NCBI GenBank assembly: GCA_947470805.1
Contig: CANIVU010000057.1
Span: 1-52,927 of the forward strand
From: Acidobacteriota bacterium
GTDB taxonomy: Bacteria; Acidobacteriota; Terriglobia; Bryobacterales; Bryobacteraceae
Direction: 5' to 3'
DNA: 52,927 nucleotides
Below the pieces are notes generated by a model that saw nothing but the letters and a program-made list of their open reading frames with translations, searched no databases and was not told the DNA's origin. Both the position numbers and the translations under genes were made by a program. Position 1 is the first letter of the stretch. The number at the start of each line of letters is the position of its first letter. Below are positions 1 through 52,927 of the stretch, in pieces.

Positions 1-611
1 GCGGGGCGGCAGGTGGCGGCGTAGTCGAGGGAGGGGAGTTTGGGAGGGTCCTGGGGGAAGAGGCGTTCCTGGACGGTGCGGGCGATTTCGAGTTCGCGGA
101 GGACGAGGCGGGCGGCTTCGGCTTCGGCGCGGAGCCATTGGGATTCGAGCGCCGAGGCGGAGTAGGCGGCGGCGAGGCCGAGGAGATCGACGTCCTCCTG
201 CGAGAAGCCACCGGGTTTGTTCAAGGCCTGGAGTGCGCCGATGACCTTGCCATCGGAGCCGTGGAGGGGCATGGCGAGGACGGACTTGGTTTCGTAGCCG
301 CCTTTGGAGTCGATCTTGAGGAAGCGGGCGTCCTGGGAGGTGTCGTTGACGACGATCGTCTCATTGCCGTCGATACAGGCGCCGGCGAGGCCCTGGCCGA
401 GGGGGATACGAATCTCAGGCATGCCGTGGGCTACTTTGGTCCACAGTTGCTGATTCTTGTCGTCGATGAGCCAGATGCTGCAGCGGTCGGCGCCGACGAG
501 GTCTCGGGCCATGTCGGCATTGAGGCGGAGGACGGCGTCGGTTTCGCGCGCCTCGCCGATGCGGGTGGCGTACGCAAAAATAACCCGCGAAATCTGTTCG
601 TCGCGCTGCAT
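1..611 (-). CDS. GAF domain - SpoIIE/RsbU-type protein phosphatase, C-terminal part beyond window
   Basis: Partial gene whose 3' end lies beyond the left edge. The readable N-terminal ~200 residues form a GAF domain (about residues 25-150, with GADRCSIWLID, IPLGQGLAG and SVLAMPLHGSDGKVIGALQ). They run into the linker ELEIARTVQERLFPQ and the start of a PP2C-like SpoIIE domain (LDYAATCRPA). Proteins of this layout dephosphorylate anti-sigma-factor antagonists or act in partner-switch signalling; the ligand of the GAF domain cannot be told from sequence. I chose the ATG at 611 because AAGGAA lies a few bases upstream. An in-frame GTG at 641 is the alternative but has no evident ribosome binding site. 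The domain call is firm; the partner proteins are not in the window. Confidence 0.85.
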   Translation of the reverse strand, partial: MQRDEQISRVIFAYATRIGEARETDAVLRLNADMARDLVGADRCSIWLIDDKNQQLWTKVAHGMPEIRIPLGQGLAGACIDGNETIVVNDTSQDARFLKIDSKGGYETKSVLAMPLHGSDGKVIGALQALNKPGGFSQEDVDLLGLAAAYSASALESQWLRAEAEAARLVLRELEIARTVQERLFPQDPPKLPSLDYAATCRP

Positions 612-753
612 GAGTTCCTTGATTTTAGCTGATCCGTTCACATTGTAGACGTTTCCGGATGTAACGAACCTTTGCGGCGAACGATCAGAATCGAGTAAGC
701 TCACACAGATAGCCTGTTTGTTCGATTCAACACGAGGACAAGGGACCGACTTG

Positions 754-1587
754 ATGAACAACCCGTTCCGGATGGAACTCAATTTCTGGGGAGTGCGAGG
801 CTCCATCCCTACTCCGGCTCCGGAAAACCTGGGGTATGGGGGCAACACAACCTGCCTTGAATTGCGACTGGCTGACGGTTCCATCGTTGTCATCGACGGC
901 GGTACGGGCGCCCGGAAACTGGGGCTCTCTTTGTTGCAACGGTTCCCTGGACAGAGTTTGGACGTTTCGTTCCTGATGACCCATTTTCATTGGGATCACA
1001 TTCAGGGCATTCCGTTTTTCGCGCCGCTGTACAGCCCGGCTAATCACGTCACCTTCCATTCGAGCAAGCCGCCCGAAGAGACGGCGGACATTTTGGAAGG
1101 GCAGATGACAAACCCGTACTTCCCTGTGCGGTTCGATCTGCTGGCGGCCAAACGCGAGTTTGTGCAGATTTCCGATCATCCGTTGGAAGACAACCGTTTG
1201 AGCGTGCATGCGTTCCCGTTGAACCATCCGCAGGGCGCCTCCGGTTTCCGGTTGGAGAGCCAGGGCGCGGTGGTGGTTCATGCCTGCGACCACGAGCACG
1301 GTGACCCCACGCTCGACCGTGTGCTGCGGGAAAACGCCGAGGGCGCCGACATTCTGGTCTACGACGCGCAGTTCACGCCGGAAGAGTACGAATCCAAGCG
1401 CGGCTGGGGGCACAGCACCTGGCTGGAGGCGATCCACGTCGCCCGCGATGCGAAGGTGAAGCAGCTTGTACTGGCGCACCACGACCCGTCGCACTCCGAC
1501 GAGTTCCTGCGCAACGTACTGGTGCAGGCTCGGGAGAAATTCGAAAACGTCGTGATCGCGCAGGAAGGCCTGGCGATTCCGCTATAG
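754..1587 (+). CDS. MBL-fold metallo-hydrolase
   Basis: 277-residue metallo-beta-lactamase-fold hydrolase. The metal-binding signature HFHWDH is at residues 77-82, followed by a later D/H cluster (HACDHEHGD) and LAHHDPSHSDE near the C-terminus. The start FWGVRGSIPTP and GYGGNTTCLEL are typical of the PhnP / class II phosphodiesterase-like MBL group, so a phosphodiester or cyclic nucleotide substrate is possible but unproven. The ATG at 754 is preferred because AAGGGA precedes it by 8 bases; the reading frame is open from 718 and another ATG exists at 772. It converges with the adenylate cyclase gene, and the two stop codons form the palindrome CTATAG (1582-1587). A cyclic-nucleotide phosphodiesterase facing a cyclase gene would make sense, but that link is inference. 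Confidence 0.85.
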   Translation: MNNPFRMELNFWGVRGSIPTPAPENLGYGGNTTCLELRLADGSIVVIDGGTGARKLGLSLLQRFPGQSLDVSFLMTHFHWDHIQGIPFFAPLYSPANHVTFHSSKPPEETADILEGQMTNPYFPVRFDLLAAKREFVQISDHPLEDNRLSVHAFPLNHPQGASGFRLESQGAVVVHACDHEHGDPTLDRVLRENAEGADILVYDAQFTPEEYESKRGWGHSTWLEAIHVARDAKVKQLVLAHHDPSHSDEFLRNVLVQAREKFENVVIAQEGLAIPL

Positions 1588-4500
1588 GGCTTCGGGCGGC
1601 CGTTCAAAGACCGTGCCGAAGCGGGCCGTCTGGCTGCCCACGGGCTGCACGGCGAGGCCGTTGGCGAAGTACATGGCGAGGTCACGGCCGTCCTTGGTGC
1701 GAATGGGGCCGCGGGCTTCACAGGCGATGACCTCTTTGACGCGGGCGTAGGTGGCGGCGGAGATGTTGACGCGGTTGGGCACGCCGCTGGACTCCATGCG
1801 CGAGGCCAGATTGACGGTGTCGCCCCAGATGTCGAAAGCGAATTTCTTGACGCCGACGACGCCGGCGACGACGGGGCCGGAGTGGAGCCCGATCCGAAGT
1901 TTCCACGGCATGCCACCTTCGGCGGCGCTCATTTCCATGGCGCAGGCGAGGATCTCCATGGCTGCCAGGACGGCATTGACGGCGTGGGCCTCGCTCTCCT
2001 CCGGCAGGCCGGCGACGAACATGTAGGCGTCGCCGATGGTCTTCAGTTTTTCCAGGCCGTAGCGGGCGACGATCTTGTCGAATTCGGTGAAGTAGCGGTG
2101 GAGATGGGCAACCAACTCCTTGGCGGGGAGTTTTTCGCTGGAGAGGGTGAAGCCGACGAAATCGGTGAAGCAGACGGTGACGTCGTCGAAGTGATGGGGG
2201 GTGACCTCACCGGTGGAGCGGAGTTCTTCCGCGATGGGGGCGGGGAGGATGTTCAGCAGCAGCGCTTCGGTGCGTTGTTCCTGGGCGCGGATCTGGGCGG
2301 TGCGTTCGTCGACGAGGGCTTCCAGTTGCTGGTTGCTTTCGCGGAGCTTGCGGAGGCGCCATTGGAGGAGTTGCCAGATGACGGCGGCGGCGGCCAGGAC
2401 GTAGAGCATGTAGGCCCACCAGGCGCGATACCAGGGGGCGAGGATGCGGAAGAAGATGGACGCTTCGGGCGTCATCTGGCCGTAGGGATTGCGGGCGCGG
2501 ACGCGGAGTTGATAGTTGCCCTCCCAGAGGTTGTTGAGATCCTTCCAGGTTTCATTGGTCCAGCCGGACCAGCGGCCGCCGGCGGTGTCGATGGAGACTT
2601 GATACTCGACGCGTTCGGGGGCGTCGAAGAAGGGCGCGGCGAACTCGACGCGGAGGTCGTTTTCGCCTTGTGGAAGTTCCAGGTTGCCGACAGGTTTGCC
2701 GAAGCCGCCGAACATAGTGTGGCGAGTTTCGGCGGCCTGGAGGCGGCGGATGTGGATGCGGAAGGGGTCGATGTCGGTGTTGGGCAGGGGTTCACGGCGG
2801 ACGAGGCGGCCGTCGGGACCGGAGGCCCAGACGACGCCATCGCGATCTGCCTGGAGCGCCCAGATTTCGTCGAGCCCTGCGCCGAGGAAGGGCATGGGGC
2901 GCCAGTTTTTGGCGATATCGGTGACGCCGTGATAGCCGGCGCCGCTTACCCAGACATTACGCTGGCCGTCTTCGCGCATGAGCAGGACGCCGTGGGAGCC
3001 ATCGGCGAAGAGGCCGCCGATGGTATCGTCGGGCACGAACTTCCGATCCGGACCGGAGAAGCGGACCAGCCCCTTTTCCGTGGCGAAGCGGAGTTGGCCG
3101 CGGATGCGGAAGAGGTTTTTCCATCCGGGAGGGAGGCCGTCGGTTTCGGAGAATGATTCGACGGCGGCGGGCTCCTTGTCGAAATTGGCGCGGAGGATAC
3201 CGCTGCGGGTGGTGAACCAGACGCGGCCGTCGTCGTCTTCGGCGACGGTGCGGAACTCCTGGCCTTCGCCGGCTACCTCTCCGGTCTTCTTCCATTCGGT
3301 GCCTTCGCGGCGGAAACGAATGCCGCCGGTGCGGGAGGCGACGTAGAGCACGCCGTCGTTGCGGGGCGAGAAGGAGACGTCGTAGGCCACTTCGAGTTTG
3401 GCCTCCAGCTTCACCTTGTCGGCGGGCATGGAGTAGACGCCGTTTTGTGTGCCGATCCAGAGTTCACCGGGCCGGACGACGAGGGCGAAGACCGTTTCCT
3501 TGATGCCGTCGACGGCTTCAAATTCGGGCAGGCCGGCGGCCTTGGCGGGCTTCAGGCGGAAGAGGCCGCTGGTGGTGCCGGCGTAGATGGTGTCCTTCCA
3601 GCGGGCCAGTGTCATGAGCGTGCCGCGGAGGCCGCTCTGTTCGTCGAAGGCGGTGAGGTGGAGTTGGAAACGGGCGAGGCCGTTGCTGGTGGTGAGCCAG
3701 ACGCCGTTCTGGCGGTCGACGGCGGCGGAGGTGATGTACTCGCTGGGCAGGCCGTTGTCCTTGGTGATGGTGCGGAGGACTTTGCCTTCGGTGTTGGTGA
3801 GCATCAGACCGCCGCGGAGGGTGCCGAGGGCGAGCAGATCCTTGTTCAACTGATGGAGCGTGTAGAGCGAGGCATCTTTGAGGGCTGCGTCGGCGGCGAA
3901 GGGGAACGGGTCGATGCCGGAGGCGGACATCCGGAAGCAGCCTTTATTGGTGGCGAGGATGTTGTCGGCACCGTGACGGAAGACGCCACGCAAGTCGCTC
4001 TTGTCGAGCTTGTCGCCGCCGGGAACGAGTTCGAGTTGCTCGTTCCGCAGCCGGTGCAGGCCGATCTCGGTGATATGCACATGGAGAACACCGTCGATCA
4101 GATAGGCGCGGCGAAACCGTTTGGAGGACTTCCATGTTTTCATCTCCCCCTTGGCACGCCAGCGCATGAGGCTTCCGGTGGAGCTGAAATAGACGCCATC
4201 GGCAGTGGCGGCGATACTCCAGACGTCGCCGAACTTCCGGTCGTCCACAGGCAGTTTTTCGAGCAAGGAGACGAACTGGGCGTTGCCTTGCGCGTCGGGC
4301 GCGAGGTAGCCGAGTTCGCCTTGGCCACCGACAAAAACGGTGCCTTTGTCGTCCATCGCGAGGGAACGCACGGTGCTGGCGTTGGGCAGGGAGATGCGGC
4401 GCCACTGCACGCCGTCGAACTCGACGAGGCCTTCGGTGTTGCCGAAGTACATGATGCCGCGGGGATCCTGCAGGACCGCCCAGTTCTGGGGTGATGCGCC

Positions 4501-4662
4501 GTATACCTTGGGAGCGTATTTTTCCAGCAGGAACTGGCCGGTTTCGGGGTGCAGTTCGCGGGCGGAGGTTGGGGTGAGACCGCAGGAGAGCAACACCGCG
4601 ACGGACAGAATCCGTCTGGTGAACAATGGGAAATGGATCACCCGGAAACCGCGGTCGGGCAA
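1582..4662 (-). CDS. Propeller-sensor membrane adenylate cyclase (class III)
   Basis: 1026-residue membrane receptor-cyclase. Order of parts: signal peptide (residues 1-35), a long periplasmic two-component-regulator-type beta-propeller (about 45-640), a Y_Y_Y immunoglobulin-like domain (about 660-727), one transmembrane helix (about 740-765), a coiled coil, and a class III cyclase domain (about 820-990). Both metal aspartates are visible (CFTDFVGFT, KTIGDAYMF). The Lys of LKTIGDAY and the Asp of FDIWGDTVNLASRM predict ATP rather than GTP as substrate, and the transition-state Asn/Arg are present (VNLASRM). The propeller plus Y_Y_Y sensor is normally seen in hybrid histidine kinases that sense extracellular glycans; here the output is cAMP. 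The domain assignment is secure and the ligand unknown. Confidence 0.9.
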   Translation of the reverse strand: MPDRGFRVIHFPLFTRRILSVAVLLSCGLTPTSARELHPETGQFLLEKYAPKVYGASPQNWAVLQDPRGIMYFGNTEGLVEFDGVQWRRISLPNASTVRSLAMDDKGTVFVGGQGELGYLAPDAQGNAQFVSLLEKLPVDDRKFGDVWSIAATADGVYFSSTGSLMRWRAKGEMKTWKSSKRFRRAYLIDGVLHVHITEIGLHRLRNEQLELVPGGDKLDKSDLRGVFRHGADNILATNKGCFRMSASGIDPFPFAADAALKDASLYTLHQLNKDLLALGTLRGGLMLTNTEGKVLRTITKDNGLPSEYITSAAVDRQNGVWLTTSNGLARFQLHLTAFDEQSGLRGTLMTLARWKDTIYAGTTSGLFRLKPAKAAGLPEFEAVDGIKETVFALVVRPGELWIGTQNGVYSMPADKVKLEAKLEVAYDVSFSPRNDGVLYVASRTGGIRFRREGTEWKKTGEVAGEGQEFRTVAEDDDGRVWFTTRSGILRANFDKEPAAVESFSETDGLPPGWKNLFRIRGQLRFATEKGLVRFSGPDRKFVPDDTIGGLFADGSHGVLLMREDGQRNVWVSGAGYHGVTDIAKNWRPMPFLGAGLDEIWALQADRDGVVWASGPDGRLVRREPLPNTDIDPFRIHIRRLQAAETRHTMFGGFGKPVGNLELPQGENDLRVEFAAPFFDAPERVEYQVSIDTAGGRWSGWTNETWKDLNNLWEGNYQLRVRARNPYGQMTPEASIFFRILAPWYRAWWAYMLYVLAAAAVIWQLLQWRLRKLRESNQQLEALVDERTAQIRAQEQRTEALLLNILPAPIAEELRSTGEVTPHHFDDVTVCFTDFVGFTLSSEKLPAKELVAHLHRYFTEFDKIVARYGLEKLKTIGDAYMFVAGLPEESEAHAVNAVLAAMEILACAMEMSAAEGGMPWKLRIGLHSGPVVAGVVGVKKFAFDIWGDTVNLASRMESSGVPNRVNISAATYARVKEVIACEARGPIRTKDGRDLAMYFANGLAVQPVGSQTARFGTVFERPPEAL

Positions 4663-4756
4663 AGAAAGCGCTCCTCGTGCAGATAAGCTCCGCGCTCAAC
4701 TGCGTCGCGGGTCCTCAATCTGTCAGTATGAGGCGTAAACAGGTGCCGCGCAACGG

Positions 4757-5494
4757 TTAGCGGCGGCGCAACCGATGGAACGCCATGCCGGCGAGGGCGA
4801 GGGCGGCGGGAATGAAGGTACCGGGTTCCGGAACGGTGGTCTGGCTTTGCGCGACAATCCCCTCGAGGCCGGTGACTTCGCCGGGGAGCAGATCGATCGC
4901 CATGCGGGTGAAGACGTAGCGGGCGGGTACGGCGAAGGTGACGCTGGCCGAAAGCTGCGTCAGCGGGCTGACCTGCAGGAAGTACGGGTTCGCCGCGTTT
5001 AGGCACTCGAACGAATTCGAGACGTAATTTGTGGGGCCGACGCCGGCGATGGAGCCTGGCGTCGGGAACTGCGAAAAGGGCTGATCGGCGCAAGACCAAC
5101 GGGAGACGTAGATGGGGCCGGTGGGCGGGTCGAGCGAGAGGTCGTCGCCGGCGACGATCGGCGGCGGGTCGATGACGTAGGAGACGAGATACTGTTCGGC
5201 CTGGCCAGGGAGCACCGCATGGTTGAACGTAGACGGCAGGATGCCATTGAAAAGCAGGGTGTTTTGAGAGGGATCCGGGGTGACGTAGATATCGTTGGCA
5301 GTGACCGAGCCGAAGGAGGAGAGCTTGGAGAAATCGAAACTGAAGAAGTTCAGGACACCCGACGTGCAGGCGTTCAACTCGCCGTAGTTCGTCTTGTAAT
5401 AGCTCAAAGTCTCCGGGATGCAGGGGGCGGCAACGGCGTTCGCAGCGGACGCGAGTACAAACAAACTAAAGAGAATAGACTTCGTATGTTTCAT
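4757..5494 (-). CDS. PEP-CTERM sorting domain protein
   Basis: 245-residue secreted protein of unknown function. It has an N-terminal signal peptide (cleavage after about residue 22, AAPC) and a C-terminal PEP-CTERM tag: VPEPGTF, a hydrophobic helix AALALAGMAF, and the basic end HRLRRR. Such tags direct proteins to exosortase for export or surface anchoring; no exosortase or EPS locus is in this window. The middle contains four or more Cys residues and no recognised enzyme motif. GAGGAATT precedes the ATG at a good distance. Its function beyond sorting cannot be read from the sequence. Confidence 0.85.
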   Translation of the reverse strand: MKHTKSILFSLFVLASAANAVAAPCIPETLSYYKTNYGELNACTSGVLNFFSFDFSKLSSFGSVTANDIYVTPDPSQNTLLFNGILPSTFNHAVLPGQAEQYLVSYVIDPPPIVAGDDLSLDPPTGPIYVSRWSCADQPFSQFPTPGSIAGVGPTNYVSNSFECLNAANPYFLQVSPLTQLSASVTFAVPARYVFTRMAIDLLPGEVTGLEGIVAQSQTTVPEPGTFIPAALALAGMAFHRLRRR

Positions 5495-5653
5495 CTAGAA
5501 TTCCTCACACTGGACTACCAAAACTCCTGCCACCTCGACGCGGATTCGACTGGGTTGGATTTCCACAGTGTACAATGCTTTGGCCCAGCTTGAGGGTTGT
5601 TTGTCGTACTACACGGTCCTGGAGCAAAGGGACTACCGGTGAACCGGAGTGAT

Positions 5654-6499
5654 CTACAGCTCCAGTTTTTTCAAGTAGGCGATGCTTTGCTTCAGGCTGG
5701 CCATCGGGTCGCCCGGCGTCTGGTCCTGCTCCACAAAGAAGTGCTTGGTGCCGTTGGCTTCGGCGGTGCGAAGAATTTTCGGCAATTCGAGGATGCCGGA
5801 GCCGGCTTCCTTGAAGGCCTCCTTCGGTACCTTTTCGTTGTAGCGGACGGTGATGTTGGGCGCGAGGTCCTTCACGTGCATCAACGGGATACGGCCCTTG
5901 TACTTCTTCAACACTTCGATCGGATCGGTGCCGCCGACGGCGGCCCACATGATGTCAAATTCCAAGCCGACCAAGGCCGGATCGGTGGACTCCATCAGGA
6001 CGTCCAGCAGGTTGCCCTTGCCGCCCTTCACCGGCTCGAATTCGAACGCGTGGTTGTGGTAGCAGAGCTGCGTGCCGGCGGCTTTGCACTTGGCGCCGGC
6101 TTTGTTCAGCGTGTCGGCCAGTTTCTTGATCATGTCCACGCCGCCGCGGTCGGCCGGGGCGATGTAGGGGCAGACGACGTATTTAAAGCCTTTGGCTTTG
6201 GCGTCGTCGAGCGCGGCACCGAGTTTGTCCTGTTGCACGGTGAACAGCTGTGTGTCGATGTGCAGGCTGACCGGTTTCAGCTTTGACGCTTTGAGGGCGT
6301 CCCAGATCTTGGGCAGGTTGCCACGCACCGCTTCCACTTCGTCGTAGCCGGCGCCGTCGAGTTGATCGAAGATGGCCTTGGGATTGGCGTCGATCACGCT
6401 GCGGAGCGTATAGAGCTGGCAGCCGATTTTCTTCAGCTTCTTGGCCTGGAGGCTAAGCGATCCGGCGGCGAGGGCGGCGAGCAGTTGGCGTCGATTCAT
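5654..6499 (-). CDS. Secreted sugar phosphate isomerase/epimerase-like TIM barrel protein
   Basis: 281 residues of the xylose-isomerase-like TIM barrel (AP endonuclease 2) family. Landmarks are KKIGCQLYTLRS, YDEVEAVRG, LCYHNHAFEF and VGLEFDIMWAAVGG, with metal-ligand type Glu/His/Asp residues, and a closing HFFVEQDQTPGDP. The start MNRRQLLAALAAGSLSLQA is a short twin-arginine-like signal, so the protein is probably exported, as is usual for the large paralogous groups of these proteins in Acidobacteria and Planctomycetes. The substrate is unknown, probably a sugar or inositol derivative. Single-gene unit with no obvious partners. Confidence 0.8.
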   Translation of the reverse strand: MNRRQLLAALAAGSLSLQAKKLKKIGCQLYTLRSVIDANPKAIFDQLDGAGYDEVEAVRGNLPKIWDALKASKLKPVSLHIDTQLFTVQQDKLGAALDDAKAKGFKYVVCPYIAPADRGGVDMIKKLADTLNKAGAKCKAAGTQLCYHNHAFEFEPVKGGKGNLLDVLMESTDPALVGLEFDIMWAAVGGTDPIEVLKKYKGRIPLMHVKDLAPNITVRYNEKVPKEAFKEAGSGILELPKILRTAEANGTKHFFVEQDQTPGDPMASLKQSIAYLKKLEL

Positions 6500-6633
6500 G
6501 GCGTTTCGACTTCCATCATATCTGCTTCAGAAAAATGTTTGTGACGGTGAGAACAATCCCGGGTTGGCTGCGCCCGTACTTGCAGAGGCGGTTAGAAACG
6601 CACTCGGTAAACCAACGGAAAGGAGATACGGCA

Positions 6634-6702
6634 ATGAAAGTCAAAACGAATGTGAAGGCTGGTCGCGTCCGCAAGCAGGGCGGCGAACAACAGGGCTACT
6701 AA
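6634..6702 (+). CDS. 22-residue basic peptide, possible modified-peptide or leader precursor
   Basis: Very short ORF with one of the best ribosome binding sites in the window: AAAGGAGA, nine bases before ATG. The product starts MKVKTNVKAG, continues with a basic, Gln/Gly-rich stretch (RVRKQGGEQQ) and ends GY. A perfect 12-bp inverted repeat follows 24 bases after the stop. The compact unit of promoter space, Shine-Dalgarno, ORF and hairpin argues for a real expressed peptide. The N-terminal pattern K-V-K-T-x-V-K-A-G resembles short hypothetical peptides I recall from acidobacterial and cyanobacterial genomes, but I could not check this. Function unknown; no modification enzyme is adjacent. 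Confidence 0.55.
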   Translation: MKVKTNVKAGRVRKQGGEQQGY

Positions 6703-6726
6703 TATGTCGCCTGAGACTCGACGCTG

Positions 6727-6764
6727 GAAACGCGCGTGCCGATTCCCCCGGTCACGCGCGTTTC
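6727..6764. terminator. Perfect 12-bp inverted repeat, likely bidirectional terminator
   Basis: GAAACGCGCGTG (6727-6738) and CACGCGCGTTTC (6753-6764) pair without mismatch around a 14-base loop. The hairpin lies between the end of the small peptide gene and the end of the protein kinase gene, which converge here, so it can stop transcription from both sides. There is no long T-run. Confidence 0.6.
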
Positions 6765-6767
6765 GCA

Positions 6768-9338
6768 TTAGTTGAAGTCGTCGGCCAACGTTTTTTGTCC
6801 CGCCGTTGCAACCCGGAATCCGTAGGCGGTGAGGAACGTCAGGAACAGCAAGCACAAGGTCCCCGATGGCGCGTACCAGTTGCCCCAGTTCAGGTCCGGC
6901 GGAAAGTGCCCCATGAAGTAGTTGCAGGTCATGACCACGACCGTTGCCAGATAGCCGAAGCGCAACAGGTAGAACAGCATCAATCCGTTCATCAGGAACG
7001 CGATGCCGAAGACAAACCAGGGCAGGGCGGAGTTGAGGGCGATCATGGCGGAGAAGATCGACGCCGTGGCCGCCAGCGCCAGCCATTGATTGCGCAGTAG
7101 CACCCGCAGGCCGAGCAGCAGGAAGACCATGAATGTCGCGCTGCCGATGGTGTTGGCGAACAACGAGGTGAAGGTGGCAAAGTGAAACCGGACGCCGGTC
7201 AGCGCTTGCAGGTCGCCCACCATCGGGTCCAGCCGCAGGCTTTTTTCCGCCATGTTTGAGACGCCCGCCAACAGGCCTGCTGCCATGGCGCCCGCGACGC
7301 CGTACAGCACGTGGCGGCCGACCAGAGGGTCGGTGAATCGGCCGGAGAACAGGCGGGCCCAACCGACCAACATCTCCGGCCAGCGCTTGCGCACGTGGGG
7401 CTCGAAGGCCATGTACATCGTGCCGAACAGCACGCCGACGAAGATACTGATCGCCATCCAGTTCGGCAATGCCCTGCTGAAATTAGCGAACGTGTTGTAG
7501 TGCGCGGCCAGAAGGCAGGTGGAGAAGGCGCCGGCAGCCATCAAAATAGCGAGGCGCCAGGCGCCAAGGCGGTCCGTGCGCCCGGCCTTCCAGTTGTTCC
7601 ACGCCATCCACGCGGCGAACACATAGGCGCAGGTATAGAGCAGCAGCGAGAACCGGCTGCCCCAGTCGGGCCCGGAGGCTGGGGGCGCTACCGGCGGATC
7701 CCCCCAATCGACGGCAACGCTGAAGTGCACCAGCCGTCCGCGGTATGCCGCCGCCTCCACGCGAAATTCGTGGGGAATGTGCTGGGAAATCGTCCCCTTC
7801 CATTCCGAGCGTTGGTCGAATGTCACCTGCGGCAATCCCATCGGCTCCACCGGTTTGAACATCCCCAGATCCAGGTCCGCCAGCTTGAACAACGCCGCCC
7901 AATCGTAGGGCCCGTCCTGCGGGGAGTCGGTCGCTCTTGGCAGCGCCCGGAAGTTCAACAGGCGGCCCTCCGGGTCGAGCGAGATGCGCACCATGCCGGG
8001 CACGGTCATCGGCGGGTCTGTTTCCGTGGGGTAGATACTCCGGTCGTTCGACGGCCACAGCGAACCGGGTGTGGTGCGGTACCAGAAGTTCACCAGCGAT
8101 GGGCGCGTGTGCATCAGGTGCTCCCAAGCCTTGCCACCGAAGTGCTTGTTCAACTGCTCCTGGTAGCCGGTGTTCTTACTGAAGCCGTAGAGGACGTCGT
8201 CGGGCTTATCGGTGTAGCCGAGGGTCGCGATCATCTCCTTCGCCTTCTGCGCGAGCGCGTCGGTGGGCTGATCGAACGGGATCTTGTCCAGCAGTGTGAC
8301 CTGGCTGTTCAGCATCGCCACGCCAATCCATCCGGCGATGATTGCAACGACCAACAGCAGCGCGGTGCGCGGGCGCAGGCCGTCGTGACTGCCGGAGGCG
8401 GCCACCATCTCCGGCGTGGGCGTTTCGCCAGCCGCCAGCGCGGCCGCCAACGGATCGCCGCCGGGCAAAGCCGCCGAAACCGCCAGCGCGCTGGATGGAC
8501 GTCGCATCGGGTCCGGGGCCAGGCAGCGTTCGATGACGCGCTCAATGGCCGGGTCGAGATCCTTCACCAGGCTCGACAGCGACGGCGCCGAGCCGCCGTC
8601 CTTCAGCCGCTGCAATTCCGCGCGCGTCTCCGCCGCGTGCGCCTTCTTGCCGCTGAACATTTCGTACAGCACCAGGCCGAGGGCGTAGATGTCGCTTTTG
8701 GCGGTGACTTCCAGGCCGGAAAGCTGCTCCGGCGCCATGTAGGCAGGAGTGCCGGAGCGGATATCGGTCTGGACCTGTTCGGCCAGACCGGCGAGGCCGA
8801 AGTCGGTGATCATCAACTGGCCCTTGCTGTTCAATAGCAAATTGGCCGGTTTTAGGTCGCGATGCAGTACGCCTTTGTCGTGGGCCGCGGCGAGGCCCGC
8901 GCAGAGTTGCCGCGCCAGTTCCACGCCCTTGTCCTGCGACAGATGGCCGATGCGTTTCAGGAGCGTCGACAGGTCCTCGCCGTCGACATATTCCATCGAT
9001 AGAAACGGCTGCCCGTCCACTTCGCCCAGATCGTACATGCGGCAGACGTTGGGATGGGAAACCTGCCGCGCCACGCGCACTTCGTTGCGGAAGCGGTTCA
9101 GGATGTGTTCGTCCTGCGCCATCTCCACGGGAAGGAATTTCAGAGCGACGGGTTGGCCCAGGATCAGGTCATTGGCGCGATAGACCTCGCCCATGCCGCC
9201 CCTGCCCAGAACACTGACAATCCGGTAGCGCTGGCCGAGTAGCGTGCCCGGCGGGAAGCGGCCTTCGTCGATCGTCGAATGGGACGTGAGCGAAGGGTGC
9301 GATCGCGGCGTGGTCTTTGTCAGATCGGCCTCAGACAT
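6768..9338 (-). CDS. Membrane Ser/Thr protein kinase with multi-span C-terminal domain
   Basis: 856-residue PknB-type kinase. The kinase domain spans residues ~37-300: glycine loop GRGGMGEVYR, ATP-binding Lys in VALKFLP, catalytic HRDLKPANLLL (~156), DFG (~175) and APE (YMAPEQL). A transmembrane helix (~328-347) leads to a ~210-residue non-membrane segment. About seven or eight further hydrophobic helices follow from ~570 to the end, including GLRVLLRNQWLALAAT. The C-terminal membrane domain belongs to no family I recognise with certainty. The start codon overlaps the stop of the upstream amidase gene (ATGTCTGA), so the two genes are translationally coupled. Confidence 0.9.
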   Translation of the reverse strand: MSEADLTKTTPRSHPSLTSHSTIDEGRFPPGTLLGQRYRIVSVLGRGGMGEVYRANDLILGQPVALKFLPVEMAQDEHILNRFRNEVRVARQVSHPNVCRMYDLGEVDGQPFLSMEYVDGEDLSTLLKRIGHLSQDKGVELARQLCAGLAAAHDKGVLHRDLKPANLLLNSKGQLMITDFGLAGLAEQVQTDIRSGTPAYMAPEQLSGLEVTAKSDIYALGLVLYEMFSGKKAHAAETRAELQRLKDGGSAPSLSSLVKDLDPAIERVIERCLAPDPMRRPSSALAVSAALPGGDPLAAALAAGETPTPEMVAASGSHDGLRPRTALLLVVAIIAGWIGVAMLNSQVTLLDKIPFDQPTDALAQKAKEMIATLGYTDKPDDVLYGFSKNTGYQEQLNKHFGGKAWEHLMHTRPSLVNFWYRTTPGSLWPSNDRSIYPTETDPPMTVPGMVRISLDPEGRLLNFRALPRATDSPQDGPYDWAALFKLADLDLGMFKPVEPMGLPQVTFDQRSEWKGTISQHIPHEFRVEAAAYRGRLVHFSVAVDWGDPPVAPPASGPDWGSRFSLLLYTCAYVFAAWMAWNNWKAGRTDRLGAWRLAILMAAGAFSTCLLAAHYNTFANFSRALPNWMAISIFVGVLFGTMYMAFEPHVRKRWPEMLVGWARLFSGRFTDPLVGRHVLYGVAGAMAAGLLAGVSNMAEKSLRLDPMVGDLQALTGVRFHFATFTSLFANTIGSATFMVFLLLGLRVLLRNQWLALAATASIFSAMIALNSALPWFVFGIAFLMNGLMLFYLLRFGYLATVVVMTCNYFMGHFPPDLNWGNWYAPSGTLCLLFLTFLTAYGFRVATAGQKTLADDFN

Positions 9339-10662
9339 GTTTGCCCATTATGACTTGTTCGAGAGCCTTTCCAAGCCGCAATACATCCCAGTCCGCCCCG
9401 GCGCGGCCGACGATCTGCAGGCCCACCGGCAGGCCTTCCGCGGACAAGCCGCAGGGTACGCTGAGCGCCGGTACGCCCAGGATGGAGACGAAATAGCAGC
9501 TCCGCATCCAGTCGATGTAGGTGGGGAGTTCCTGGCCGTTGATTGCGGTGATGTAGGGCTGCTCGATGTCGAATGGCAGCACTTGCACCGTGGGCAGGAC
9601 GAAGAATTCGTATTGCGTCTGAAACGCGGCGACTCGTTGGCGCAGGCCGTTTCGCAATGTGTGGGCGCGCGCAATGTCGTCCGCGGTCAGCCGTTCGCCG
9701 CGGGCGATCTCCTGCTGCACGGTCTCCTTCATTCGCTCGCGGGGCTTGGCGCCGTGGAGCGAATAGAACTCGTGGGCGCGCAGGACGCGGAAGGCGGCGT
9801 CGGCATCGGTGAAGTCGGGCGTGGCGTCGTCGACGTGGCAGCCGATTGTCTCGAAATGCTTTCGCGCGCGGTTCACGACGTCGTGCACCGCCGCCTCAAA
9901 CGGCATGCCGGGCACCTCGCCCAGCCAGGCCACGCGCGTCCCTTTGCAATCCCGGTCTAGTTCAGGGACCGTGTTCAACCCTGCCAGCACCGCCAGCAAC
10001 AGGCCCACATCGCCGGCGTCCCGTGCCATCGGCCCGTTCACCGTGAGCGGACTGCCCGGGCAGCCGTTCGGTTCGATCGGCACCAGGCCGGGCGTGGTGC
10101 GGAGCCCGGTCACGCCGCAGAAGCTGGCGGGGTTACGAAGGGAGCCGCCGGTGTCGGAGCCGTCGGCCAACGCGATCATGCCTGTTGCCAGCGCCACGGC
10201 CGCGCCGCCGCTGGAGCCGCCACAGGTTTTTGTGAGGTCGTAGGGGTTGCGCGTCTTGCCGAACACAGGATTAAATGTCTGCGACCCTGCTCCAAATTCC
10301 GGGGTGTTCGTTTTTCCCAGGCAGACCGAGCCCGCCTTCTTCATCCGCCGGACGATCTCCGTATCGAACACGGGCACGTAATCGGCGTAGATGGGCGAAC
10401 CGAACGTGGTTCGGATGCCCTGCGTCTCCTGCAAATCTTTGTGCGCCACCGGCAGCCCGTGCAGCAGGCCCAGCGATTCGCCGCGCGCCATGGCCCGGTC
10501 GGCCGCCTCTGCCTGCGCCCGCGCCAGATCGGGCGTCAGCGTCACAATGGCGTTCAATTCCGGGTTGCGCCGCTCGATAATTTCCAGGTGCGCTTCGAAG
10601 ACTTCGACGGCCGAAATTTCACCGGATAGTAATTGTTGGCGCAGGAGGCAGGCGGAGTCCAT
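9331..10662 (-). CDS. Amidase (amidase signature family)
   Basis: 443-residue serine hydrolase of the amidase signature family, which hydrolyses amide bonds. The Ser-cisSer-Lys triad is visible: Lys75 in PVAHKD, the glycine/serine loop CGGSSGGAAVA (~147-157), and nucleophile Ser174 in DTGGSLRNPA. It resembles GatA, but no gatB or gatC is nearby, so a stand-alone amidase is more likely; the substrate is unknown. I chose the internal ATG at 10662 (MDSACLLRQQ); the frame also allows a GTG/ATG-type start at 10695, close to the tRNA gene. It is the first gene of an overlapping pair with the protein kinase. Confidence 0.85.
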   Translation of the reverse strand: MDSACLLRQQLLSGEISAVEVFEAHLEIIERRNPELNAIVTLTPDLARAQAEAADRAMARGESLGLLHGLPVAHKDLQETQGIRTTFGSPIYADYVPVFDTEIVRRMKKAGSVCLGKTNTPEFGAGSQTFNPVFGKTRNPYDLTKTCGGSSGGAAVALATGMIALADGSDTGGSLRNPASFCGVTGLRTTPGLVPIEPNGCPGSPLTVNGPMARDAGDVGLLLAVLAGLNTVPELDRDCKGTRVAWLGEVPGMPFEAAVHDVVNRARKHFETIGCHVDDATPDFTDADAAFRVLRAHEFYSLHGAKPRERMKETVQQEIARGERLTADDIARAHTLRNGLRQRVAAFQTQYEFFVLPTVQVLPFDIEQPYITAINGQELPTYIDWMRSCYFVSILGVPALSVPCGLSAEGLPVGLQIVGRAGADWDVLRLGKALEQVIMGKHV

Positions 10663-10699
10663 CCGTCTTTGATATACTGAATTTGCTGTTCGCACAAGT

Positions 10700-10788
10700 G
10701 GCGGAGTGGCGGAATTGGCAGACGCAGCAGACTCAAAATCTGCCGTACTTCACTGTGCGTGTGGGTTCAAGTCCCACCTCCGCCACCA
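10700..10788 (+). tRNA. tRNA-Leu (anticodon CAA)
   Basis: Acceptor stem GGCGGAG pairs with CTCCGCC. The anticodon stem GCAGA/TCTGC encloses loop CTCAAAA, giving anticodon CAA. A long variable arm, typical of class II tRNAs, is followed by the T arm GTGGG-TTCAAGT-CCCAC. The CCA end is encoded (10786-10788). It lies between the divergent amidase and the carbamoyltransferase terminus. Confidence 0.97.
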
Positions 10789-10796
10789 CTTGTTTT

Positions 10797-12368
10797 CTAC
10801 TTCTCTACGAAGAAGTACCCGGCGATGAGAGCGTCAATGCCGGACGAATAGAAGCTGCGGACCGCGTCGCGCGGCGTGCAGACCAGCGGATCGCCGAACA
10901 GGTTGAAGCTGGTGTTGTACAACACGGGCATGCCGAATACTTCCGCTGCCCGGTGCAATAGGCGCCAGTAGAGTGGGTTGTCTTCTTCGGCGACGGTGTG
11001 CACGCGCACCATGTCGTTCCCAAGAATGGCGCTGGCAAACTTATCCCGATGGGCAGGGCGCACACGTCCCACCGTGGATAAGTAACGCGCGTTTGGCCCG
11101 ACTTCAAAATACTCCGACGCCATTTCCACCGGTACCGACGCGGCGAACTTACGCGACGGCTCCCGGTGTTTGATAAATACGTTCAGGTTCTCCGTCGAAT
11201 ACGGATTCATCGGACTCGCCAGAATGCTGCGATTTCCCAGCGCGCGCGACCCAAACTCCATGCGCCCCTGCATCCAGGCCAGGATACGGTCGCGCTGTAA
11301 CTGGTCTATTGCCGTCGATAAGATGGCGTCCGTCGTGAGTAACATCTGGAACCGTAACTTACAGTTCTCAAATACTCGCTTGATCTCTTCTGTCGTGTAT
11401 TCCGGGCCCAGGCAGAAACTGCCCAGTCCCATTCGCTGTGTCTCGCCCAATACCTCGTGCCAAGCGATGCACAACGCGCCGAACGCCGTGCCCGCGTTTC
11501 CCGCCGAGGGCTGCACGTAGACGTTCTGGAATTGGCCGAAACGCTCCAGCGTCTCCACCAGGATCGAATTGAAAAACACGCCGCCGCCCAGGCACAGATT
11601 CTCGCCCGTGCCGGCCAGCAGGAGGACGATCTTCTCCACCGTCGCCTGCAGCGATGCGGCTACATCGGGCGCCAGTTTCTCCGGTACCGCCGCGCCATCG
11701 GCCAGGCCCAGGCCCTGATAAAACCGTGTGCTGAAGCCGCCGCGGGAAATCCGCTCGCCGTCGAAGAAATGCCGGTCGGTGTGGTTGGCCCAGTCGCCAT
11801 CCATCGGGAACATCTGTTCAAACAAGGGCGCGTACGCCGGGTTTCCTTCGGTCGATAGCCACTGGACCTTGTGCTCCTCGGCGTTTGCGTTGAAGCCCAA
11901 CAGTTCCGTCACCCGGCTGTACAGATCGCCGATCGAATCCGGATAGTACATCTCCTTGTCCAACTGCATGCGCGTGCCCTGCGCCTGCCAGCGCGCGCCG
12001 CAACGGAAGTCGCCGTTGCGGTCGAGCGTGAGCACCGTCGCATGGTCGAAGCCGGAGAGATAATAGGCCGCCGCTGCGTGGGCCGTGTGATGTTCGGCCG
12101 CCACTACGCGGGCCCGGGGGAACTGGGTGCGCAACTCCAGGTGGAGCTCCGATTCGGAAGAAAACGGCCGCGCCAGCGCGATGATGTCCACCCCTTCGGG
12201 CTTCGCCTTGGCCAGCTCCAGGCAGGTGCGAATGGCCTCCATCGGCAGCACGCCGGGCGTGTGATTCCGCGCCACTTTGTGCTGTTCGACGGCTGCCAGC
12301 AACTGCCCGTCGCGGGCGATGACCGCCGCCGCGCCGCGTCCCAATCCGCCTAGTCCCAGAATGATCAT
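10797..12368 (-). CDS. NodU/CmcH-family carbamoyltransferase
   Basis: 523-residue O-carbamoyltransferase-family protein, likely transferring a carbamoyl group from carbamoyl phosphate to a hydroxyl of a small molecule or glycan. Visible landmarks are AEHHTAHAAAAYY (~90-103), LCLGGGVFFNS, GRMEFGSRALGNRSILA and the C-terminal PVLYNTSFNLFGDPLVCTP. Two things are odd. The usual N-terminal G-x-x-x-H-[ND]-A-S-A element is replaced by GLGGLGRGAAAVI, and the protein is shorter than the ~570-600 residues I expect for the family. Its ATG overlaps the gltX stop (ATGA), making it the last gene of the sigma - anti-sigma - rsmA - gltX operon. The acceptor is unknown. Confidence 0.85.
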   Translation of the reverse strand: MIILGLGGLGRGAAAVIARDGQLLAAVEQHKVARNHTPGVLPMEAIRTCLELAKAKPEGVDIIALARPFSSESELHLELRTQFPRARVVAAEHHTAHAAAAYYLSGFDHATVLTLDRNGDFRCGARWQAQGTRMQLDKEMYYPDSIGDLYSRVTELLGFNANAEEHKVQWLSTEGNPAYAPLFEQMFPMDGDWANHTDRHFFDGERISRGGFSTRFYQGLGLADGAAVPEKLAPDVAASLQATVEKIVLLLAGTGENLCLGGGVFFNSILVETLERFGQFQNVYVQPSAGNAGTAFGALCIAWHEVLGETQRMGLGSFCLGPEYTTEEIKRVFENCKLRFQMLLTTDAILSTAIDQLQRDRILAWMQGRMEFGSRALGNRSILASPMNPYSTENLNVFIKHREPSRKFAASVPVEMASEYFEVGPNARYLSTVGRVRPAHRDKFASAILGNDMVRVHTVAEEDNPLYWRLLHRAAEVFGMPVLYNTSFNLFGDPLVCTPRDAVRSFYSSGIDALIAGYFFVEK

Positions 12369-13798
12369 TGAGCCACCGCTTTCAACCGGGCAATCGCCCG
12401 CTCCCGGCCCACGGCGGTGAACAGGTGGAACGCGCTGGGCCCGACGGCTTGCCCGGTGAGCGCCGCGCGGGAGCCGTTGATCAACACGCCGGCTTTCACG
12501 CCGCGTTCGGTGGCGAGCGCACGCAGGTGCGCCTCCACGCTGGCTTCGGTGAATTCGGCGTCGGCCGCCAGGCGTTCACCCAGTTTAGCCAACAGCGCCC
12601 GCGCGCCCGCCACGTCGAGCTTTTCCATCGCCGCCGGTTCAATGGTGAACTCGTCGGAGAAGTATGGCCGGCCCTTGCCGGCGAAATCGAGCAGCGTGGT
12701 GTAGCGCGCGCGGATCAGGTCCACGACGCTGGTGAAGTGCGCCGCGTCGGCCGGGATGGTGTAGCCGGCGTTCTCCAGAACCTTTGTCACGGCGGGCATA
12801 ATCTCGGCCACCGGCAAGGACCGCAGATGCTGTCCGTTCAGCCACAGCGCCTTTGGGTCGATCGGGTCTTCCTCGGTGAAATTCACCACCGCGTTCGACC
12901 GGTTGATGCCTTCGAAGCTGAAGATGTCGATGATCTCCTGCCGCGTCATCTGCTCGCGGTTGTCCTTCGGGCTCCAGCCCAGCAGGCACAGGAAGTTGAC
13001 GTAGGAGTGCGGCAGGAAGCCGGCGTCGCGGTAGGTGGTGACGCTCACCACCGGGCCGTGCTTGCGTTTGGAGAGCTTGGCGCCATCGGGGGCGATCAGC
13101 AGCGGCAGGTGCGCGAACTGCGGAATGGCCGCGCCGAGGGCCTCGAAAATCAGCACGTGTTTGAACGTGTTCGTCAGGTGGTCCTGGCCGCGGATGATGT
13201 TGCTGATGTGGAGGTCGGCGTCGTCGGCGCAGGAGGCCAAGTGGTACGTCGGCATACCGCTCGAACGCAGCAGCGCGAAGTCTTCGATATCGTCACAGGA
13301 CTTCGATTGGTCGCCGTAGACGCTGTCCTTGAACGACACCACCCGGCCCGTATCGCGCGGCACGCGGTAGCGAATGACGAACGGCTCACCGGCCGCGGCG
13401 CGCGCGTCGGACTCTTCTTTCGACATCTCGCGCTGCCCCGGATTGGCGCGCCAGGCCATCCCGTCGTGCGCCTTCTCCTCGGCGTCCGGACCGGCGGCCG
13501 GCGTGAAGTCGCGGTAGGCGAGGCCCTTCTCCAAAATGGTGGCCGCCGCGGCGCGGTGCAGGTCCAGGCGGTCCGACTGCCGGTAGAACTCATCCCACGA
13601 CAAATCGAGCCAGTTCAGGCCGTCGTAGATGGAATCCACCGACGCCTGCGTGTTGCGTTCGACGTCGGTATCGTCCAGACGCAGGATCATCGTGCCGCCG
13701 TTGCGGCGTGCATAGAGCCAGTTAAAAATGAAGGTCCGGGCGCTGCCGATGTGCAGATAGCCCGTGGGCGAGGGAGCGAAACGTACGCGAAGCATCAA
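12365..13798 (-). CDS. gltX: Glutamyl-tRNA synthetase
   Basis: 477-residue class I aminoacyl-tRNA synthetase that charges tRNA-Glu. The HIGH-type motif is RFAPSPTGYLHIGSART at the N-terminus and the KMSKS-type motif is KLSKRKHG. The body shows GDQSKSCDDIEDFALLRSSGMPTYHLA and the anticodon-binding C-terminal region. Length is normal. Two adjacent ATGs (13798, 13795) are possible starts. It begins three bases after the rsmA stop and overlaps the carbamoyltransferase start. Confidence 0.96.
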   Translation of the reverse strand: MMLRVRFAPSPTGYLHIGSARTFIFNWLYARRNGGTMILRLDDTDVERNTQASVDSIYDGLNWLDLSWDEFYRQSDRLDLHRAAAATILEKGLAYRDFTPAAGPDAEEKAHDGMAWRANPGQREMSKEESDARAAAGEPFVIRYRVPRDTGRVVSFKDSVYGDQSKSCDDIEDFALLRSSGMPTYHLASCADDADLHISNIIRGQDHLTNTFKHVLIFEALGAAIPQFAHLPLLIAPDGAKLSKRKHGPVVSVTTYRDAGFLPHSYVNFLCLLGWSPKDNREQMTRQEIIDIFSFEGINRSNAVVNFTEEDPIDPKALWLNGQHLRSLPVAEIMPAVTKVLENAGYTIPADAAHFTSVVDLIRARYTTLLDFAGKGRPYFSDEFTIEPAAMEKLDVAGARALLAKLGERLAADAEFTEASVEAHLRALATERGVKAGVLINGSRAALTGQAVGPSAFHLFTAVGRERAIARLKAVAQ

Positions 13799-13801
13799 CC
13801 T

Positions 13802-14542
13802 TCAGGATAACTTGTGCCACAATGCGCGGAGCTCATCAATACTCAATTGTTCGGCGCGCAACGTGCGCTCCTCGAACGTGTTCCAATCCACGCCCAGATA
13901 GACCCCGTTTAAATTGTTCCGCAGGTTCTTCCGCTTCTGCCGGAAGGCGTGGCCTGCGAACTTCAGAAACGTGTCCAGGTCGGCGGGGACCTCCGCCTTG
14001 CTCTTCAGCAGAATCACCGACGAATCCACTTTGGGCGGCGGCTTGAACGCCTCCGGCGGCACGGCCACCACGAACTCCACATCGGCCCAGCTCTGCACAA
14101 CGACGGTCAAATACCCGTAATCGCGCGACTTTGGCTTGGCGATCACCCGGTCGGCGACTTCCTTCTGGATCAACAGCGTTGACGACCGCACCGTCGCCCG
14201 CGCCCGTTGAATTCGCTCCAGAATCGGCGAGGTGATGTAGTACGGCAGATTGCCCGCGATGGCCGCCGGGCCCCACTGCGCCAGATCGGTATCCAGCACG
14301 TCCTGATGATGCACCGTCAACCGCGGATGCGTGGGGAAGCGCTTGGCCAGATGGGAGACCATCTCCGGGTCCAACTCAACGGCGTGGACGTGCGCGCCGG
14401 ACTTCAGCAGGTGTTCCGTCAATGCCCCTTGCCCCGGCCCGATCTCGACGATCGTCTCCGGGTTATCCGCGCATACCGCCGCCGCAATCCTCTCCAGAAT
14501 CGGCTGACTCGATAGAAAATGTTGGCCTAGCTTACGTCCCAG
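13802..14542 (-). CDS. rsmA: 16S rRNA dimethyladenosine transferase with non-ATG start
   Basis: RsmA/KsgA dimethylates two adjacent adenosines near the 3' end of 16S rRNA in ribosome assembly. The family N-terminus GRKLGQHFL, SAM motif EIGPGQGALTE, and catalytic GNLPYYITSPIL are all present; about 246 residues. No in-frame ATG, GTG or TTG lies upstream of the SAM motif: the first is a TTG at 14422, which would delete GRKLGQHFL and motif I. An in-frame TGA closes the frame at about 14567. The best start is CTG at 14542, giving (M)GRKLGQHFL, with AAAGG nine bases before it; ATT at 14548 is the alternative. Cotranscribed between the anti-sigma factor gene and gltX. Confidence 0.9.
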   Translation of the reverse strand: MGRKLGQHFLSSQPILERIAAAVCADNPETIVEIGPGQGALTEHLLKSGAHVHAVELDPEMVSHLAKRFPTHPRLTVHHQDVLDTDLAQWGPAAIAGNLPYYITSPILERIQRARATVRSSTLLIQKEVADRVIAKPKSRDYGYLTVVVQSWADVEFVVAVPPEAFKPPPKVDSSVILLKSKAEVPADLDTFLKFAGHAFRQKRKNLRNNLNGVYLGVDWNTFEERTLRAEQLSIDELRALWHKLS

Positions 14543-14547
14543 AGTAA

Positions 14548-15255
14548 TTAGCCTTTGACTTCAATATGACTGCGGCGCAGCGTGATGCGGATCGTGTCCG
14601 ACGCCGGCTGTCCGAAGAAACTGGCCGGTTTGAAGCTCATGAACAGCAGGCTGTTTTCGACGGCCTTTTTCATCCGCGCGTCCTTCAGCCAGATGCCGGA
14701 ATCGCCTGTCGGCACGGCGTAGTCGATCACGCGACCGCTGGTGTCGATCCGCACGTCGATCGTTACGTTGTCGAAATTCCCGCCGAACGGCGACAAGCCA
14801 TAGACCTTGGCCGATTGATACCACGCCGTCGGCACATCGGCCGAAGCTGGCGTTTGCAGGGCGAAGGTGGGCATCAGCGCGCTGAACAGGAAGCAGGCCG
14901 AAGCGAGGCCCCCGGCCATCGGGATCGCCAGCGGTCGCCACAGATTGTCGAGAAGCAGGCCGATCTTTCCTTGCCAGATATCCATCCGCGTCGCCAGATT
15001 GACGCGGGCGGATCGCCGCGCCAGTTCTTTGGACGCCATCACACGCAGATTCACGGCCAGGTTCATTGGCACCGGCCGCACTGTCAGGCCATGCAGCGCG
15101 CGCCGCTGATGCTCAGACCGGATCGCGAAATCGGAACATCGCGGGCACTGCGCCCGATGGGACTGCAACTGCTCCCGAAGCACCGCGTCCACGCGCGGAC
15201 CGTTCATGTCCTCACACCAGAATTCAAAAGTTTGGCAATCGACGGGCCGCATCAT
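14548..15255 (-). CDS. Membrane zinc-binding anti-sigma factor with TonB-like C-terminal domain
   Basis: 235 residues. The N-terminal cytoplasmic part holds a zinc anti-sigma motif H-x3-C-x2-C (His33, Cys37, Cys40). One transmembrane helix (~105-133) follows. The C-terminal, presumably periplasmic, domain resembles the TonB C-terminal fold: NVTIDVRIDTSGRVIDYAV, A-x2-KKAVENS, F-x-PASFFGQPASDTIRITL. Its ATG overlaps the stop of the upstream ECF sigma gene, which identifies the pair. The TonB-like sensor part suggests it responds to an envelope signal; that is inference. Confidence 0.8.
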   Translation of the reverse strand: MMRPVDCQTFEFWCEDMNGPRVDAVLREQLQSHRAQCPRCSDFAIRSEHQRRALHGLTVRPVPMNLAVNLRVMASKELARRSARVNLATRMDIWQGKIGLLLDNLWRPLAIPMAGGLASACFLFSALMPTFALQTPASADVPTAWYQSAKVYGLSPFGGNFDNVTIDVRIDTSGRVIDYAVPTGDSGIWLKDARMKKAVENSLLFMSFKPASFFGQPASDTIRITLRRSHIEVKG

Positions 15256-15947
15256 TTCACAGCTCCTGGAACGAGCCCCAACCCGCTGTTTGCGGTTTGG
15301 GATTCCATCTGCCCAGCCAGAACGCGACGAAGCGATTCACGGCCACGCAGGATACGCGATTTGACGGTGCCGAGCGAGATCTGCAAAACGTCGGCGATCT
15401 CCTCGTAACTCAGGTCTTCAAGGTCGCGGAGTATGACAGCGGTGCGGAAATCACTGTTGATTTCCCGCAGGGAGGATTCGATGAGCTGGTGTCGCTCTTC
15501 ATTTAGGGCAAGCTCGTAGGGGTCCCGAGCCGGGTCGCATATCGATTCAAGCCAGGGCCGGGAGGTCTCGTCCTCGCTTTCGAGGCCGACCTCCTGACGG
15601 CGATGCCGGCTGAACCAGCGGCGGTGGTTGTACGCCTCGTTCACCGCAATCCGGTAGATCCACGTCTTCAACGTGCTCTGGCAGCGGAAGTTGTCGATGG
15701 AACGAAAAACTTTAAGAAACACTTCCTGTACAACATCGGCGGCATCGGCGGGATCATTCACCAACCGGTAGCAGAGGTTGTAGATCGGCTGCTGGAATCG
15801 AGCCAGCAACGTTTCGTAGGCTTCCTCGTCGCAATTCTTCAGCCGATCGACCAGTGCGGCGTCGAGCGAGGCTGTGGCGACCGGGTCTCCCACCGGGTGG
15901 TTGTCGTCCAACCGCACTGTAATGAGCGCTTCGGCCATATTGCGCAT
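15252..15947 (-). CDS. ECF RNA polymerase sigma factor (RpoE/SigW type)
   Basis: 231-residue ECF sigma factor. Region 2 reads YNLCYRLVNDPADAADVVQEVFLKVFRSIDNFR with STLKTWIYRIAVNEAYNHRR, and region 4 reads VILRDLEDLSYEEIADVLQISLGTVKSRILRGRESLR. It is followed at once, with a 4-bp overlap, by its likely membrane anti-sigma factor. Starts at 15947 or at the second Met (15938); GGGGA is well placed for the second. It heads an operon that also carries rsmA and gltX, so translation genes may share its regulation. Confidence 0.92.
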   Translation of the reverse strand: MRNMAEALITVRLDDNHPVGDPVATASLDAALVDRLKNCDEEAYETLLARFQQPIYNLCYRLVNDPADAADVVQEVFLKVFRSIDNFRCQSTLKTWIYRIAVNEAYNHRRWFSRHRRQEVGLESEDETSRPWLESICDPARDPYELALNEERHQLIESSLREINSDFRTAVILRDLEDLSYEEIADVLQISLGTVKSRILRGRESLRRVLAGQMESQTANSGLGLVPGAVK

Positions 15948-16044
15948 CCCCGTTTATGATCTCACGCCTGCACATCCGCGTGTCGTTCTGTTCCATTGGA
16001 CGCCGCGCTCCGGGAAAAGTTCCCCGGCGCGGTAAACTATCGCT

Positions 16045-16896
16045 TTGTCCTCCGGATTTCTCCGCGCCGCTGACGGAATGGGCTGGGCGATTTTCGTCCT
16101 CGGCATCGTTTTTGCGGCGACCACGCTCCTGTTCGCCATCGTCGGGTCCGTCGATGGATCCCCGCCACCGCGTTTCGACTCGTATCTGTTTTCGATCTTC
16201 ATCGCCCTCGCCCTGCTCGCCGGACCGCCCGCGTTCCATCGCCGCCGCTGGTGGGCATGGGATCTCTCCATCGCCGTCGTCCTGTTGGCCTGGGTGCTGG
16301 CGCCGCTCGCCCTCGCCGCCCAGATTGCTCCGGTCGACCCGGCCGCCAGCACCGGCGCCGGCCGCGTTCTCATTCTGCTGATCGAAGTGCTCTTCTTCGG
16401 AATTCCTCTCCCCGCCGCAACTCTGGTTCTCCTTCACAGTGACGTCCGCCAGGCCTTCCCCCATCCGCTCCCGCTCGCCCCGCGCCTCACCGCCGCCTAC
16501 CTCGCCGTCGCCACGCCGCTCCACCTGCTGGAGGCAACCGCTGCCGATCCGCGGCTATTCTTCGGCGCTGCGCTTCCCCGCTGGGGCACCGTTCTCTGGT
16601 CTGCCGCGGCCGCCACCGCCTATCTGTCTGCCGCCGCCGGCCTCTATCGTGGCCGCCGCTTCGCCCGCCCGGTTGCTTTCGTTATCGCCGCTGCTGTTCT
16701 GGCGCAGGCCGCCGCCGGACTGCTCAGCCCCGGCCGCTCCAGTTTGCCGGCAAACTTTCAATACCCCGTTCTCGGTAATCTCATCAATCTGGTGTTCGGC
16801 CTCGCCATTGCAGCCACGCTACTGCTCCCCCGCCGCGCCGCCCCGGAATTCCCCGGCCCGCCTATCCCTGCAGTTTTGCCGGAAATACGCCGATAA
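16045..16896 (+). CDS. Polytopic membrane protein of unknown function
   Basis: About 283 residues with roughly seven or eight hydrophobic helices (for example MGWAIFVLGIVFAATTLLFAIV, SIFIALALLAGPPAF, LSIAVVLLAWVLAPLALAA and LINLVFGLAIAATLLL). No catalytic motif is recognised. The start is uncertain: TTG at 16045 gives the full frame, ATG at 16078 gives MGWAIFVLG. It ends nine bases before the sensor histidine kinase gene on the same strand, so the two are probably cotranscribed. It might belong to a signal-input or membrane sensing role, but nothing in the sequence proves that. Confidence 0.6.
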   Translation: MSSGFLRAADGMGWAIFVLGIVFAATTLLFAIVGSVDGSPPPRFDSYLFSIFIALALLAGPPAFHRRRWWAWDLSIAVVLLAWVLAPLALAAQIAPVDPAASTGAGRVLILLIEVLFFGIPLPAATLVLLHSDVRQAFPHPLPLAPRLTAAYLAVATPLHLLEATAADPRLFFGAALPRWGTVLWSAAAATAYLSAAAGLYRGRRFARPVAFVIAAAVLAQAAAGLLSPGRSSLPANFQYPVLGNLINLVFGLAIAATLLLPRRAAPEFPGPPIPAVLPEIRR

Positions 16897-16905
16897 TAAG
16901 CCAGG

Positions 16906-18102
16906 ATGATCTCTACCGACGCTTCGCGCCCCGACCGCGCACCGGCCGTGGAAGTGGCGACCACTGCACTGGTATCGCGCTGGCAACTCGCGCTTGCCAT
17001 TTTTCGTTTGCTGCTCGGCGCCTTCTGCTCGGTTCTCGCCTTTGCCGCTTCAGGACAGCTCGCGCAAAAAAGCCTCGGCCTGTGGATCGCCTTTACCCTC
17101 TACGCCCTTGCCGCCGTATTCGGCTACAGCTTGGAGCGTCGCGGCTATATGCTGCTGAGTTTACTGGTCGATACAGTATTCTTCCTCATTTGCACATCGC
17201 TCCCCCTGGAATACAACACCGGCATCAGTTCGCTCTTCTATCTGTTCATCCTTATGTCGGCGGCATTGCTCCACACGCCGCGCGAAATCTTCGCCGTCGT
17301 CTTGGCCACGACAATTTTCCTCTTCCTCACCCCTACCACCCAAACCCTCGTCCTCTCTCCCGGCGTCCTCCTTTCAGGTACCGCCGTCACCGTGATGGCC
17401 CTCCAGCGCCAGGCACTGCAGGTTCGTCTGCGCGCCGCCGCCCGCCAGGCCACCATGTACCGCTCGGAGGCCGAACACGCCCGCGAGGCCGAACGCCAGC
17501 GCATCGCCCACGATTTCCACGATGGCCCGTTGCAGTGTTTCGTCGGCTTCCAGATGCGCTTGCAGGTTGTCCGGAAGATCATGGATCGCGATCCGGTAAG
17601 GGCCGTGGCGGAACTCGAAGAACTCCAGCAGCTCGCCCGCAATCAAGGAGAAGAGATCCGCCAGTTCGTCCGGAACATGCGCCCGGCGGAAATCGATGGC
17701 GCGGGCCTTGTCCCCTCCATCAAAAAACTGGTTGAGTCCTTTGAACGCGATACGGGCATCGTCTCCACGTTCGTCGGCAGTTCCACCCGTGTTCCGCCGG
17801 AAACCCAGTCCGCCACCGAAGTCCTGCAGATCGTCCGGGAAGCGCTCCACAATGTCCAGAAACACGCCCAGGCCAAGCATCTCACCGTTGGCGTCGGCCG
17901 CGATGGGGAGATCTTTGAACTCTCCATCGAAGACGATGGCAATGGCTTCCCCTTCGCCGGCGCCTACTCGCTCGATGAACTCGAACTACTCAAACGCGGT
18001 CCGGTCACCATTCGCTCCCGCGTCAAAAGCCTCAACGGCGAACTCCTGCTCGATTCCGACCCCGGCAAGCGCACCGCACTCAAAATTCGAATCCCGCTAT
18101 GA
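16906..18102 (+). CDS. NarL-family sensor histidine kinase
   Basis: 398-residue two-component sensor kinase. An N-terminal membrane domain of about five or six helices (residues ~28-175) is followed by a short coiled coil. Then comes the HisKA_3 dimerisation/phosphoacceptor region ERQRIAHDFHDGPLQCF (His ~205) and a HATPase domain with REALHNVQKHAQAK (N box), EDDGNGF (G1) and TIRSRVKSLNGELLLDSDPGKRTALKIRIP. No cognate LuxR-type response regulator is adjacent, so this is an orphan kinase in the window. The start ATG follows the upstream membrane protein by nine bases. Confidence 0.92.
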   Translation: MISTDASRPDRAPAVEVATTALVSRWQLALAIFRLLLGAFCSVLAFAASGQLAQKSLGLWIAFTLYALAAVFGYSLERRGYMLLSLLVDTVFFLICTSLPLEYNTGISSLFYLFILMSAALLHTPREIFAVVLATTIFLFLTPTTQTLVLSPGVLLSGTAVTVMALQRQALQVRLRAAARQATMYRSEAEHAREAERQRIAHDFHDGPLQCFVGFQMRLQVVRKIMDRDPVRAVAELEELQQLARNQGEEIRQFVRNMRPAEIDGAGLVPSIKKLVESFERDTGIVSTFVGSSTRVPPETQSATEVLQIVREALHNVQKHAQAKHLTVGVGRDGEIFELSIEDDGNGFPFAGAYSLDELELLKRGPVTIRSRVKSLNGELLLDSDPGKRTALKIRIPL

Positions 18103-18109
18103 TCCTTGT

Positions 18110-19090
18110 ATGCGATGGTGGGCGGTATTGGCCGCGTTAACCCTTTCCGGCTGCGCCAAATACGCCGAGTTTACACTCCCCCCGGCCTCCGGCCAAGCCA
18201 CAAAGATCCGCTGGGTTTGGGAACCACAGCCCGACCCCGTACTCCCCCACGGCGCCCCCGGCGAGTTCGACAGCGTCGACGCGCTCAACCCTTCCATCGC
18301 CAAAACCCCAACCGGCTATCGCAATCTCTATTCCGGCTGGGATGGAAAAGCCTGGCGCACCGGTCTGGCCATCTCCGCCGACGGCCTCACTTGGCAGAAA
18401 AAAGGCGTCATTCTCCAGCCTGGCCCCGCCGCCTGGGAAGGCACCTATATCGCCGCCAATGGCGCCATTCTCGGCGAAAACTATCTTTATCAGGCCGGCA
18501 ATCCGCCCCAACTCGGCTTGCTCCGCAATCAAAAAGAAAAGGCCTCCGAACCTGTGCTCCCCGCCGGCCCGCGCGGCCAGTGGGACGAACGCGGCGTCGG
18601 CGATCCCTACGTCATCACCGCCGCCGGCAAGCACTATCTTTACTTCCTCGGTCAGGACCGCGCCCGCCGCCAGCGGCTCGGTGTAGCTGTTTCCACCGAT
18701 GGCGCGACCTGGGAGAAATCGCTTCAAAACCCCATCCTCGAACTCGGCGCCCCTGGGACATTCGACGAAAACGGTCTCGGTGAACCCGCCGTCTGGCCGC
18801 AATTCGGCAAATGGTGGATGCTCTATACCGGCCGCGACAAGGAGGAGTGGCGCCGCATCGGCATGGCGGTTTCAAACGATGGCGTCAAGTGGGAAAAAAT
18901 CGGGGAAACAGCGTTGATCGGAGTGGGCGAGGGGTGGAATGCGAGGGTCGTGTGTGACCCGGAGGTGGAAGTGCGGAAGGATGGAACGGTGCGGGTATGG
19001 TTTGGAGGCGGCGACCGGCCGGAGCCTGCCGAGAATCTGCACGGGCAGATTGGTGTCGGCTTGCTCCGGCCGGTGCCGGTTGCGAATTAG
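18110..19090 (+). CDS. Lipoprotein with glycosidase-type five-bladed propeller
   Basis: 326-residue exported lipoprotein: signal peptide MRWWAVLAALTLSGC with lipobox LSGC. The mature part repeats the pattern of GH43/GH32/GH130-like five-bladed propellers: NLYSGWDGKAWRTGLAISADGLTW, YLYFLGQDRARRQRLGVAVSTDGATW, WWMLYTGRDKEEWRRIGMAVSNDGVKW. It could bind or cleave plant or microbial glycans, but catalytic acids cannot be assigned with confidence. The gene starts eight bases after the kinase stop. Its stop TAG overlaps the TAA of the convergent porin gene at 19087-19090. Confidence 0.8.
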   Translation: MRWWAVLAALTLSGCAKYAEFTLPPASGQATKIRWVWEPQPDPVLPHGAPGEFDSVDALNPSIAKTPTGYRNLYSGWDGKAWRTGLAISADGLTWQKKGVILQPGPAAWEGTYIAANGAILGENYLYQAGNPPQLGLLRNQKEKASEPVLPAGPRGQWDERGVGDPYVITAAGKHYLYFLGQDRARRQRLGVAVSTDGATWEKSLQNPILELGAPGTFDENGLGEPAVWPQFGKWWMLYTGRDKEEWRRIGMAVSNDGVKWEKIGETALIGVGEGWNARVVCDPEVEVRKDGTVRVWFGGGDRPEPAENLHGQIGVGLLRPVPVAN

Positions 19091-20214
19091 CGCTTAGGTC
19101 CGAAGAAAGCCACGACGCCGAGGGAAATCGTGTCCTGGTTCTTCCAGCTGCCCGGCTGATTGCCGCGGCCGTAGAAGGGCTTGTCGGACCAGTCGCGACG
19201 GTATTCCAACCGCGCCAGCAGGCCTTCAATCCACTTGTACTCGCCGGTCACCGTGAAGCTGTTCAGCATCTGCGTCTGGCCGGTGATGAAACCCTTTTTG
19301 TCGTTGTAGTTTTCATACCGGATGGCCAGCGCCGTCTTGTCCGTCGTCTGGAAGCGGCTGGAGAGAGCAATCGCCACCCAGTTCGCGCTGCCGTTGCCGA
19401 CCTTCGATTCGTTGCCGTAGTCGAAGTTCACGAAGAAGCTCGCCTTGTCCGTCGGGTTCAGGTTCACCACCGTGTCGAAGAAGTTCCGCTTGCCTTTATT
19501 GGTGTCGTTCTTTTCCGGACCGGTGTAGTAATTGTTGTACCAGCTGAACTTCTTGTTCGGGGTCCAGGCGGTCGTGAAGCCGAAGGTCTTGCCGGAGTTG
19601 TTGTCTTCGACGTTGTTCCAGCCGTTGACGATCTGCAGGCCGACGGCGAACTTATCATTGATCGGCTTATTGATACGAGCGCCGAAGTGATAGTACGGTC
19701 CGTTGGTGTATAATAAACCGCGACCGTAGTTCCAGGTCAGATTATTTTCAGTTAATTCAGCGCCGGCGGAAGTATAAAACTTACCGAAATCGATCTGCAG
19801 TCCGCCTGCATTTTTCGGCTTAAAGCTGACGTATGCCTGGGGAATGTACTTCACCGTGTTCACGCCGGCCGGGTCGGTCGCGTGGAACAGATCCCATGCC
19901 TTGCCGAAGCCAAGGTCCAGTTTGAAGCCCACCGGGTCGGCGTCATGTTCAAGAGTGAACTTGGTCATGTTGAGCGAGAACTGGTTCGCTTTTACTTCAA
20001 AATTGCGCAAATCGTTGTTGCGGCTCGCCGGGTGATTGGCGTTGAAGCTGTAATACCCATCGATCAACCCGCTAAAGGTGATCGGCCCGGCCGACCACAC
20101 TGGCGCCGCGGGCGCGGGCGCAGGGGCCGGCGCTTGGCTGTTGTCCTGCGCGGCTACGGAAGCGGCAAGAGTTAGAGCGGTAATTGCGACGCGAAAAAAC
20201 GTCGGAGTTTTCAT
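19087..20214 (-). CDS. Outer-membrane porin (beta-barrel, OmpL/BBP2-like)
   Basis: 375 residues with signal peptide (residues 1-22, ending VAAQ) and a proline/alanine linker (~28-38). A 16-or-so-strand barrel follows: alternating aromatic/hydrophobic strands such as ITFSGLIDGYYSFN, GFKLDLGFGKAW, YHFGARINKPINDKFAVGLQIV and DTISLGVVAFFGPKR with a basic end. The family resembles acidobacterial putative porins often found near ammonium transport genes, and here it is divergent from amtB. A role in passage of small solutes, perhaps ammonium or amines, is inference. AGGAGAT-like sequence precedes its ATG. Confidence 0.85.
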   Translation of the reverse strand: MKTPTFFRVAITALTLAASVAAQDNSQAPAPAPAPAAPVWSAGPITFSGLIDGYYSFNANHPASRNNDLRNFEVKANQFSLNMTKFTLEHDADPVGFKLDLGFGKAWDLFHATDPAGVNTVKYIPQAYVSFKPKNAGGLQIDFGKFYTSAGAELTENNLTWNYGRGLLYTNGPYYHFGARINKPINDKFAVGLQIVNGWNNVEDNNSGKTFGFTTAWTPNKKFSWYNNYYTGPEKNDTNKGKRNFFDTVVNLNPTDKASFFVNFDYGNESKVGNGSANWVAIALSSRFQTTDKTALAIRYENYNDKKGFITGQTQMLNSFTVTGEYKWIEGLLARLEYRRDWSDKPFYGRGNQPGSWKNQDTISLGVVAFFGPKR

Positions 20215-20474
20215 CTAGCAGATCTCCACTTTGGATTCTTTTATTGCACGAATGCTCAGGTGCGACGGGGACCTAGAATGAAGTCTACGGGGCAACCCGC
20301 GCCCCGCGCCAATCAATAATTTCAATTACCCCGATAGAGAAGAGGGCAAATAGATAAATTGAATCGCCCGGATAGGAAAGATTGACTTCCGCTTCGCCTC
20401 GCCAGCGTGGATGATAACTATCACACGCCCCGTTTGCGTACCGCCATGTCGCGGGTCAGCCCAAGAGGAGAGTC
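20215..20474. promoter_or_regulatory. Divergent intergenic control region (porin / amtB)
   Basis: 260-base AT-richer gap between the divergent porin and amtB-glnB-glnD genes; it must hold both promoters. The amtB ribosome binding site AGAGGAGA is at 20465-20472. I searched both strands for a sigma-54 promoter, which would fit nitrogen control. The nearest match, TTGGATTCTTTTATTGCA, has 11 instead of 10 bases between the GG and GC pairs, so I do not call it. No riboswitch or clear operator was recognised. Confidence 0.5.
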
Positions 20475-21863
20475 ATGAAACGAATTCTATCGATGTTGTC
20501 CCTGTCGGCTGCCATGGCAGCCCACCTTATGGGGCAAGCTGCTACCCCCGCCCCCCCGACCACGGCCGCACTGGAAGCAGGTATTAAGAACGCGCAATTG
20601 AGCGCGGACAATGCGTGGATGCTCGTCAGCTGCGCACTGGTGCTCATGATGACCGGCCCCGGCCTCGCCCTTTTCTACGGCGGCCTGGTTCGCCGGAAAA
20701 ACGTGCTTGGCACCATGATGCAAAGCTTCATTCTGATGGCCATTGGAACTGTCCTTTGGGCCTTAATCGGCTATAGCCTCAGCTTCGGCGAAGGCAGCCC
20801 CTTCCTTGGTGACCTCCGCTATCTGTTCCTGGACAAAGTCGGCGCCGATCCCAATCCGACTTACGCCGCCACCATCCCGCATCAGACCTTTATGCTGTTC
20901 CAAATGATGTTCGCCATCATTACTCCGGCGCTCATCACCGGTGCCTTTGCCGAACGCATGAAGTTTAGCGCCATGGTGCTGTTCACTATCCTCTGGTCCC
21001 TGATTGTTTATTACCCCATGGCTCACATGGTGTGGGGCAACAACGGCCTGCTGAACGCGTTCCTCGGCGGCAAAATTCCTTGCCTCGACTTCGCCGGCGG
21101 CACCGTCGTCCACATCACCTCCGGTGTGTCCGCTCTCGTTTGCGCCATCGTCATGGGCAAGCGCAAGGGCTACCCCAACGAACCCATGAAGCCCCACAGC
21201 CTCGTGCTCAGCTTCATCGGCGCCTGCCTCCTCTGGGTCGGCTGGTTCGGCTTCAACGCCGGTAGCGCCCTCGCCGCCGGTGGCCTAGCCACCTCCGCCT
21301 TCACCGCCACCCACTTTGGCGCCGCCGCCGCCGCTTGCGGTTGGTTGCTCGCCGAATGGATGCAGCACGGCAAGCCGTCGGTTCTCGGTGGCATCTCCGG
21401 CGCCGTCGCCGGCCTGGTCGCCATCACCCCCGCTTCCGGTTTCGTGAAGCCCATGCCCGCCCTCATCATCGGCTTCATCGCCGGCGTCTTCTGCTACTTC
21501 ATGGTTGTGAAGGTGAAGAACATGCTCGGCTACGATGACTCTCTCGACGCCTTCGGTGTCCACGGCGCGGGCGGCACGCTTGGCGCCATCCTCACCGGCG
21601 TCTTCGCTACCAGCGAAATTAATCCGGCGTTCAAAGATGCGTCCGGTAAGGTCCTCCCCGTCGGCCTGCTCGAAGGCAACGGCGGCCAGGTCGTCAATCA
21701 GATCATCGGCGTCGGCATCTCCTGGGTGCTGGCGATCGTCGCAACCTTCATCATTCTCAAGGTTGTCGACGCTGTGGTTGGCCTCCGCGTCTCGCCCGAA
21801 GAAGAGACGATGGGTCTTGACTTGAGCCAACATGGCGAAGAAGGGTATAGCCTGGAATCGTAA
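20475..21863 (+). CDS. amtB: Ammonium transporter
   Basis: 462-residue Amt family channel with an N-terminal signal peptide (residues 1-25, ending MGQA) and eleven membrane helices. Family markers: LVSCALVLMMTGPGLALFYGGLVRRKN, FAERMKFSAMVLFTILWSLIVYYPMAHMVWG, DFAGGTVVHITSGVSALVCAIVMGKR (twin-His channel region), and DSLDAFGVHGAGGTLGAILTGVFA. It conducts ammonium/ammonia across the inner membrane. The PII gene follows 27 bases later and glnD overlaps that gene, giving the classic transport-plus-control operon. Confidence 0.96.
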   Translation: MKRILSMLSLSAAMAAHLMGQAATPAPPTTAALEAGIKNAQLSADNAWMLVSCALVLMMTGPGLALFYGGLVRRKNVLGTMMQSFILMAIGTVLWALIGYSLSFGEGSPFLGDLRYLFLDKVGADPNPTYAATIPHQTFMLFQMMFAIITPALITGAFAERMKFSAMVLFTILWSLIVYYPMAHMVWGNNGLLNAFLGGKIPCLDFAGGTVVHITSGVSALVCAIVMGKRKGYPNEPMKPHSLVLSFIGACLLWVGWFGFNAGSALAAGGLATSAFTATHFGAAAAACGWLLAEWMQHGKPSVLGGISGAVAGLVAITPASGFVKPMPALIIGFIAGVFCYFMVVKVKNMLGYDDSLDAFGVHGAGGTLGAILTGVFATSEINPAFKDASGKVLPVGLLEGNGGQVVNQIIGVGISWVLAIVATFIILKVVDAVVGLRVSPEEETMGLDLSQHGEEGYSLES

Positions 21864-24699
<2,836 letters not shown>

Positions 24700-24860
24700 G
24701 GTCGTAGGTCCACAGACACATTACACCCACGCAGCGACATCCCCTTCCGGGGACATTCGTGCCGGAGGGAGCGCAGCGACCGTAGGCCGTGTGTCCCCAA
24801 GACCCACTTTCGCCCGCCTCGCATCGCCCGCCTGAACTGCCGGTAAGTGCGAGCCAAAGA
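24700..24860. other. Intergenic region with REP-like GC-rich sequence
   Basis: 161 bases between the convergent glnD and hicB genes, with no credible ORF. It contains a small hairpin CCCCTTCCGGGG (24741-24752) and the phrase GAGGGAGCGCAGCGACCG, a palindrome-poor REP-like text. It may act as terminator for either flanking gene; there is no T-run. Confidence 0.35.
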
Positions 24861-25079
24861 CTACGAAGCCAACCCGATGTACTCCACTTGCGTAGTTGGT
24901 TCGGGTACCGGCTCTCCATCCTCGCGCATCGCCGCAATCTGAAGCGCAATCGCTTCTCTCAAAAGGCGGCGAACATCGGCTTCCGTCTTTCCAACCGCGA
25001 CACACCCCGGAAGATCCGGAACAAACGCACCGTATCCGCCATCCTCCCCACGTTCAATTACGATTGCGTACTGTGTCAT
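24861..25079 (-). CDS. hicB: HicB-family antitoxin
   Basis: 72-residue HicB antitoxin: MTQYAIVIERGEDGGYGAFVPDLPGCVAVGKTEADVRRLLREAIALQI shows the partial RNase-H-like fold that binds HicA. The start ATG at 25079 is chosen because AAAGGAGG lies upstream and a longer frame begins in the toxin gene with non-homologous residues. The antitoxin looks intact and complete. It follows hicA in the common toxin-first order. Normally it represses its own promoter and blocks HicA mRNA cleavage. Confidence 0.88.
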   Translation of the reverse strand: MTQYAIVIERGEDGGYGAFVPDLPGCVAVGKTEADVRRLLREAIALQIAAMREDGEPVPEPTTQVEYIGLAS

Positions 25080-25260
25080 TTCAGTCCTGCCTCCTTTAAA
25101 TACTCCCAAGTGTTCCTCTCGGAACCTCATCCGATGGATGCCCCGCGATTGTCACCTTGCCCGGCTTGCCTGGGTGAATAGACTGTCGATGCGAGCCCTC
25201 TCTCGACTTCAATCGCCACCCGTCGTTCTCCATTTGCTTGATCGCGTCTCGAACTTTCAC
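25076..25260 (-). pseudogene. hicA: HicA-family mRNA interferase toxin, C-terminus frameshifted
   Basis: GTG start at 25260, preceded by GGGAG, encodes MKVRDAIKQMENDGWRLKSREGSHRQ with the catalytic His of the double-stranded-RNA-binding fold, then HPGKPGKVTIAGHPSDEVPRGTLGSI and a stop at 25096-25098. The family ends S-I-L-K-x-A-G-L-K. That text is present one frame over: reading ATT-TTA-AAG-GAG-GCA-GGA-CTG-AAA-TGA would need one extra T and would stop at 25076, overlapping the hicB ATG as ATGA. So one base is missing (or a frameshift occurs) near 25097, removing eight residues. The toxin may be weakened or inactive. Confidence 0.75.
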
Positions 25261-25339
25261 CGCGCTCTCCCGTAGGCACCAAGGATACCCAATCCCTCCC
25301 CCCAAGCGCCCAGGGGTTAAAGTTTAGTAGCCTAACCGG

Positions 25340-26671
25340 ATGCCCTCACGCCGGTCCTTCCTCGGCGCCGCCGCCCTCGCCGCGGCCGCCCAGCCGAAGC
25401 AACCCAATTTTCTCTTCCTACTCCCCGACCAATGGCGCCCCGACTGGCTCCCCGGTAATCCCAAAATCCCCCTCAATCTTCCCCACATCCAGGCCCTCGC
25501 CGCCCGCGGCATGCGCTTCCACAAGGTCCTCTGCGCCTCCCCCCTCTGCGCCCCCAGCCGCGCCTGCCTCGCCACCGGTCGCGAGTACAAAAACGCCAAC
25601 GTCGCCTCCAATCAAGTCGATTTCCCCCTCGAACAAAAGACCTACTACCAGTCCCTGCAAAAGGCCGGCTATCACACCATGGCCTGCGGCAAAATCGACC
25701 TCCACAAGAAAACCCTCGACTGGGGCCTCGACGGCCAGCGCCTGCTCAAAGAGTGGGGCTTCTCCTCCGGTATCGATAACGCCGGCAAAGGTGACGCCGT
25801 CCGCTCCGGTGCCGAATCGCCCAAGGATCCCTACATGGCCATGCTCCACCGCAAAGGCCTGGCAAAGACCCACGTCGACGATTTCAAGCGCCGCAAAAAC
25901 TACAGCGCCACCCACATTACCCCGCTTCCCAACGAGGCCTACTGCGATAACTGGATCGCCGAAAACGCCAAGTCCCTCCTCCGAAGCGCCCCCCAAAACA
26001 AGCCCTGGCACCTCGTCGTCAACTTCACCGGTCCTCATAACCCCGTCGACATCACAGCGTCGATGGAGGACCGCTCCCGCCAGTACCCCCATCCCAACCA
26101 GTCCACCGAGTTCGACGCCGCAACCCACCAGAAAGTCCGCCAAAACTACACCGTCATGTGCGAAAACATCGACACCCGCATCGGCGAAATCATCGACCAG
26201 GTTCGCCAACGCGGCGAGCTCGAAAACACCCTGATCGTCTTCTCCTCCGACCACGGCGAAATGCTGGGCGATCACAACCGCTGGGGCAAACACGTCCCCT
26301 ATCAGGCCTCCGCCGGCATCCCTCTCATCGTCGCCGGCCTCGATGTTAAGCCCAACCGCCAGTCCAACGCACTGGCCAGCCTGATCGATATCTCCGCCAC
26401 ATTTCTGGACTATGCCAACGCCGCCAAACTCCCCCAAATGGAGGCCCGTTCCCTCCGCCCCGTCCTCACCGGCAAGGCAACCAAACATCGCGACTTCCTC
26501 CTCTCCGCCCTCGAAGAATGGAAGCTTGTCTGGGACGGCCGCCACAAACTAATCGAAGGGTTCCACGGCGAAACAATGCTCTTTGACCTCGAGAAAGACC
26601 CCTTCGAAAATCAAAATCTCGTAACAAGTGAGAAAGAACTCGCCAATCGTCTGAGAAACCGGCTGAGTTAA
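25340..26671 (+). CDS. Secreted type I sulfatase
   Basis: 443-residue formylglycine-dependent sulfatase. The active-site motif C-x-P-S-R is CAPSRACLATG with Cys70, the residue to be converted to formylglycine. Metal ligands appear at PDQW (Asp30) and SSDHGEMLGDH. The signal RRSFLGAAALAAAAQ is a short twin-arginine-type leader. Such enzymes desulfate carbohydrates or other sulfate esters; the substrate is unknown. A formylglycine-generating enzyme is not in the window. The gene stands alone 48 bases before the Rieske gene. Confidence 0.9.
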   Translation: MPSRRSFLGAAALAAAAQPKQPNFLFLLPDQWRPDWLPGNPKIPLNLPHIQALAARGMRFHKVLCASPLCAPSRACLATGREYKNANVASNQVDFPLEQKTYYQSLQKAGYHTMACGKIDLHKKTLDWGLDGQRLLKEWGFSSGIDNAGKGDAVRSGAESPKDPYMAMLHRKGLAKTHVDDFKRRKNYSATHITPLPNEAYCDNWIAENAKSLLRSAPQNKPWHLVVNFTGPHNPVDITASMEDRSRQYPHPNQSTEFDAATHQKVRQNYTVMCENIDTRIGEIIDQVRQRGELENTLIVFSSDHGEMLGDHNRWGKHVPYQASAGIPLIVAGLDVKPNRQSNALASLIDISATFLDYANAAKLPQMEARSLRPVLTGKATKHRDFLLSALEEWKLVWDGRHKLIEGFHGETMLFDLEKDPFENQNLVTSEKELANRLRNRLS

Positions 26672-26720
26672 CACTCCGTAACCTCCCGTCCGAAGAAAAC
26701 ACCCCTACAATACAAAACGA

Positions 26721-27215
26721 ATGGCAGAAGAAACGCTCGAAAAACGCCGCGGCTTCCTGGTCGGTTCCATCGCCGCCATGATGGGAACGATCAGCGCCGC
26801 ACTTGGCCTCCCAGCCCTCGGTTATTTGCTCGTCCCCGGTCGCGAAAAGAAAAAGTCGGACTGGATCGAAGCCGCCGACCTAAGTAAGTTGATGGTTAAT
26901 CAGCCCGAACAGATTATCTTCAACCGTGTTCGCCGCGATGGCTGGAAAGTGGTCACCGAAAAGGCCGCCGCCTGGGTCGTCAAAACCGGCGAGTCGCAGG
27001 TCGTCGCCTTCTCCCCCGTGTGTACCCACCTGGGCTGCGCCGTCAGTTGGAACTCGGGCGACAAGACCTTCGCCTGCCCCTGCCATACCTCGTCCTTCAG
27101 TCCCGATGGCAAAGTGGTCGCCGGCCCCGCTCCGCGCCCCCTCGACCGCTTCGACGTCCGCGTCGACGGCATCAAAGTCCTCCTCGGCGACGTCAAGAAA
27201 TCGGCGGAAGGATAA
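26721..27215 (+). CDS. Rieske [2Fe-2S] subunit of cytochrome bc complex
   Basis: 164 residues. The N-terminus EKRRGFLVGSIAAMMGTISAALGLPALGYLLVPG is a membrane anchor with a twin-arginine-like RR-G-F motif. The C-terminal cluster-binding motifs are CTHLGCAV and CPCHTSSFSPDGKVVAGPAPRPL, giving the two Cys and two His ligands and the disulfide cysteines. It oxidises quinol on the periplasmic face and passes electrons to the cytochrome c part encoded by the next gene, which starts five bases later. Confidence 0.95.
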   Translation: MAEETLEKRRGFLVGSIAAMMGTISAALGLPALGYLLVPGREKKKSDWIEAADLSKLMVNQPEQIIFNRVRRDGWKVVTEKAAAWVVKTGESQVVAFSPVCTHLGCAVSWNSGDKTFACPCHTSSFSPDGKVVAGPAPRPLDRFDVRVDGIKVLLGDVKKSAEG

Positions 27216-27219
27216 CCCC

Positions 27220-28791
27220 ATGATCAACTCCGTCCTGGACTGGGTCGAAGACCGCACCGGAGCTGTCTCCGGCGTCAAACATTTCCTCTATGAGGACATC
27301 CCCGCCTCCAGCGGCTGGCACCAGGTGCTCGGCTCGGTGGCCATGTTCTGCTTCCTCGTGCAAATCGTCACCGGCATCCTGCTGGCGTTAAACTACGCTC
27401 CGACGCCGCCGGACGCCCATGCCAGCCTGCGCTTCATCTTGACCGAACTCACCAGCGGCCGCCTCATCCGCGGACTCCACCACTGGGGCGCCAGCATGAT
27501 GATCGTCGTCGTCGGCATGCATCTGCTACAGACGTTCCTCTGGGGCGCCTACAAAAAGCCCCGCGAAGCCACCTGGATGCTCGGCGTTATTCTTCTGCTG
27601 CTGACTCTCGGCTTCGGCCTCACCGGCTACCTGCTCCCCTGGGACAACCGCGCGTACTGGGGCACCGTCGTCACCACGCAGATCACCGCCAAAGCCCCCA
27701 TCGCCGGCCCCTATATTCTCCGCTTGATGGGCAGTGAGGACGGCAATATCGGCGTCCAGACCTTTGCCCGTTTCTACGGTGCCCACGTGCTGCTGCTTCC
27801 GCCCTTGATGATGCTCCTCGTCGGCCTCCACGTCTTCCTCGTGCGCAAGCACGGCGTCGCCCCGGCCCCTGTCGAAACCGAACCCAAGAAGAAGTTCTTC
27901 CCCGGCCAGGTGTTCAAAGATACCGTCGCCATCTTCATCATGTTCTCCATCCTGTTCGCGCTCGCGACCATGGTCCGTGTCCCGCTCGGCAAAATTGCCG
28001 ACCCCACCGATACAACCTACATCCCGCGCCCCGAATGGTACTTCCTCTTCCTCTTTCAGCTCCTGAAGTTCTTCGAAGGCCCGCTCGAAATCATCGGCTC
28101 CATGGTCCTCCCCGGTGTGGCCGTCGGGCTGTTATTCGCGACTCCGTTTATCGATCGCGGCGCCGCCATCAAGCTCCGCCAGCGGACCTTTGCCATCGGC
28201 ATCGTTCTCTTCGCCGCCATCGGCTGGGGCAGTTTGACCACCGCCGCCATGCGCTCCACACCGCATAAGGAGCCCTATCAGAGCTTCACCGCCGAAGAAG
28301 TCGCCGCCGTCGGCAGCTTCCGTCAGGGCCAATGCTGGCAGTGCCACGGAGTCACGCCCGGTGACATGAAGGCCGGTCCGAACCTGGCCGACATCGCCGT
28401 CCACGAAGAGCGCGACGCCCTCGTCGCCCACTTCCAGAAGAACGCTGGCAACCGCGGTCTCAAGGATCTGCAGTTCCGCCAACTGGCCACCTTCATGCGC
28501 AAGCTCGACGATGAAAGCGTCGTCGCCATCGCCTCCACGCCCATCAACGTGGTGAGCGGCGCCCAGATGTACATGAAGAACAACTGCGGCGTCTGCCACT
28601 CCATCAACTCGGCTGGCGGCAAATCCGGTCCGCCCCTGAATGGCGTCGCCAAACGCCGCGACCGCACCTGGCTCGAAGGCCACTTCGGCGACCCGCAGAA
28701 GTTCTCCCCAGGTTCCATGATGCCCGCTTACAAATTCGAGCGCGCCGACATGGACAGTATGCTAGCTTACATGGAGACGCTGAAGGACTAG
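27220..28791 (+). CDS. Cytochrome b fused to diheme cytochrome c
   Basis: 523-residue quinol oxidase subunit. Residues ~1-355 are a full cytochrome b: helix pairs with heme histidines (GLHHWGASMMIVVVGMHLL, YGAHVLLLPPLMMLLVGLHVF), the quinol-site motif PEWYFLFLFQLLKF, and the extra C-terminal helices of subunit IV. The last ~155 residues form a diheme cytochrome c with CWQCH (~372) and CGVCH (~452), each followed by downstream Met candidates such as GSMMPAYKF. The fusion replaces a separate cytochrome c1. The start ATG is five bases after the Rieske stop; the frame is open further upstream but overlaps that gene. Confidence 0.93.
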   Translation: MINSVLDWVEDRTGAVSGVKHFLYEDIPASSGWHQVLGSVAMFCFLVQIVTGILLALNYAPTPPDAHASLRFILTELTSGRLIRGLHHWGASMMIVVVGMHLLQTFLWGAYKKPREATWMLGVILLLLTLGFGLTGYLLPWDNRAYWGTVVTTQITAKAPIAGPYILRLMGSEDGNIGVQTFARFYGAHVLLLPPLMMLLVGLHVFLVRKHGVAPAPVETEPKKKFFPGQVFKDTVAIFIMFSILFALATMVRVPLGKIADPTDTTYIPRPEWYFLFLFQLLKFFEGPLEIIGSMVLPGVAVGLLFATPFIDRGAAIKLRQRTFAIGIVLFAAIGWGSLTTAAMRSTPHKEPYQSFTAEEVAAVGSFRQGQCWQCHGVTPGDMKAGPNLADIAVHEERDALVAHFQKNAGNRGLKDLQFRQLATFMRKLDDESVVAIASTPINVVSGAQMYMKNNCGVCHSINSAGGKSGPPLNGVAKRRDRTWLEGHFGDPQKFSPGSMMPAYKFERADMDSMLAYMETLKD

Positions 28792-28802
28792 ATTTATTTT
28801 GC

Positions 28803-29417
28803 ATGAGTGAATCCAACGCGGGCACGTCACGCGTACCGTCGACCAGGGGGGCCTCACCGGTTTCCGATCGATGGTCTCTGATCGTGATGCGAATCGCGAC
28901 AGGTGACTCGGGCGCCCTCTCTGATTTCTACGATGAGGCGAACCGCTACGTGCACGCGATAGCTCTGCGTATTCTCCGCGACCCCGATGAAGCCGACGAG
29001 ATAACCCTCGACGTCTTCCAACAGGTATGGCGTCTGGCCGGCAGTTACAACCCGGATCGCTGCGCCGTCACCAGTTGGCTCGGCATGATGGCCCGCAGCC
29101 GTGCGCTCGACCGCTGGCGCTCCATCCAGGCCCGTCGCCGCCTAATCGCGCCCGAACAGCCCGAAGGTCTCGAACACGTCTCCCCGGCCGACGGCCCGGA
29201 GACGCTCCTGGCCACAGCCCAACAGCAGCAGCGCCTACGCCAGGCGCTGCGCGTCCTGCCCGACGAGCAACGTCAAATGATCTCGCTCGCCTTTTGGGAA
29301 GGCCTAAGCCATTCCGAAGTCGCCTCCCGTACCGGCGTCCCATTAGGAACCGTAAAGACCCGCATCCGCCTCGGCATGCTCAAATTAAGGGAGGAACTCG
29401 AACATGCCGGAAATTAG
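28803..29417 (+). CDS. ECF RNA polymerase sigma factor (SigK/RpoE-like)
   Basis: 204 residues. Region 2: LSDFYDEANRYVHAIALRILRDPDEADEITLDVFQQVWRLA with SWLGMMARSRALDRWRS. Region 4: LRVLPDEQRQMISLAFWEGLSHSEVASRTGVPLGTVKTRIRLGMLKLRE. The next gene, a cupin anti-sigma factor, overlaps its end by 14 bases, so this is a SigK/ChrR-type stress pair. It lies 11 bases after the cytochrome b/c gene and may be read through from it, which would link respiratory state and the stress response (inference). Confidence 0.92.
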   Translation: MSESNAGTSRVPSTRGASPVSDRWSLIVMRIATGDSGALSDFYDEANRYVHAIALRILRDPDEADEITLDVFQQVWRLAGSYNPDRCAVTSWLGMMARSRALDRWRSIQARRRLIAPEQPEGLEHVSPADGPETLLATAQQQQRLRQALRVLPDEQRQMISLAFWEGLSHSEVASRTGVPLGTVKTRIRLGMLKLREELEHAGN

Positions 29418-29997
29418 CGAACAGGCCGCCCTCTACGCCATCGGCGCCCTTAGCGGCGCGGAGCGCGACGACTTCGAGCGCCTCCTGGCCGCCGGCGACC
29501 CATCCGCGACCGCGGAAGTCGAAAAGTTCCAAGCCCTGGCCGAAGCCCTGGTCGACGCGACCCCCATCCCAGCCCCTCGCCCCAACATCAAGGACCGCCT
29601 CCTAGCCACCGCGACGAAATCCAAACCGGCCGGCTTCAACGAACCCGAACCCGGCGTCCACGTCCTGCGTAAAGGCGACGGCACGTGGCGCGAAACCGGC
29701 TACCCCGGTGTAACGACGAAGATCCTGCACCTGGAAAAAGAAACTCGCATGGCGACGACTCTGCTGCGTCTGGAGCCCGGCGCCAAATATCCTCCGCACC
29801 ATCACACCCAGATGGAGCAATGCCTGGTCCTGACCGGCGATGTGCGCCTGGGTGACAACGTCCACATCCACGCCGGCGACTACGAAAAGGCCCTCCCCGG
29901 CACTGACCACGAATACCTCACCAGCGACACCGGCTGCGAACTCCTCATCCTCTCCTGCCTAGAAGACGAAATCAAAACCGTGTCACACACAATTTGA
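29404..29997 (+). CDS. ChrR-like cupin anti-sigma factor; C-terminus made by a repeat
   Basis: 197 residues. The N-terminal ~75 residues are the helical anti-sigma part (ALYAIGALSGAERDDFERLL), without the H-x3-C-x2-C zinc motif. The C-terminal ~110 residues are a cupin with metal ligands in PPHHHTQMEQCLVL and HIHAGDYEKA. ChrR-type proteins hold their ECF sigma factor until singlet oxygen, peroxide or other stress is sensed. The last residues T-V-S-H-T-I and the stop are encoded by a copy of the 18-bp repeat at 29977-29994, so the original end of the gene was probably replaced by insertion. Confidence 0.8.
   Translation: MPEISEQAALYAIGALSGAERDDFERLLAAGDPSATAEVEKFQALAEALVDATPIPAPRPNIKDRLLATATKSKPAGFNEPEPGVHVLRKGDGTWRETGYPGVTTKILHLEKETRMATTLLRLEPGAKYPPHHHTQMEQCLVLTGDVRLGDNVHIHAGDYEKALPGTDHEYLTSDTGCELLILSCLEDEIKTVSHTI
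29977..29994 (+). repeat. 18-bp direct repeat, copy 1
   Basis: ACCGTGTCACACACAATT, preceded by four A. Its centre GTGT-C-ACAC is a short palindrome. It forms the last codons of the cupin anti-sigma gene in one direction and the last codons of the transposase (N-C-V-stop) in the other. Confidence 0.9.
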
Positions 29998-30681
29998 TCC
30001 GCCTGTCGCTGCCGCCCGTTTGGGCCGGCCCGGACCGCGTACTTCCAGCGTTCGTCCATACTGCTTTTCCAGCTGCTTTACATAATCCGGACTGCCCGCG
30101 ACCGTTCCCAGCATCGTCGCCCGGCGTAGCACCGCCAACTGCTCGGCGTCCTCCTCCGCCTTCAGGATTTCCCGCCACTCACTCGGCGTGTACATCCGCA
30201 GAAATTCCGCAACCTCCAGGAATCGCGGATACTCGACCACCCCAGCATGCGCCGCTGCACTCGACCACCGATACTCCGTCGCATCCGTTACGATCCCGGC
30301 CCGAACCGGATTCAAATCCACATAAGCCAGCGCCGTTCGGTAATGTTTATCGGCCATCGACGCCGATCCGAACCGCCCCTGCAGTACGTGCCCTTTTCGC
30401 TCATACCGCTCGTTTATCGTCCGTGCAAACTTTGAATTCAGCGAGTGCATCATGTCTGACACCCCGCGATCCCTCTCTGGAATCAGCACCAGATGGTAGT
30501 GGTTAGACAGCAAGCAGTAGCCGATAATCCGGTTCCCACACTCGCCGGCATACCGCCCCAACATGTCCAAAAAGAAGGAATAATCCGAGTCCTCGGTAAA
30601 CACCCTCCCTCGGAAATTCCCTCGTTGCGTCACATGAACCGGCACCCCCGCCGGCGTAAATCGATCAGGCCGTGGCATCAC
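29983..30681 (-). CDS. REP-associated tyrosine transposase (TnpA-REP, Y1 family)
   Basis: 232-residue Y1 transposase. The H-x-H nuclease motif is CLLSNHYHLVLIPE, and the catalytic Tyr lies in RTALAYVDLNPVRAG. The N-terminus PRPDRFTPAGVPVHVTQRGNFRGRVF is typical. Such single-copy domesticated transposases act on short extragenic repeats. Here the gene lies between two direct copies of an 18-bp repeat (29977 and 30719), and its stop codon falls inside one. It looks intact. The C-terminal region (EVRGPGRPKRAA) is an AT-hook-like basic tail. Confidence 0.9.
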   Translation of the reverse strand: MMPRPDRFTPAGVPVHVTQRGNFRGRVFTEDSDYSFFLDMLGRYAGECGNRIIGYCLLSNHYHLVLIPERDRGVSDMMHSLNSKFARTINERYERKGHVLQGRFGSASMADKHYRTALAYVDLNPVRAGIVTDATEYRWSSAAAHAGVVEYPRFLEVAEFLRMYTPSEWREILKAEEDAEQLAVLRRATMLGTVAGSPDYVKQLEKQYGRTLEVRGPGRPKRAAATGGSNCV

Positions 30682-30718
30682 TTAAGTAGTGCCCGCCACC
30701 TCCAATTCCTCTCAAAAA

Positions 30719-30736
30719 ACCGTGTCACACACAATT
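30719..30736 (+). repeat. 18-bp direct repeat, copy 2
   Basis: ACCGTGTCACACACAATT, identical to copy 1, preceded by five A. The ltaE stop codon (30735-30737, minus) uses its last two bases. Confidence 0.9.
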
Positions 30737-31769
30737 AATTTCCCGACGCCGCCACCCCCCGAACCGCCTCCACCGCCCGTGCACACGCCGCCCGATCCAC
30801 ATCAAAATGCGTCAACAGCCGCAACCGCCCCACCCCGTACGCCGAATTAATCAACACCCCCCGCTCCTTCAACCGCGCACTAAACTCCGGCCCGCTCAAC
30901 CCCGTCCCGTTCACATCAAAAAACAAAATATTCGTCTCCGGCGCCCGCTCCACCTTAACCCCCGGAATCGCCGCCAACTCCCGCGCCAAATACTGACAAT
31001 TCTCGTGATCCTCCCCCAACCGCCCCGCCATCTTCTCCAGCCCAATCAACCCAGCCGCCGCCAAAATCCCCGCCTGCCGCATCCCGCCCCCCAACCGCTT
31101 CCGCAACAGCCGCCCCTTATCAATCAACCGCTTCGGCCCCGCCAGCATCGACCCCACCGGCGCCCCCAAACCCTTCGACAAACAGAACATCACCGTATCG
31201 ACCGGCGCTACAACCGTCGAAACCGGTACCCCCAACGCCGCCGCCGCGTTAAACACCCTCGCCCCGTCCATATGCACCGGCAGGCCCAACTTGTGCGCCT
31301 CCTCGCAAATCTCCCGTAGCGTGTCCAACGGGTACACCGTCCCCCCCGCCATATTGTGCGTATTTTCGACCTCAATCAACCCCGTCGGCGCCGCATGAGG
31401 CCCCAAAGGACGCACCTGCTCATAAATCGACGACCAACTCAAAATCCCCGTCTCCGCCACCACCGCCCGCGCCAGACACCCCGTAAACCAGGCCATCATC
31501 GACAGCTCATAATTCAAAATGTGCGCCCGCGACTCGCAGATCACCTCCTGCCCATGCTCGGTATGCACCTTAATGCCGATCGTGTTCCCCATCGTCCCCG
31601 TCGGCACCAGCAGTGCGGCCTCTTTACCCATCAGCGCCGCCGCCCGCTCTTCCAGCAGGTTAATGGTAGGGTCCTCCCCATACACATCGTCGCCAACGAC
31701 AGCCTCCGCCATCGCCCGCCGCATCTCCGCCGTAGGCCGAGTCACCGTGTCGCTGCGCAAATCGATCAT
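30735..31769 (-). CDS. ltaE: Low-specificity L-threonine aldolase
   Basis: 344-residue fold-type I PLP enzyme splitting threonine or allo-threonine to glycine and acetaldehyde. Markers: [12 protein letters not shown] at the start, [33 protein letters not shown] (Asp binding the PLP ring), and [14 protein letters not shown] with the Schiff-base Lys (~198). Its ATG overlaps the hemW stop (31766-31769), so it is translated as the last gene of cyaY-hemW-ltaE. The stop codon lies in a copy of the 18-bp repeat, and the final residues VAASGN may be altered by that insertion. Confidence 0.93.
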
Positions 31770-32848
31770 AGTAAAAACTCCTGAAAAACGTCGTTAGAAA
31801 GCAGAATACCGCGATCCGTCAATCGCACCCGTTCGCCCACCCGTTCCAATAGCCCCATCCCCAAAAACCGTTCCAACGCCGCCCCATGCACCACAGCATC
31901 GGACTCCGAAAAAACCACCCCTTCCCGCAACCGCAACCCCACAAAAAACCGCTCCTCCAAAGAATTCGCGGCACTTTCGGAACCCCGCACAGCCGCCGCC
32001 GAAACATAATCCGCCGCCAACTCCACGTTCTGCCAACGCCGCCCCCCCGCAAACGAATGCGCATCCGCCCCAAACCCCACATACGGATCTAACTTCCAAT
32101 ACTTCAAGTTGTGCCGCGACTCCCGCCCCGCCCGCGCAAAATTGGAAATCTCATACCGCATCACCCCGGCCTCTTCTAGCCGCGCCACCGCCATCTCATA
32201 CATCGAAGCAATCGGGTCATCCCCCGGAATGTCCCGCGCCCCGTACCGCCCGCCGTTATTCAAAATCTCCAAGCCCAACCGGCTGTCCTCATCCACCTCC
32301 AGCATGTATACCGAAACATGCGGCGGATCCAGCGCCAACGCCCCGTCCAGCGATGCCGCGAACGATTCCACCGTCTGCCCCGCCAACCCCGCAATCAAGT
32401 CGATATTAAAATCGTCAATCCCGCCAGCCCGCAGCGCCGCCACATCGGCCGCCACCGTCGTCGCCGTATGCTTCCGCCCCGTCCGACGCAACTCCAAATC
32501 CACGAAGGACTGCACACCCAAACTCACCCGGTTAATCCCGCAGTCAACCCACCCAGCAATCTTCGCGGCGTCAAACGACCCCGGCGCCGCCTCCATCGTA
32601 GCCTCCGCCCAAGGCCGCCCCGGCACGCCCCCCAACAACCCCGCCAGCACCGAAACCTCCATCTGGCTCGGCGTCCCACCACCCAAATAAACCGTGTCCG
32701 GCACAAACGGCCAGTCAAACGCGCGAATCTCCGCCTCCACCCGCGCCGCGTACGCCCCCTCCAACTCCCGCGGGAATACCCCGGAAGCAAAGTTGCAATA
32801 CGTGCACTTCTGCGCGCAAAACGGCCAGGAAATGTAAACTCCAGCCAT
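31766..32848 (-). CDS. hemW: HemW-type radical SAM protein (heme chaperone)
   Basis: 360 residues. The radical SAM cluster motif C-x3-C-x2-C is [11 protein letters not shown] near the N-terminus, followed by [21 protein letters not shown] and [20 protein letters not shown], a signature of HemW rather than HemN. HemW binds heme and delivers it to respiratory enzymes; older annotation calls it oxygen-independent coproporphyrinogen oxidase. The neighbour upstream is cyaY (five bases away), consistent with iron/heme handling. Overlaps ltaE by four bases. Confidence 0.93.
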
Positions 32849-32853
32849 GAATG

Positions 32854-33180
32854 CTAGAGCACAACCTCTTCGCCCAATTGAGTGCTGATGTGCTGCCCCA
32901 TCAGTTCCAACAGCGTCACGCCGCCCAGCGTAAACGCCCCCACCGGCTCATCCCAATCGAGTTTAAAACTCTTCGAATGGGCCGACACCCAAATCTGCCG
33001 CACCGGCGCGTTCGGGCTGACAACGAATTTCCCCGGCGGTTCGTCGAATTCCACCGTCAAAGCCCCATTGTTCATATCCGCGTCGAATTCAAACGACTCG
33101 CCCGCCCGCGTCAGCGCCTTGAAAAGCGAATCCAATGCCCCATCGGCAACCCGGCGAAATGTGGTTTCGTCAATCATCAC
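32854..33180 (-). CDS. cyaY: Frataxin-like iron-binding protein CyaY
   Basis: 108 residues matching the frataxin fold: an acidic first helix (ETTFRRVADGALDSLFKAL), then strands FEFDADMNNGALTVEFDE, GKFVVSPNAPVRQIWVSAHSKSFKLDWD, and the last helix LLELMGQHISTQLGEEV. Frataxins bind ferrous iron and modulate Fe-S cluster assembly. Two adjacent ATGs (33180, 33177) are possible. It is first in the cyaY-hemW-ltaE operon and divergent from bshC. Identification is by the I-W-[VL]-S core and layout, without a database check. Confidence 0.8.
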   Translation of the reverse strand: MMIDETTFRRVADGALDSLFKALTRAGESFEFDADMNNGALTVEFDEPPGKFVVSPNAPVRQIWVSAHSKSFKLDWDEPVGAFTLGGVTLLELMGQHISTQLGEEVVL

Positions 33181-33253
33181 TTTAGACGTTAACAGATACC
33201 TGCGACGAATGAATTGAAACAGGCATCTGATAGCCTGTACTAGACGGACCCGG

Positions 33254-34822
33254 ATGGAACAACACTGTATACGCCACGACCAACTCCCAGGCGCTTCTCG
33301 CCTGTTCGCGGACCTGTTGTACCACTACGACCGCGTTTCCCACCTCTACCACCACGCCCCCTACGACCCCGACTCCTACCTGCAGGCCGCAAAAGAAATC
33401 GTCTACCCCGCCGACCGCCGCGCCGCCATCGTCGCCGCCCTGCGCCAGTCCAACCCCAACAACCCGTCCATCGATAAGCTCGCCAACCCCAACACCGTCG
33501 CCGTCGTCACCGGCCAACAAGTCGGCCTCTTCGGCGGCCCGCTCTACACAATCTTCAAAGCGCTAGCCGCCGTCAAACTGGCAAAAACTCTGTCGGACCG
33601 CGGCACCTGCGCCGTCCCCGTCTTCTGGTTCGCCACCGAAGATCACGACCTCGCCGAAATCAACGTCTCCTGGGCCTTCAATGCCGCTGGCCAGCCCGAA
33701 AGCTACACCACCAAATCGGTCAACCCCACCAACGGCCCCGTCGGCAACATCCCTCTCCGCGACATCCCGCTCGATGCGGTACGCCAGACGCTGATCGGCA
33801 TGCCCTATGCCGACGAAGCTATGTCCCTCGCCGAGTCGGCCTACAAAGACGGCGCCACCTTCGCCACCAGCTTCCGCAGCTTCGTAGAGACGCTCCTAAA
33901 GCCCTACAACATGATCTACCTGGATCCCCTCGATCCAGCCATCCGCCAGATCGCTGCGCCCTTCCTGAGTCGCGCCCTGAGCCTCTCAAAAGATCTCGTC
34001 GCCCAGGTCCAAAAGCGAACCCAGGAGCTGGAAGCCGCCGGCTACCACGGCCAGGTTCATCTGGAATCGAACGCCTCCCTCCTCTTCACCCTGGAAAACG
34101 GCAAGCGCGTCGCGCTCAAGCGCACAGGCGAAACCTTCAACGATCGCACCCTCGCCGATCTCCAAGCGAAGCCCGAACTCCTCAGCCCCAACGCCATCCT
34201 CCGCCCCGTCATGCAGGACTTCCTCCTGCCCACCGTCGCCTACCTCGGCGGCCCCGCGGAACTGGCCTACTTCGCCCAAAGCGAACCCCTCTATCAAACT
34301 CTCCTGGGCCGCATGCCCGTCGTCGCCCACCGTGCGTCGTTCACCCTCTACAGCCACCGCGTCGCCAAGATCGCCAAGCGCTACCAACTCGCCCTCAAGG
34401 ACATCGCCGTCCCCGACGTCACCCTCCGCGAACGCATGGCCCGCCACCTGGTCCCGGAAAACATCACCGGCCAGTTCGCCTCCTCCCGCGTAACGATCGA
34501 AGCCGAACTAAAAAAACTCTCCACCTCCGTGAAAGGCTTCGATCCCGGCCTCGACAAAGTCTTCGAAAAGAGCAGCGCCAAGGTGCTCTACCAGATCGGC
34601 AAAATGGAGCAAAAAACGGCAAGGGAGGCCATGCGCCGCGACGCCCGCGCCACCGCCGACGCCGAGTACATCCATAACGCCATCTACCCCCACCGCCACC
34701 TGCAGGAGCGCATGTACGGCATCCTCCCGTTCCTGGCCACCTACGGCATGGACCTGGTCGAACGCATCTACGAATGCGTCGAACCCACCTGCCCCGATCA
34801 TCAGGTCTTAACCGTCGACTGA
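33254..34822 (+). CDS. bshC: Bacillithiol biosynthesis cysteine-adding enzyme BshC
   Basis: 522 residues of the BshC/YllA family, proposed to ligate cysteine to glucosaminyl-malate in the last step of bacillithiol synthesis. Family landmarks: VVTGQQVGLFGGPLYTIFKALAAVKLAK, VPVFWFATEDHDLAEIN, YLDPLDPAIRQ, LLPTVAYLGGPAELAYFAQ and KRDARATADAEYIHNAIYPHRHLQER-like end. Together with frataxin and HemW next door it makes a thiol/iron/heme neighbourhood. bshA and bshB are not in the window. The start follows a promoter gap of 73 bases shared with cyaY. Confidence 0.93.
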   Translation: MEQHCIRHDQLPGASRLFADLLYHYDRVSHLYHHAPYDPDSYLQAAKEIVYPADRRAAIVAALRQSNPNNPSIDKLANPNTVAVVTGQQVGLFGGPLYTIFKALAAVKLAKTLSDRGTCAVPVFWFATEDHDLAEINVSWAFNAAGQPESYTTKSVNPTNGPVGNIPLRDIPLDAVRQTLIGMPYADEAMSLAESAYKDGATFATSFRSFVETLLKPYNMIYLDPLDPAIRQIAAPFLSRALSLSKDLVAQVQKRTQELEAAGYHGQVHLESNASLLFTLENGKRVALKRTGETFNDRTLADLQAKPELLSPNAILRPVMQDFLLPTVAYLGGPAELAYFAQSEPLYQTLLGRMPVVAHRASFTLYSHRVAKIAKRYQLALKDIAVPDVTLRERMARHLVPENITGQFASSRVTIEAELKKLSTSVKGFDPGLDKVFEKSSAKVLYQIGKMEQKTAREAMRRDARATADAEYIHNAIYPHRHLQERMYGILPFLATYGMDLVERIYECVEPTCPDHQVLTVD

Positions 34823-34834
34823 TAGAATGGCGCC

Positions 34835-35599
34835 ATGCGCCCCAACGCCGTAAAGCAGGCCCTTGCCGAAGGAAAGACCGTCCTCGGAACCTCCTACGGG
34901 CAACTCCGTGACCCCGAAATCGCCCGCCTCCTAAAGGCCGGTGGCTTCGATTACGTCTACCTCGACGGCGAGCACGGCGGCTTCGGCATTGAGACGATCC
35001 AGGACATCTGCCGCACCGCCAGCCTCTGCGGCCTGACGGTCTTCACCCGTGTAGCCGACATGCAATACGCGCTGGTGGCCCGCGCCCTCGATTGCGGCTC
35101 CGACGGCGTCATCTTCCCCAGAGTCGAATCCCCCAAACTTTTAGAAGAAGCCGTCAGCTGGTGCAAATTTCCGCCGGTCGGCATCCGCGGCTTCGGCCTG
35201 ACGGTGATGCAGTCCAACTACGAACCCGTAACGATCCCACAGATGATCGCCCACCGCAACGAAAACGGCATGGTGATCCTGCAAATCGAAACGGTGAAGG
35301 CACTGGAAATACGCGACGAACTGCTCAGCGTGAAAGGCCTCGACGTAGTCATGGTCGGCCCCGTCGACCTGTCGATCTCGCTCGGCATCCCCGGCGAATT
35401 CGAGCACCCCAAATTCCTAGCCGCCCTGGACCAAATCCGCGACACCTGCGAAGCGAAAGGAATCGTCCCCGGCATCCAATGCCGAGGCGTAGCGTTGAGC
35501 AAGGCCTGCAAAGAGCGCGGCTACCGGTTCCTCGGCACGAGCAACGAGTGGAACCTCCTCCTCGAAAAAACCCGCGAAACCGTCGCCGCCCTCAAATAA
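34835..35599 (+). CDS. HpcH/HpaI-type aldolase
   Basis: 254-residue class II pyruvate-dependent aldolase. Typical pieces: YVYLDGEHGGFGIETI, ALDCGSDGVIFPRVESPKLLEEAVSWCKFPPVGIRGFG, ILQIETVKALE and LDVVMVGPVDLSISLG (metal Glu/Asp and substrate Arg). It cleaves 4-hydroxy-2-oxo acids or 2-keto-3-deoxy sugar acids; the exact substrate is unknown. It is 12 bases downstream of bshC. The TAA stop directly abuts a copy of the 18-bp repeat. Confidence 0.9.
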   Translation: MRPNAVKQALAEGKTVLGTSYGQLRDPEIARLLKAGGFDYVYLDGEHGGFGIETIQDICRTASLCGLTVFTRVADMQYALVARALDCGSDGVIFPRVESPKLLEEAVSWCKFPPVGIRGFGLTVMQSNYEPVTIPQMIAHRNENGMVILQIETVKALEIRDELLSVKGLDVVMVGPVDLSISLGIPGEFEHPKFLAALDQIRDTCEAKGIVPGIQCRGVALSKACKERGYRFLGTSNEWNLLLEKTRETVAALK

Positions 35600-35617
35600 A
35601 CCGTGTCACACACGATT
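35600..35617 (+). repeat. 18-bp direct repeat, copy 3
   Basis: ACCGTGTCACACACGATT, one base different from copies 1 and 2. It begins on the base after the aldolase stop codon. Confidence 0.88.
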
Positions 35618-35664
35618 TAATTCGCCTAACCCCTTTCTTTCCATCGCCACCCCCTCGAAAAAAA

Positions 35665-35682
35665 ACTGTGTCACACACAATT
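35665..35682 (+). repeat. 18-bp direct repeat, copy 4
   Basis: ACTGTGTCACACACAATT, one base different from copies 1 and 2, preceded by eight or more A. It contains the GTG that is the only plausible start codon of the histidine phosphatase gene. Confidence 0.88.
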
Positions 35683-36273
35683 ACCAAACTCCCCATCGTC
35701 TACCTAGCCCGCCACGGCGAAACCGCCTGGACCCTCACCGCCCAGCACACCGGCCTATCCAATATTCCCCTCACCCCCAACGGTGAGTCCGAAGCCGCCC
35801 GCCTCGCCCCCCGCCTCGCCGAAATCCAGTTCGACAAGGTCTACACCAGCCCCCTCCAACGCGCCCATAAAACCTGCATCATCGCCGGTTACGGCCCCGT
35901 CGCCGAAGTCGACCCCGACCTCGTCGAATGGGACTACGGCGCCTACGAAGGCCTCCGCTCCCCCGAAATCCGCGCCCAAAATCCCAACTGGAAACTCTTC
36001 CGCGACGGCGCCCCCAACGGCGAATCTGTCGAAACCATCTCCGCCCGAGCCGACCGCGTCGTCAACCGCCTCCGCCAAGGCCCGCCCGTCCAACTCGTCT
36101 TCTCCTCCGGCCACTTCCTCCGCGTCCTCGCCACCCGCTGGGTCAACCAACCCATCGGCCTCCACTGCCTCAACTTCCTCCTCTCCACCGCCAGCCTCTC
36201 CGCCCTCAGCTACGACCAAAACCTCGACCGCCCCGTCATCTCCCTCTGGAACGACACACACCATCTAAAATAA
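35668..36273 (+). CDS. Histidine phosphatase (phosphoglycerate-mutase-like)
   Basis: About 201 residues of the histidine phosphatase superfamily: phospho-His motif [10 protein letters not shown], then [21 protein letters not shown] with the acidic residue, and [15 protein letters not shown] with the second His. It may act as phosphoglycerate mutase or a general phosphatase; the neighbouring pgi gene fits sugar-phosphate metabolism. No ATG, GTG or TTG lies between copy 4 of the 18-bp repeat and the RHG motif; the GTG at 35668 inside the repeat gives (M)[17 protein letters not shown]. No ribosome binding site is seen, only an A-run. The native start was probably displaced by the repeat. Confidence 0.85.
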
Positions 36274-36278
36274 AAGGG

Positions 36279-37871
36279 ATGCCCAACCCCACCACGCTCC
36301 CCGCCTGGCAAGCCTTGCAAGCCCACCACGCCGAGATCAGCAAAACCCATCTCCGCGACCTCTTCGCCGCCGACCCCGCCCGCGGCACCACCCTCACCGC
36401 CGAAGCCGCCGGTCTCTACCTCGACTTCTCCAAAAACCGCATCACCGCCGAAACCATCCAACTCCTCGTCCAACTCGCCAACGAGTCCAACCTCCGCGCC
36501 CGCACCGAGGCCATGTTCACCGGCAAAAAAATCAACACAACCGAAAATCGCGCCGTCCTCCACACCGCCCTCCGAGCCCCCAAAACAGCCCAAATCGTCG
36601 TCGACAACCACAACGTCGTCCCCGACGTCCAAGCCGTGCTCGACAGCATGTCCGCGTTCGCCGAAAAGGTCCGCAGCGGCCAGTGGCTCGGCCACACCGG
36701 CAAGCCTATCAAGAACGTAATCAACATCGGCATCGGCGGCTCCGACTTGGGGCCCGTCATGGCCTACGAGGCCCTCAAGCACTACTCCGCCCGCCACCTG
36801 CACTTCTACTACGTTTCGAATGTCGACGGCACCGATCTCGCCGAAGCCGTCCTCGGTCTCGACCCCGCCGAAACCCTCTGCATCGTCAGCTCAAAGACGT
36901 TCACGACGATCGAGACGATGACCAACGCCAGCAGCGCCCGCCAGTGGCTCCTGGCGACGTTGAAGGACCCCGCCGCCGTCGCCAAGCACTTCGTGGCCGT
37001 ATCGACAAACGCCGCCGAAGTCTCCAAATTCGGCATCGACACCGCGAACATGTTCGGCTTCTGGGACTGGGTAGGCGGCCGTTATTCCATGGATTCCGCC
37101 ATCGGCCTGTCGACGATGCTAGCCATCGGCCCCGACAACTTCCGAGCGATGCTGAATGGCTTCCACGAAATGGACGAGCACTTCCGCACCGCGCCGTACG
37201 ACCAAAATCTCCCCGCCCTAATGGGCCTGCTCGGCCTCTGGTACACGAACTTTTTCGGAGTCCACACCCAAGCCGTCCTCCCCTACGAGCAGTATCTGAA
37301 AAGGTTCCCCGCCTACCTCCAGCAGCTAACCATGGAGAGCAACGGCAAGTACATCCAGCTCGACGGCGAGCGCGTGAACTACGACACCGGCGTCATCTAC
37401 TGGGGCGAACCTGGTACCAACGGCCAGCACAGCTTCTACCAACTGATCCACCAGGGCACCCGCCTCATCCCCTGCGACTTCCTGTTCTTCGCCAAGAGCC
37501 TGAACCCCAACGGCCGCCACCAGGACATCCTCATCGCAAACGTCCTGGCCCAAGCCGAAGCCCTGGCGTTCGGTAAGCCCGACAGCCCCGAGCCCCACCG
37601 CGTCTTCGAAGGCAACCGCCCCTCGAACATGCTGGTTGCCGACCAACTCGACCCCGCGACCCTCGGCAAACTCGTAGCCCTCTACGAGCACGCCGTCTTC
37701 ACTCAGGGCATCATCTGGAACATCGACAGCTTCGACCAATGGGGCGTCGAACTCGGCAAGGTCCTGGCCAACAAAATCGTCCCCGAACTCGAAAGCGAAA
37801 CCGAGCCCGCCCTCAACCACGACAGCTCGACCAATAACCTGATCCGCCGCTACCGCGCCGCCAGACGCTGA
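36279..37871 (+). CDS. pgi: Glucose-6-phosphate isomerase
   Basis: 530-residue PGI, interconverting glucose-6-phosphate and fructose-6-phosphate. Family motifs: [80 protein letters not shown] (catalytic Glu and His) and [11 protein letters not shown]. Full-length E. coli-type form. It starts five bases after the phosphatase stop. The last codons ([13 protein letters not shown]) and the bases after the stop are duplicated at 38965-39012, which marks an insertion event downstream. Confidence 0.97.
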
Positions 37872-37875
37872 TCGG
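37828..37875 (+). repeat. 48-bp direct repeat, left copy (pgi 3' end)
   Basis: Covers the last codons and stop of pgi plus four following bases. It matches 38965-39012 at 46 of 48 positions (differences at the AATA/AACA and CGCG/CGTG sites). The two copies bracket the nucleotidyltransferase cassette. Confidence 0.92.
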
Positions 37876-37901
37876 CGTATCGTAGAATTGTCTCGGAACT
37901 C

Positions 37902-38105
37902 ATGCGCGAACCGGAAGCTTTCGAAACACTCTATTTCAGCGCCTTCGAGCGCTACGGCGCCTCCGCGCTGTGGAGCAGTCGGCCAGTGCAGAATCCAACG
38001 CGGGAGGATGCGCTGGCCATCACCCACAGCCTGCGCGTGGAAGGCGATCTCCAGGCCCGAGCTCTGGCCGAACAGATCGAACGGGCCTGCCTTGCCGTTA
38101 TCTAG
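37902..38105 (+). CDS. Small protein encoded before an AbiEii-like nucleotidyltransferase
   Basis: 67-residue protein, MREPEAFETLYFSAFERYG with ALWSSRPV, REDALAITHSLRVEGDLQA and EQIERAC. Its stop overlaps the next gene (likely TTG start 13 bases earlier), so the two are cotranscribed. I recall small partner ORFs of this look in front of AbiEii/AbiGii-type nucleotidyltransferases, and it may be the antitoxin or a regulatory subunit; this is unchecked. It is part of the cassette between the 48-bp repeats. Confidence 0.6.
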   Translation: MREPEAFETLYFSAFERYGASALWSSRPVQNPTREDALAITHSLRVEGDLQARALAEQIERACLAVI

Positions 38106-38937
38106 CATCCAGTCGAAAATTCTAAAGCTCCTCGCCTCTCACCGTGACCCCGAAAGCTATGTCGCCGGCAGCACGCCCCTCAATCGCAATGAGCCCCGGT
38201 GGTCTTCCGACATTGATGTATTTCACGATCGAGAGGAACGCGTCGCCCAGGCAGCATTGTCGGACGCAGCCTTCCTCGAAGCGCAGGGCTATACGCTCCT
38301 TTGGCAGCGCCGCGAGCCCAATATCTACTCCGTCCTCGCGTCGCTAGCTGAGGAAACAACAAAGCTCGAATGGGTCGTGGATAGCGATTTCCGATTCTTT
38401 CCCACGGTTCGCGACGAGTTGTTCGGCTTCGTCCTGCACCCTGTGGATTTAGCGACGAACAAAGTGAGCGCCGCATACGGTCGCAGGGAACCCCGCGACG
38501 TCGTCGACCTGCTTACGATCCACGAGCGGATCCTGCCGCTCGGAGCCGCCATCTAGGCATCTTCGGGGAAAGCCATCGGCTTCACTCCCGAAGGGATTGT
38601 CAACGAAATCCGAAGGGTCGCCCGCTATACGGAAGCCGATTTTCGCCGCGTTGCCAGCGATCCGCCCATCGACCCGGTGGCAGTAATGACACGCCTTCGC
38701 CAGACTCTCACCGAAGCCGAGGCCTTTATCGAAAGGATGCCAACGGAATTGGCCGGATTGGTTTTTCTCCAAGGCGCTTCCGTTGTGCAACCCGATCCCG
38801 GCCACCTCGACCGCTATCAAACCCACGCCGGTCAAAGGCGCGACCAATGGCCCACCAGTCCGGACATCACCGAAGCCATGTTCGAGCAGGCCGCCAAGAC
38901 CTCGTCGGCTGATGGCAGTTTGCCGGCTACTCCATAA
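38092..38937 (+). pseudogene. AbiEii/AbiGii-like nucleotidyltransferase interrupted by TAG
   Basis: TTG start at 38092 gives (M)PLSSIQSKILKLLASHRD, the nucleotidyltransferase motif YVAGSTPLNR-N-SSDIDVFHD, and LHPVDLATNKVSAAYGRREPRDVVDLL. These are features of AbiEii-type enzymes, which adenylylate or otherwise nucleotidylate a target and act as toxins or in phage defence. An in-frame TAG at 38554-38556 interrupts the gene after ILPLGAAI. The same frame stays open for another 126 codons with sensible protein (GFTPEGIVNEIRRVARYTEADF). The unbroken gene would give about 281 residues. TGG (Trp) to TAG is the simplest change. The first 154 residues keep the catalytic motif and may still be made. 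Confidence 0.75.
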
Positions 38938-38964
38938 GTCCCCATTCGCGCCCCCCCTCCATTC

Positions 38965-39012
38965 CGACCAACAACCTGATCCGCCGCTACCGTGCCGCCA
39001 GACGCTGATCGG
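38965..39012 (+). repeat. 48-bp direct repeat, right copy
   Basis: Duplicate of the pgi 3' end, 1137 bases from the left copy and in the same orientation. It is not part of any intact gene here. It reads as the scar of an insertion or tandem-duplication event that brought in the small gene and the nucleotidyltransferase gene. Confidence 0.92.
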
Positions 39013-39024
39013 TAAAACCGCTAC

Positions 39025-39453
39025 TCACCCAGTGACCGGCGTTGCGTCAGCCCAGTCGACTTTCGTCAGTCCATCGAACTCGTCGAAATGTCGGTCCCTG
39101 GTCACCAGCACCAGTTTCAATTGTCGAGCAGTAGCGGCAATCCAGATGTCGTTTTCAGGGATTGGCCGGCCCTTCCGTCGCAACTCCTGTTTCACGATGC
39201 CATATTCCCGCGCAACATCGCCCCCCACAGGGATGACACTCGCCAGCCCGATCATCCCGTCAATCCGAGCCGTGTTCTCCGCCGGTCTGCCTGACTTCGC
39301 AGCTCCGTAGTACAACTCACCGAGCACCACCGTCGAGATAAGAACCATCTCCGCCTGATGGAAGCCGGCCAGTATGCTTGCGTCCCCGTCAAGCATGCCA
39401 ATGACGATGTTCGTGTCGAGAAGAAACCTACCACTCGCTATAATCGATGCGCT
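39025..39453 (-). CDS. vapC: VapC-type PIN-domain ribonuclease toxin
   Basis: 142-residue PIN domain. Acidic metal ligands appear in order: FLLDTNIVIGML, LGELYYGAAKSGR, PENDIWIAATARQ and LVTRDRHFDEF. Such toxins cut tRNA or rRNA when released from antitoxin. GTG at 39453 gives MSASIIASGRFLLDTN and lies inside the antitoxin gene (26-bp overlap), as is normal for vapBC. A longer frame reaches 39486. It lies just beyond the right 48-bp repeat. Confidence 0.9.
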   Translation of the reverse strand, partial: SASIIASGRFLLDTNIVIGMLDGDASILAGFHQAEMVLISTVVLGELYYGAAKSGRPAENTARIDGMIGLASVIPVGGDVAREYGIVKQELRRKGRPIPENDIWIAATARQLKLVLVTRDRHFDEFDGLTKVDWADATPVTG

Positions 39454-39649
39454 CACACCCGTCCTCGATAGCCTCTCGCATCTCACGGGAAGAGATTGGA
39501 TCCAGCGTGCCCGCGAGCGAAAGCATGTCCATTCCCTTCACGCCAACGGGCGCAGAATGGGTGAGCGATTCCACGAAGCGCAGGACCTGCTCCTGCATCG
39601 GCGGCGGCAAAAGTTCTACCTGCTTAGCGATTTCTTGTTGGATATTCAT
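39428..39649 (-). CDS. vapB: VapB-type antitoxin (DUF2281-like)
   Basis: 73 residues: MNIQQEIAKQVELLPPPMQEQVLRFVESL, then KGMDMLSLAGTLDPISSREMREAIEDGCERID. The start resembles the DUF2281 group and the C-terminal acidic/helical tail is the part expected to plug the PIN active site. Upstream of vapC with overlap. The DNA-binding part is not obvious, so autoregulation by this protein is uncertain. Confidence 0.8.
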   Translation of the reverse strand: MNIQQEIAKQVELLPPPMQEQVLRFVESLTHSAPVGVKGMDMLSLAGTLDPISSREMREAIEDGCERIDYSEW

Positions 39650-39718
39650 GTCGCCAAGTCCCTCCAGTCACCAGAATACACCGGGACCGGCGCATTCGCA
39701 GTACGGCAGCCGAGTCTG

Positions 39719-40492
39719 TCAGCGTTGCATGGCATTGTATGCGCGCCGGAAGGTCTCCTCGTGATTGTGCGATGCTACCAGGCGGTGACGTAAGCTGCAA
39801 GTTCGGTTCCTGTCCGCTGGCAATAAAGCCCCGACGGCAATACTGAAGATAACTCCCGGCGTCATGAACCAGTGAACGTAATATCCGTTAACGCGTGAAT
39901 TCGCCGGACCGCCGACTACTTCTTTTAACTGATTCTAAGGGCGCGTGATATCGATATGGAAGGACGCATTCTCGGGGAACGCCCCCTCGTTCACGAGGTA
40001 TCGCCGGAACTCCTCGAAGTATCGCGAACCCAAAGTGATTTGATTTCCATAACCACGCCACGGATGTGCCCCGCCTTTCCAAATAACGGAGTCCGTAAAG
40101 TAAGCCAACTGATCGAAGTCGACTCCGGCGTCAATGTCAACTTGGTATGCGGTGAAGGAGTCAGAAGTAAGGCATTGTGACTTGGCGACTATCTTGTCAC
40201 GAAGCCTGAATGTGCCATCTTTCTTCAATAAATGACGAAGCGTCCACTCTTCGCCACCTCTGTGGAGTCGCTGTGCGCAGTCAAAACAGAGCAGATGCGC
40301 CCAATCCTGAAACGACGACTGATGCCAGTTTCCAGGCGCAATATGCAACGGATGAGGGTTAGGGCCGTCGCCTCTGACAGTCTTGTACAACGCCTTAGGC
40401 AGTAAATGGCTCTTTGGGATGGATCCCGATTGAAGGCGCATCGGGCATTCCAACAGAATCGATGGACTGTCTCGATGCTGTTGAATCGGCAT
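39719..40492 (-). pseudogene. SH-x-x-P / C-x-x-C protein of unknown function, interrupted by TAG
   Basis: The first 185 residues (to TAG at 39935-39937) contain SIPKSHLLPKALYK, WAHLLCFDCAQRLHRGGEEWTLRHLL and GSRYFEEFRRYLVNEG. I recall a widespread uncharacterised bacterial family with these features, possibly zinc-binding and HNH-like. The same frame continues past the TAG for about 70 codons with plausible text (GYYVHWFMTPGVIFSIAVGAL, DRNRTC) to a TGA at 39719-39721. The N-terminal knuckle reads ECPMRLQSG, where a second Cys would be expected in place of Arg. Both points suggest decay. I do not know the function. Confidence 0.6.
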
Positions 40493-40536
40493 TGTGCAAT
40501 ATCCGAAGGTTAGGTAAAAGTGGAGGTGTAATACCT

Positions 40537-41931
40537 CTACCCCAACACTTCCTTAATCACTTCCCCCTCCACATCCGTCAACCGCATATACCGCCCATTA
40601 TGCAAGTAAGTCAGCCGCGTATGATCAAAGCCCATTAAATGCAAAATCGTCGCATGCAGATCATTGATCTTATGCGGCTTCTCCACCGCCTCCAACCCAT
40701 ACTCATCGGTCGCGCCAACAACGGTGCCGCCCTTCGTTCCGCCGCCCGCCATCCACACCGTAAACCCATGCGGATTGTGATCGCGCCCCGACATTCTCTG
40801 CGAAATCGGCATGCGCCCGAACTCGCCGTGCCAGATGACCAGCGTCTGGTCCAACAGCCCGCGTGACTTCAGATCGGCCAGCAATCCCGCAATCGGCTTA
40901 TCCGTCTCCTGGCAATGCTGCCCATGGTTCTCTTTCAAGTCCCAATGCGCATCCCAACTCTCGCCGAAGTTACCGCCGCCGGAGTAAATCTGCACCATCC
41001 GCACGCCGCGCTCCACTAACCGTCGTGCCATCAGGCACTGGCGCCCGAAATACTCGGTCGTGTTCTCGTCCAACCCATACATCTTCTTAGTCGCTTCCGT
41101 CTCTTTATTGACATCCACGGCATCCACCGCCGATGTCTGCATCCGGAACGCCAACTCATAGGACTCAATCCGCGCCGCTAACTCGGAGTCGTGCGGATTC
41201 TTCTTCCAATGCTCCTCGTTTAACTTACCCATGTAATCCAGCCACTTACGCTGACGCTCCGGCGTCATGCCCTGCGGCGGCTTCAAATCCACAATCGGGT
41301 CGCCCGTCGGCCGGAATGGCGTCGCCTGATAGGCGGCCGGCATAAACCCGTTACCCCAGTTCGGCGCGCCGCCAATCGGCCCGCCCCGCGGATCGGTGAA
41401 CACCACAAACGCCGGCAGGCTCTGGTTCTCTGTCCCCATGCCGTACGTCACCCAACTGCCCATGCTCGGATAACCCGTCTGAATCGACCCCGTGTTCATC
41501 TGATACAGCGCCGGCGCATGGTCATTCGAGATCGTCTGCATCGACCGGATGAACGCAATATCATCCACGTGCTTGGCCACGTTCGGGAACAGGTCCGACA
41601 CGTCCATCCCGCTCTGCCCGTACTTCTTGAAGTCCCACAACGCCGGCATCAACCCGCCCGGCGTGCCCTGGCTCGGAATAATCGTCTTGCCCGGAATCGT
41701 CTCCCCGGCCCGCTTCTTCAACATCGGCTTCGGGTCGAACGTGTCCATATGGCTAACTCCGCCATAACAGAAGATCGAGATAATGGACTTCGCCTTCGCC
41801 GGGAAATGACCGGGCTTCGGCGCCAGCGGAGAGACACTCGCGCCCGATAGGATGTTAGACAGCGCCAAGCCGCCCATGCCGCCGCCGGCCTGCCACAGTA
41901 AGTCGCGTCGAGAAAAGAATCGTTGGCTCAT
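40537..41931 (-). CDS. DUF1501 secreted sulfatase-like protein
   Basis: 464-residue protein of the DUF1501 family, distantly related to alkaline phosphatase/sulfatase folds. It starts with a twin-arginine signal (FFSRRDLLWQAGGGMGG), followed by SIISIFCYGGVSHMDTFDPKP, TISNDHAPALYQMNTGS, GVRMVQIYSGGGNFGESWDAH and WHGEFGRMPISQ. It is always found with PSD1/DUF1549-DUF1553 proteins in Planctomycetes and Acidobacteria, as here (overlap of four bases). The pair is thought to act in polysaccharide or sulfated-carbohydrate use, but the biochemistry is not settled. Confidence 0.92.
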   Translation of the reverse strand: MSQRFFSRRDLLWQAGGGMGGLALSNILSGASVSPLAPKPGHFPAKAKSIISIFCYGGVSHMDTFDPKPMLKKRAGETIPGKTIIPSQGTPGGLMPALWDFKKYGQSGMDVSDLFPNVAKHVDDIAFIRSMQTISNDHAPALYQMNTGSIQTGYPSMGSWVTYGMGTENQSLPAFVVFTDPRGGPIGGAPNWGNGFMPAAYQATPFRPTGDPIVDLKPPQGMTPERQRKWLDYMGKLNEEHWKKNPHDSELAARIESYELAFRMQTSAVDAVDVNKETEATKKMYGLDENTTEYFGRQCLMARRLVERGVRMVQIYSGGGNFGESWDAHWDLKENHGQHCQETDKPIAGLLADLKSRGLLDQTLVIWHGEFGRMPISQRMSGRDHNPHGFTVWMAGGGTKGGTVVGATDEYGLEAVEKPHKINDLHATILHLMGFDHTRLTYLHNGRYMRLTDVEGEVIKEVLG

Positions 41932-44429
41932 GGGATGTACACAAACTCGTTAATGTTAAATAGGGCGTGGCTGAAATCGACCAGCCCCTGCGGATAACTG
42001 TTGATAAACTCAACGGCCTTCGTTACTTCGTCCGGCCGCGGTTCGCGCGATAAAGCCAGCTCATAGGCCAGCTTCACCTGCGCCGTCGTTTCGGCTCCCG
42101 CCTCGCGCTCCAACCGCTGTGCGAAGTGCTTGGCCTGGATGCCGATAAACTCATTATTCATCAAAATCAACGCCTGCGGCGCGATCGTCGATCGGTTCCG
42201 CCGCGCGCAGCTCGACATCGTGTCCGGCCGGTCAAAAGTCTCAAGCATCGGCAGCGGAATCGTCCGCTTGCTGAAGACATAGACGCTCCGGCGATAGGTC
42301 GACGGATCGTTCACCGCCTTGCCGTGCCAGGTGCGCTTGGAGCTCGACTGGAACAGCACCGGGTCAATATACGGATACACCGCCGGGCCGCCAACCGCGC
42401 GATCCAGCGTGCCCGCCGTCGCCAGCACCGCGTCCCGAATCACTTCGCCCTCGACGCGCCGGCGGGGCATACGCCATACCAGCCTGTTGTCCCCATCCAC
42501 CTTCCGGTTGGACTCGATATCATCGCTCGCCATCCGGTATGCGGTCGACTTCATAATCAGCCGGTGCACGTGCTTGATACTCCAGCCGCTCTTCACAAAC
42601 TCGCTCGCTAAGTAATCCAGTAACTCCGGATGCGTCGGCCGTTCGCCCATCTTGCCGAAGTTACTCGGCGTGCGGACGATGCCTTCACCAAAGTGGTTCT
42701 GCCAGATCCGGTTCACCATCACCCGGGCGGTGAGCGGGTTCTCGGGGTTGGTCAGCCATTCGGCAAACCCGGCGCGCCGGAAGCTCGACGTGGCGCCGGC
42801 CGACGGGGCGGGGAACTGCCATTCGCCATCGGTGGCGACCGACAGGACGCCCGGCGTCATCCGGCTCCCCTTCTGCCCGATGTTGCCTCGGTGCAGGAAG
42901 TAGCTCGCCGGCGCTTCGCGCCCGGCTTCGGTCATGGCCATCGCGGTTTCGAGCTTCGGCTTCTGCCGGTCCAGATCGTCGATCTGCGCCTGCAGCAACT
43001 CGCGCTTGGCGCGCGCCGCCGCCGGCATCTCGGCAATCAGGTCCTCTTCGCGGATGCTCTCCAGCGTCTTCTCCACCTGGTTGGCGTTCAGCTTCTGCCC
43101 CTCGGTGCGCTTCTCCGCCGGGGTCGCGAGCGCGAGGCGCATGTACTCCGGCAACTCCGCCCGCCGCTTTGCGATGATCTTGTCCCGCGTCGGCTGCTCC
43201 ACCGCCCGGATGTCCTTCCGGATCGGCTTCTGCAACTCCTCAATCGCCTTCACCGTGGCCTTATGCTTGGCCAGTTGCTCGTCGGTCGCCAGCGGCCGTT
43301 CTTCGGCCTTGGTGCCGAAGAACACGGCCTGCATCCGGTAGTAATCCTTCTGCGGAATCGGGTCGAACTTGTGGTTGTGGCAGCGCGCGCAGCCGATGGT
43401 GACGCCCATCAGCGAATTGGCCGTGGTCACCACGATATCGTCCAGCTCGTCCATCCGCGTCTGCTCGGTCTTGATGTTGTTCTCCACGCCCAGTCGCAGG
43501 TAGCCGGTCGCCACGCGGGCCTCGACGTTGTTCGGGTACAGCTCATCCCCCGCCAATTGTTCCTTCAGGAACCGGTCGTAGGGCTTGTCGTTATTGAAGG
43601 CGCGAATGACGTAGTCGCGATAGCGCCAGGCGTTGTCCCGCTCGCGGTCGTATTCGAAACCACCGGAGTCGGAGAAGCGCACGATGTCCAGCCAATGGCG
43701 CGCCCAGCGCTCGCCGTAGTGCGGGCTATCGAGTAGCTTGTCCACCAGCCGGTCGAACGCATCCGGCCGCTGGTCGGCCACGAACTCCTTTACTTCGGCC
43801 AGCGTCGGCGGCAGCCCGGTCAGGTCCAGATACGCCCGTCGCGCCAGTGCCCGTTTATCGGTTTCCGGTGATGGCGTCAGGCTCTTCTTCTCCATCGCGG
43901 CCAGCAGGAACTGGTCCACCGCGTTCCGCGCCCACGCCTTGTTCTGGACAGCCGGCACGGCGGGATTGGCGACCTTCTGGAACGCCCACCACTTCCGTTC
44001 GGCCGGCGTGATCGGCCGGTCTTCCAGCTTCGCCAGCGCCGCGCGCGCTTCCTCTTCCTTCTGGTCCACGATGTCGACGAACGGGATGCCCCGCTCGATC
44101 CAGAGCTTCAGCGTGGCGATGTCCTCGTCGGCCAGCTTCTTGCCCGGCGGCATGTGCGGCCCATCGAGATGCGCCACCTGGCGGTACAGCCGGCTCAGGT
44201 CCGGGTTGCCCGGTGAAACAGCCGAGCCGCGCTCGCCGCCCTTGAGGATCGTCTCCGCCTTACGGAGGTCGAGCCCGGCGTTCTTGATCAGCCCGCCGTG
44301 GCAGGCCACGCAGTTGGTGGCAAGGATCTTCGATGCCCGGACGCCGATTGCGTGCCGATCATTGTTATCCTGGGCACTCGCACAACCGAGCGCGAGAGCA
44401 ATAGCGAAACCGACGCGGAAGGATTTCAT
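41928..44429 (-). CDS. Planctomycete-type cytochrome / DUF1549 / DUF1553 protein
   Basis: 833-residue exported protein. Signal peptide ([20 protein letters not shown]), heme-c motif CVACHGG in the N-terminal PSCyt1 domain, DUF1549 (about 145-350, containing [28 protein letters not shown] and a second Cys motif [11 protein letters not shown]), a helical linker, and DUF1553 at the C-terminus ([56 protein letters not shown]). I chose the ATG at 44429; another at 44441 adds four residues. Its partner DUF1501 gene overlaps by ATGA. Divergent from the acyltransferase gene 39 bases away. Confidence 0.92.
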
Positions 44430-44468
44430 CACTTGGCACATATTGTATCCGGTTACATAAGGCGTTTG

Positions 44469-45533
44469 GTGTCGCTGGACGCATTTCGCGGCGCCACCAT
44501 TGCCTCCATGATTCTGGTGAACAACGCGGGCGATAGCGCCACCACGTTTGCCCCCCTGCTCCACGCCAAATGGCATGGCTGGACGTTCACCGATCTGGTC
44601 TTTCCTTTCTTTCTGTGGATGGTCGGGATTGCGATGACTTTCAGCTACGCGCGGCGCGTGGAGGAGGGCGCCGATAAGGGCAAGCTCCTGCTCCACACGC
44701 TGCGCCGCGCCGCCCTGATCTTCGCGCTCGGCCTGCTGCTCAACGGATTTCCGAAGTACGATCTGGCGACCCTCCGCATCCCGGGCGTGCTGCAGCGGAT
44801 CGCGCTCTGCTACCTCATTGGCTCCTGCATCTTCCTCTATACCCGGTGGCGCGGGCAGCTCGCCGCCATCGTGGCTCTCTGCACCGTTTACTGGATGCTC
44901 ATGACGCTCGTTCCCGTTCCCGGCTTCGGCCCCGGCGTGTTGGAGCCGGTTGGGAACTTCGCCCAGTGGATCGACAGCATGCTGCTTTCCGGCCACATGT
45001 ATGCCCGGACGAAGGTCTGGGATCCGGAGGGGCTGGTGTCAACCCTGCCCGCGATCGCCAACGTCCTGTTCGGCGCGCTGTTCGGCACCCTGCTCCGGCG
45101 CGACGATCTGCAGCCCGCCGAGAAGGCGTCGTGGATCCTGGTGGCCGGCGCGGTGCTGACGTTCCTGGGTACGATTCTGGACCACTTCATGCCGATCAAC
45201 AAGCAGATCTGGACCCCACCGTACGCGGTGTTCACCAGTGGCCTGGCCGCGCTCAGCTTCGGCTGCTTCTATTGGCTGATCGACGTTTGCGGCTGCAAGC
45301 GCGGAACGGGTTGGCTGACGGTGTATGGCATGAACGCCATCGCGGCCTACGTGCTCTCCGGGCTCACCGCGAAACTGATCGGGTTGAGCGGATGGCGTCC
45401 GGACATCTATGCCGTCTTCAGCGGGGCGCTGCCGCCGTATCTGGCGAGCCTGGGCTATGCGCTGGCCAATGTCGGGCTGATCTATCTGGCAGTGTGGGCC
45501 ATGCACCGGCGCGGCTGGTATTTGCGTTTCTAA
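44469..45533 (+). CDS. DUF5009/HGSNAT-like membrane acyltransferase
   Basis: About 354 residues with 10 or so membrane helices. The start SLDAFRGATIASMILVNNAGD and HAKWHGWTFTDLVFPFFLWMVGIAMTFS match the heparan-alpha-glucosaminide N-acetyltransferase-like (DUF5009/YeiB-related) family, which transfers acetyl groups across membranes to glycans. No ATG is near the conserved start; GTG at 44469 with AAGG upstream is my choice, TTG at 44466 is equally possible, and the frame runs back into the divergent PSD1 gene. The substrate is unknown. Followed by a strong terminator. Confidence 0.85.
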   Translation: MSLDAFRGATIASMILVNNAGDSATTFAPLLHAKWHGWTFTDLVFPFFLWMVGIAMTFSYARRVEEGADKGKLLLHTLRRAALIFALGLLLNGFPKYDLATLRIPGVLQRIALCYLIGSCIFLYTRWRGQLAAIVALCTVYWMLMTLVPVPGFGPGVLEPVGNFAQWIDSMLLSGHMYARTKVWDPEGLVSTLPAIANVLFGALFGTLLRRDDLQPAEKASWILVAGAVLTFLGTILDHFMPINKQIWTPPYAVFTSGLAALSFGCFYWLIDVCGCKRGTGWLTVYGMNAIAAYVLSGLTAKLIGLSGWRPDIYAVFSGALPPYLASLGYALANVGLIYLAVWAMHRRGWYLRF

Positions 45534-45538
45534 AAAGG

Positions 45539-45568
45539 AAACGGCCGGGCTGAGGAGCCCGGCCGTTT
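45539..45568. terminator. Strong bidirectional terminator hairpin
   Basis: AAACGGCCGGGCT and AGCCCGGCCGTTT pair perfectly over 13 bases with loop GAGG. A-rich sequence lies on the left and T-rich ends close the stem, so it can work for both the acyltransferase and the RNA-binding protein genes, which converge here. Confidence 0.85.
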
Positions 45569-45589
45569 GCCGATTCGAAAGGGCGCTGA

Positions 45590-45943
45590 CTACCAGCGAC
45601 CGCCGCCGCCGCCGCCGCGATGACCACCACCGCCGCCGCCACGACCGCCACGACCACCACCACCGCCGCCGCCGTAACCACCACCGCCACCACCGGCCGG
45701 CTTCGGACGCGCAACGTTCACATTGATGTTGCGGCCGTGCAGTTCGGTGCCGTTCAGGGCGTTGATCGCCGCTTCGGCTTCATTGGAGTTGGTCATTTCA
45801 ACGAACGCAAACCCGCGCGACTGGCCCGAGTCACGATCCGTGACGAGGTTAACGCGCTCAACGGCGCCGTAGTTGGCGAAGATCTGATGGATCTCTTCCT
45901 GGGTGGTACGGAAACTGAGGTTCCCGACGAAGATATTGGTCAT
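45590..45943 (-). CDS. RRM-type glycine-rich RNA-binding protein
   Basis: 117 residues. One RNA recognition motif (residues 1-80) with RNP2 IFVGNLS and RNP1 RGFAFVEM, then an Arg/Gly-rich tail of glycine runs with RGGRGG and HRGG, ending GRW. Such bacterial RRM proteins are cold- or stress-induced RNA chaperones. AAGGAA precedes the ATG. The 209-base gap upstream (45944-46152) is not coding and may hold a long 5' leader, as is common for cold-shock RNA-binding protein genes; I see no defined element in it. Confidence 0.93.
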   Translation of the reverse strand: MTNIFVGNLSFRTTQEEIHQIFANYGAVERVNLVTDRDSGQSRGFAFVEMTNSNEAEAAINALNGTELHGRNINVNVARPKPAGGGGGGYGGGGGGGRGGRGGGGGGHRGGGGGGRW

Positions 45944-46152
45944 AACGTGATTTCCTTAAGCTATTACTATCGAACGATCTGTCTTTGGCGAACTTCTCGA
46001 AGGGACCTGAGCCGATGTGAAAGGAGCAATAGCTACCGAAGATCACGGAAGGGCGAACGGAGGCAGGCAAAGACACCTTCATATTAGCAAGGAATTGCTC
46101 CAGGTTTTTGGGGTCCTGTCAAGAGCGGCGAGAGTACCGTGCCGCCTAGTCC

Positions 46153-46824
46153 TCAGTTGCCCAGGAGGACGGCGCTGGCGAAGGCGTAGACGGGGCCGAA
46201 AAAGTAGCCGCCGATCTGCCATGCCACTAAAAGGCCAACGATTTGGAACATCCCGGCCGTTTGGCGGAACTCTTCCAGCTTGGCCGCGGTGGCCTCCGGC
46301 AGGAAGATGCCGATGGCGGTGAAGCCATCGAGCGGAGGCAGTGGGAGGAGGTTGAATGTCCCGAGCAGGATGTTCAAAAAGAAGGCGATTCCCAGCAGCG
46401 TGAGTACCGCGTCGCCGGAGGCGGCTAGCAGGCCTTCACTTGGCTGAAAGAATCCCATGCCACGGCCGATACGAATAGAGAGGCCCGCGACGATGGCGAT
46501 GGCGAAGTTAGCCATCGGACCGGCGAGCGACATCCAGGCGGCGCGCTTGGGGTACCGTCGTGCCCAGAGCGGGTCGTAAGGGGCGCTGGCCCAGCCCATC
46601 ATCCAGCCGTTCATGAAGAAGGAGAGCCAGGGCATGATGAGCATGCCGAAGGGCTCGCGTTGGATGTGCGGGATGGGGTCGAGCGAGACCTGGCCGCCGT
46701 GGTAGGCGGTGGTGTCCCCGCCGCGGAGGGCAGCCCAGGCGTGGCCGGCTTCGTGGCACACGGTGGAGAAGAGGAACACGACGAACCACATAAGGCCGAA
46801 TACGAGCTGATCAGGATCGAGCAT
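46153..46824 (-). CDS. Site-2 protease family zinc metalloprotease (M50)
   Basis: 223-residue polytopic membrane protease. The zinc motif HEAGH (CHEAGHAW, about residues 24-28) and the second metal-binding segment NLLPLPPLDGF (~160) are present. Short form without PDZ domain. It may cleave membrane-bound substrates such as anti-sigma factors, or may be a housekeeping member of unknown target. It is 5' of the MFS transporter region and separated from it by a repeat-rich gap. Confidence 0.9.
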   Translation of the reverse strand: MLDPDQLVFGLMWFVVFLFSTVCHEAGHAWAALRGGDTTAYHGGQVSLDPIPHIQREPFGMLIMPWLSFFMNGWMMGWASAPYDPLWARRYPKRAAWMSLAGPMANFAIAIVAGLSIRIGRGMGFFQPSEGLLAASGDAVLTLLGIAFFLNILLGTFNLLPLPPLDGFTAIGIFLPEATAAKLEEFRQTAGMFQIVGLLVAWQIGGYFFGPVYAFASAVLLGN

Positions 46825-47126
46825 GTCCTCCTAGGGTAGCAAGGGGATGAGGTCCAACTGTCGGGTCTGACGAGGCCAGCCGGGAGGCTGGTGTCCGGTT
46901 GTCGCGGTCCGCGGATGGCGCGGACTGCGGGTTGTTGTGGGCGACGGTGTCGGCCAGGAGGCCGGGGTCGCGAGGTTCGGCCGGCGCGAGTGGCGCGGGT
47001 GCGGTGTTGCGGGCGAGCGGGGGGCTCGCGGGGTTGATGCGACGGGGTCGGCCAGGAGGCCGGGGTCGCGGGGTGCGGGCTGCGCGGATGGCTCGGGCTC
47101 GGAATGCTGTGGGCGGGCTGCGCGCG
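46825..47126. other. Repeat-containing G-rich intergenic region
   Basis: 302 bases without a credible gene. GGCCAGGAGGCCGGGGTCG occurs twice (46952-46970 and 47050-47068) as part of longer 23-base matches. A related hairpin CCAGCC-GGGA-GGCTGG lies at 46876-46891. Each repeat itself can fold (GGCC-AGGA-GGCC). The region may serve as terminator for the converging site-2 protease... the protease and the MFS gene both run on the minus strand, so it is the gap after the MFS stop and before the protease start and may also hold the protease promoter. Confidence 0.6.
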
Positions 47127-48320
47127 CTAGGTTTGGGCGGGGACTTGGCGGTCGCGGTTGAGGACTAGCCAGATGGCCCAGCCGGCCAGCGGAAACAGTG
47201 CCGTGATCAGGAAGGCCAGTTCGTAGTTTTTCTGGTCGAACAGGCGGCCGGCGATGGGCATGATCACCGCTACCAGCGCCGACCACGATCCGGCGCCGAG
47301 GCCGGCTAGGAAGGCGGAGTCGCGGAGGCCGAAGGTTGACGTCGCGTAGGACAGGGTACTGATGATGAAGCCGGCGGCGATGAACATGGCGAAGAACATC
47401 AGGGTCATCGCGAATGGCACGCTGGCGGCGTAGGGGACGGCGGCTAGCGGGAGCGACAGGAGCATCAGGATGGTGAATAGAGTCCGGTACGCCGACTGGG
47501 TGAAGCCTTTGCCGCCGACGGCGCGGTCTGTCCACCAGCCCCAGGCGTAGTAGCCGACCTCCCAGCCGAGCGGCGGGATCCAGAGCAGCCCGCCGAGTTC
47601 AACCTGCGTCTTGCCCAGCACCTTCAAATAGAGCGGCGCGTAGTAGAGCACGAAGCCCAGCGGGAGCGACCCGAAGGCATAGATGCAGGCGAAGGCCCAG
47701 AATTTGGCGTTGCGCCATGAGGGGCGGTTGGCGGTCTCGGCGGCGGTGTGAGTTGCGACCTTTTGCAGTTCCTTGCGGCGGCTGAGGATCTGCCACATGG
47801 TGATCCAGGCGAGGCCGATGGCGCCGGTGAACCAGAACGCCCCGCGCCAGCCGAAGGCTTGGAAGACCGGGGTCATAATCAGCGGCGTGACCACGGCGCC
47901 GAGGGCTCCACCGCTGAAGGCCACGGCGATGCCGCGGGCACGCTGGACGGGTTCCAGCGTCTGTACTACCGTGCGGAGGCCGCCGGGGAAGGTGGCGCCT
48001 TCGCCGAAGCCGAGGGCGGTGCGGGCGATGAACAGCGTCACGAAGCCGGCGGTGAGCGCGTGGCTGGCCGATGACAGGCTCCAGAAGCCGACGGCGGCGG
48101 TCATGGCGAGGCGGAGGCCAAAGCTATCGATCCAGCGGCCCCAGAGGAGGTTGCCGACCATGTAGGCGATGCTGAAGCCGCTGACGACCCAGCCGTACTG
48201 TTCGCCGGAGAGGTGCAGTTCGGCGAGCATGGTGGGGGCCAGGAGGGCCAGCGTATTGCGGTCGATGTAGCTGATCAGGGAGACCAGCATCATGGCGACG
48301 GCGGGGATCCAGTTGCGCAA
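47127..48320 (-). CDS. MFS transporter
   Basis: About 397 residues with twelve predicted membrane helices. The N-terminal part resembles the anion:cation symporter branch (LISYIDRNTLALLAPTMLAELHLS, YGWVVSGFSIAYMVGNLLWGRWIDSFGLR), with ALGFGEGATFPGG in helix 4/5. The likely start is TTG at 48320 (RNWIPAVAMMLVSLISYIDR); ATG at 48293 or 48290 would shorten the first helix. Substrate unknown, probably an organic anion such as a sugar acid. Divergent from the heme-motif protein gene. Confidence 0.85.
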   Translation of the reverse strand: MRNWIPAVAMMLVSLISYIDRNTLALLAPTMLAELHLSGEQYGWVVSGFSIAYMVGNLLWGRWIDSFGLRLAMTAAVGFWSLSSASHALTAGFVTLFIARTALGFGEGATFPGGLRTVVQTLEPVQRARGIAVAFSGGALGAVVTPLIMTPVFQAFGWRGAFWFTGAIGLAWITMWQILSRRKELQKVATHTAAETANRPSWRNAKFWAFACIYAFGSLPLGFVLYYAPLYLKVLGKTQVELGGLLWIPPLGWEVGYYAWGWWTDRAVGGKGFTQSAYRTLFTILMLLSLPLAAVPYAASVPFAMTLMFFAMFIAAGFIISTLSYATSTFGLRDSAFLAGLGAGSWSALVAVIMPIAGRLFDQKNYELAFLITALFPLAGWAIWLVLNRDRQVPAQT

Positions 48321-48452
48321 GGTGTGCAAGAGGAACAGTGTACACGGCTCGTCGGCGTTGGCGCGCGATTCGTCGGCAAATCGGGACGGTTCGTCGGAAA
48401 GCGGATGACGTTCCGGCGGGGTTCCGGCAGGATAGAGCCTGAGGAGATCACA

Positions 48453-49139
48453 ATGAAACACGTTGCGATTTTGATGGGCGCGGTGGCGCTGTTGGGCGCC
48501 GAGACGGTGCGGTTCGACCACAAGGTGCGGGACCTGTTCTTCGCCGGGTTTGCCGGGGATAAGAAAGCGATGGCCAAGGCGATGACCATCGGCGAGGCCA
48601 CCTTGAAAGAGAACCCCGACCACGCCGAGGCGCTGGTATGGCAGGGGAGCGGGATCTTCTTCCAGTCGACGGAGAAGTTCCGGGCTGGCGATATGGCGGC
48701 TGGCATGGCGATGTTCCAGAAGGGCACCGGGATGATGGACCGCGGGGCGGCACTGGCGCCGAAGAGCATTGGCGTGCGGATTCCGCGCGGATCGGCTTAT
48801 ATGGCGGCGACGCGGTTTATGCCCGCCGAGGTGGCCCGGCCGTTGATTGAGAAGGCGGTCACCGATTTCGAGATGGCCTGGGAGCTGCAGAAAGACGGCG
48901 ATTTGAGCCATTTTTCGGAGCACTCGATCGGCGAATTGTGGATCGGGATCGCCGATGGGAACGCGCGGATTGGCAATAAAGAACGGGCGGCGGAGTTCTT
49001 TAAGAAGATCCAGGACAAGCTGCCGGGGACGCCGTGGGCGGCGAAGGCCGACCGGTACTTTGCCGATGGGAAGTTGTCGGCCAAGGACGGGAGCTGTGTG
49101 GGTTGCCACATGGGCAGCCCGAAAGCGTTCAAGAATTAA
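48453..49139 (+). CDS. Exported repeat protein with one c-type heme motif
   Basis: 228 residues: signal peptide (MKHVAILMGAVALLGAE), helical TPR-like pairs (KAMTIGEATLKENPDHAEALVWQGSG; AERAAEFFKKIQDKLPGTPWAAKADRY) and a single C-x2-C-H near the C-terminus (SCVGCHMGS). GAGGAGA precedes the ATG. It sits four bases before the LytS-type kinase gene and so may take part in that signal pathway as a sensor or target; that is inference. No known enzyme motif is present. Confidence 0.75.
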   Translation: MKHVAILMGAVALLGAETVRFDHKVRDLFFAGFAGDKKAMAKAMTIGEATLKENPDHAEALVWQGSGIFFQSTEKFRAGDMAAGMAMFQKGTGMMDRGAALAPKSIGVRIPRGSAYMAATRFMPAEVARPLIEKAVTDFEMAWELQKDGDLSHFSEHSIGELWIGIADGNARIGNKERAAEFFKKIQDKLPGTPWAAKADRYFADGKLSAKDGSCVGCHMGSPKAFKN

Positions 49140-49143
49140 GAGA

Positions 49144-50166
49144 GTGCGCATAACGAGCGAGCAACGGCGATGGGCGGCCGCGATTGGTGGAATCACCGTC
49201 GCGGCCTTCGCCGTGAACGTGTGGCTGACGGGCGGATTCCCGCGGAACGACGCGCTGGCGGGGCTGCTGGCGTCGTTGGTGTACACGGTTTGCATCGGCT
49301 CGCTGGTCTCGGCGGTGAGTTCGCGGACGTGGCCGTGGGCGGAGGGACGGGGCGCGGTGGTGGTGTGGAGCGTCCGGCTTGGGTCGGTGCTGGTGGCGGT
49401 GGCCTTGGGGACACTGATCGCGCTGGCGCTGTTGTGGAATCTGGAGATTGTCCGGGGGAGGAACTTCTGGCGCTCGTACCAGTTCAACCTGCAATTTGCG
49501 GCGTTTATCACTTTCAGTTTCGGGCTGGCGGTGATGATATACGAGTACTGGCGGGTGCGGTATGAGCGGTCGGAGTTGGAGCGCGAGAGGGCGTTGAAGC
49601 TGGCCACGGAGGCGCGTTTGGCGTCGTTGGAGTCTCGCATACATCCTCACTTTCTGTTCAATACGTTGAACTCGATTTCGTCGCTGATCCATTCCGACCC
49701 GATGGCGGCGGATGCGCAGTTGCAGCGGTTGTGCACGCTGCTGCGGTTTTCGCTCGATTCGAGCGATACGCCGCTGGTTTCTCTTGGGCAAGAGATGCGG
49801 ATTGTCCGGGATTACCTGGACATTGAGAAGACCCGGTTCGGCGACCGGTTGCGGTTCGAGCTGGACGTGCCGGAGGCTGTTCTTTCCTGTTCCGTGCCGC
49901 CGTTGGCGGTACAGACGCTGGTGGAGAACTCGGTGAAGCACGTGGTTGCGCCGAGCCGGACGGGCGGGGCGATTACGGTTTGCGCCGCGGTTTCGGGCGG
50001 CGTGTTGACAGTTTCGGTTTCCGATAGCGGGCCGGGTGTTGGGGCCGGCTCGATTGTGCCGGGGCACGGATTGGACAATCTGCGCTCGCGGCTGGAGGTG
50101 TTGTTTGCCGACCGGGGGCGGTTGGCGTTTGATTCGTCGACGGTCCGGATGGAGGTGCCGGCTTGA
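49144..50166 (+). CDS. LytS-type sensor histidine kinase
   Basis: 340 residues. Four membrane helices in the N-terminal ~150 residues, a short coiled coil, the phosphoacceptor region SRIHPHFLFNTLNSISSLI (His ~167), and a HATPase domain with LAVQTLVENSVKHVV, VSDSGPGVGAG and GHGLDNLRSRLEVLF. It belongs to the His_kinase (PF06580) group, which pairs with LytTR regulators, and one follows 118 bases later. GTG at 49144 with AAGAGA is the start; a longer frame runs into the previous gene. Confidence 0.93.
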   Translation: MRITSEQRRWAAAIGGITVAAFAVNVWLTGGFPRNDALAGLLASLVYTVCIGSLVSAVSSRTWPWAEGRGAVVVWSVRLGSVLVAVALGTLIALALLWNLEIVRGRNFWRSYQFNLQFAAFITFSFGLAVMIYEYWRVRYERSELERERALKLATEARLASLESRIHPHFLFNTLNSISSLIHSDPMAADAQLQRLCTLLRFSLDSSDTPLVSLGQEMRIVRDYLDIEKTRFGDRLRFELDVPEAVLSCSVPPLAVQTLVENSVKHVVAPSRTGGAITVCAAVSGGVLTVSVSDSGPGVGAGSIVPGHGLDNLRSRLEVLFADRGRLAFDSSTVRMEVPA

Positions 50167-50222
50167 GCTCCTTTTGCGTGGTGGCTGCTCCTTCCGGCTT
50201 GGTCTTGCTGGCCGGCGGTTTG

Positions 50223-50266
50223 GGGGACAGGCTCCCTCGGCTGTCACCTCGGGGTGGCCTGTCCCC
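50223..50266. repeat. Inverted repeat between kinase and regulator genes
   Basis: GGGGACAGGC (50223-50232) and GCCTGTCCCC (50257-50266) pair perfectly across a 24-base loop. It lies in the 118-base gap between the LytS and LytTR genes. It could attenuate regulator expression or be a REP-like element. Confidence 0.75.
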
Positions 50267-50284
50267 GTGGGTCTGGAGTGTCCG

Positions 50285-51034
50285 ATGGGGCTGATGCGCG
50301 CGTTTGTTTTGGACGACGAACCGCTCGCTGTCGAGCGGCTCGTCCGGCTGCTTCGGCAGACCGGACGGGTTGAGATTGTTGGCACTGCTACCGATCCCGT
50401 CGATGCCGTGGAGTGGCTGGCGGGGCACTCGGTCGATGTCCTGTTTCTCGATATCGAGATGCCGGAGCTCGATGGCTTCGGCGTGCTGGAACGGCTGGAG
50501 TCGCAGCCTTATGTTGTGTTCACCACCGCCTACGACCGGTATGCGCTGCGGGCGTTTGCGGTGCATTCGATCGACTATTTGTTGAAGCCCGTTGAGGCGG
50601 CGGGGTTGCACCGGGCGCTCGATAAGCTGGTCCGGATCCGGTCGGGCGCGGAGCCGGCACCGGATCTGCGGGGGGCGATCGCGGCGGTGTTGAAGTTCCC
50701 GACGCGGTTGCCGTCGCGGGTGGGGGACCGGATCGAGTTTGTGGAGCTCGATGGGGTCACGCATTTTTATGCCGAGGACAAGCTGACGTTCGCGGCGACG
50801 GCGGCCGGGAAGGCGCATGTGATCGACGCCACGGTCACCGAGTTGGAGACGCGGTTGGACCCGGAGAAGTGGGTCCGGGTCCACCGGTCTACATTGGTGC
50901 ACCTGCCTTTTGTGCAGGAGGTGCATGGGTTCTTTGGCGGCCGGCTGGTGGTCCGGCTGAAGGACTCACGGCGGACCGAGCTGGCGGTGGCGCGGGAGCG
51001 GGTGGCGGCGCTTAAGACAAAGCTTGGATTATGA
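50285..51034 (+). CDS. LytTR-family response regulator
   Basis: 249 residues. Receiver domain (~5-120) with acidic pair DDE, phospho-acceptor Asp56 in VLFLDIEMP, and Lys101 in YLLKP; a LytTR DNA-binding domain follows (~145-249: DRIEFVELDGVTHFYAEDKLTF, RVHRSTLVHLPFVQEV). It pairs with the LytS kinase upstream and would bind direct-repeat promoters, targets unknown. ATG at 50285 is used; ATG at 50294 (MRAFVLDDEP) is equally likely. Its last 23 bases overlap the convergent lysozyme gene. Confidence 0.92.
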   Translation: MGLMRAFVLDDEPLAVERLVRLLRQTGRVEIVGTATDPVDAVEWLAGHSVDVLFLDIEMPELDGFGVLERLESQPYVVFTTAYDRYALRAFAVHSIDYLLKPVEAAGLHRALDKLVRIRSGAEPAPDLRGAIAAVLKFPTRLPSRVGDRIEFVELDGVTHFYAEDKLTFAATAAGKAHVIDATVTELETRLDPEKWVRVHRSTLVHLPFVQEVHGFFGGRLVVRLKDSRRTELAVARERVAALKTKLGL

Positions 51035-51968
51035 GCTGCTCCATGCGGTCGCGGTAGGTGGCGGCGTAGGCGTCGCCGCCGGAGATGCGTTTGCCCATGT
51101 TGCGGATGGCCTTGTCGGGGTCGCCGGTGAGGGCGAGGTAGTTGCCGGCGCTCTCGCTGTGGAGGCGGATGGCTTCGGCGGCGATGATGAGATCGGTCTC
51201 CTGGAAGAGTCGGTCCCAGTCCTCGTTGGAGGTCGTGTAGGCGATGTTGTCGGGCGTTTGGCCGGCCCAGCGGGCCTGGTAGAAATCGATGACGTTGTTG
51301 TCACCGGTGTAGGCCTGGATGTACTGGATGATCTTGACGTAGTTGCCGCGGGTGGTGGTTTGGATGAAGCCGCGGCCGCGGAACTTCATGAAGTCGGCTT
51401 CCATGACGTAGCCGGTGATGGCGGCGTTGTTATCGAAGGGGACGTCGCGGGGGTAGGCGGGGCCGGCCCAGCGGGCGTCGGTGGTGTTGCGGAGGCGGGC
51501 GCCGAGGGGCTTGTCGCCGTGGGCCGTGTTGAAGGCGGCGTTGCGGAAGCAGGCCTGCGCGGTCTTGTTGGCGGGCAGGGTGTTGTATGACTTTTTGACG
51601 CCGGGGATGGCGTCGTAGAGATACGTCAGGGCGGGGAAGCCGGCGCGACCCATGCGTTCGGCGACGGGCTTGAAGTCGGCGCGGCATTCGTTGGCGAAGA
51701 TGCCCATGAGGCTGAGGAACTGCAGGGGCGTGGCGGTGGAGCCGGTGAGGGTGCCGATGTTGTTCCAGAAGGCGTGGAAGCCGACCTGGTTGGCGGGCGT
51801 GTCGAGGACGGTGACGCTGGCCCAGGCGCCTTTGCCGGCGAGGTTCTTGTTGAACCAGGTGAGGTAGTGGGACTTTAGGCGCGACTGGCACCAGTTGTCG
51901 ACGTCCTCGGCGAAGGTGAAGGTCGCGGTGTTGAGGGCGTCTATTTGGGTTTGTGTGATTGCGGGCAT
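51012..51968 (-). CDS. GH19-like chitinase/lysozyme-fold glycoside hydrolase
   Basis: 318 residues without signal peptide. The fold is inferred from the catalytic Glu in LMGIFANECRADF (Glu94), FMKFRGRGFIQTTTRGNY (the G-R-G-x-I-Q-x-T-x-x-x-N-Y motif of GH19/lysozymes) and the C-terminal repeat-like end. AAGGAG six bases upstream of ATG is a good ribosome binding site. Such enzymes lyse peptidoglycan or chitin; the intracellular version without a signal is the form used by phages and related particles. Its 3' end overlaps the LytTR gene by 23 bases. Confidence 0.75.
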   Translation of the reverse strand: MPAITQTQIDALNTATFTFAEDVDNWCQSRLKSHYLTWFNKNLAGKGAWASVTVLDTPANQVGFHAFWNNIGTLTGSTATPLQFLSLMGIFANECRADFKPVAERMGRAGFPALTYLYDAIPGVKKSYNTLPANKTAQACFRNAAFNTAHGDKPLGARLRNTTDARWAGPAYPRDVPFDNNAAITGYVMEADFMKFRGRGFIQTTTRGNYVKIIQYIQAYTGDNNVIDFYQARWAGQTPDNIAYTTSNEDWDRLFQETDLIIAAEAIRLHSESAGNYLALTGDPDKAIRNMGKRISGGDAYAATYRDRMEQLIIQALS

Positions 51969-52271
51969 AATTGGCTCCTTGTTGTCTTAGCGTGAGTTTA
52001 GTTGATTTGGGGACACCCCCCTTCGCCCTGCGGGCTTCGGGGGGCGAGCCCCGTTACTGGTTCTGGCGGGGGGCTTCGGACTGTTATCCCTACGTCTGCA
52101 CGTCTTGGGGCTTTTTGGGGGCCGGGACGTGGTGGTGGAATTTGGGTTGTCAAAGAGCTGGGGGAAGCCGGCGACGATGGTGTTTCAAGATCGCCGATTC
52201 CGGGTTAGTAGTTTGCCCTCGATGTTGCTGAGGGCCGCTTGCTGACGCGCGCGGTTCGGTACACGCGCGGG
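51969..52271. other. Intergenic region with GC-rich hairpins
   Basis: 303 bases; only a poor 86-codon frame, with no recognisable protein, lies on the plus strand. It contains a C6/G6 inverted segment at about 52014-52042 (CCCCCCTTCGCCC and GGGCTTCGGGGGG) and another hairpin at its right end. No clear promoter was found, though it must carry one for the lysozyme gene. Confidence 0.5.
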
Positions 52272-52275
52272 TCAG
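52242..52275. terminator. Imperfect hairpin at the end of the terminase-like gene
   Basis: CTGACGCGCG (52242-52251) pairs with CGCGCGGGTCAG (52264-52275) with one bulge. The stop of the terminase-like gene lies within the right arm. It is likely a terminator or a REP-like element for that minus-strand gene. Confidence 0.45.
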
Positions 52276-52927
52276 AAGATGGGCTTGTCGATGAAGCCGT
52301 ACTTGGTCTTTTTCGTGGCGGCGGCTGGGCTTAGTTCCGGGGCCTCGCGGGTGGCGGCCCAGGCGGCGAGGGCGGCGGCGAGGGTGAGGTCGTCGTGCTC
52401 GTCGCTACCTTCGGGATGGGTGTTGGTCCGGGAGAGACTGAGCAGTTCGTCGTGCCATTGGACTGCGTTGGGCATGGAGGCCGGACATTGCAGGCAGCCG
52501 GTGGCCATCATTTGGATTAGGCGCGTGACGAGGTCGCGGCGGGGTACTCCGTGGAAGCCGCCTTTGAGCCTCGACTCGCCGGTGCCGCTGGTGATCATGA
52601 CCGGGGTGATGGTGAGGTTGTCGGGCGCGATGGCACGGAGCATTTCGACAATCGGGGTGCCGGGGCCGCCGGCGTCGACCACGAGTTCGATCTTCGCGGG
52701 GACGTTGGGCGTGCGCTTGCGCTGGTGTTCGTCGATCTGGCGCACCCGTTCGGCGATGATGAGCGGGATGTTCTGGTAGCCGGTGCTGAGCGGGAATCGC
52801 TCCATGGAGCGGACCGTCAGGATGGGCGCGAACTTGTAGGCGTAGGTTGTGTAGCAGCGGCCGAGGCTCTGCCACTCGATGTCGTTGATGACGAGGGCGG
52901 AGTGGTCCTGGCGTTCGCCGAGGTCGA
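52272..52927 (-). CDS. Terminase-large-subunit-like RNase H nuclease, partial
   Basis: The gene enters from the right edge, so only the last ~217 residues are seen. They have the layout of the RNase H-fold nuclease domain of phage terminase large subunits and related ATPases: DLGERQDHSALVI (first Asp), IELVVDAGGPGTPIVEML (second Asp), ITPVMITSG, and GSDEHDDLTLAAALAAWAA (last Asp). The packaging ATPase part is outside the window. It lies next to a lysozyme-like gene on the same strand, which suggests a prophage or gene-transfer-particle remnant. The family match is by motif only. Confidence 0.7.
   Translation of the reverse strand, partial: DLGERQDHSALVINDIEWQSLGRCYTTYAYKFAPILTVRSMERFPLSTGYQNIPLIIAERVRQIDEHQRKRTPNVPAKIELVVDAGGPGTPIVEMLRAIAPDNLTITPVMITSGTGESRLKGGFHGVPRRDLVTRLIQMMATGCLQCPASMPNAVQWHDELLSLSRTNTHPEGSDEHDDLTLAAALAAWAATREAPELSPAAATKKTKYGFIDKPIF

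Follow-up and report, generated by a model that had tools for sequence, protein, structure and literature searches.

REP-like hairpin repeats at stop codons and around a Y1/HUH transposase in an acidobacterial genus

In REP/RAYT (TnpAREP) systems, or REPtrons, short dispersed hairpins bracket a single-copy Y1/HUH transposase with a Y---NP motif, each transposase has its own repeat type, and the repeats prefer 3' ends (PMC2817692, PMC6006769, PMC8266576). In the sections of these and related papers drawn on here, RAYT genes are described as always flanked by inverted REPs (PMC2817692), and GTAG and CGTC REPs are placed within 20 bp of 3' ends, in convergent and tandem gaps with divergent placement scarce, together with intragenic copies and head-to-tail dimers; the termini of GTAG-REPs often provide the stop codon TAG (PMC3733652). 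REPINs, inverted doublets forming one long hairpin, are presented as the frequent arrangement, solo copies being possible relics (PMC3116915). Two further transposase groups are relevant according to the same excerpts. TnpAY1 subclass 2.1, tabulated without REPs (PMC6006769), is taken here together with the TIRYTs, which have been reported in Acidobacteria, some with repeated dimeric terminal inverted repeats (PMC6006769, PMC3733652). Class 3 TnpAY1 proteins, also of Acidobacteria, are associated with atypical hairpins with a CnGA foot (PMC6006769).

The stretch of DNA analysed here (the window) comprises 52,927 nucleotides of contig CANIVU010000057.1 of an Acidobacteriota bacterium. The initial annotation had described four direct copies of an 18-mer, ACYGTGTCACACACRATT, each touching a coding end, two of them bracketing a REP-type transposase. 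The copies are exact (29977, 30719, 35600 and 35665) and all on the + strand; allowing up to three mismatches added no further copy in the window, and 100 shuffles of the window gave a mean of 0.07 copies and a largest count of 1. The contacts with the cupin/transposase, ltaE, aldolase and phosphatase ends are as described. The features concerned, in which the repeat is termed REP-A and G004 is another genome of the genus, are:

29404..29997, + strand: cupin/ChrR-type anti-sigma ORF (PF12973), its C-terminus REP-encoded
29976..29994, + strand: REP-A copy 1 (19-base unit), encoding the end of the cupin ORF and holding the transposase stop; at the same place in G004
29983..30681, - strand: Y1/HUH transposase of the REP-associated type (PF01797; motifs NHYH and YVDLNP; 232 aa)
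30718..30736, + strand: REP-A copy 2, which shares two bases with the ltaE stop, in the T/AATTG register
30735..30737, - strand: ltaE stop codon TAA, its AA common to the stop and copy 2
35597..35599, + strand: aldolase stop codon TAA, abutting copy 3
35599..35617, + strand: REP-A copy 3, the left-hand unit of a direct doublet; its 18-mer begins at the base after the aldolase TAA
35618..35663, + strand: doublet spacer, 46 bases between the 19-base units
35664..35682, + strand: REP-A copy 4, the right-hand unit of that doublet; GTG 35668 within it is the likely phosphatase start

Copy 1 codes for the final residues of the cupin ORF, the TGA of which (29995-29997) comes directly after the repeat, and the transposase stop TGA (29983-29985, minus strand) lies inside the same copy; the transposase starts with GTG at 30681, ATG at 30678 being possible. 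In G010, another genome of the genus, the cupin ORF ends differently, without a REP, and the REP-free ltaE orthologue has TAG at the same codon. From 35599 to 35721, the reading frame of the phosphatase offers no ATG, GTG or TTG other than GTG 35668 in copy 4. At the same aldolase-phosphatase junction, G004 has no REP and its phosphatase begins with ATG; in G014 the junction is occupied by a pair of a second repeat, REP-B.

A 19-base unit, AACC-GTGT-CAC-ACAC-RATT, describes REP-A better; copies 3 and 4 are 47 bases apart when the 18-mer is used. The transposase-sense strand folds as AATTGTGT-GTG-ACACGGTT, with two G.T pairs closing the outer arms, and a further A-T brings the stem to 9 bp (-2.8 kcal/mol); on the opposite strand only the inner 4 bp pair (-1.7 kcal/mol). 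Taken alone, the REP-A hairpin is weak on both strands (z -1.5 on the transposase-sense strand, -0.7 on the other). The palindromic variant AACC...GGTT forms a strong hairpin (-9.3 kcal/mol).

The 18-mer is the core of a dispersed REP-type hairpin family, as the initial annotation had proposed. G000, the genome to which the window belongs (220 contigs, 8.7 Mb), has 37 exact and 45 one-mismatch places of the core GTGTCACACACRATT and 0 of a reversed-pattern control. The sister palindrome REP-B, AATTGGTGCCWNGCACCAATT, was found at 38 places in G000 with up to two mismatches (places came out on both strands and were merged) and occupies the same gene junctions as REP-A. Of 101 genomes spanning the genus up to the class, three have REP-A when one mismatch is allowed, all in the genus (G000 38, G004 14, G010 12), and five of the 19 genus genomes have REP-B at the same tolerance (G000, G014, G010, G004 and, at one place, G003). 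Reversed-pattern controls were at zero for the REP-B places in G000 and for the 101-genome REP-A search as well. Species differ in repeat presence at the same loci, which indicates turnover. A candidate third family, REP-C (GTGTCWGACAC with AA..TT ends), was dropped: it had one exact place in G000 (C9), its other pattern matches being REP-A, REP-A variants or isolated degenerate hairpins.

REP-A is probably a REP-like hairpin family of this acidobacterial genus, cognate to the Y1/HUH transposase that it brackets, which enters at or beside stop codons and rebuilds TAA. Mobilisation by the window transposase, and the cut site, we infer as follows. The transposase would recognise the hairpin on one DNA strand, the cut strand in the model being AATTGTGTGTGACACGGTT and not its complement, and single strands would be cut and joined next to the hairpin. 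Entry would take place at or beside stop codons; a repeat, its edge starting with AA, would rebuild TAA when it enters directly after the T of a stop, and the upstream gene would stay intact. Copies are often arranged as direct doublets whose left end differs from the right and which fill the space between two genes. The register may come from target choice, from survival of harmless insertions, or from both. Counted against this reading are that no movement was observed, that G010 has REP-A without a detected transposase, that the transposase scores below the NF047646 threshold, that the REP-A hairpin is weak and that some clusters are intragenic.

The 83 copies in G000 (45 A, 38 B) were grouped with a 300-base rule into 52 clusters, using gene calls from our own dicodon script and not a standard caller. 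Forty-four clusters lie between genes and eight inside called genes; the claim that all copies sit at gene ends thus stands for the window and fails genome-wide. Stop and gap statistics were taken from a background of 451 kb with 397 genes, with TAA 143, TAG 136 and TGA 118 (36% TAA), and 17% of intergenic bases in convergent and 25% in divergent gaps. The 44 clusters fall into 19 convergent, 13 and 9 tandem and 3 divergent gaps; one divergent cluster, C70, is probably misassigned, a gene having been called through the repeat. A stop is overlapped or touched by 22/44 clusters, and 33/44 are within 10 bp; the null for the count of 22 used intergenic points only, yet the observed clusters include some that reach as far as 25 bases into a gene. 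The register test is free of this mismatch: 17/44 intergenic clusters share one exact register with a stop, with a null of about 1.7% (p 5e-19 against uniform intergenic placement). Gene-end placement is therefore genuine, and in the genome-wide map of the 18-mer the copies are neither few nor random with respect to genes. The view of the initial annotation that a direct-repeat, gene-end-seeking type is unusual is in itself not supported, since 3'-end REPs, stop-providing GTAG termini and head-to-tail dimers are already in the consulted part of PMC3733652.

The register is narrow. Of the 34 repeat edges located from -25 to +6 around a stop, 18 (in 17 clusters) are in the T/AA register and 16 are not. 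At -2 to 0 from the stop, 18/19 edges have T just before the A-run of the repeat, all giving TAA, so that the register ends are TAA in 18/18 with the AA coming from the repeat edge. It is possible, though doubtful, that there is no site preference and that repeats are found where they survived harmlessly, mostly between genes or in the last codon. Intergenic gaps are indeed short (medians of 10 to 17 bp outside divergent gaps), and intragenic copies and the 16 edges off register would fit such selection. Selection alone would not predict a one-base peak of 18 register edges against 8 at +1 to +6, where insertion should harm equally little.

Orthologues were used to look at the same gene ends without repeats. 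For 22 ends, C-terminal pieces were searched in six genus genomes, and 70 loci were read, 30 from the orthologue search and 40 fetched (33 orthologue and 7 chiefly transposase or repeat regions). A REP-free orthologue was available for 16/18 register genes, two being without a usable one, and the ends agree within two codons in 15/16. The exception, C5:147371, stops 11 residues short of its three orthologues, an outcome expected from random truncation. The 42 stops of REP-free orthologues are TAA in 15, TGA in 14 and TAG in 13 cases. As these stops are about equally divided and the ends are conserved, the AA of the register TAA codons is mostly repeat-derived, and the repeats entered existing gene ends and re-made the stop. 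A clear case is C40, where REP-free G010 has TAC TGA and G000 has TAC TAA followed by the doublet. The repeats have apparently spread without breaking the gene, and the ancestral TGA, TAG or TAA in near relatives beside the REP-made TAA forms a readable record of harmless REP settling. Unlike the TAG that the consulted text describes for GTAG REPs (PMC3733652), the stop here is a TAA whose AA comes from an untagged repeat edge; it keeps to a single register, and REP-free orthologues show the replacement.

The same loci also bear on what the repeats do. At C5:70752, G000 has REP-A, G010 and G014 have REP-B, and G003 has neither; such swaps at shared junctions indicate that the same gene ends were used repeatedly, by insertion or replacement. 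C38 carries a doublet in G010 and a single repeat in G000 and G004, and at C5:82081 one REP-B is present in G004 and G010, to which G000 has added an inverted A pair. In C96, a REP-A is situated in frame within an ORF resembling murB by eye, in three genomes. The hairpins might be kept by the host as transcription terminators, mRNA stabilisers or gyrase/IHF-type sites, their use setting their position. This is unlikely: the strong preference for convergent gaps and 3' ends, the strong REP-B hairpin (-11.4 kcal/mol) and a helical spacing that could suit a DNA-bending host protein would agree with it, but many gene ends with a repeat in G000 are repeat-free in the closest relatives, and the pnp and C75 ends still have, immediately downstream, a GC-rich inverted repeat with T's behind it that by eye looks like a terminator.

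The transposase, which the preferred reading makes cognate to REP-A, scores 41 bits with PF01797 (cut-off 23) and has a Y1_Tnp domain with HUH and the catalytic Tyr in Y---NP. Its motifs N60-H61-Y-H63 and Y120-VDLNP are 59 residues apart, the C-terminal tail is conserved, and Y, N, P, R and A are invariant across 12 aligned relatives, except for the middle residue of NHYH. It stays below the cut-off of 80 of NF047646 (REP_Tyr_transpos) with 55.7 bits; the relatives in G014 and C154 reach 67.8 and 67.2 bits. No sequence match to solved structures was obtained at up to E 0.01. Relatives at E 0.001 occur in 59/101 genomes, which makes the protein type far commoner than REP-A; other G000 relatives are <=56% identical, and the 23 plasmid records with relatives all show <60% identity.

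As in REPtrons, the transposase is bracketed by genome-dispersed hairpin repeats, but REP-A is without the GTAG/GTGG tag, and the window pair is direct, in contrast to the inverted flanking REPs described for RAYT genes (PMC2817692). Assignment to IS200/IS605 does not fit, the motif being Y---NP and not Y---Q and G000 containing no near-identical transposase copies. Class 3 TnpAY1, considered for its CnGA foot, was ruled out by YVDLNP, since the Y motif given there ends in Q (PMC6006769, in part). The protein appears to resemble TnpAY1 subclass 2.1/TIRYT: NHYH, YVDLNP, 232 aa, an HuH-Y distance of 59 and the conserved tail agree with the NH[YF]H, Y-LNP, about 238 aa and conserved C-terminal tail tabulated there, a likeness to a published table and not to a subclass profile. 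It differs from what these sources describe in that the flanks are short direct hairpins and not terminal inverted repeats and in that no HTH Pfam hit was obtained (PMC6006769, PMC3733652). REP-like repeats would thereby be extended to a transposase type tabulated as REP-free.

The bracketing recurs in G004, which has a 95%-identical transposase with REP-A at both ends. At the same junction, G014 has a 57% relative with an inverted REP-B-like bracketing pair, G010 (75% complete) has another, unrelated ORF while keeping REP-A without a detected cognate transposase, and G003 has no detectable transposase. Vertical descent of the transposase at this junction (G000, G004, G014) was not supported by the tree: the six genus transposases are poorly separated in it, with 12% bootstrap support for a group of the three syntenic ones. 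The proposed co-distribution of transposase and repeat is borne out in part, a 95%-identical transposase being present in 2/3 REP-A genomes among the 101 searched and G010 having the other ORF, and is suggestive. That the transposase gene entered a junction already holding REP-A copies by coincidence is improbable, given repeats at both of its ends, one forming its stop, in G004 as well, and the limitation of REP-A (<=1 mismatch) to 3/101 genomes, two with the window-type transposase, even though the genus also has similarly diverged transposases with other REPs or none (G003, G014 and the C154 protein of G000 itself) and the unrelated ORF in G010 indicates that the ltaE-cupin junction accepts inserts.

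The direct orientation reported for the window holds for most paired copies: 14/16 successive A pairs inside clusters are direct. As in REPINs, the doublet is the frequent arrangement; unlike the inverted, single-hairpin REPINs of the text consulted, these pairs are direct (PMC3116915). The doublets are polar. In 13 clusters with same-way outer A copies, the base before the left copy is T in 6 and C in 7, that before the right copy is G in 11/13, and an A follows the T-run of the right copy in 10/13, which gives the direct doublet defined left and right ends. CnGA, the foot of the Class 3 hairpins, precedes the A-run in 6/13 right members; no constant GTAG (GTGG) or CGTC foot was found in the flanks of all 45 A copies. 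Spacer likeness is 0.084, compared with 0.025 (sd 0.006) in shuffles, two of the 17 spacers being orthologous to others. In the literature searched, with incomplete coverage, no account was found of the REP-A family, of a TAA register with REP-free orthologues or of REP helical spacing; untagged REPs of this kind, polar direct doublets, a transposase resembling a subclass reported without REPs and a same-type spacing quantised near 10.7 bp were likewise not found there.

This spacing periodicity came to light during the measurement of spacers and was afterwards tested on fresh pairs; of all the results it was expected least, and it most needs an independent data set. The first set of 36 neighbouring same-type pairs from four genomes, some mutually orthologous, gave R 0.80 at 10.7, reached in 0/5000 jitters. 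In the hand-listed hold-out, all 21 pairs gave R 0.48 (p 0.0021), and the 15 left after removal of presumed orthologues and extremes gave R 0.60 (p 0.0017). Combined, 45 same-type pairs show a period of ~10.7 bp with R 0.77 (scan-corrected p 5e-5), 42/45 within phase 0.01-0.44; with one value for each of the 16 distinct distances, p is 0.008. Omitted from the 45 as presumed orthologues are 88 and 110 (C228) and 98 (C395) in G010, 110 (C217), 100 (C26) and 120 (C69) in G004, and 109 (C22) in G014, as well as 93, 117, 21 (C32 array), 194 (C46), 242 and 17. The omission favours phasing, since 93, 117, 21, 242 and 17 are out of phase; the 21-pair hold-out includes them.

It is conceivable, though on the whole not likely, that REP-A and REP-B are stop-codon-regenerating mobile doublets, the two same-type repeats being required to lie on one helix face, and that their insertion is made nearly harmless by targeting the first T of stops. 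If so, the transposase or a host protein would capture the pair on duplex DNA, something not expected under an IS200/REP model that is single-stranded throughout; the spacing thus raises the question of whether REP pairs are recognised on duplex DNA. Phasing was weak in mixed A-B pairs (n=23; best R 0.41). The phasing counts left out same-type pairs separated by a repeat of the other type; 88 (C131), 100 (C32) and 98 (G004 C50) among them are in phase, and 191 (C36), 166 (C16) and 211 (G004 C217) are out of phase.

When same-type REP pairs were measured centre to centre in the genome carrying the window (G000) and in three others of its genus (G004, G010 and G014), including the REP-A direct doublet with the spacer at 35618-35663 of the window, the distances grouped at 65, 77, 88, 99, 110, 120, 131, 141 bp and so on, in steps of approximately one helical turn. 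In the sister family, REP-B, the palindrome runs further outward in L035, L049, L137 and other copies, as in AGATTAAATT...AATTTAATCT and ACATTAAATT...AATTTAATGT. The letters of these outer arms vary while complementarity is kept, and from their sequences the arms look as though they had been corrected into match with each other. Copies of both families also lie within a coding sequence, murB-like by eye, near 30242 and 30872 of L039 (G000:C96); this intragenic position is common to three genomes (also L060 of G004 and L217 of G010).

At the ltaE-cupin junction, G000, G004 and G014 carry the transposase at the place where G010 has an unrelated ORF of 384 bases (L184, G010:C300, 1812-2195). A GGCAC motif recurs shortly 5' of the start codon among otherwise unlike Y1 transposases:

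window, about 30683-30700: GGCAC motif upstream of the transposase gene
L053, L057, L058 and L066: GGCAC motif upstream of the transposase genes

Downstream of the Y1 transposase gene of L058 (G000:C13) lies a perfect hairpin of 17 bp, GGACAATTCCTGGGTGA-CAG-TCACCCAGGAATTGTCC, and a shorter version of it stands upstream of the gene; this hairpin is possibly that transposase's own REP type.

Elsewhere in the window, two 48-base direct repeats are 96% alike and 1137 bp apart:

37828-37875: 48-base direct repeat, at the end of a glucose-6-phosphate isomerase-like ORF (named by eye)
38965-39012: 48-base direct repeat
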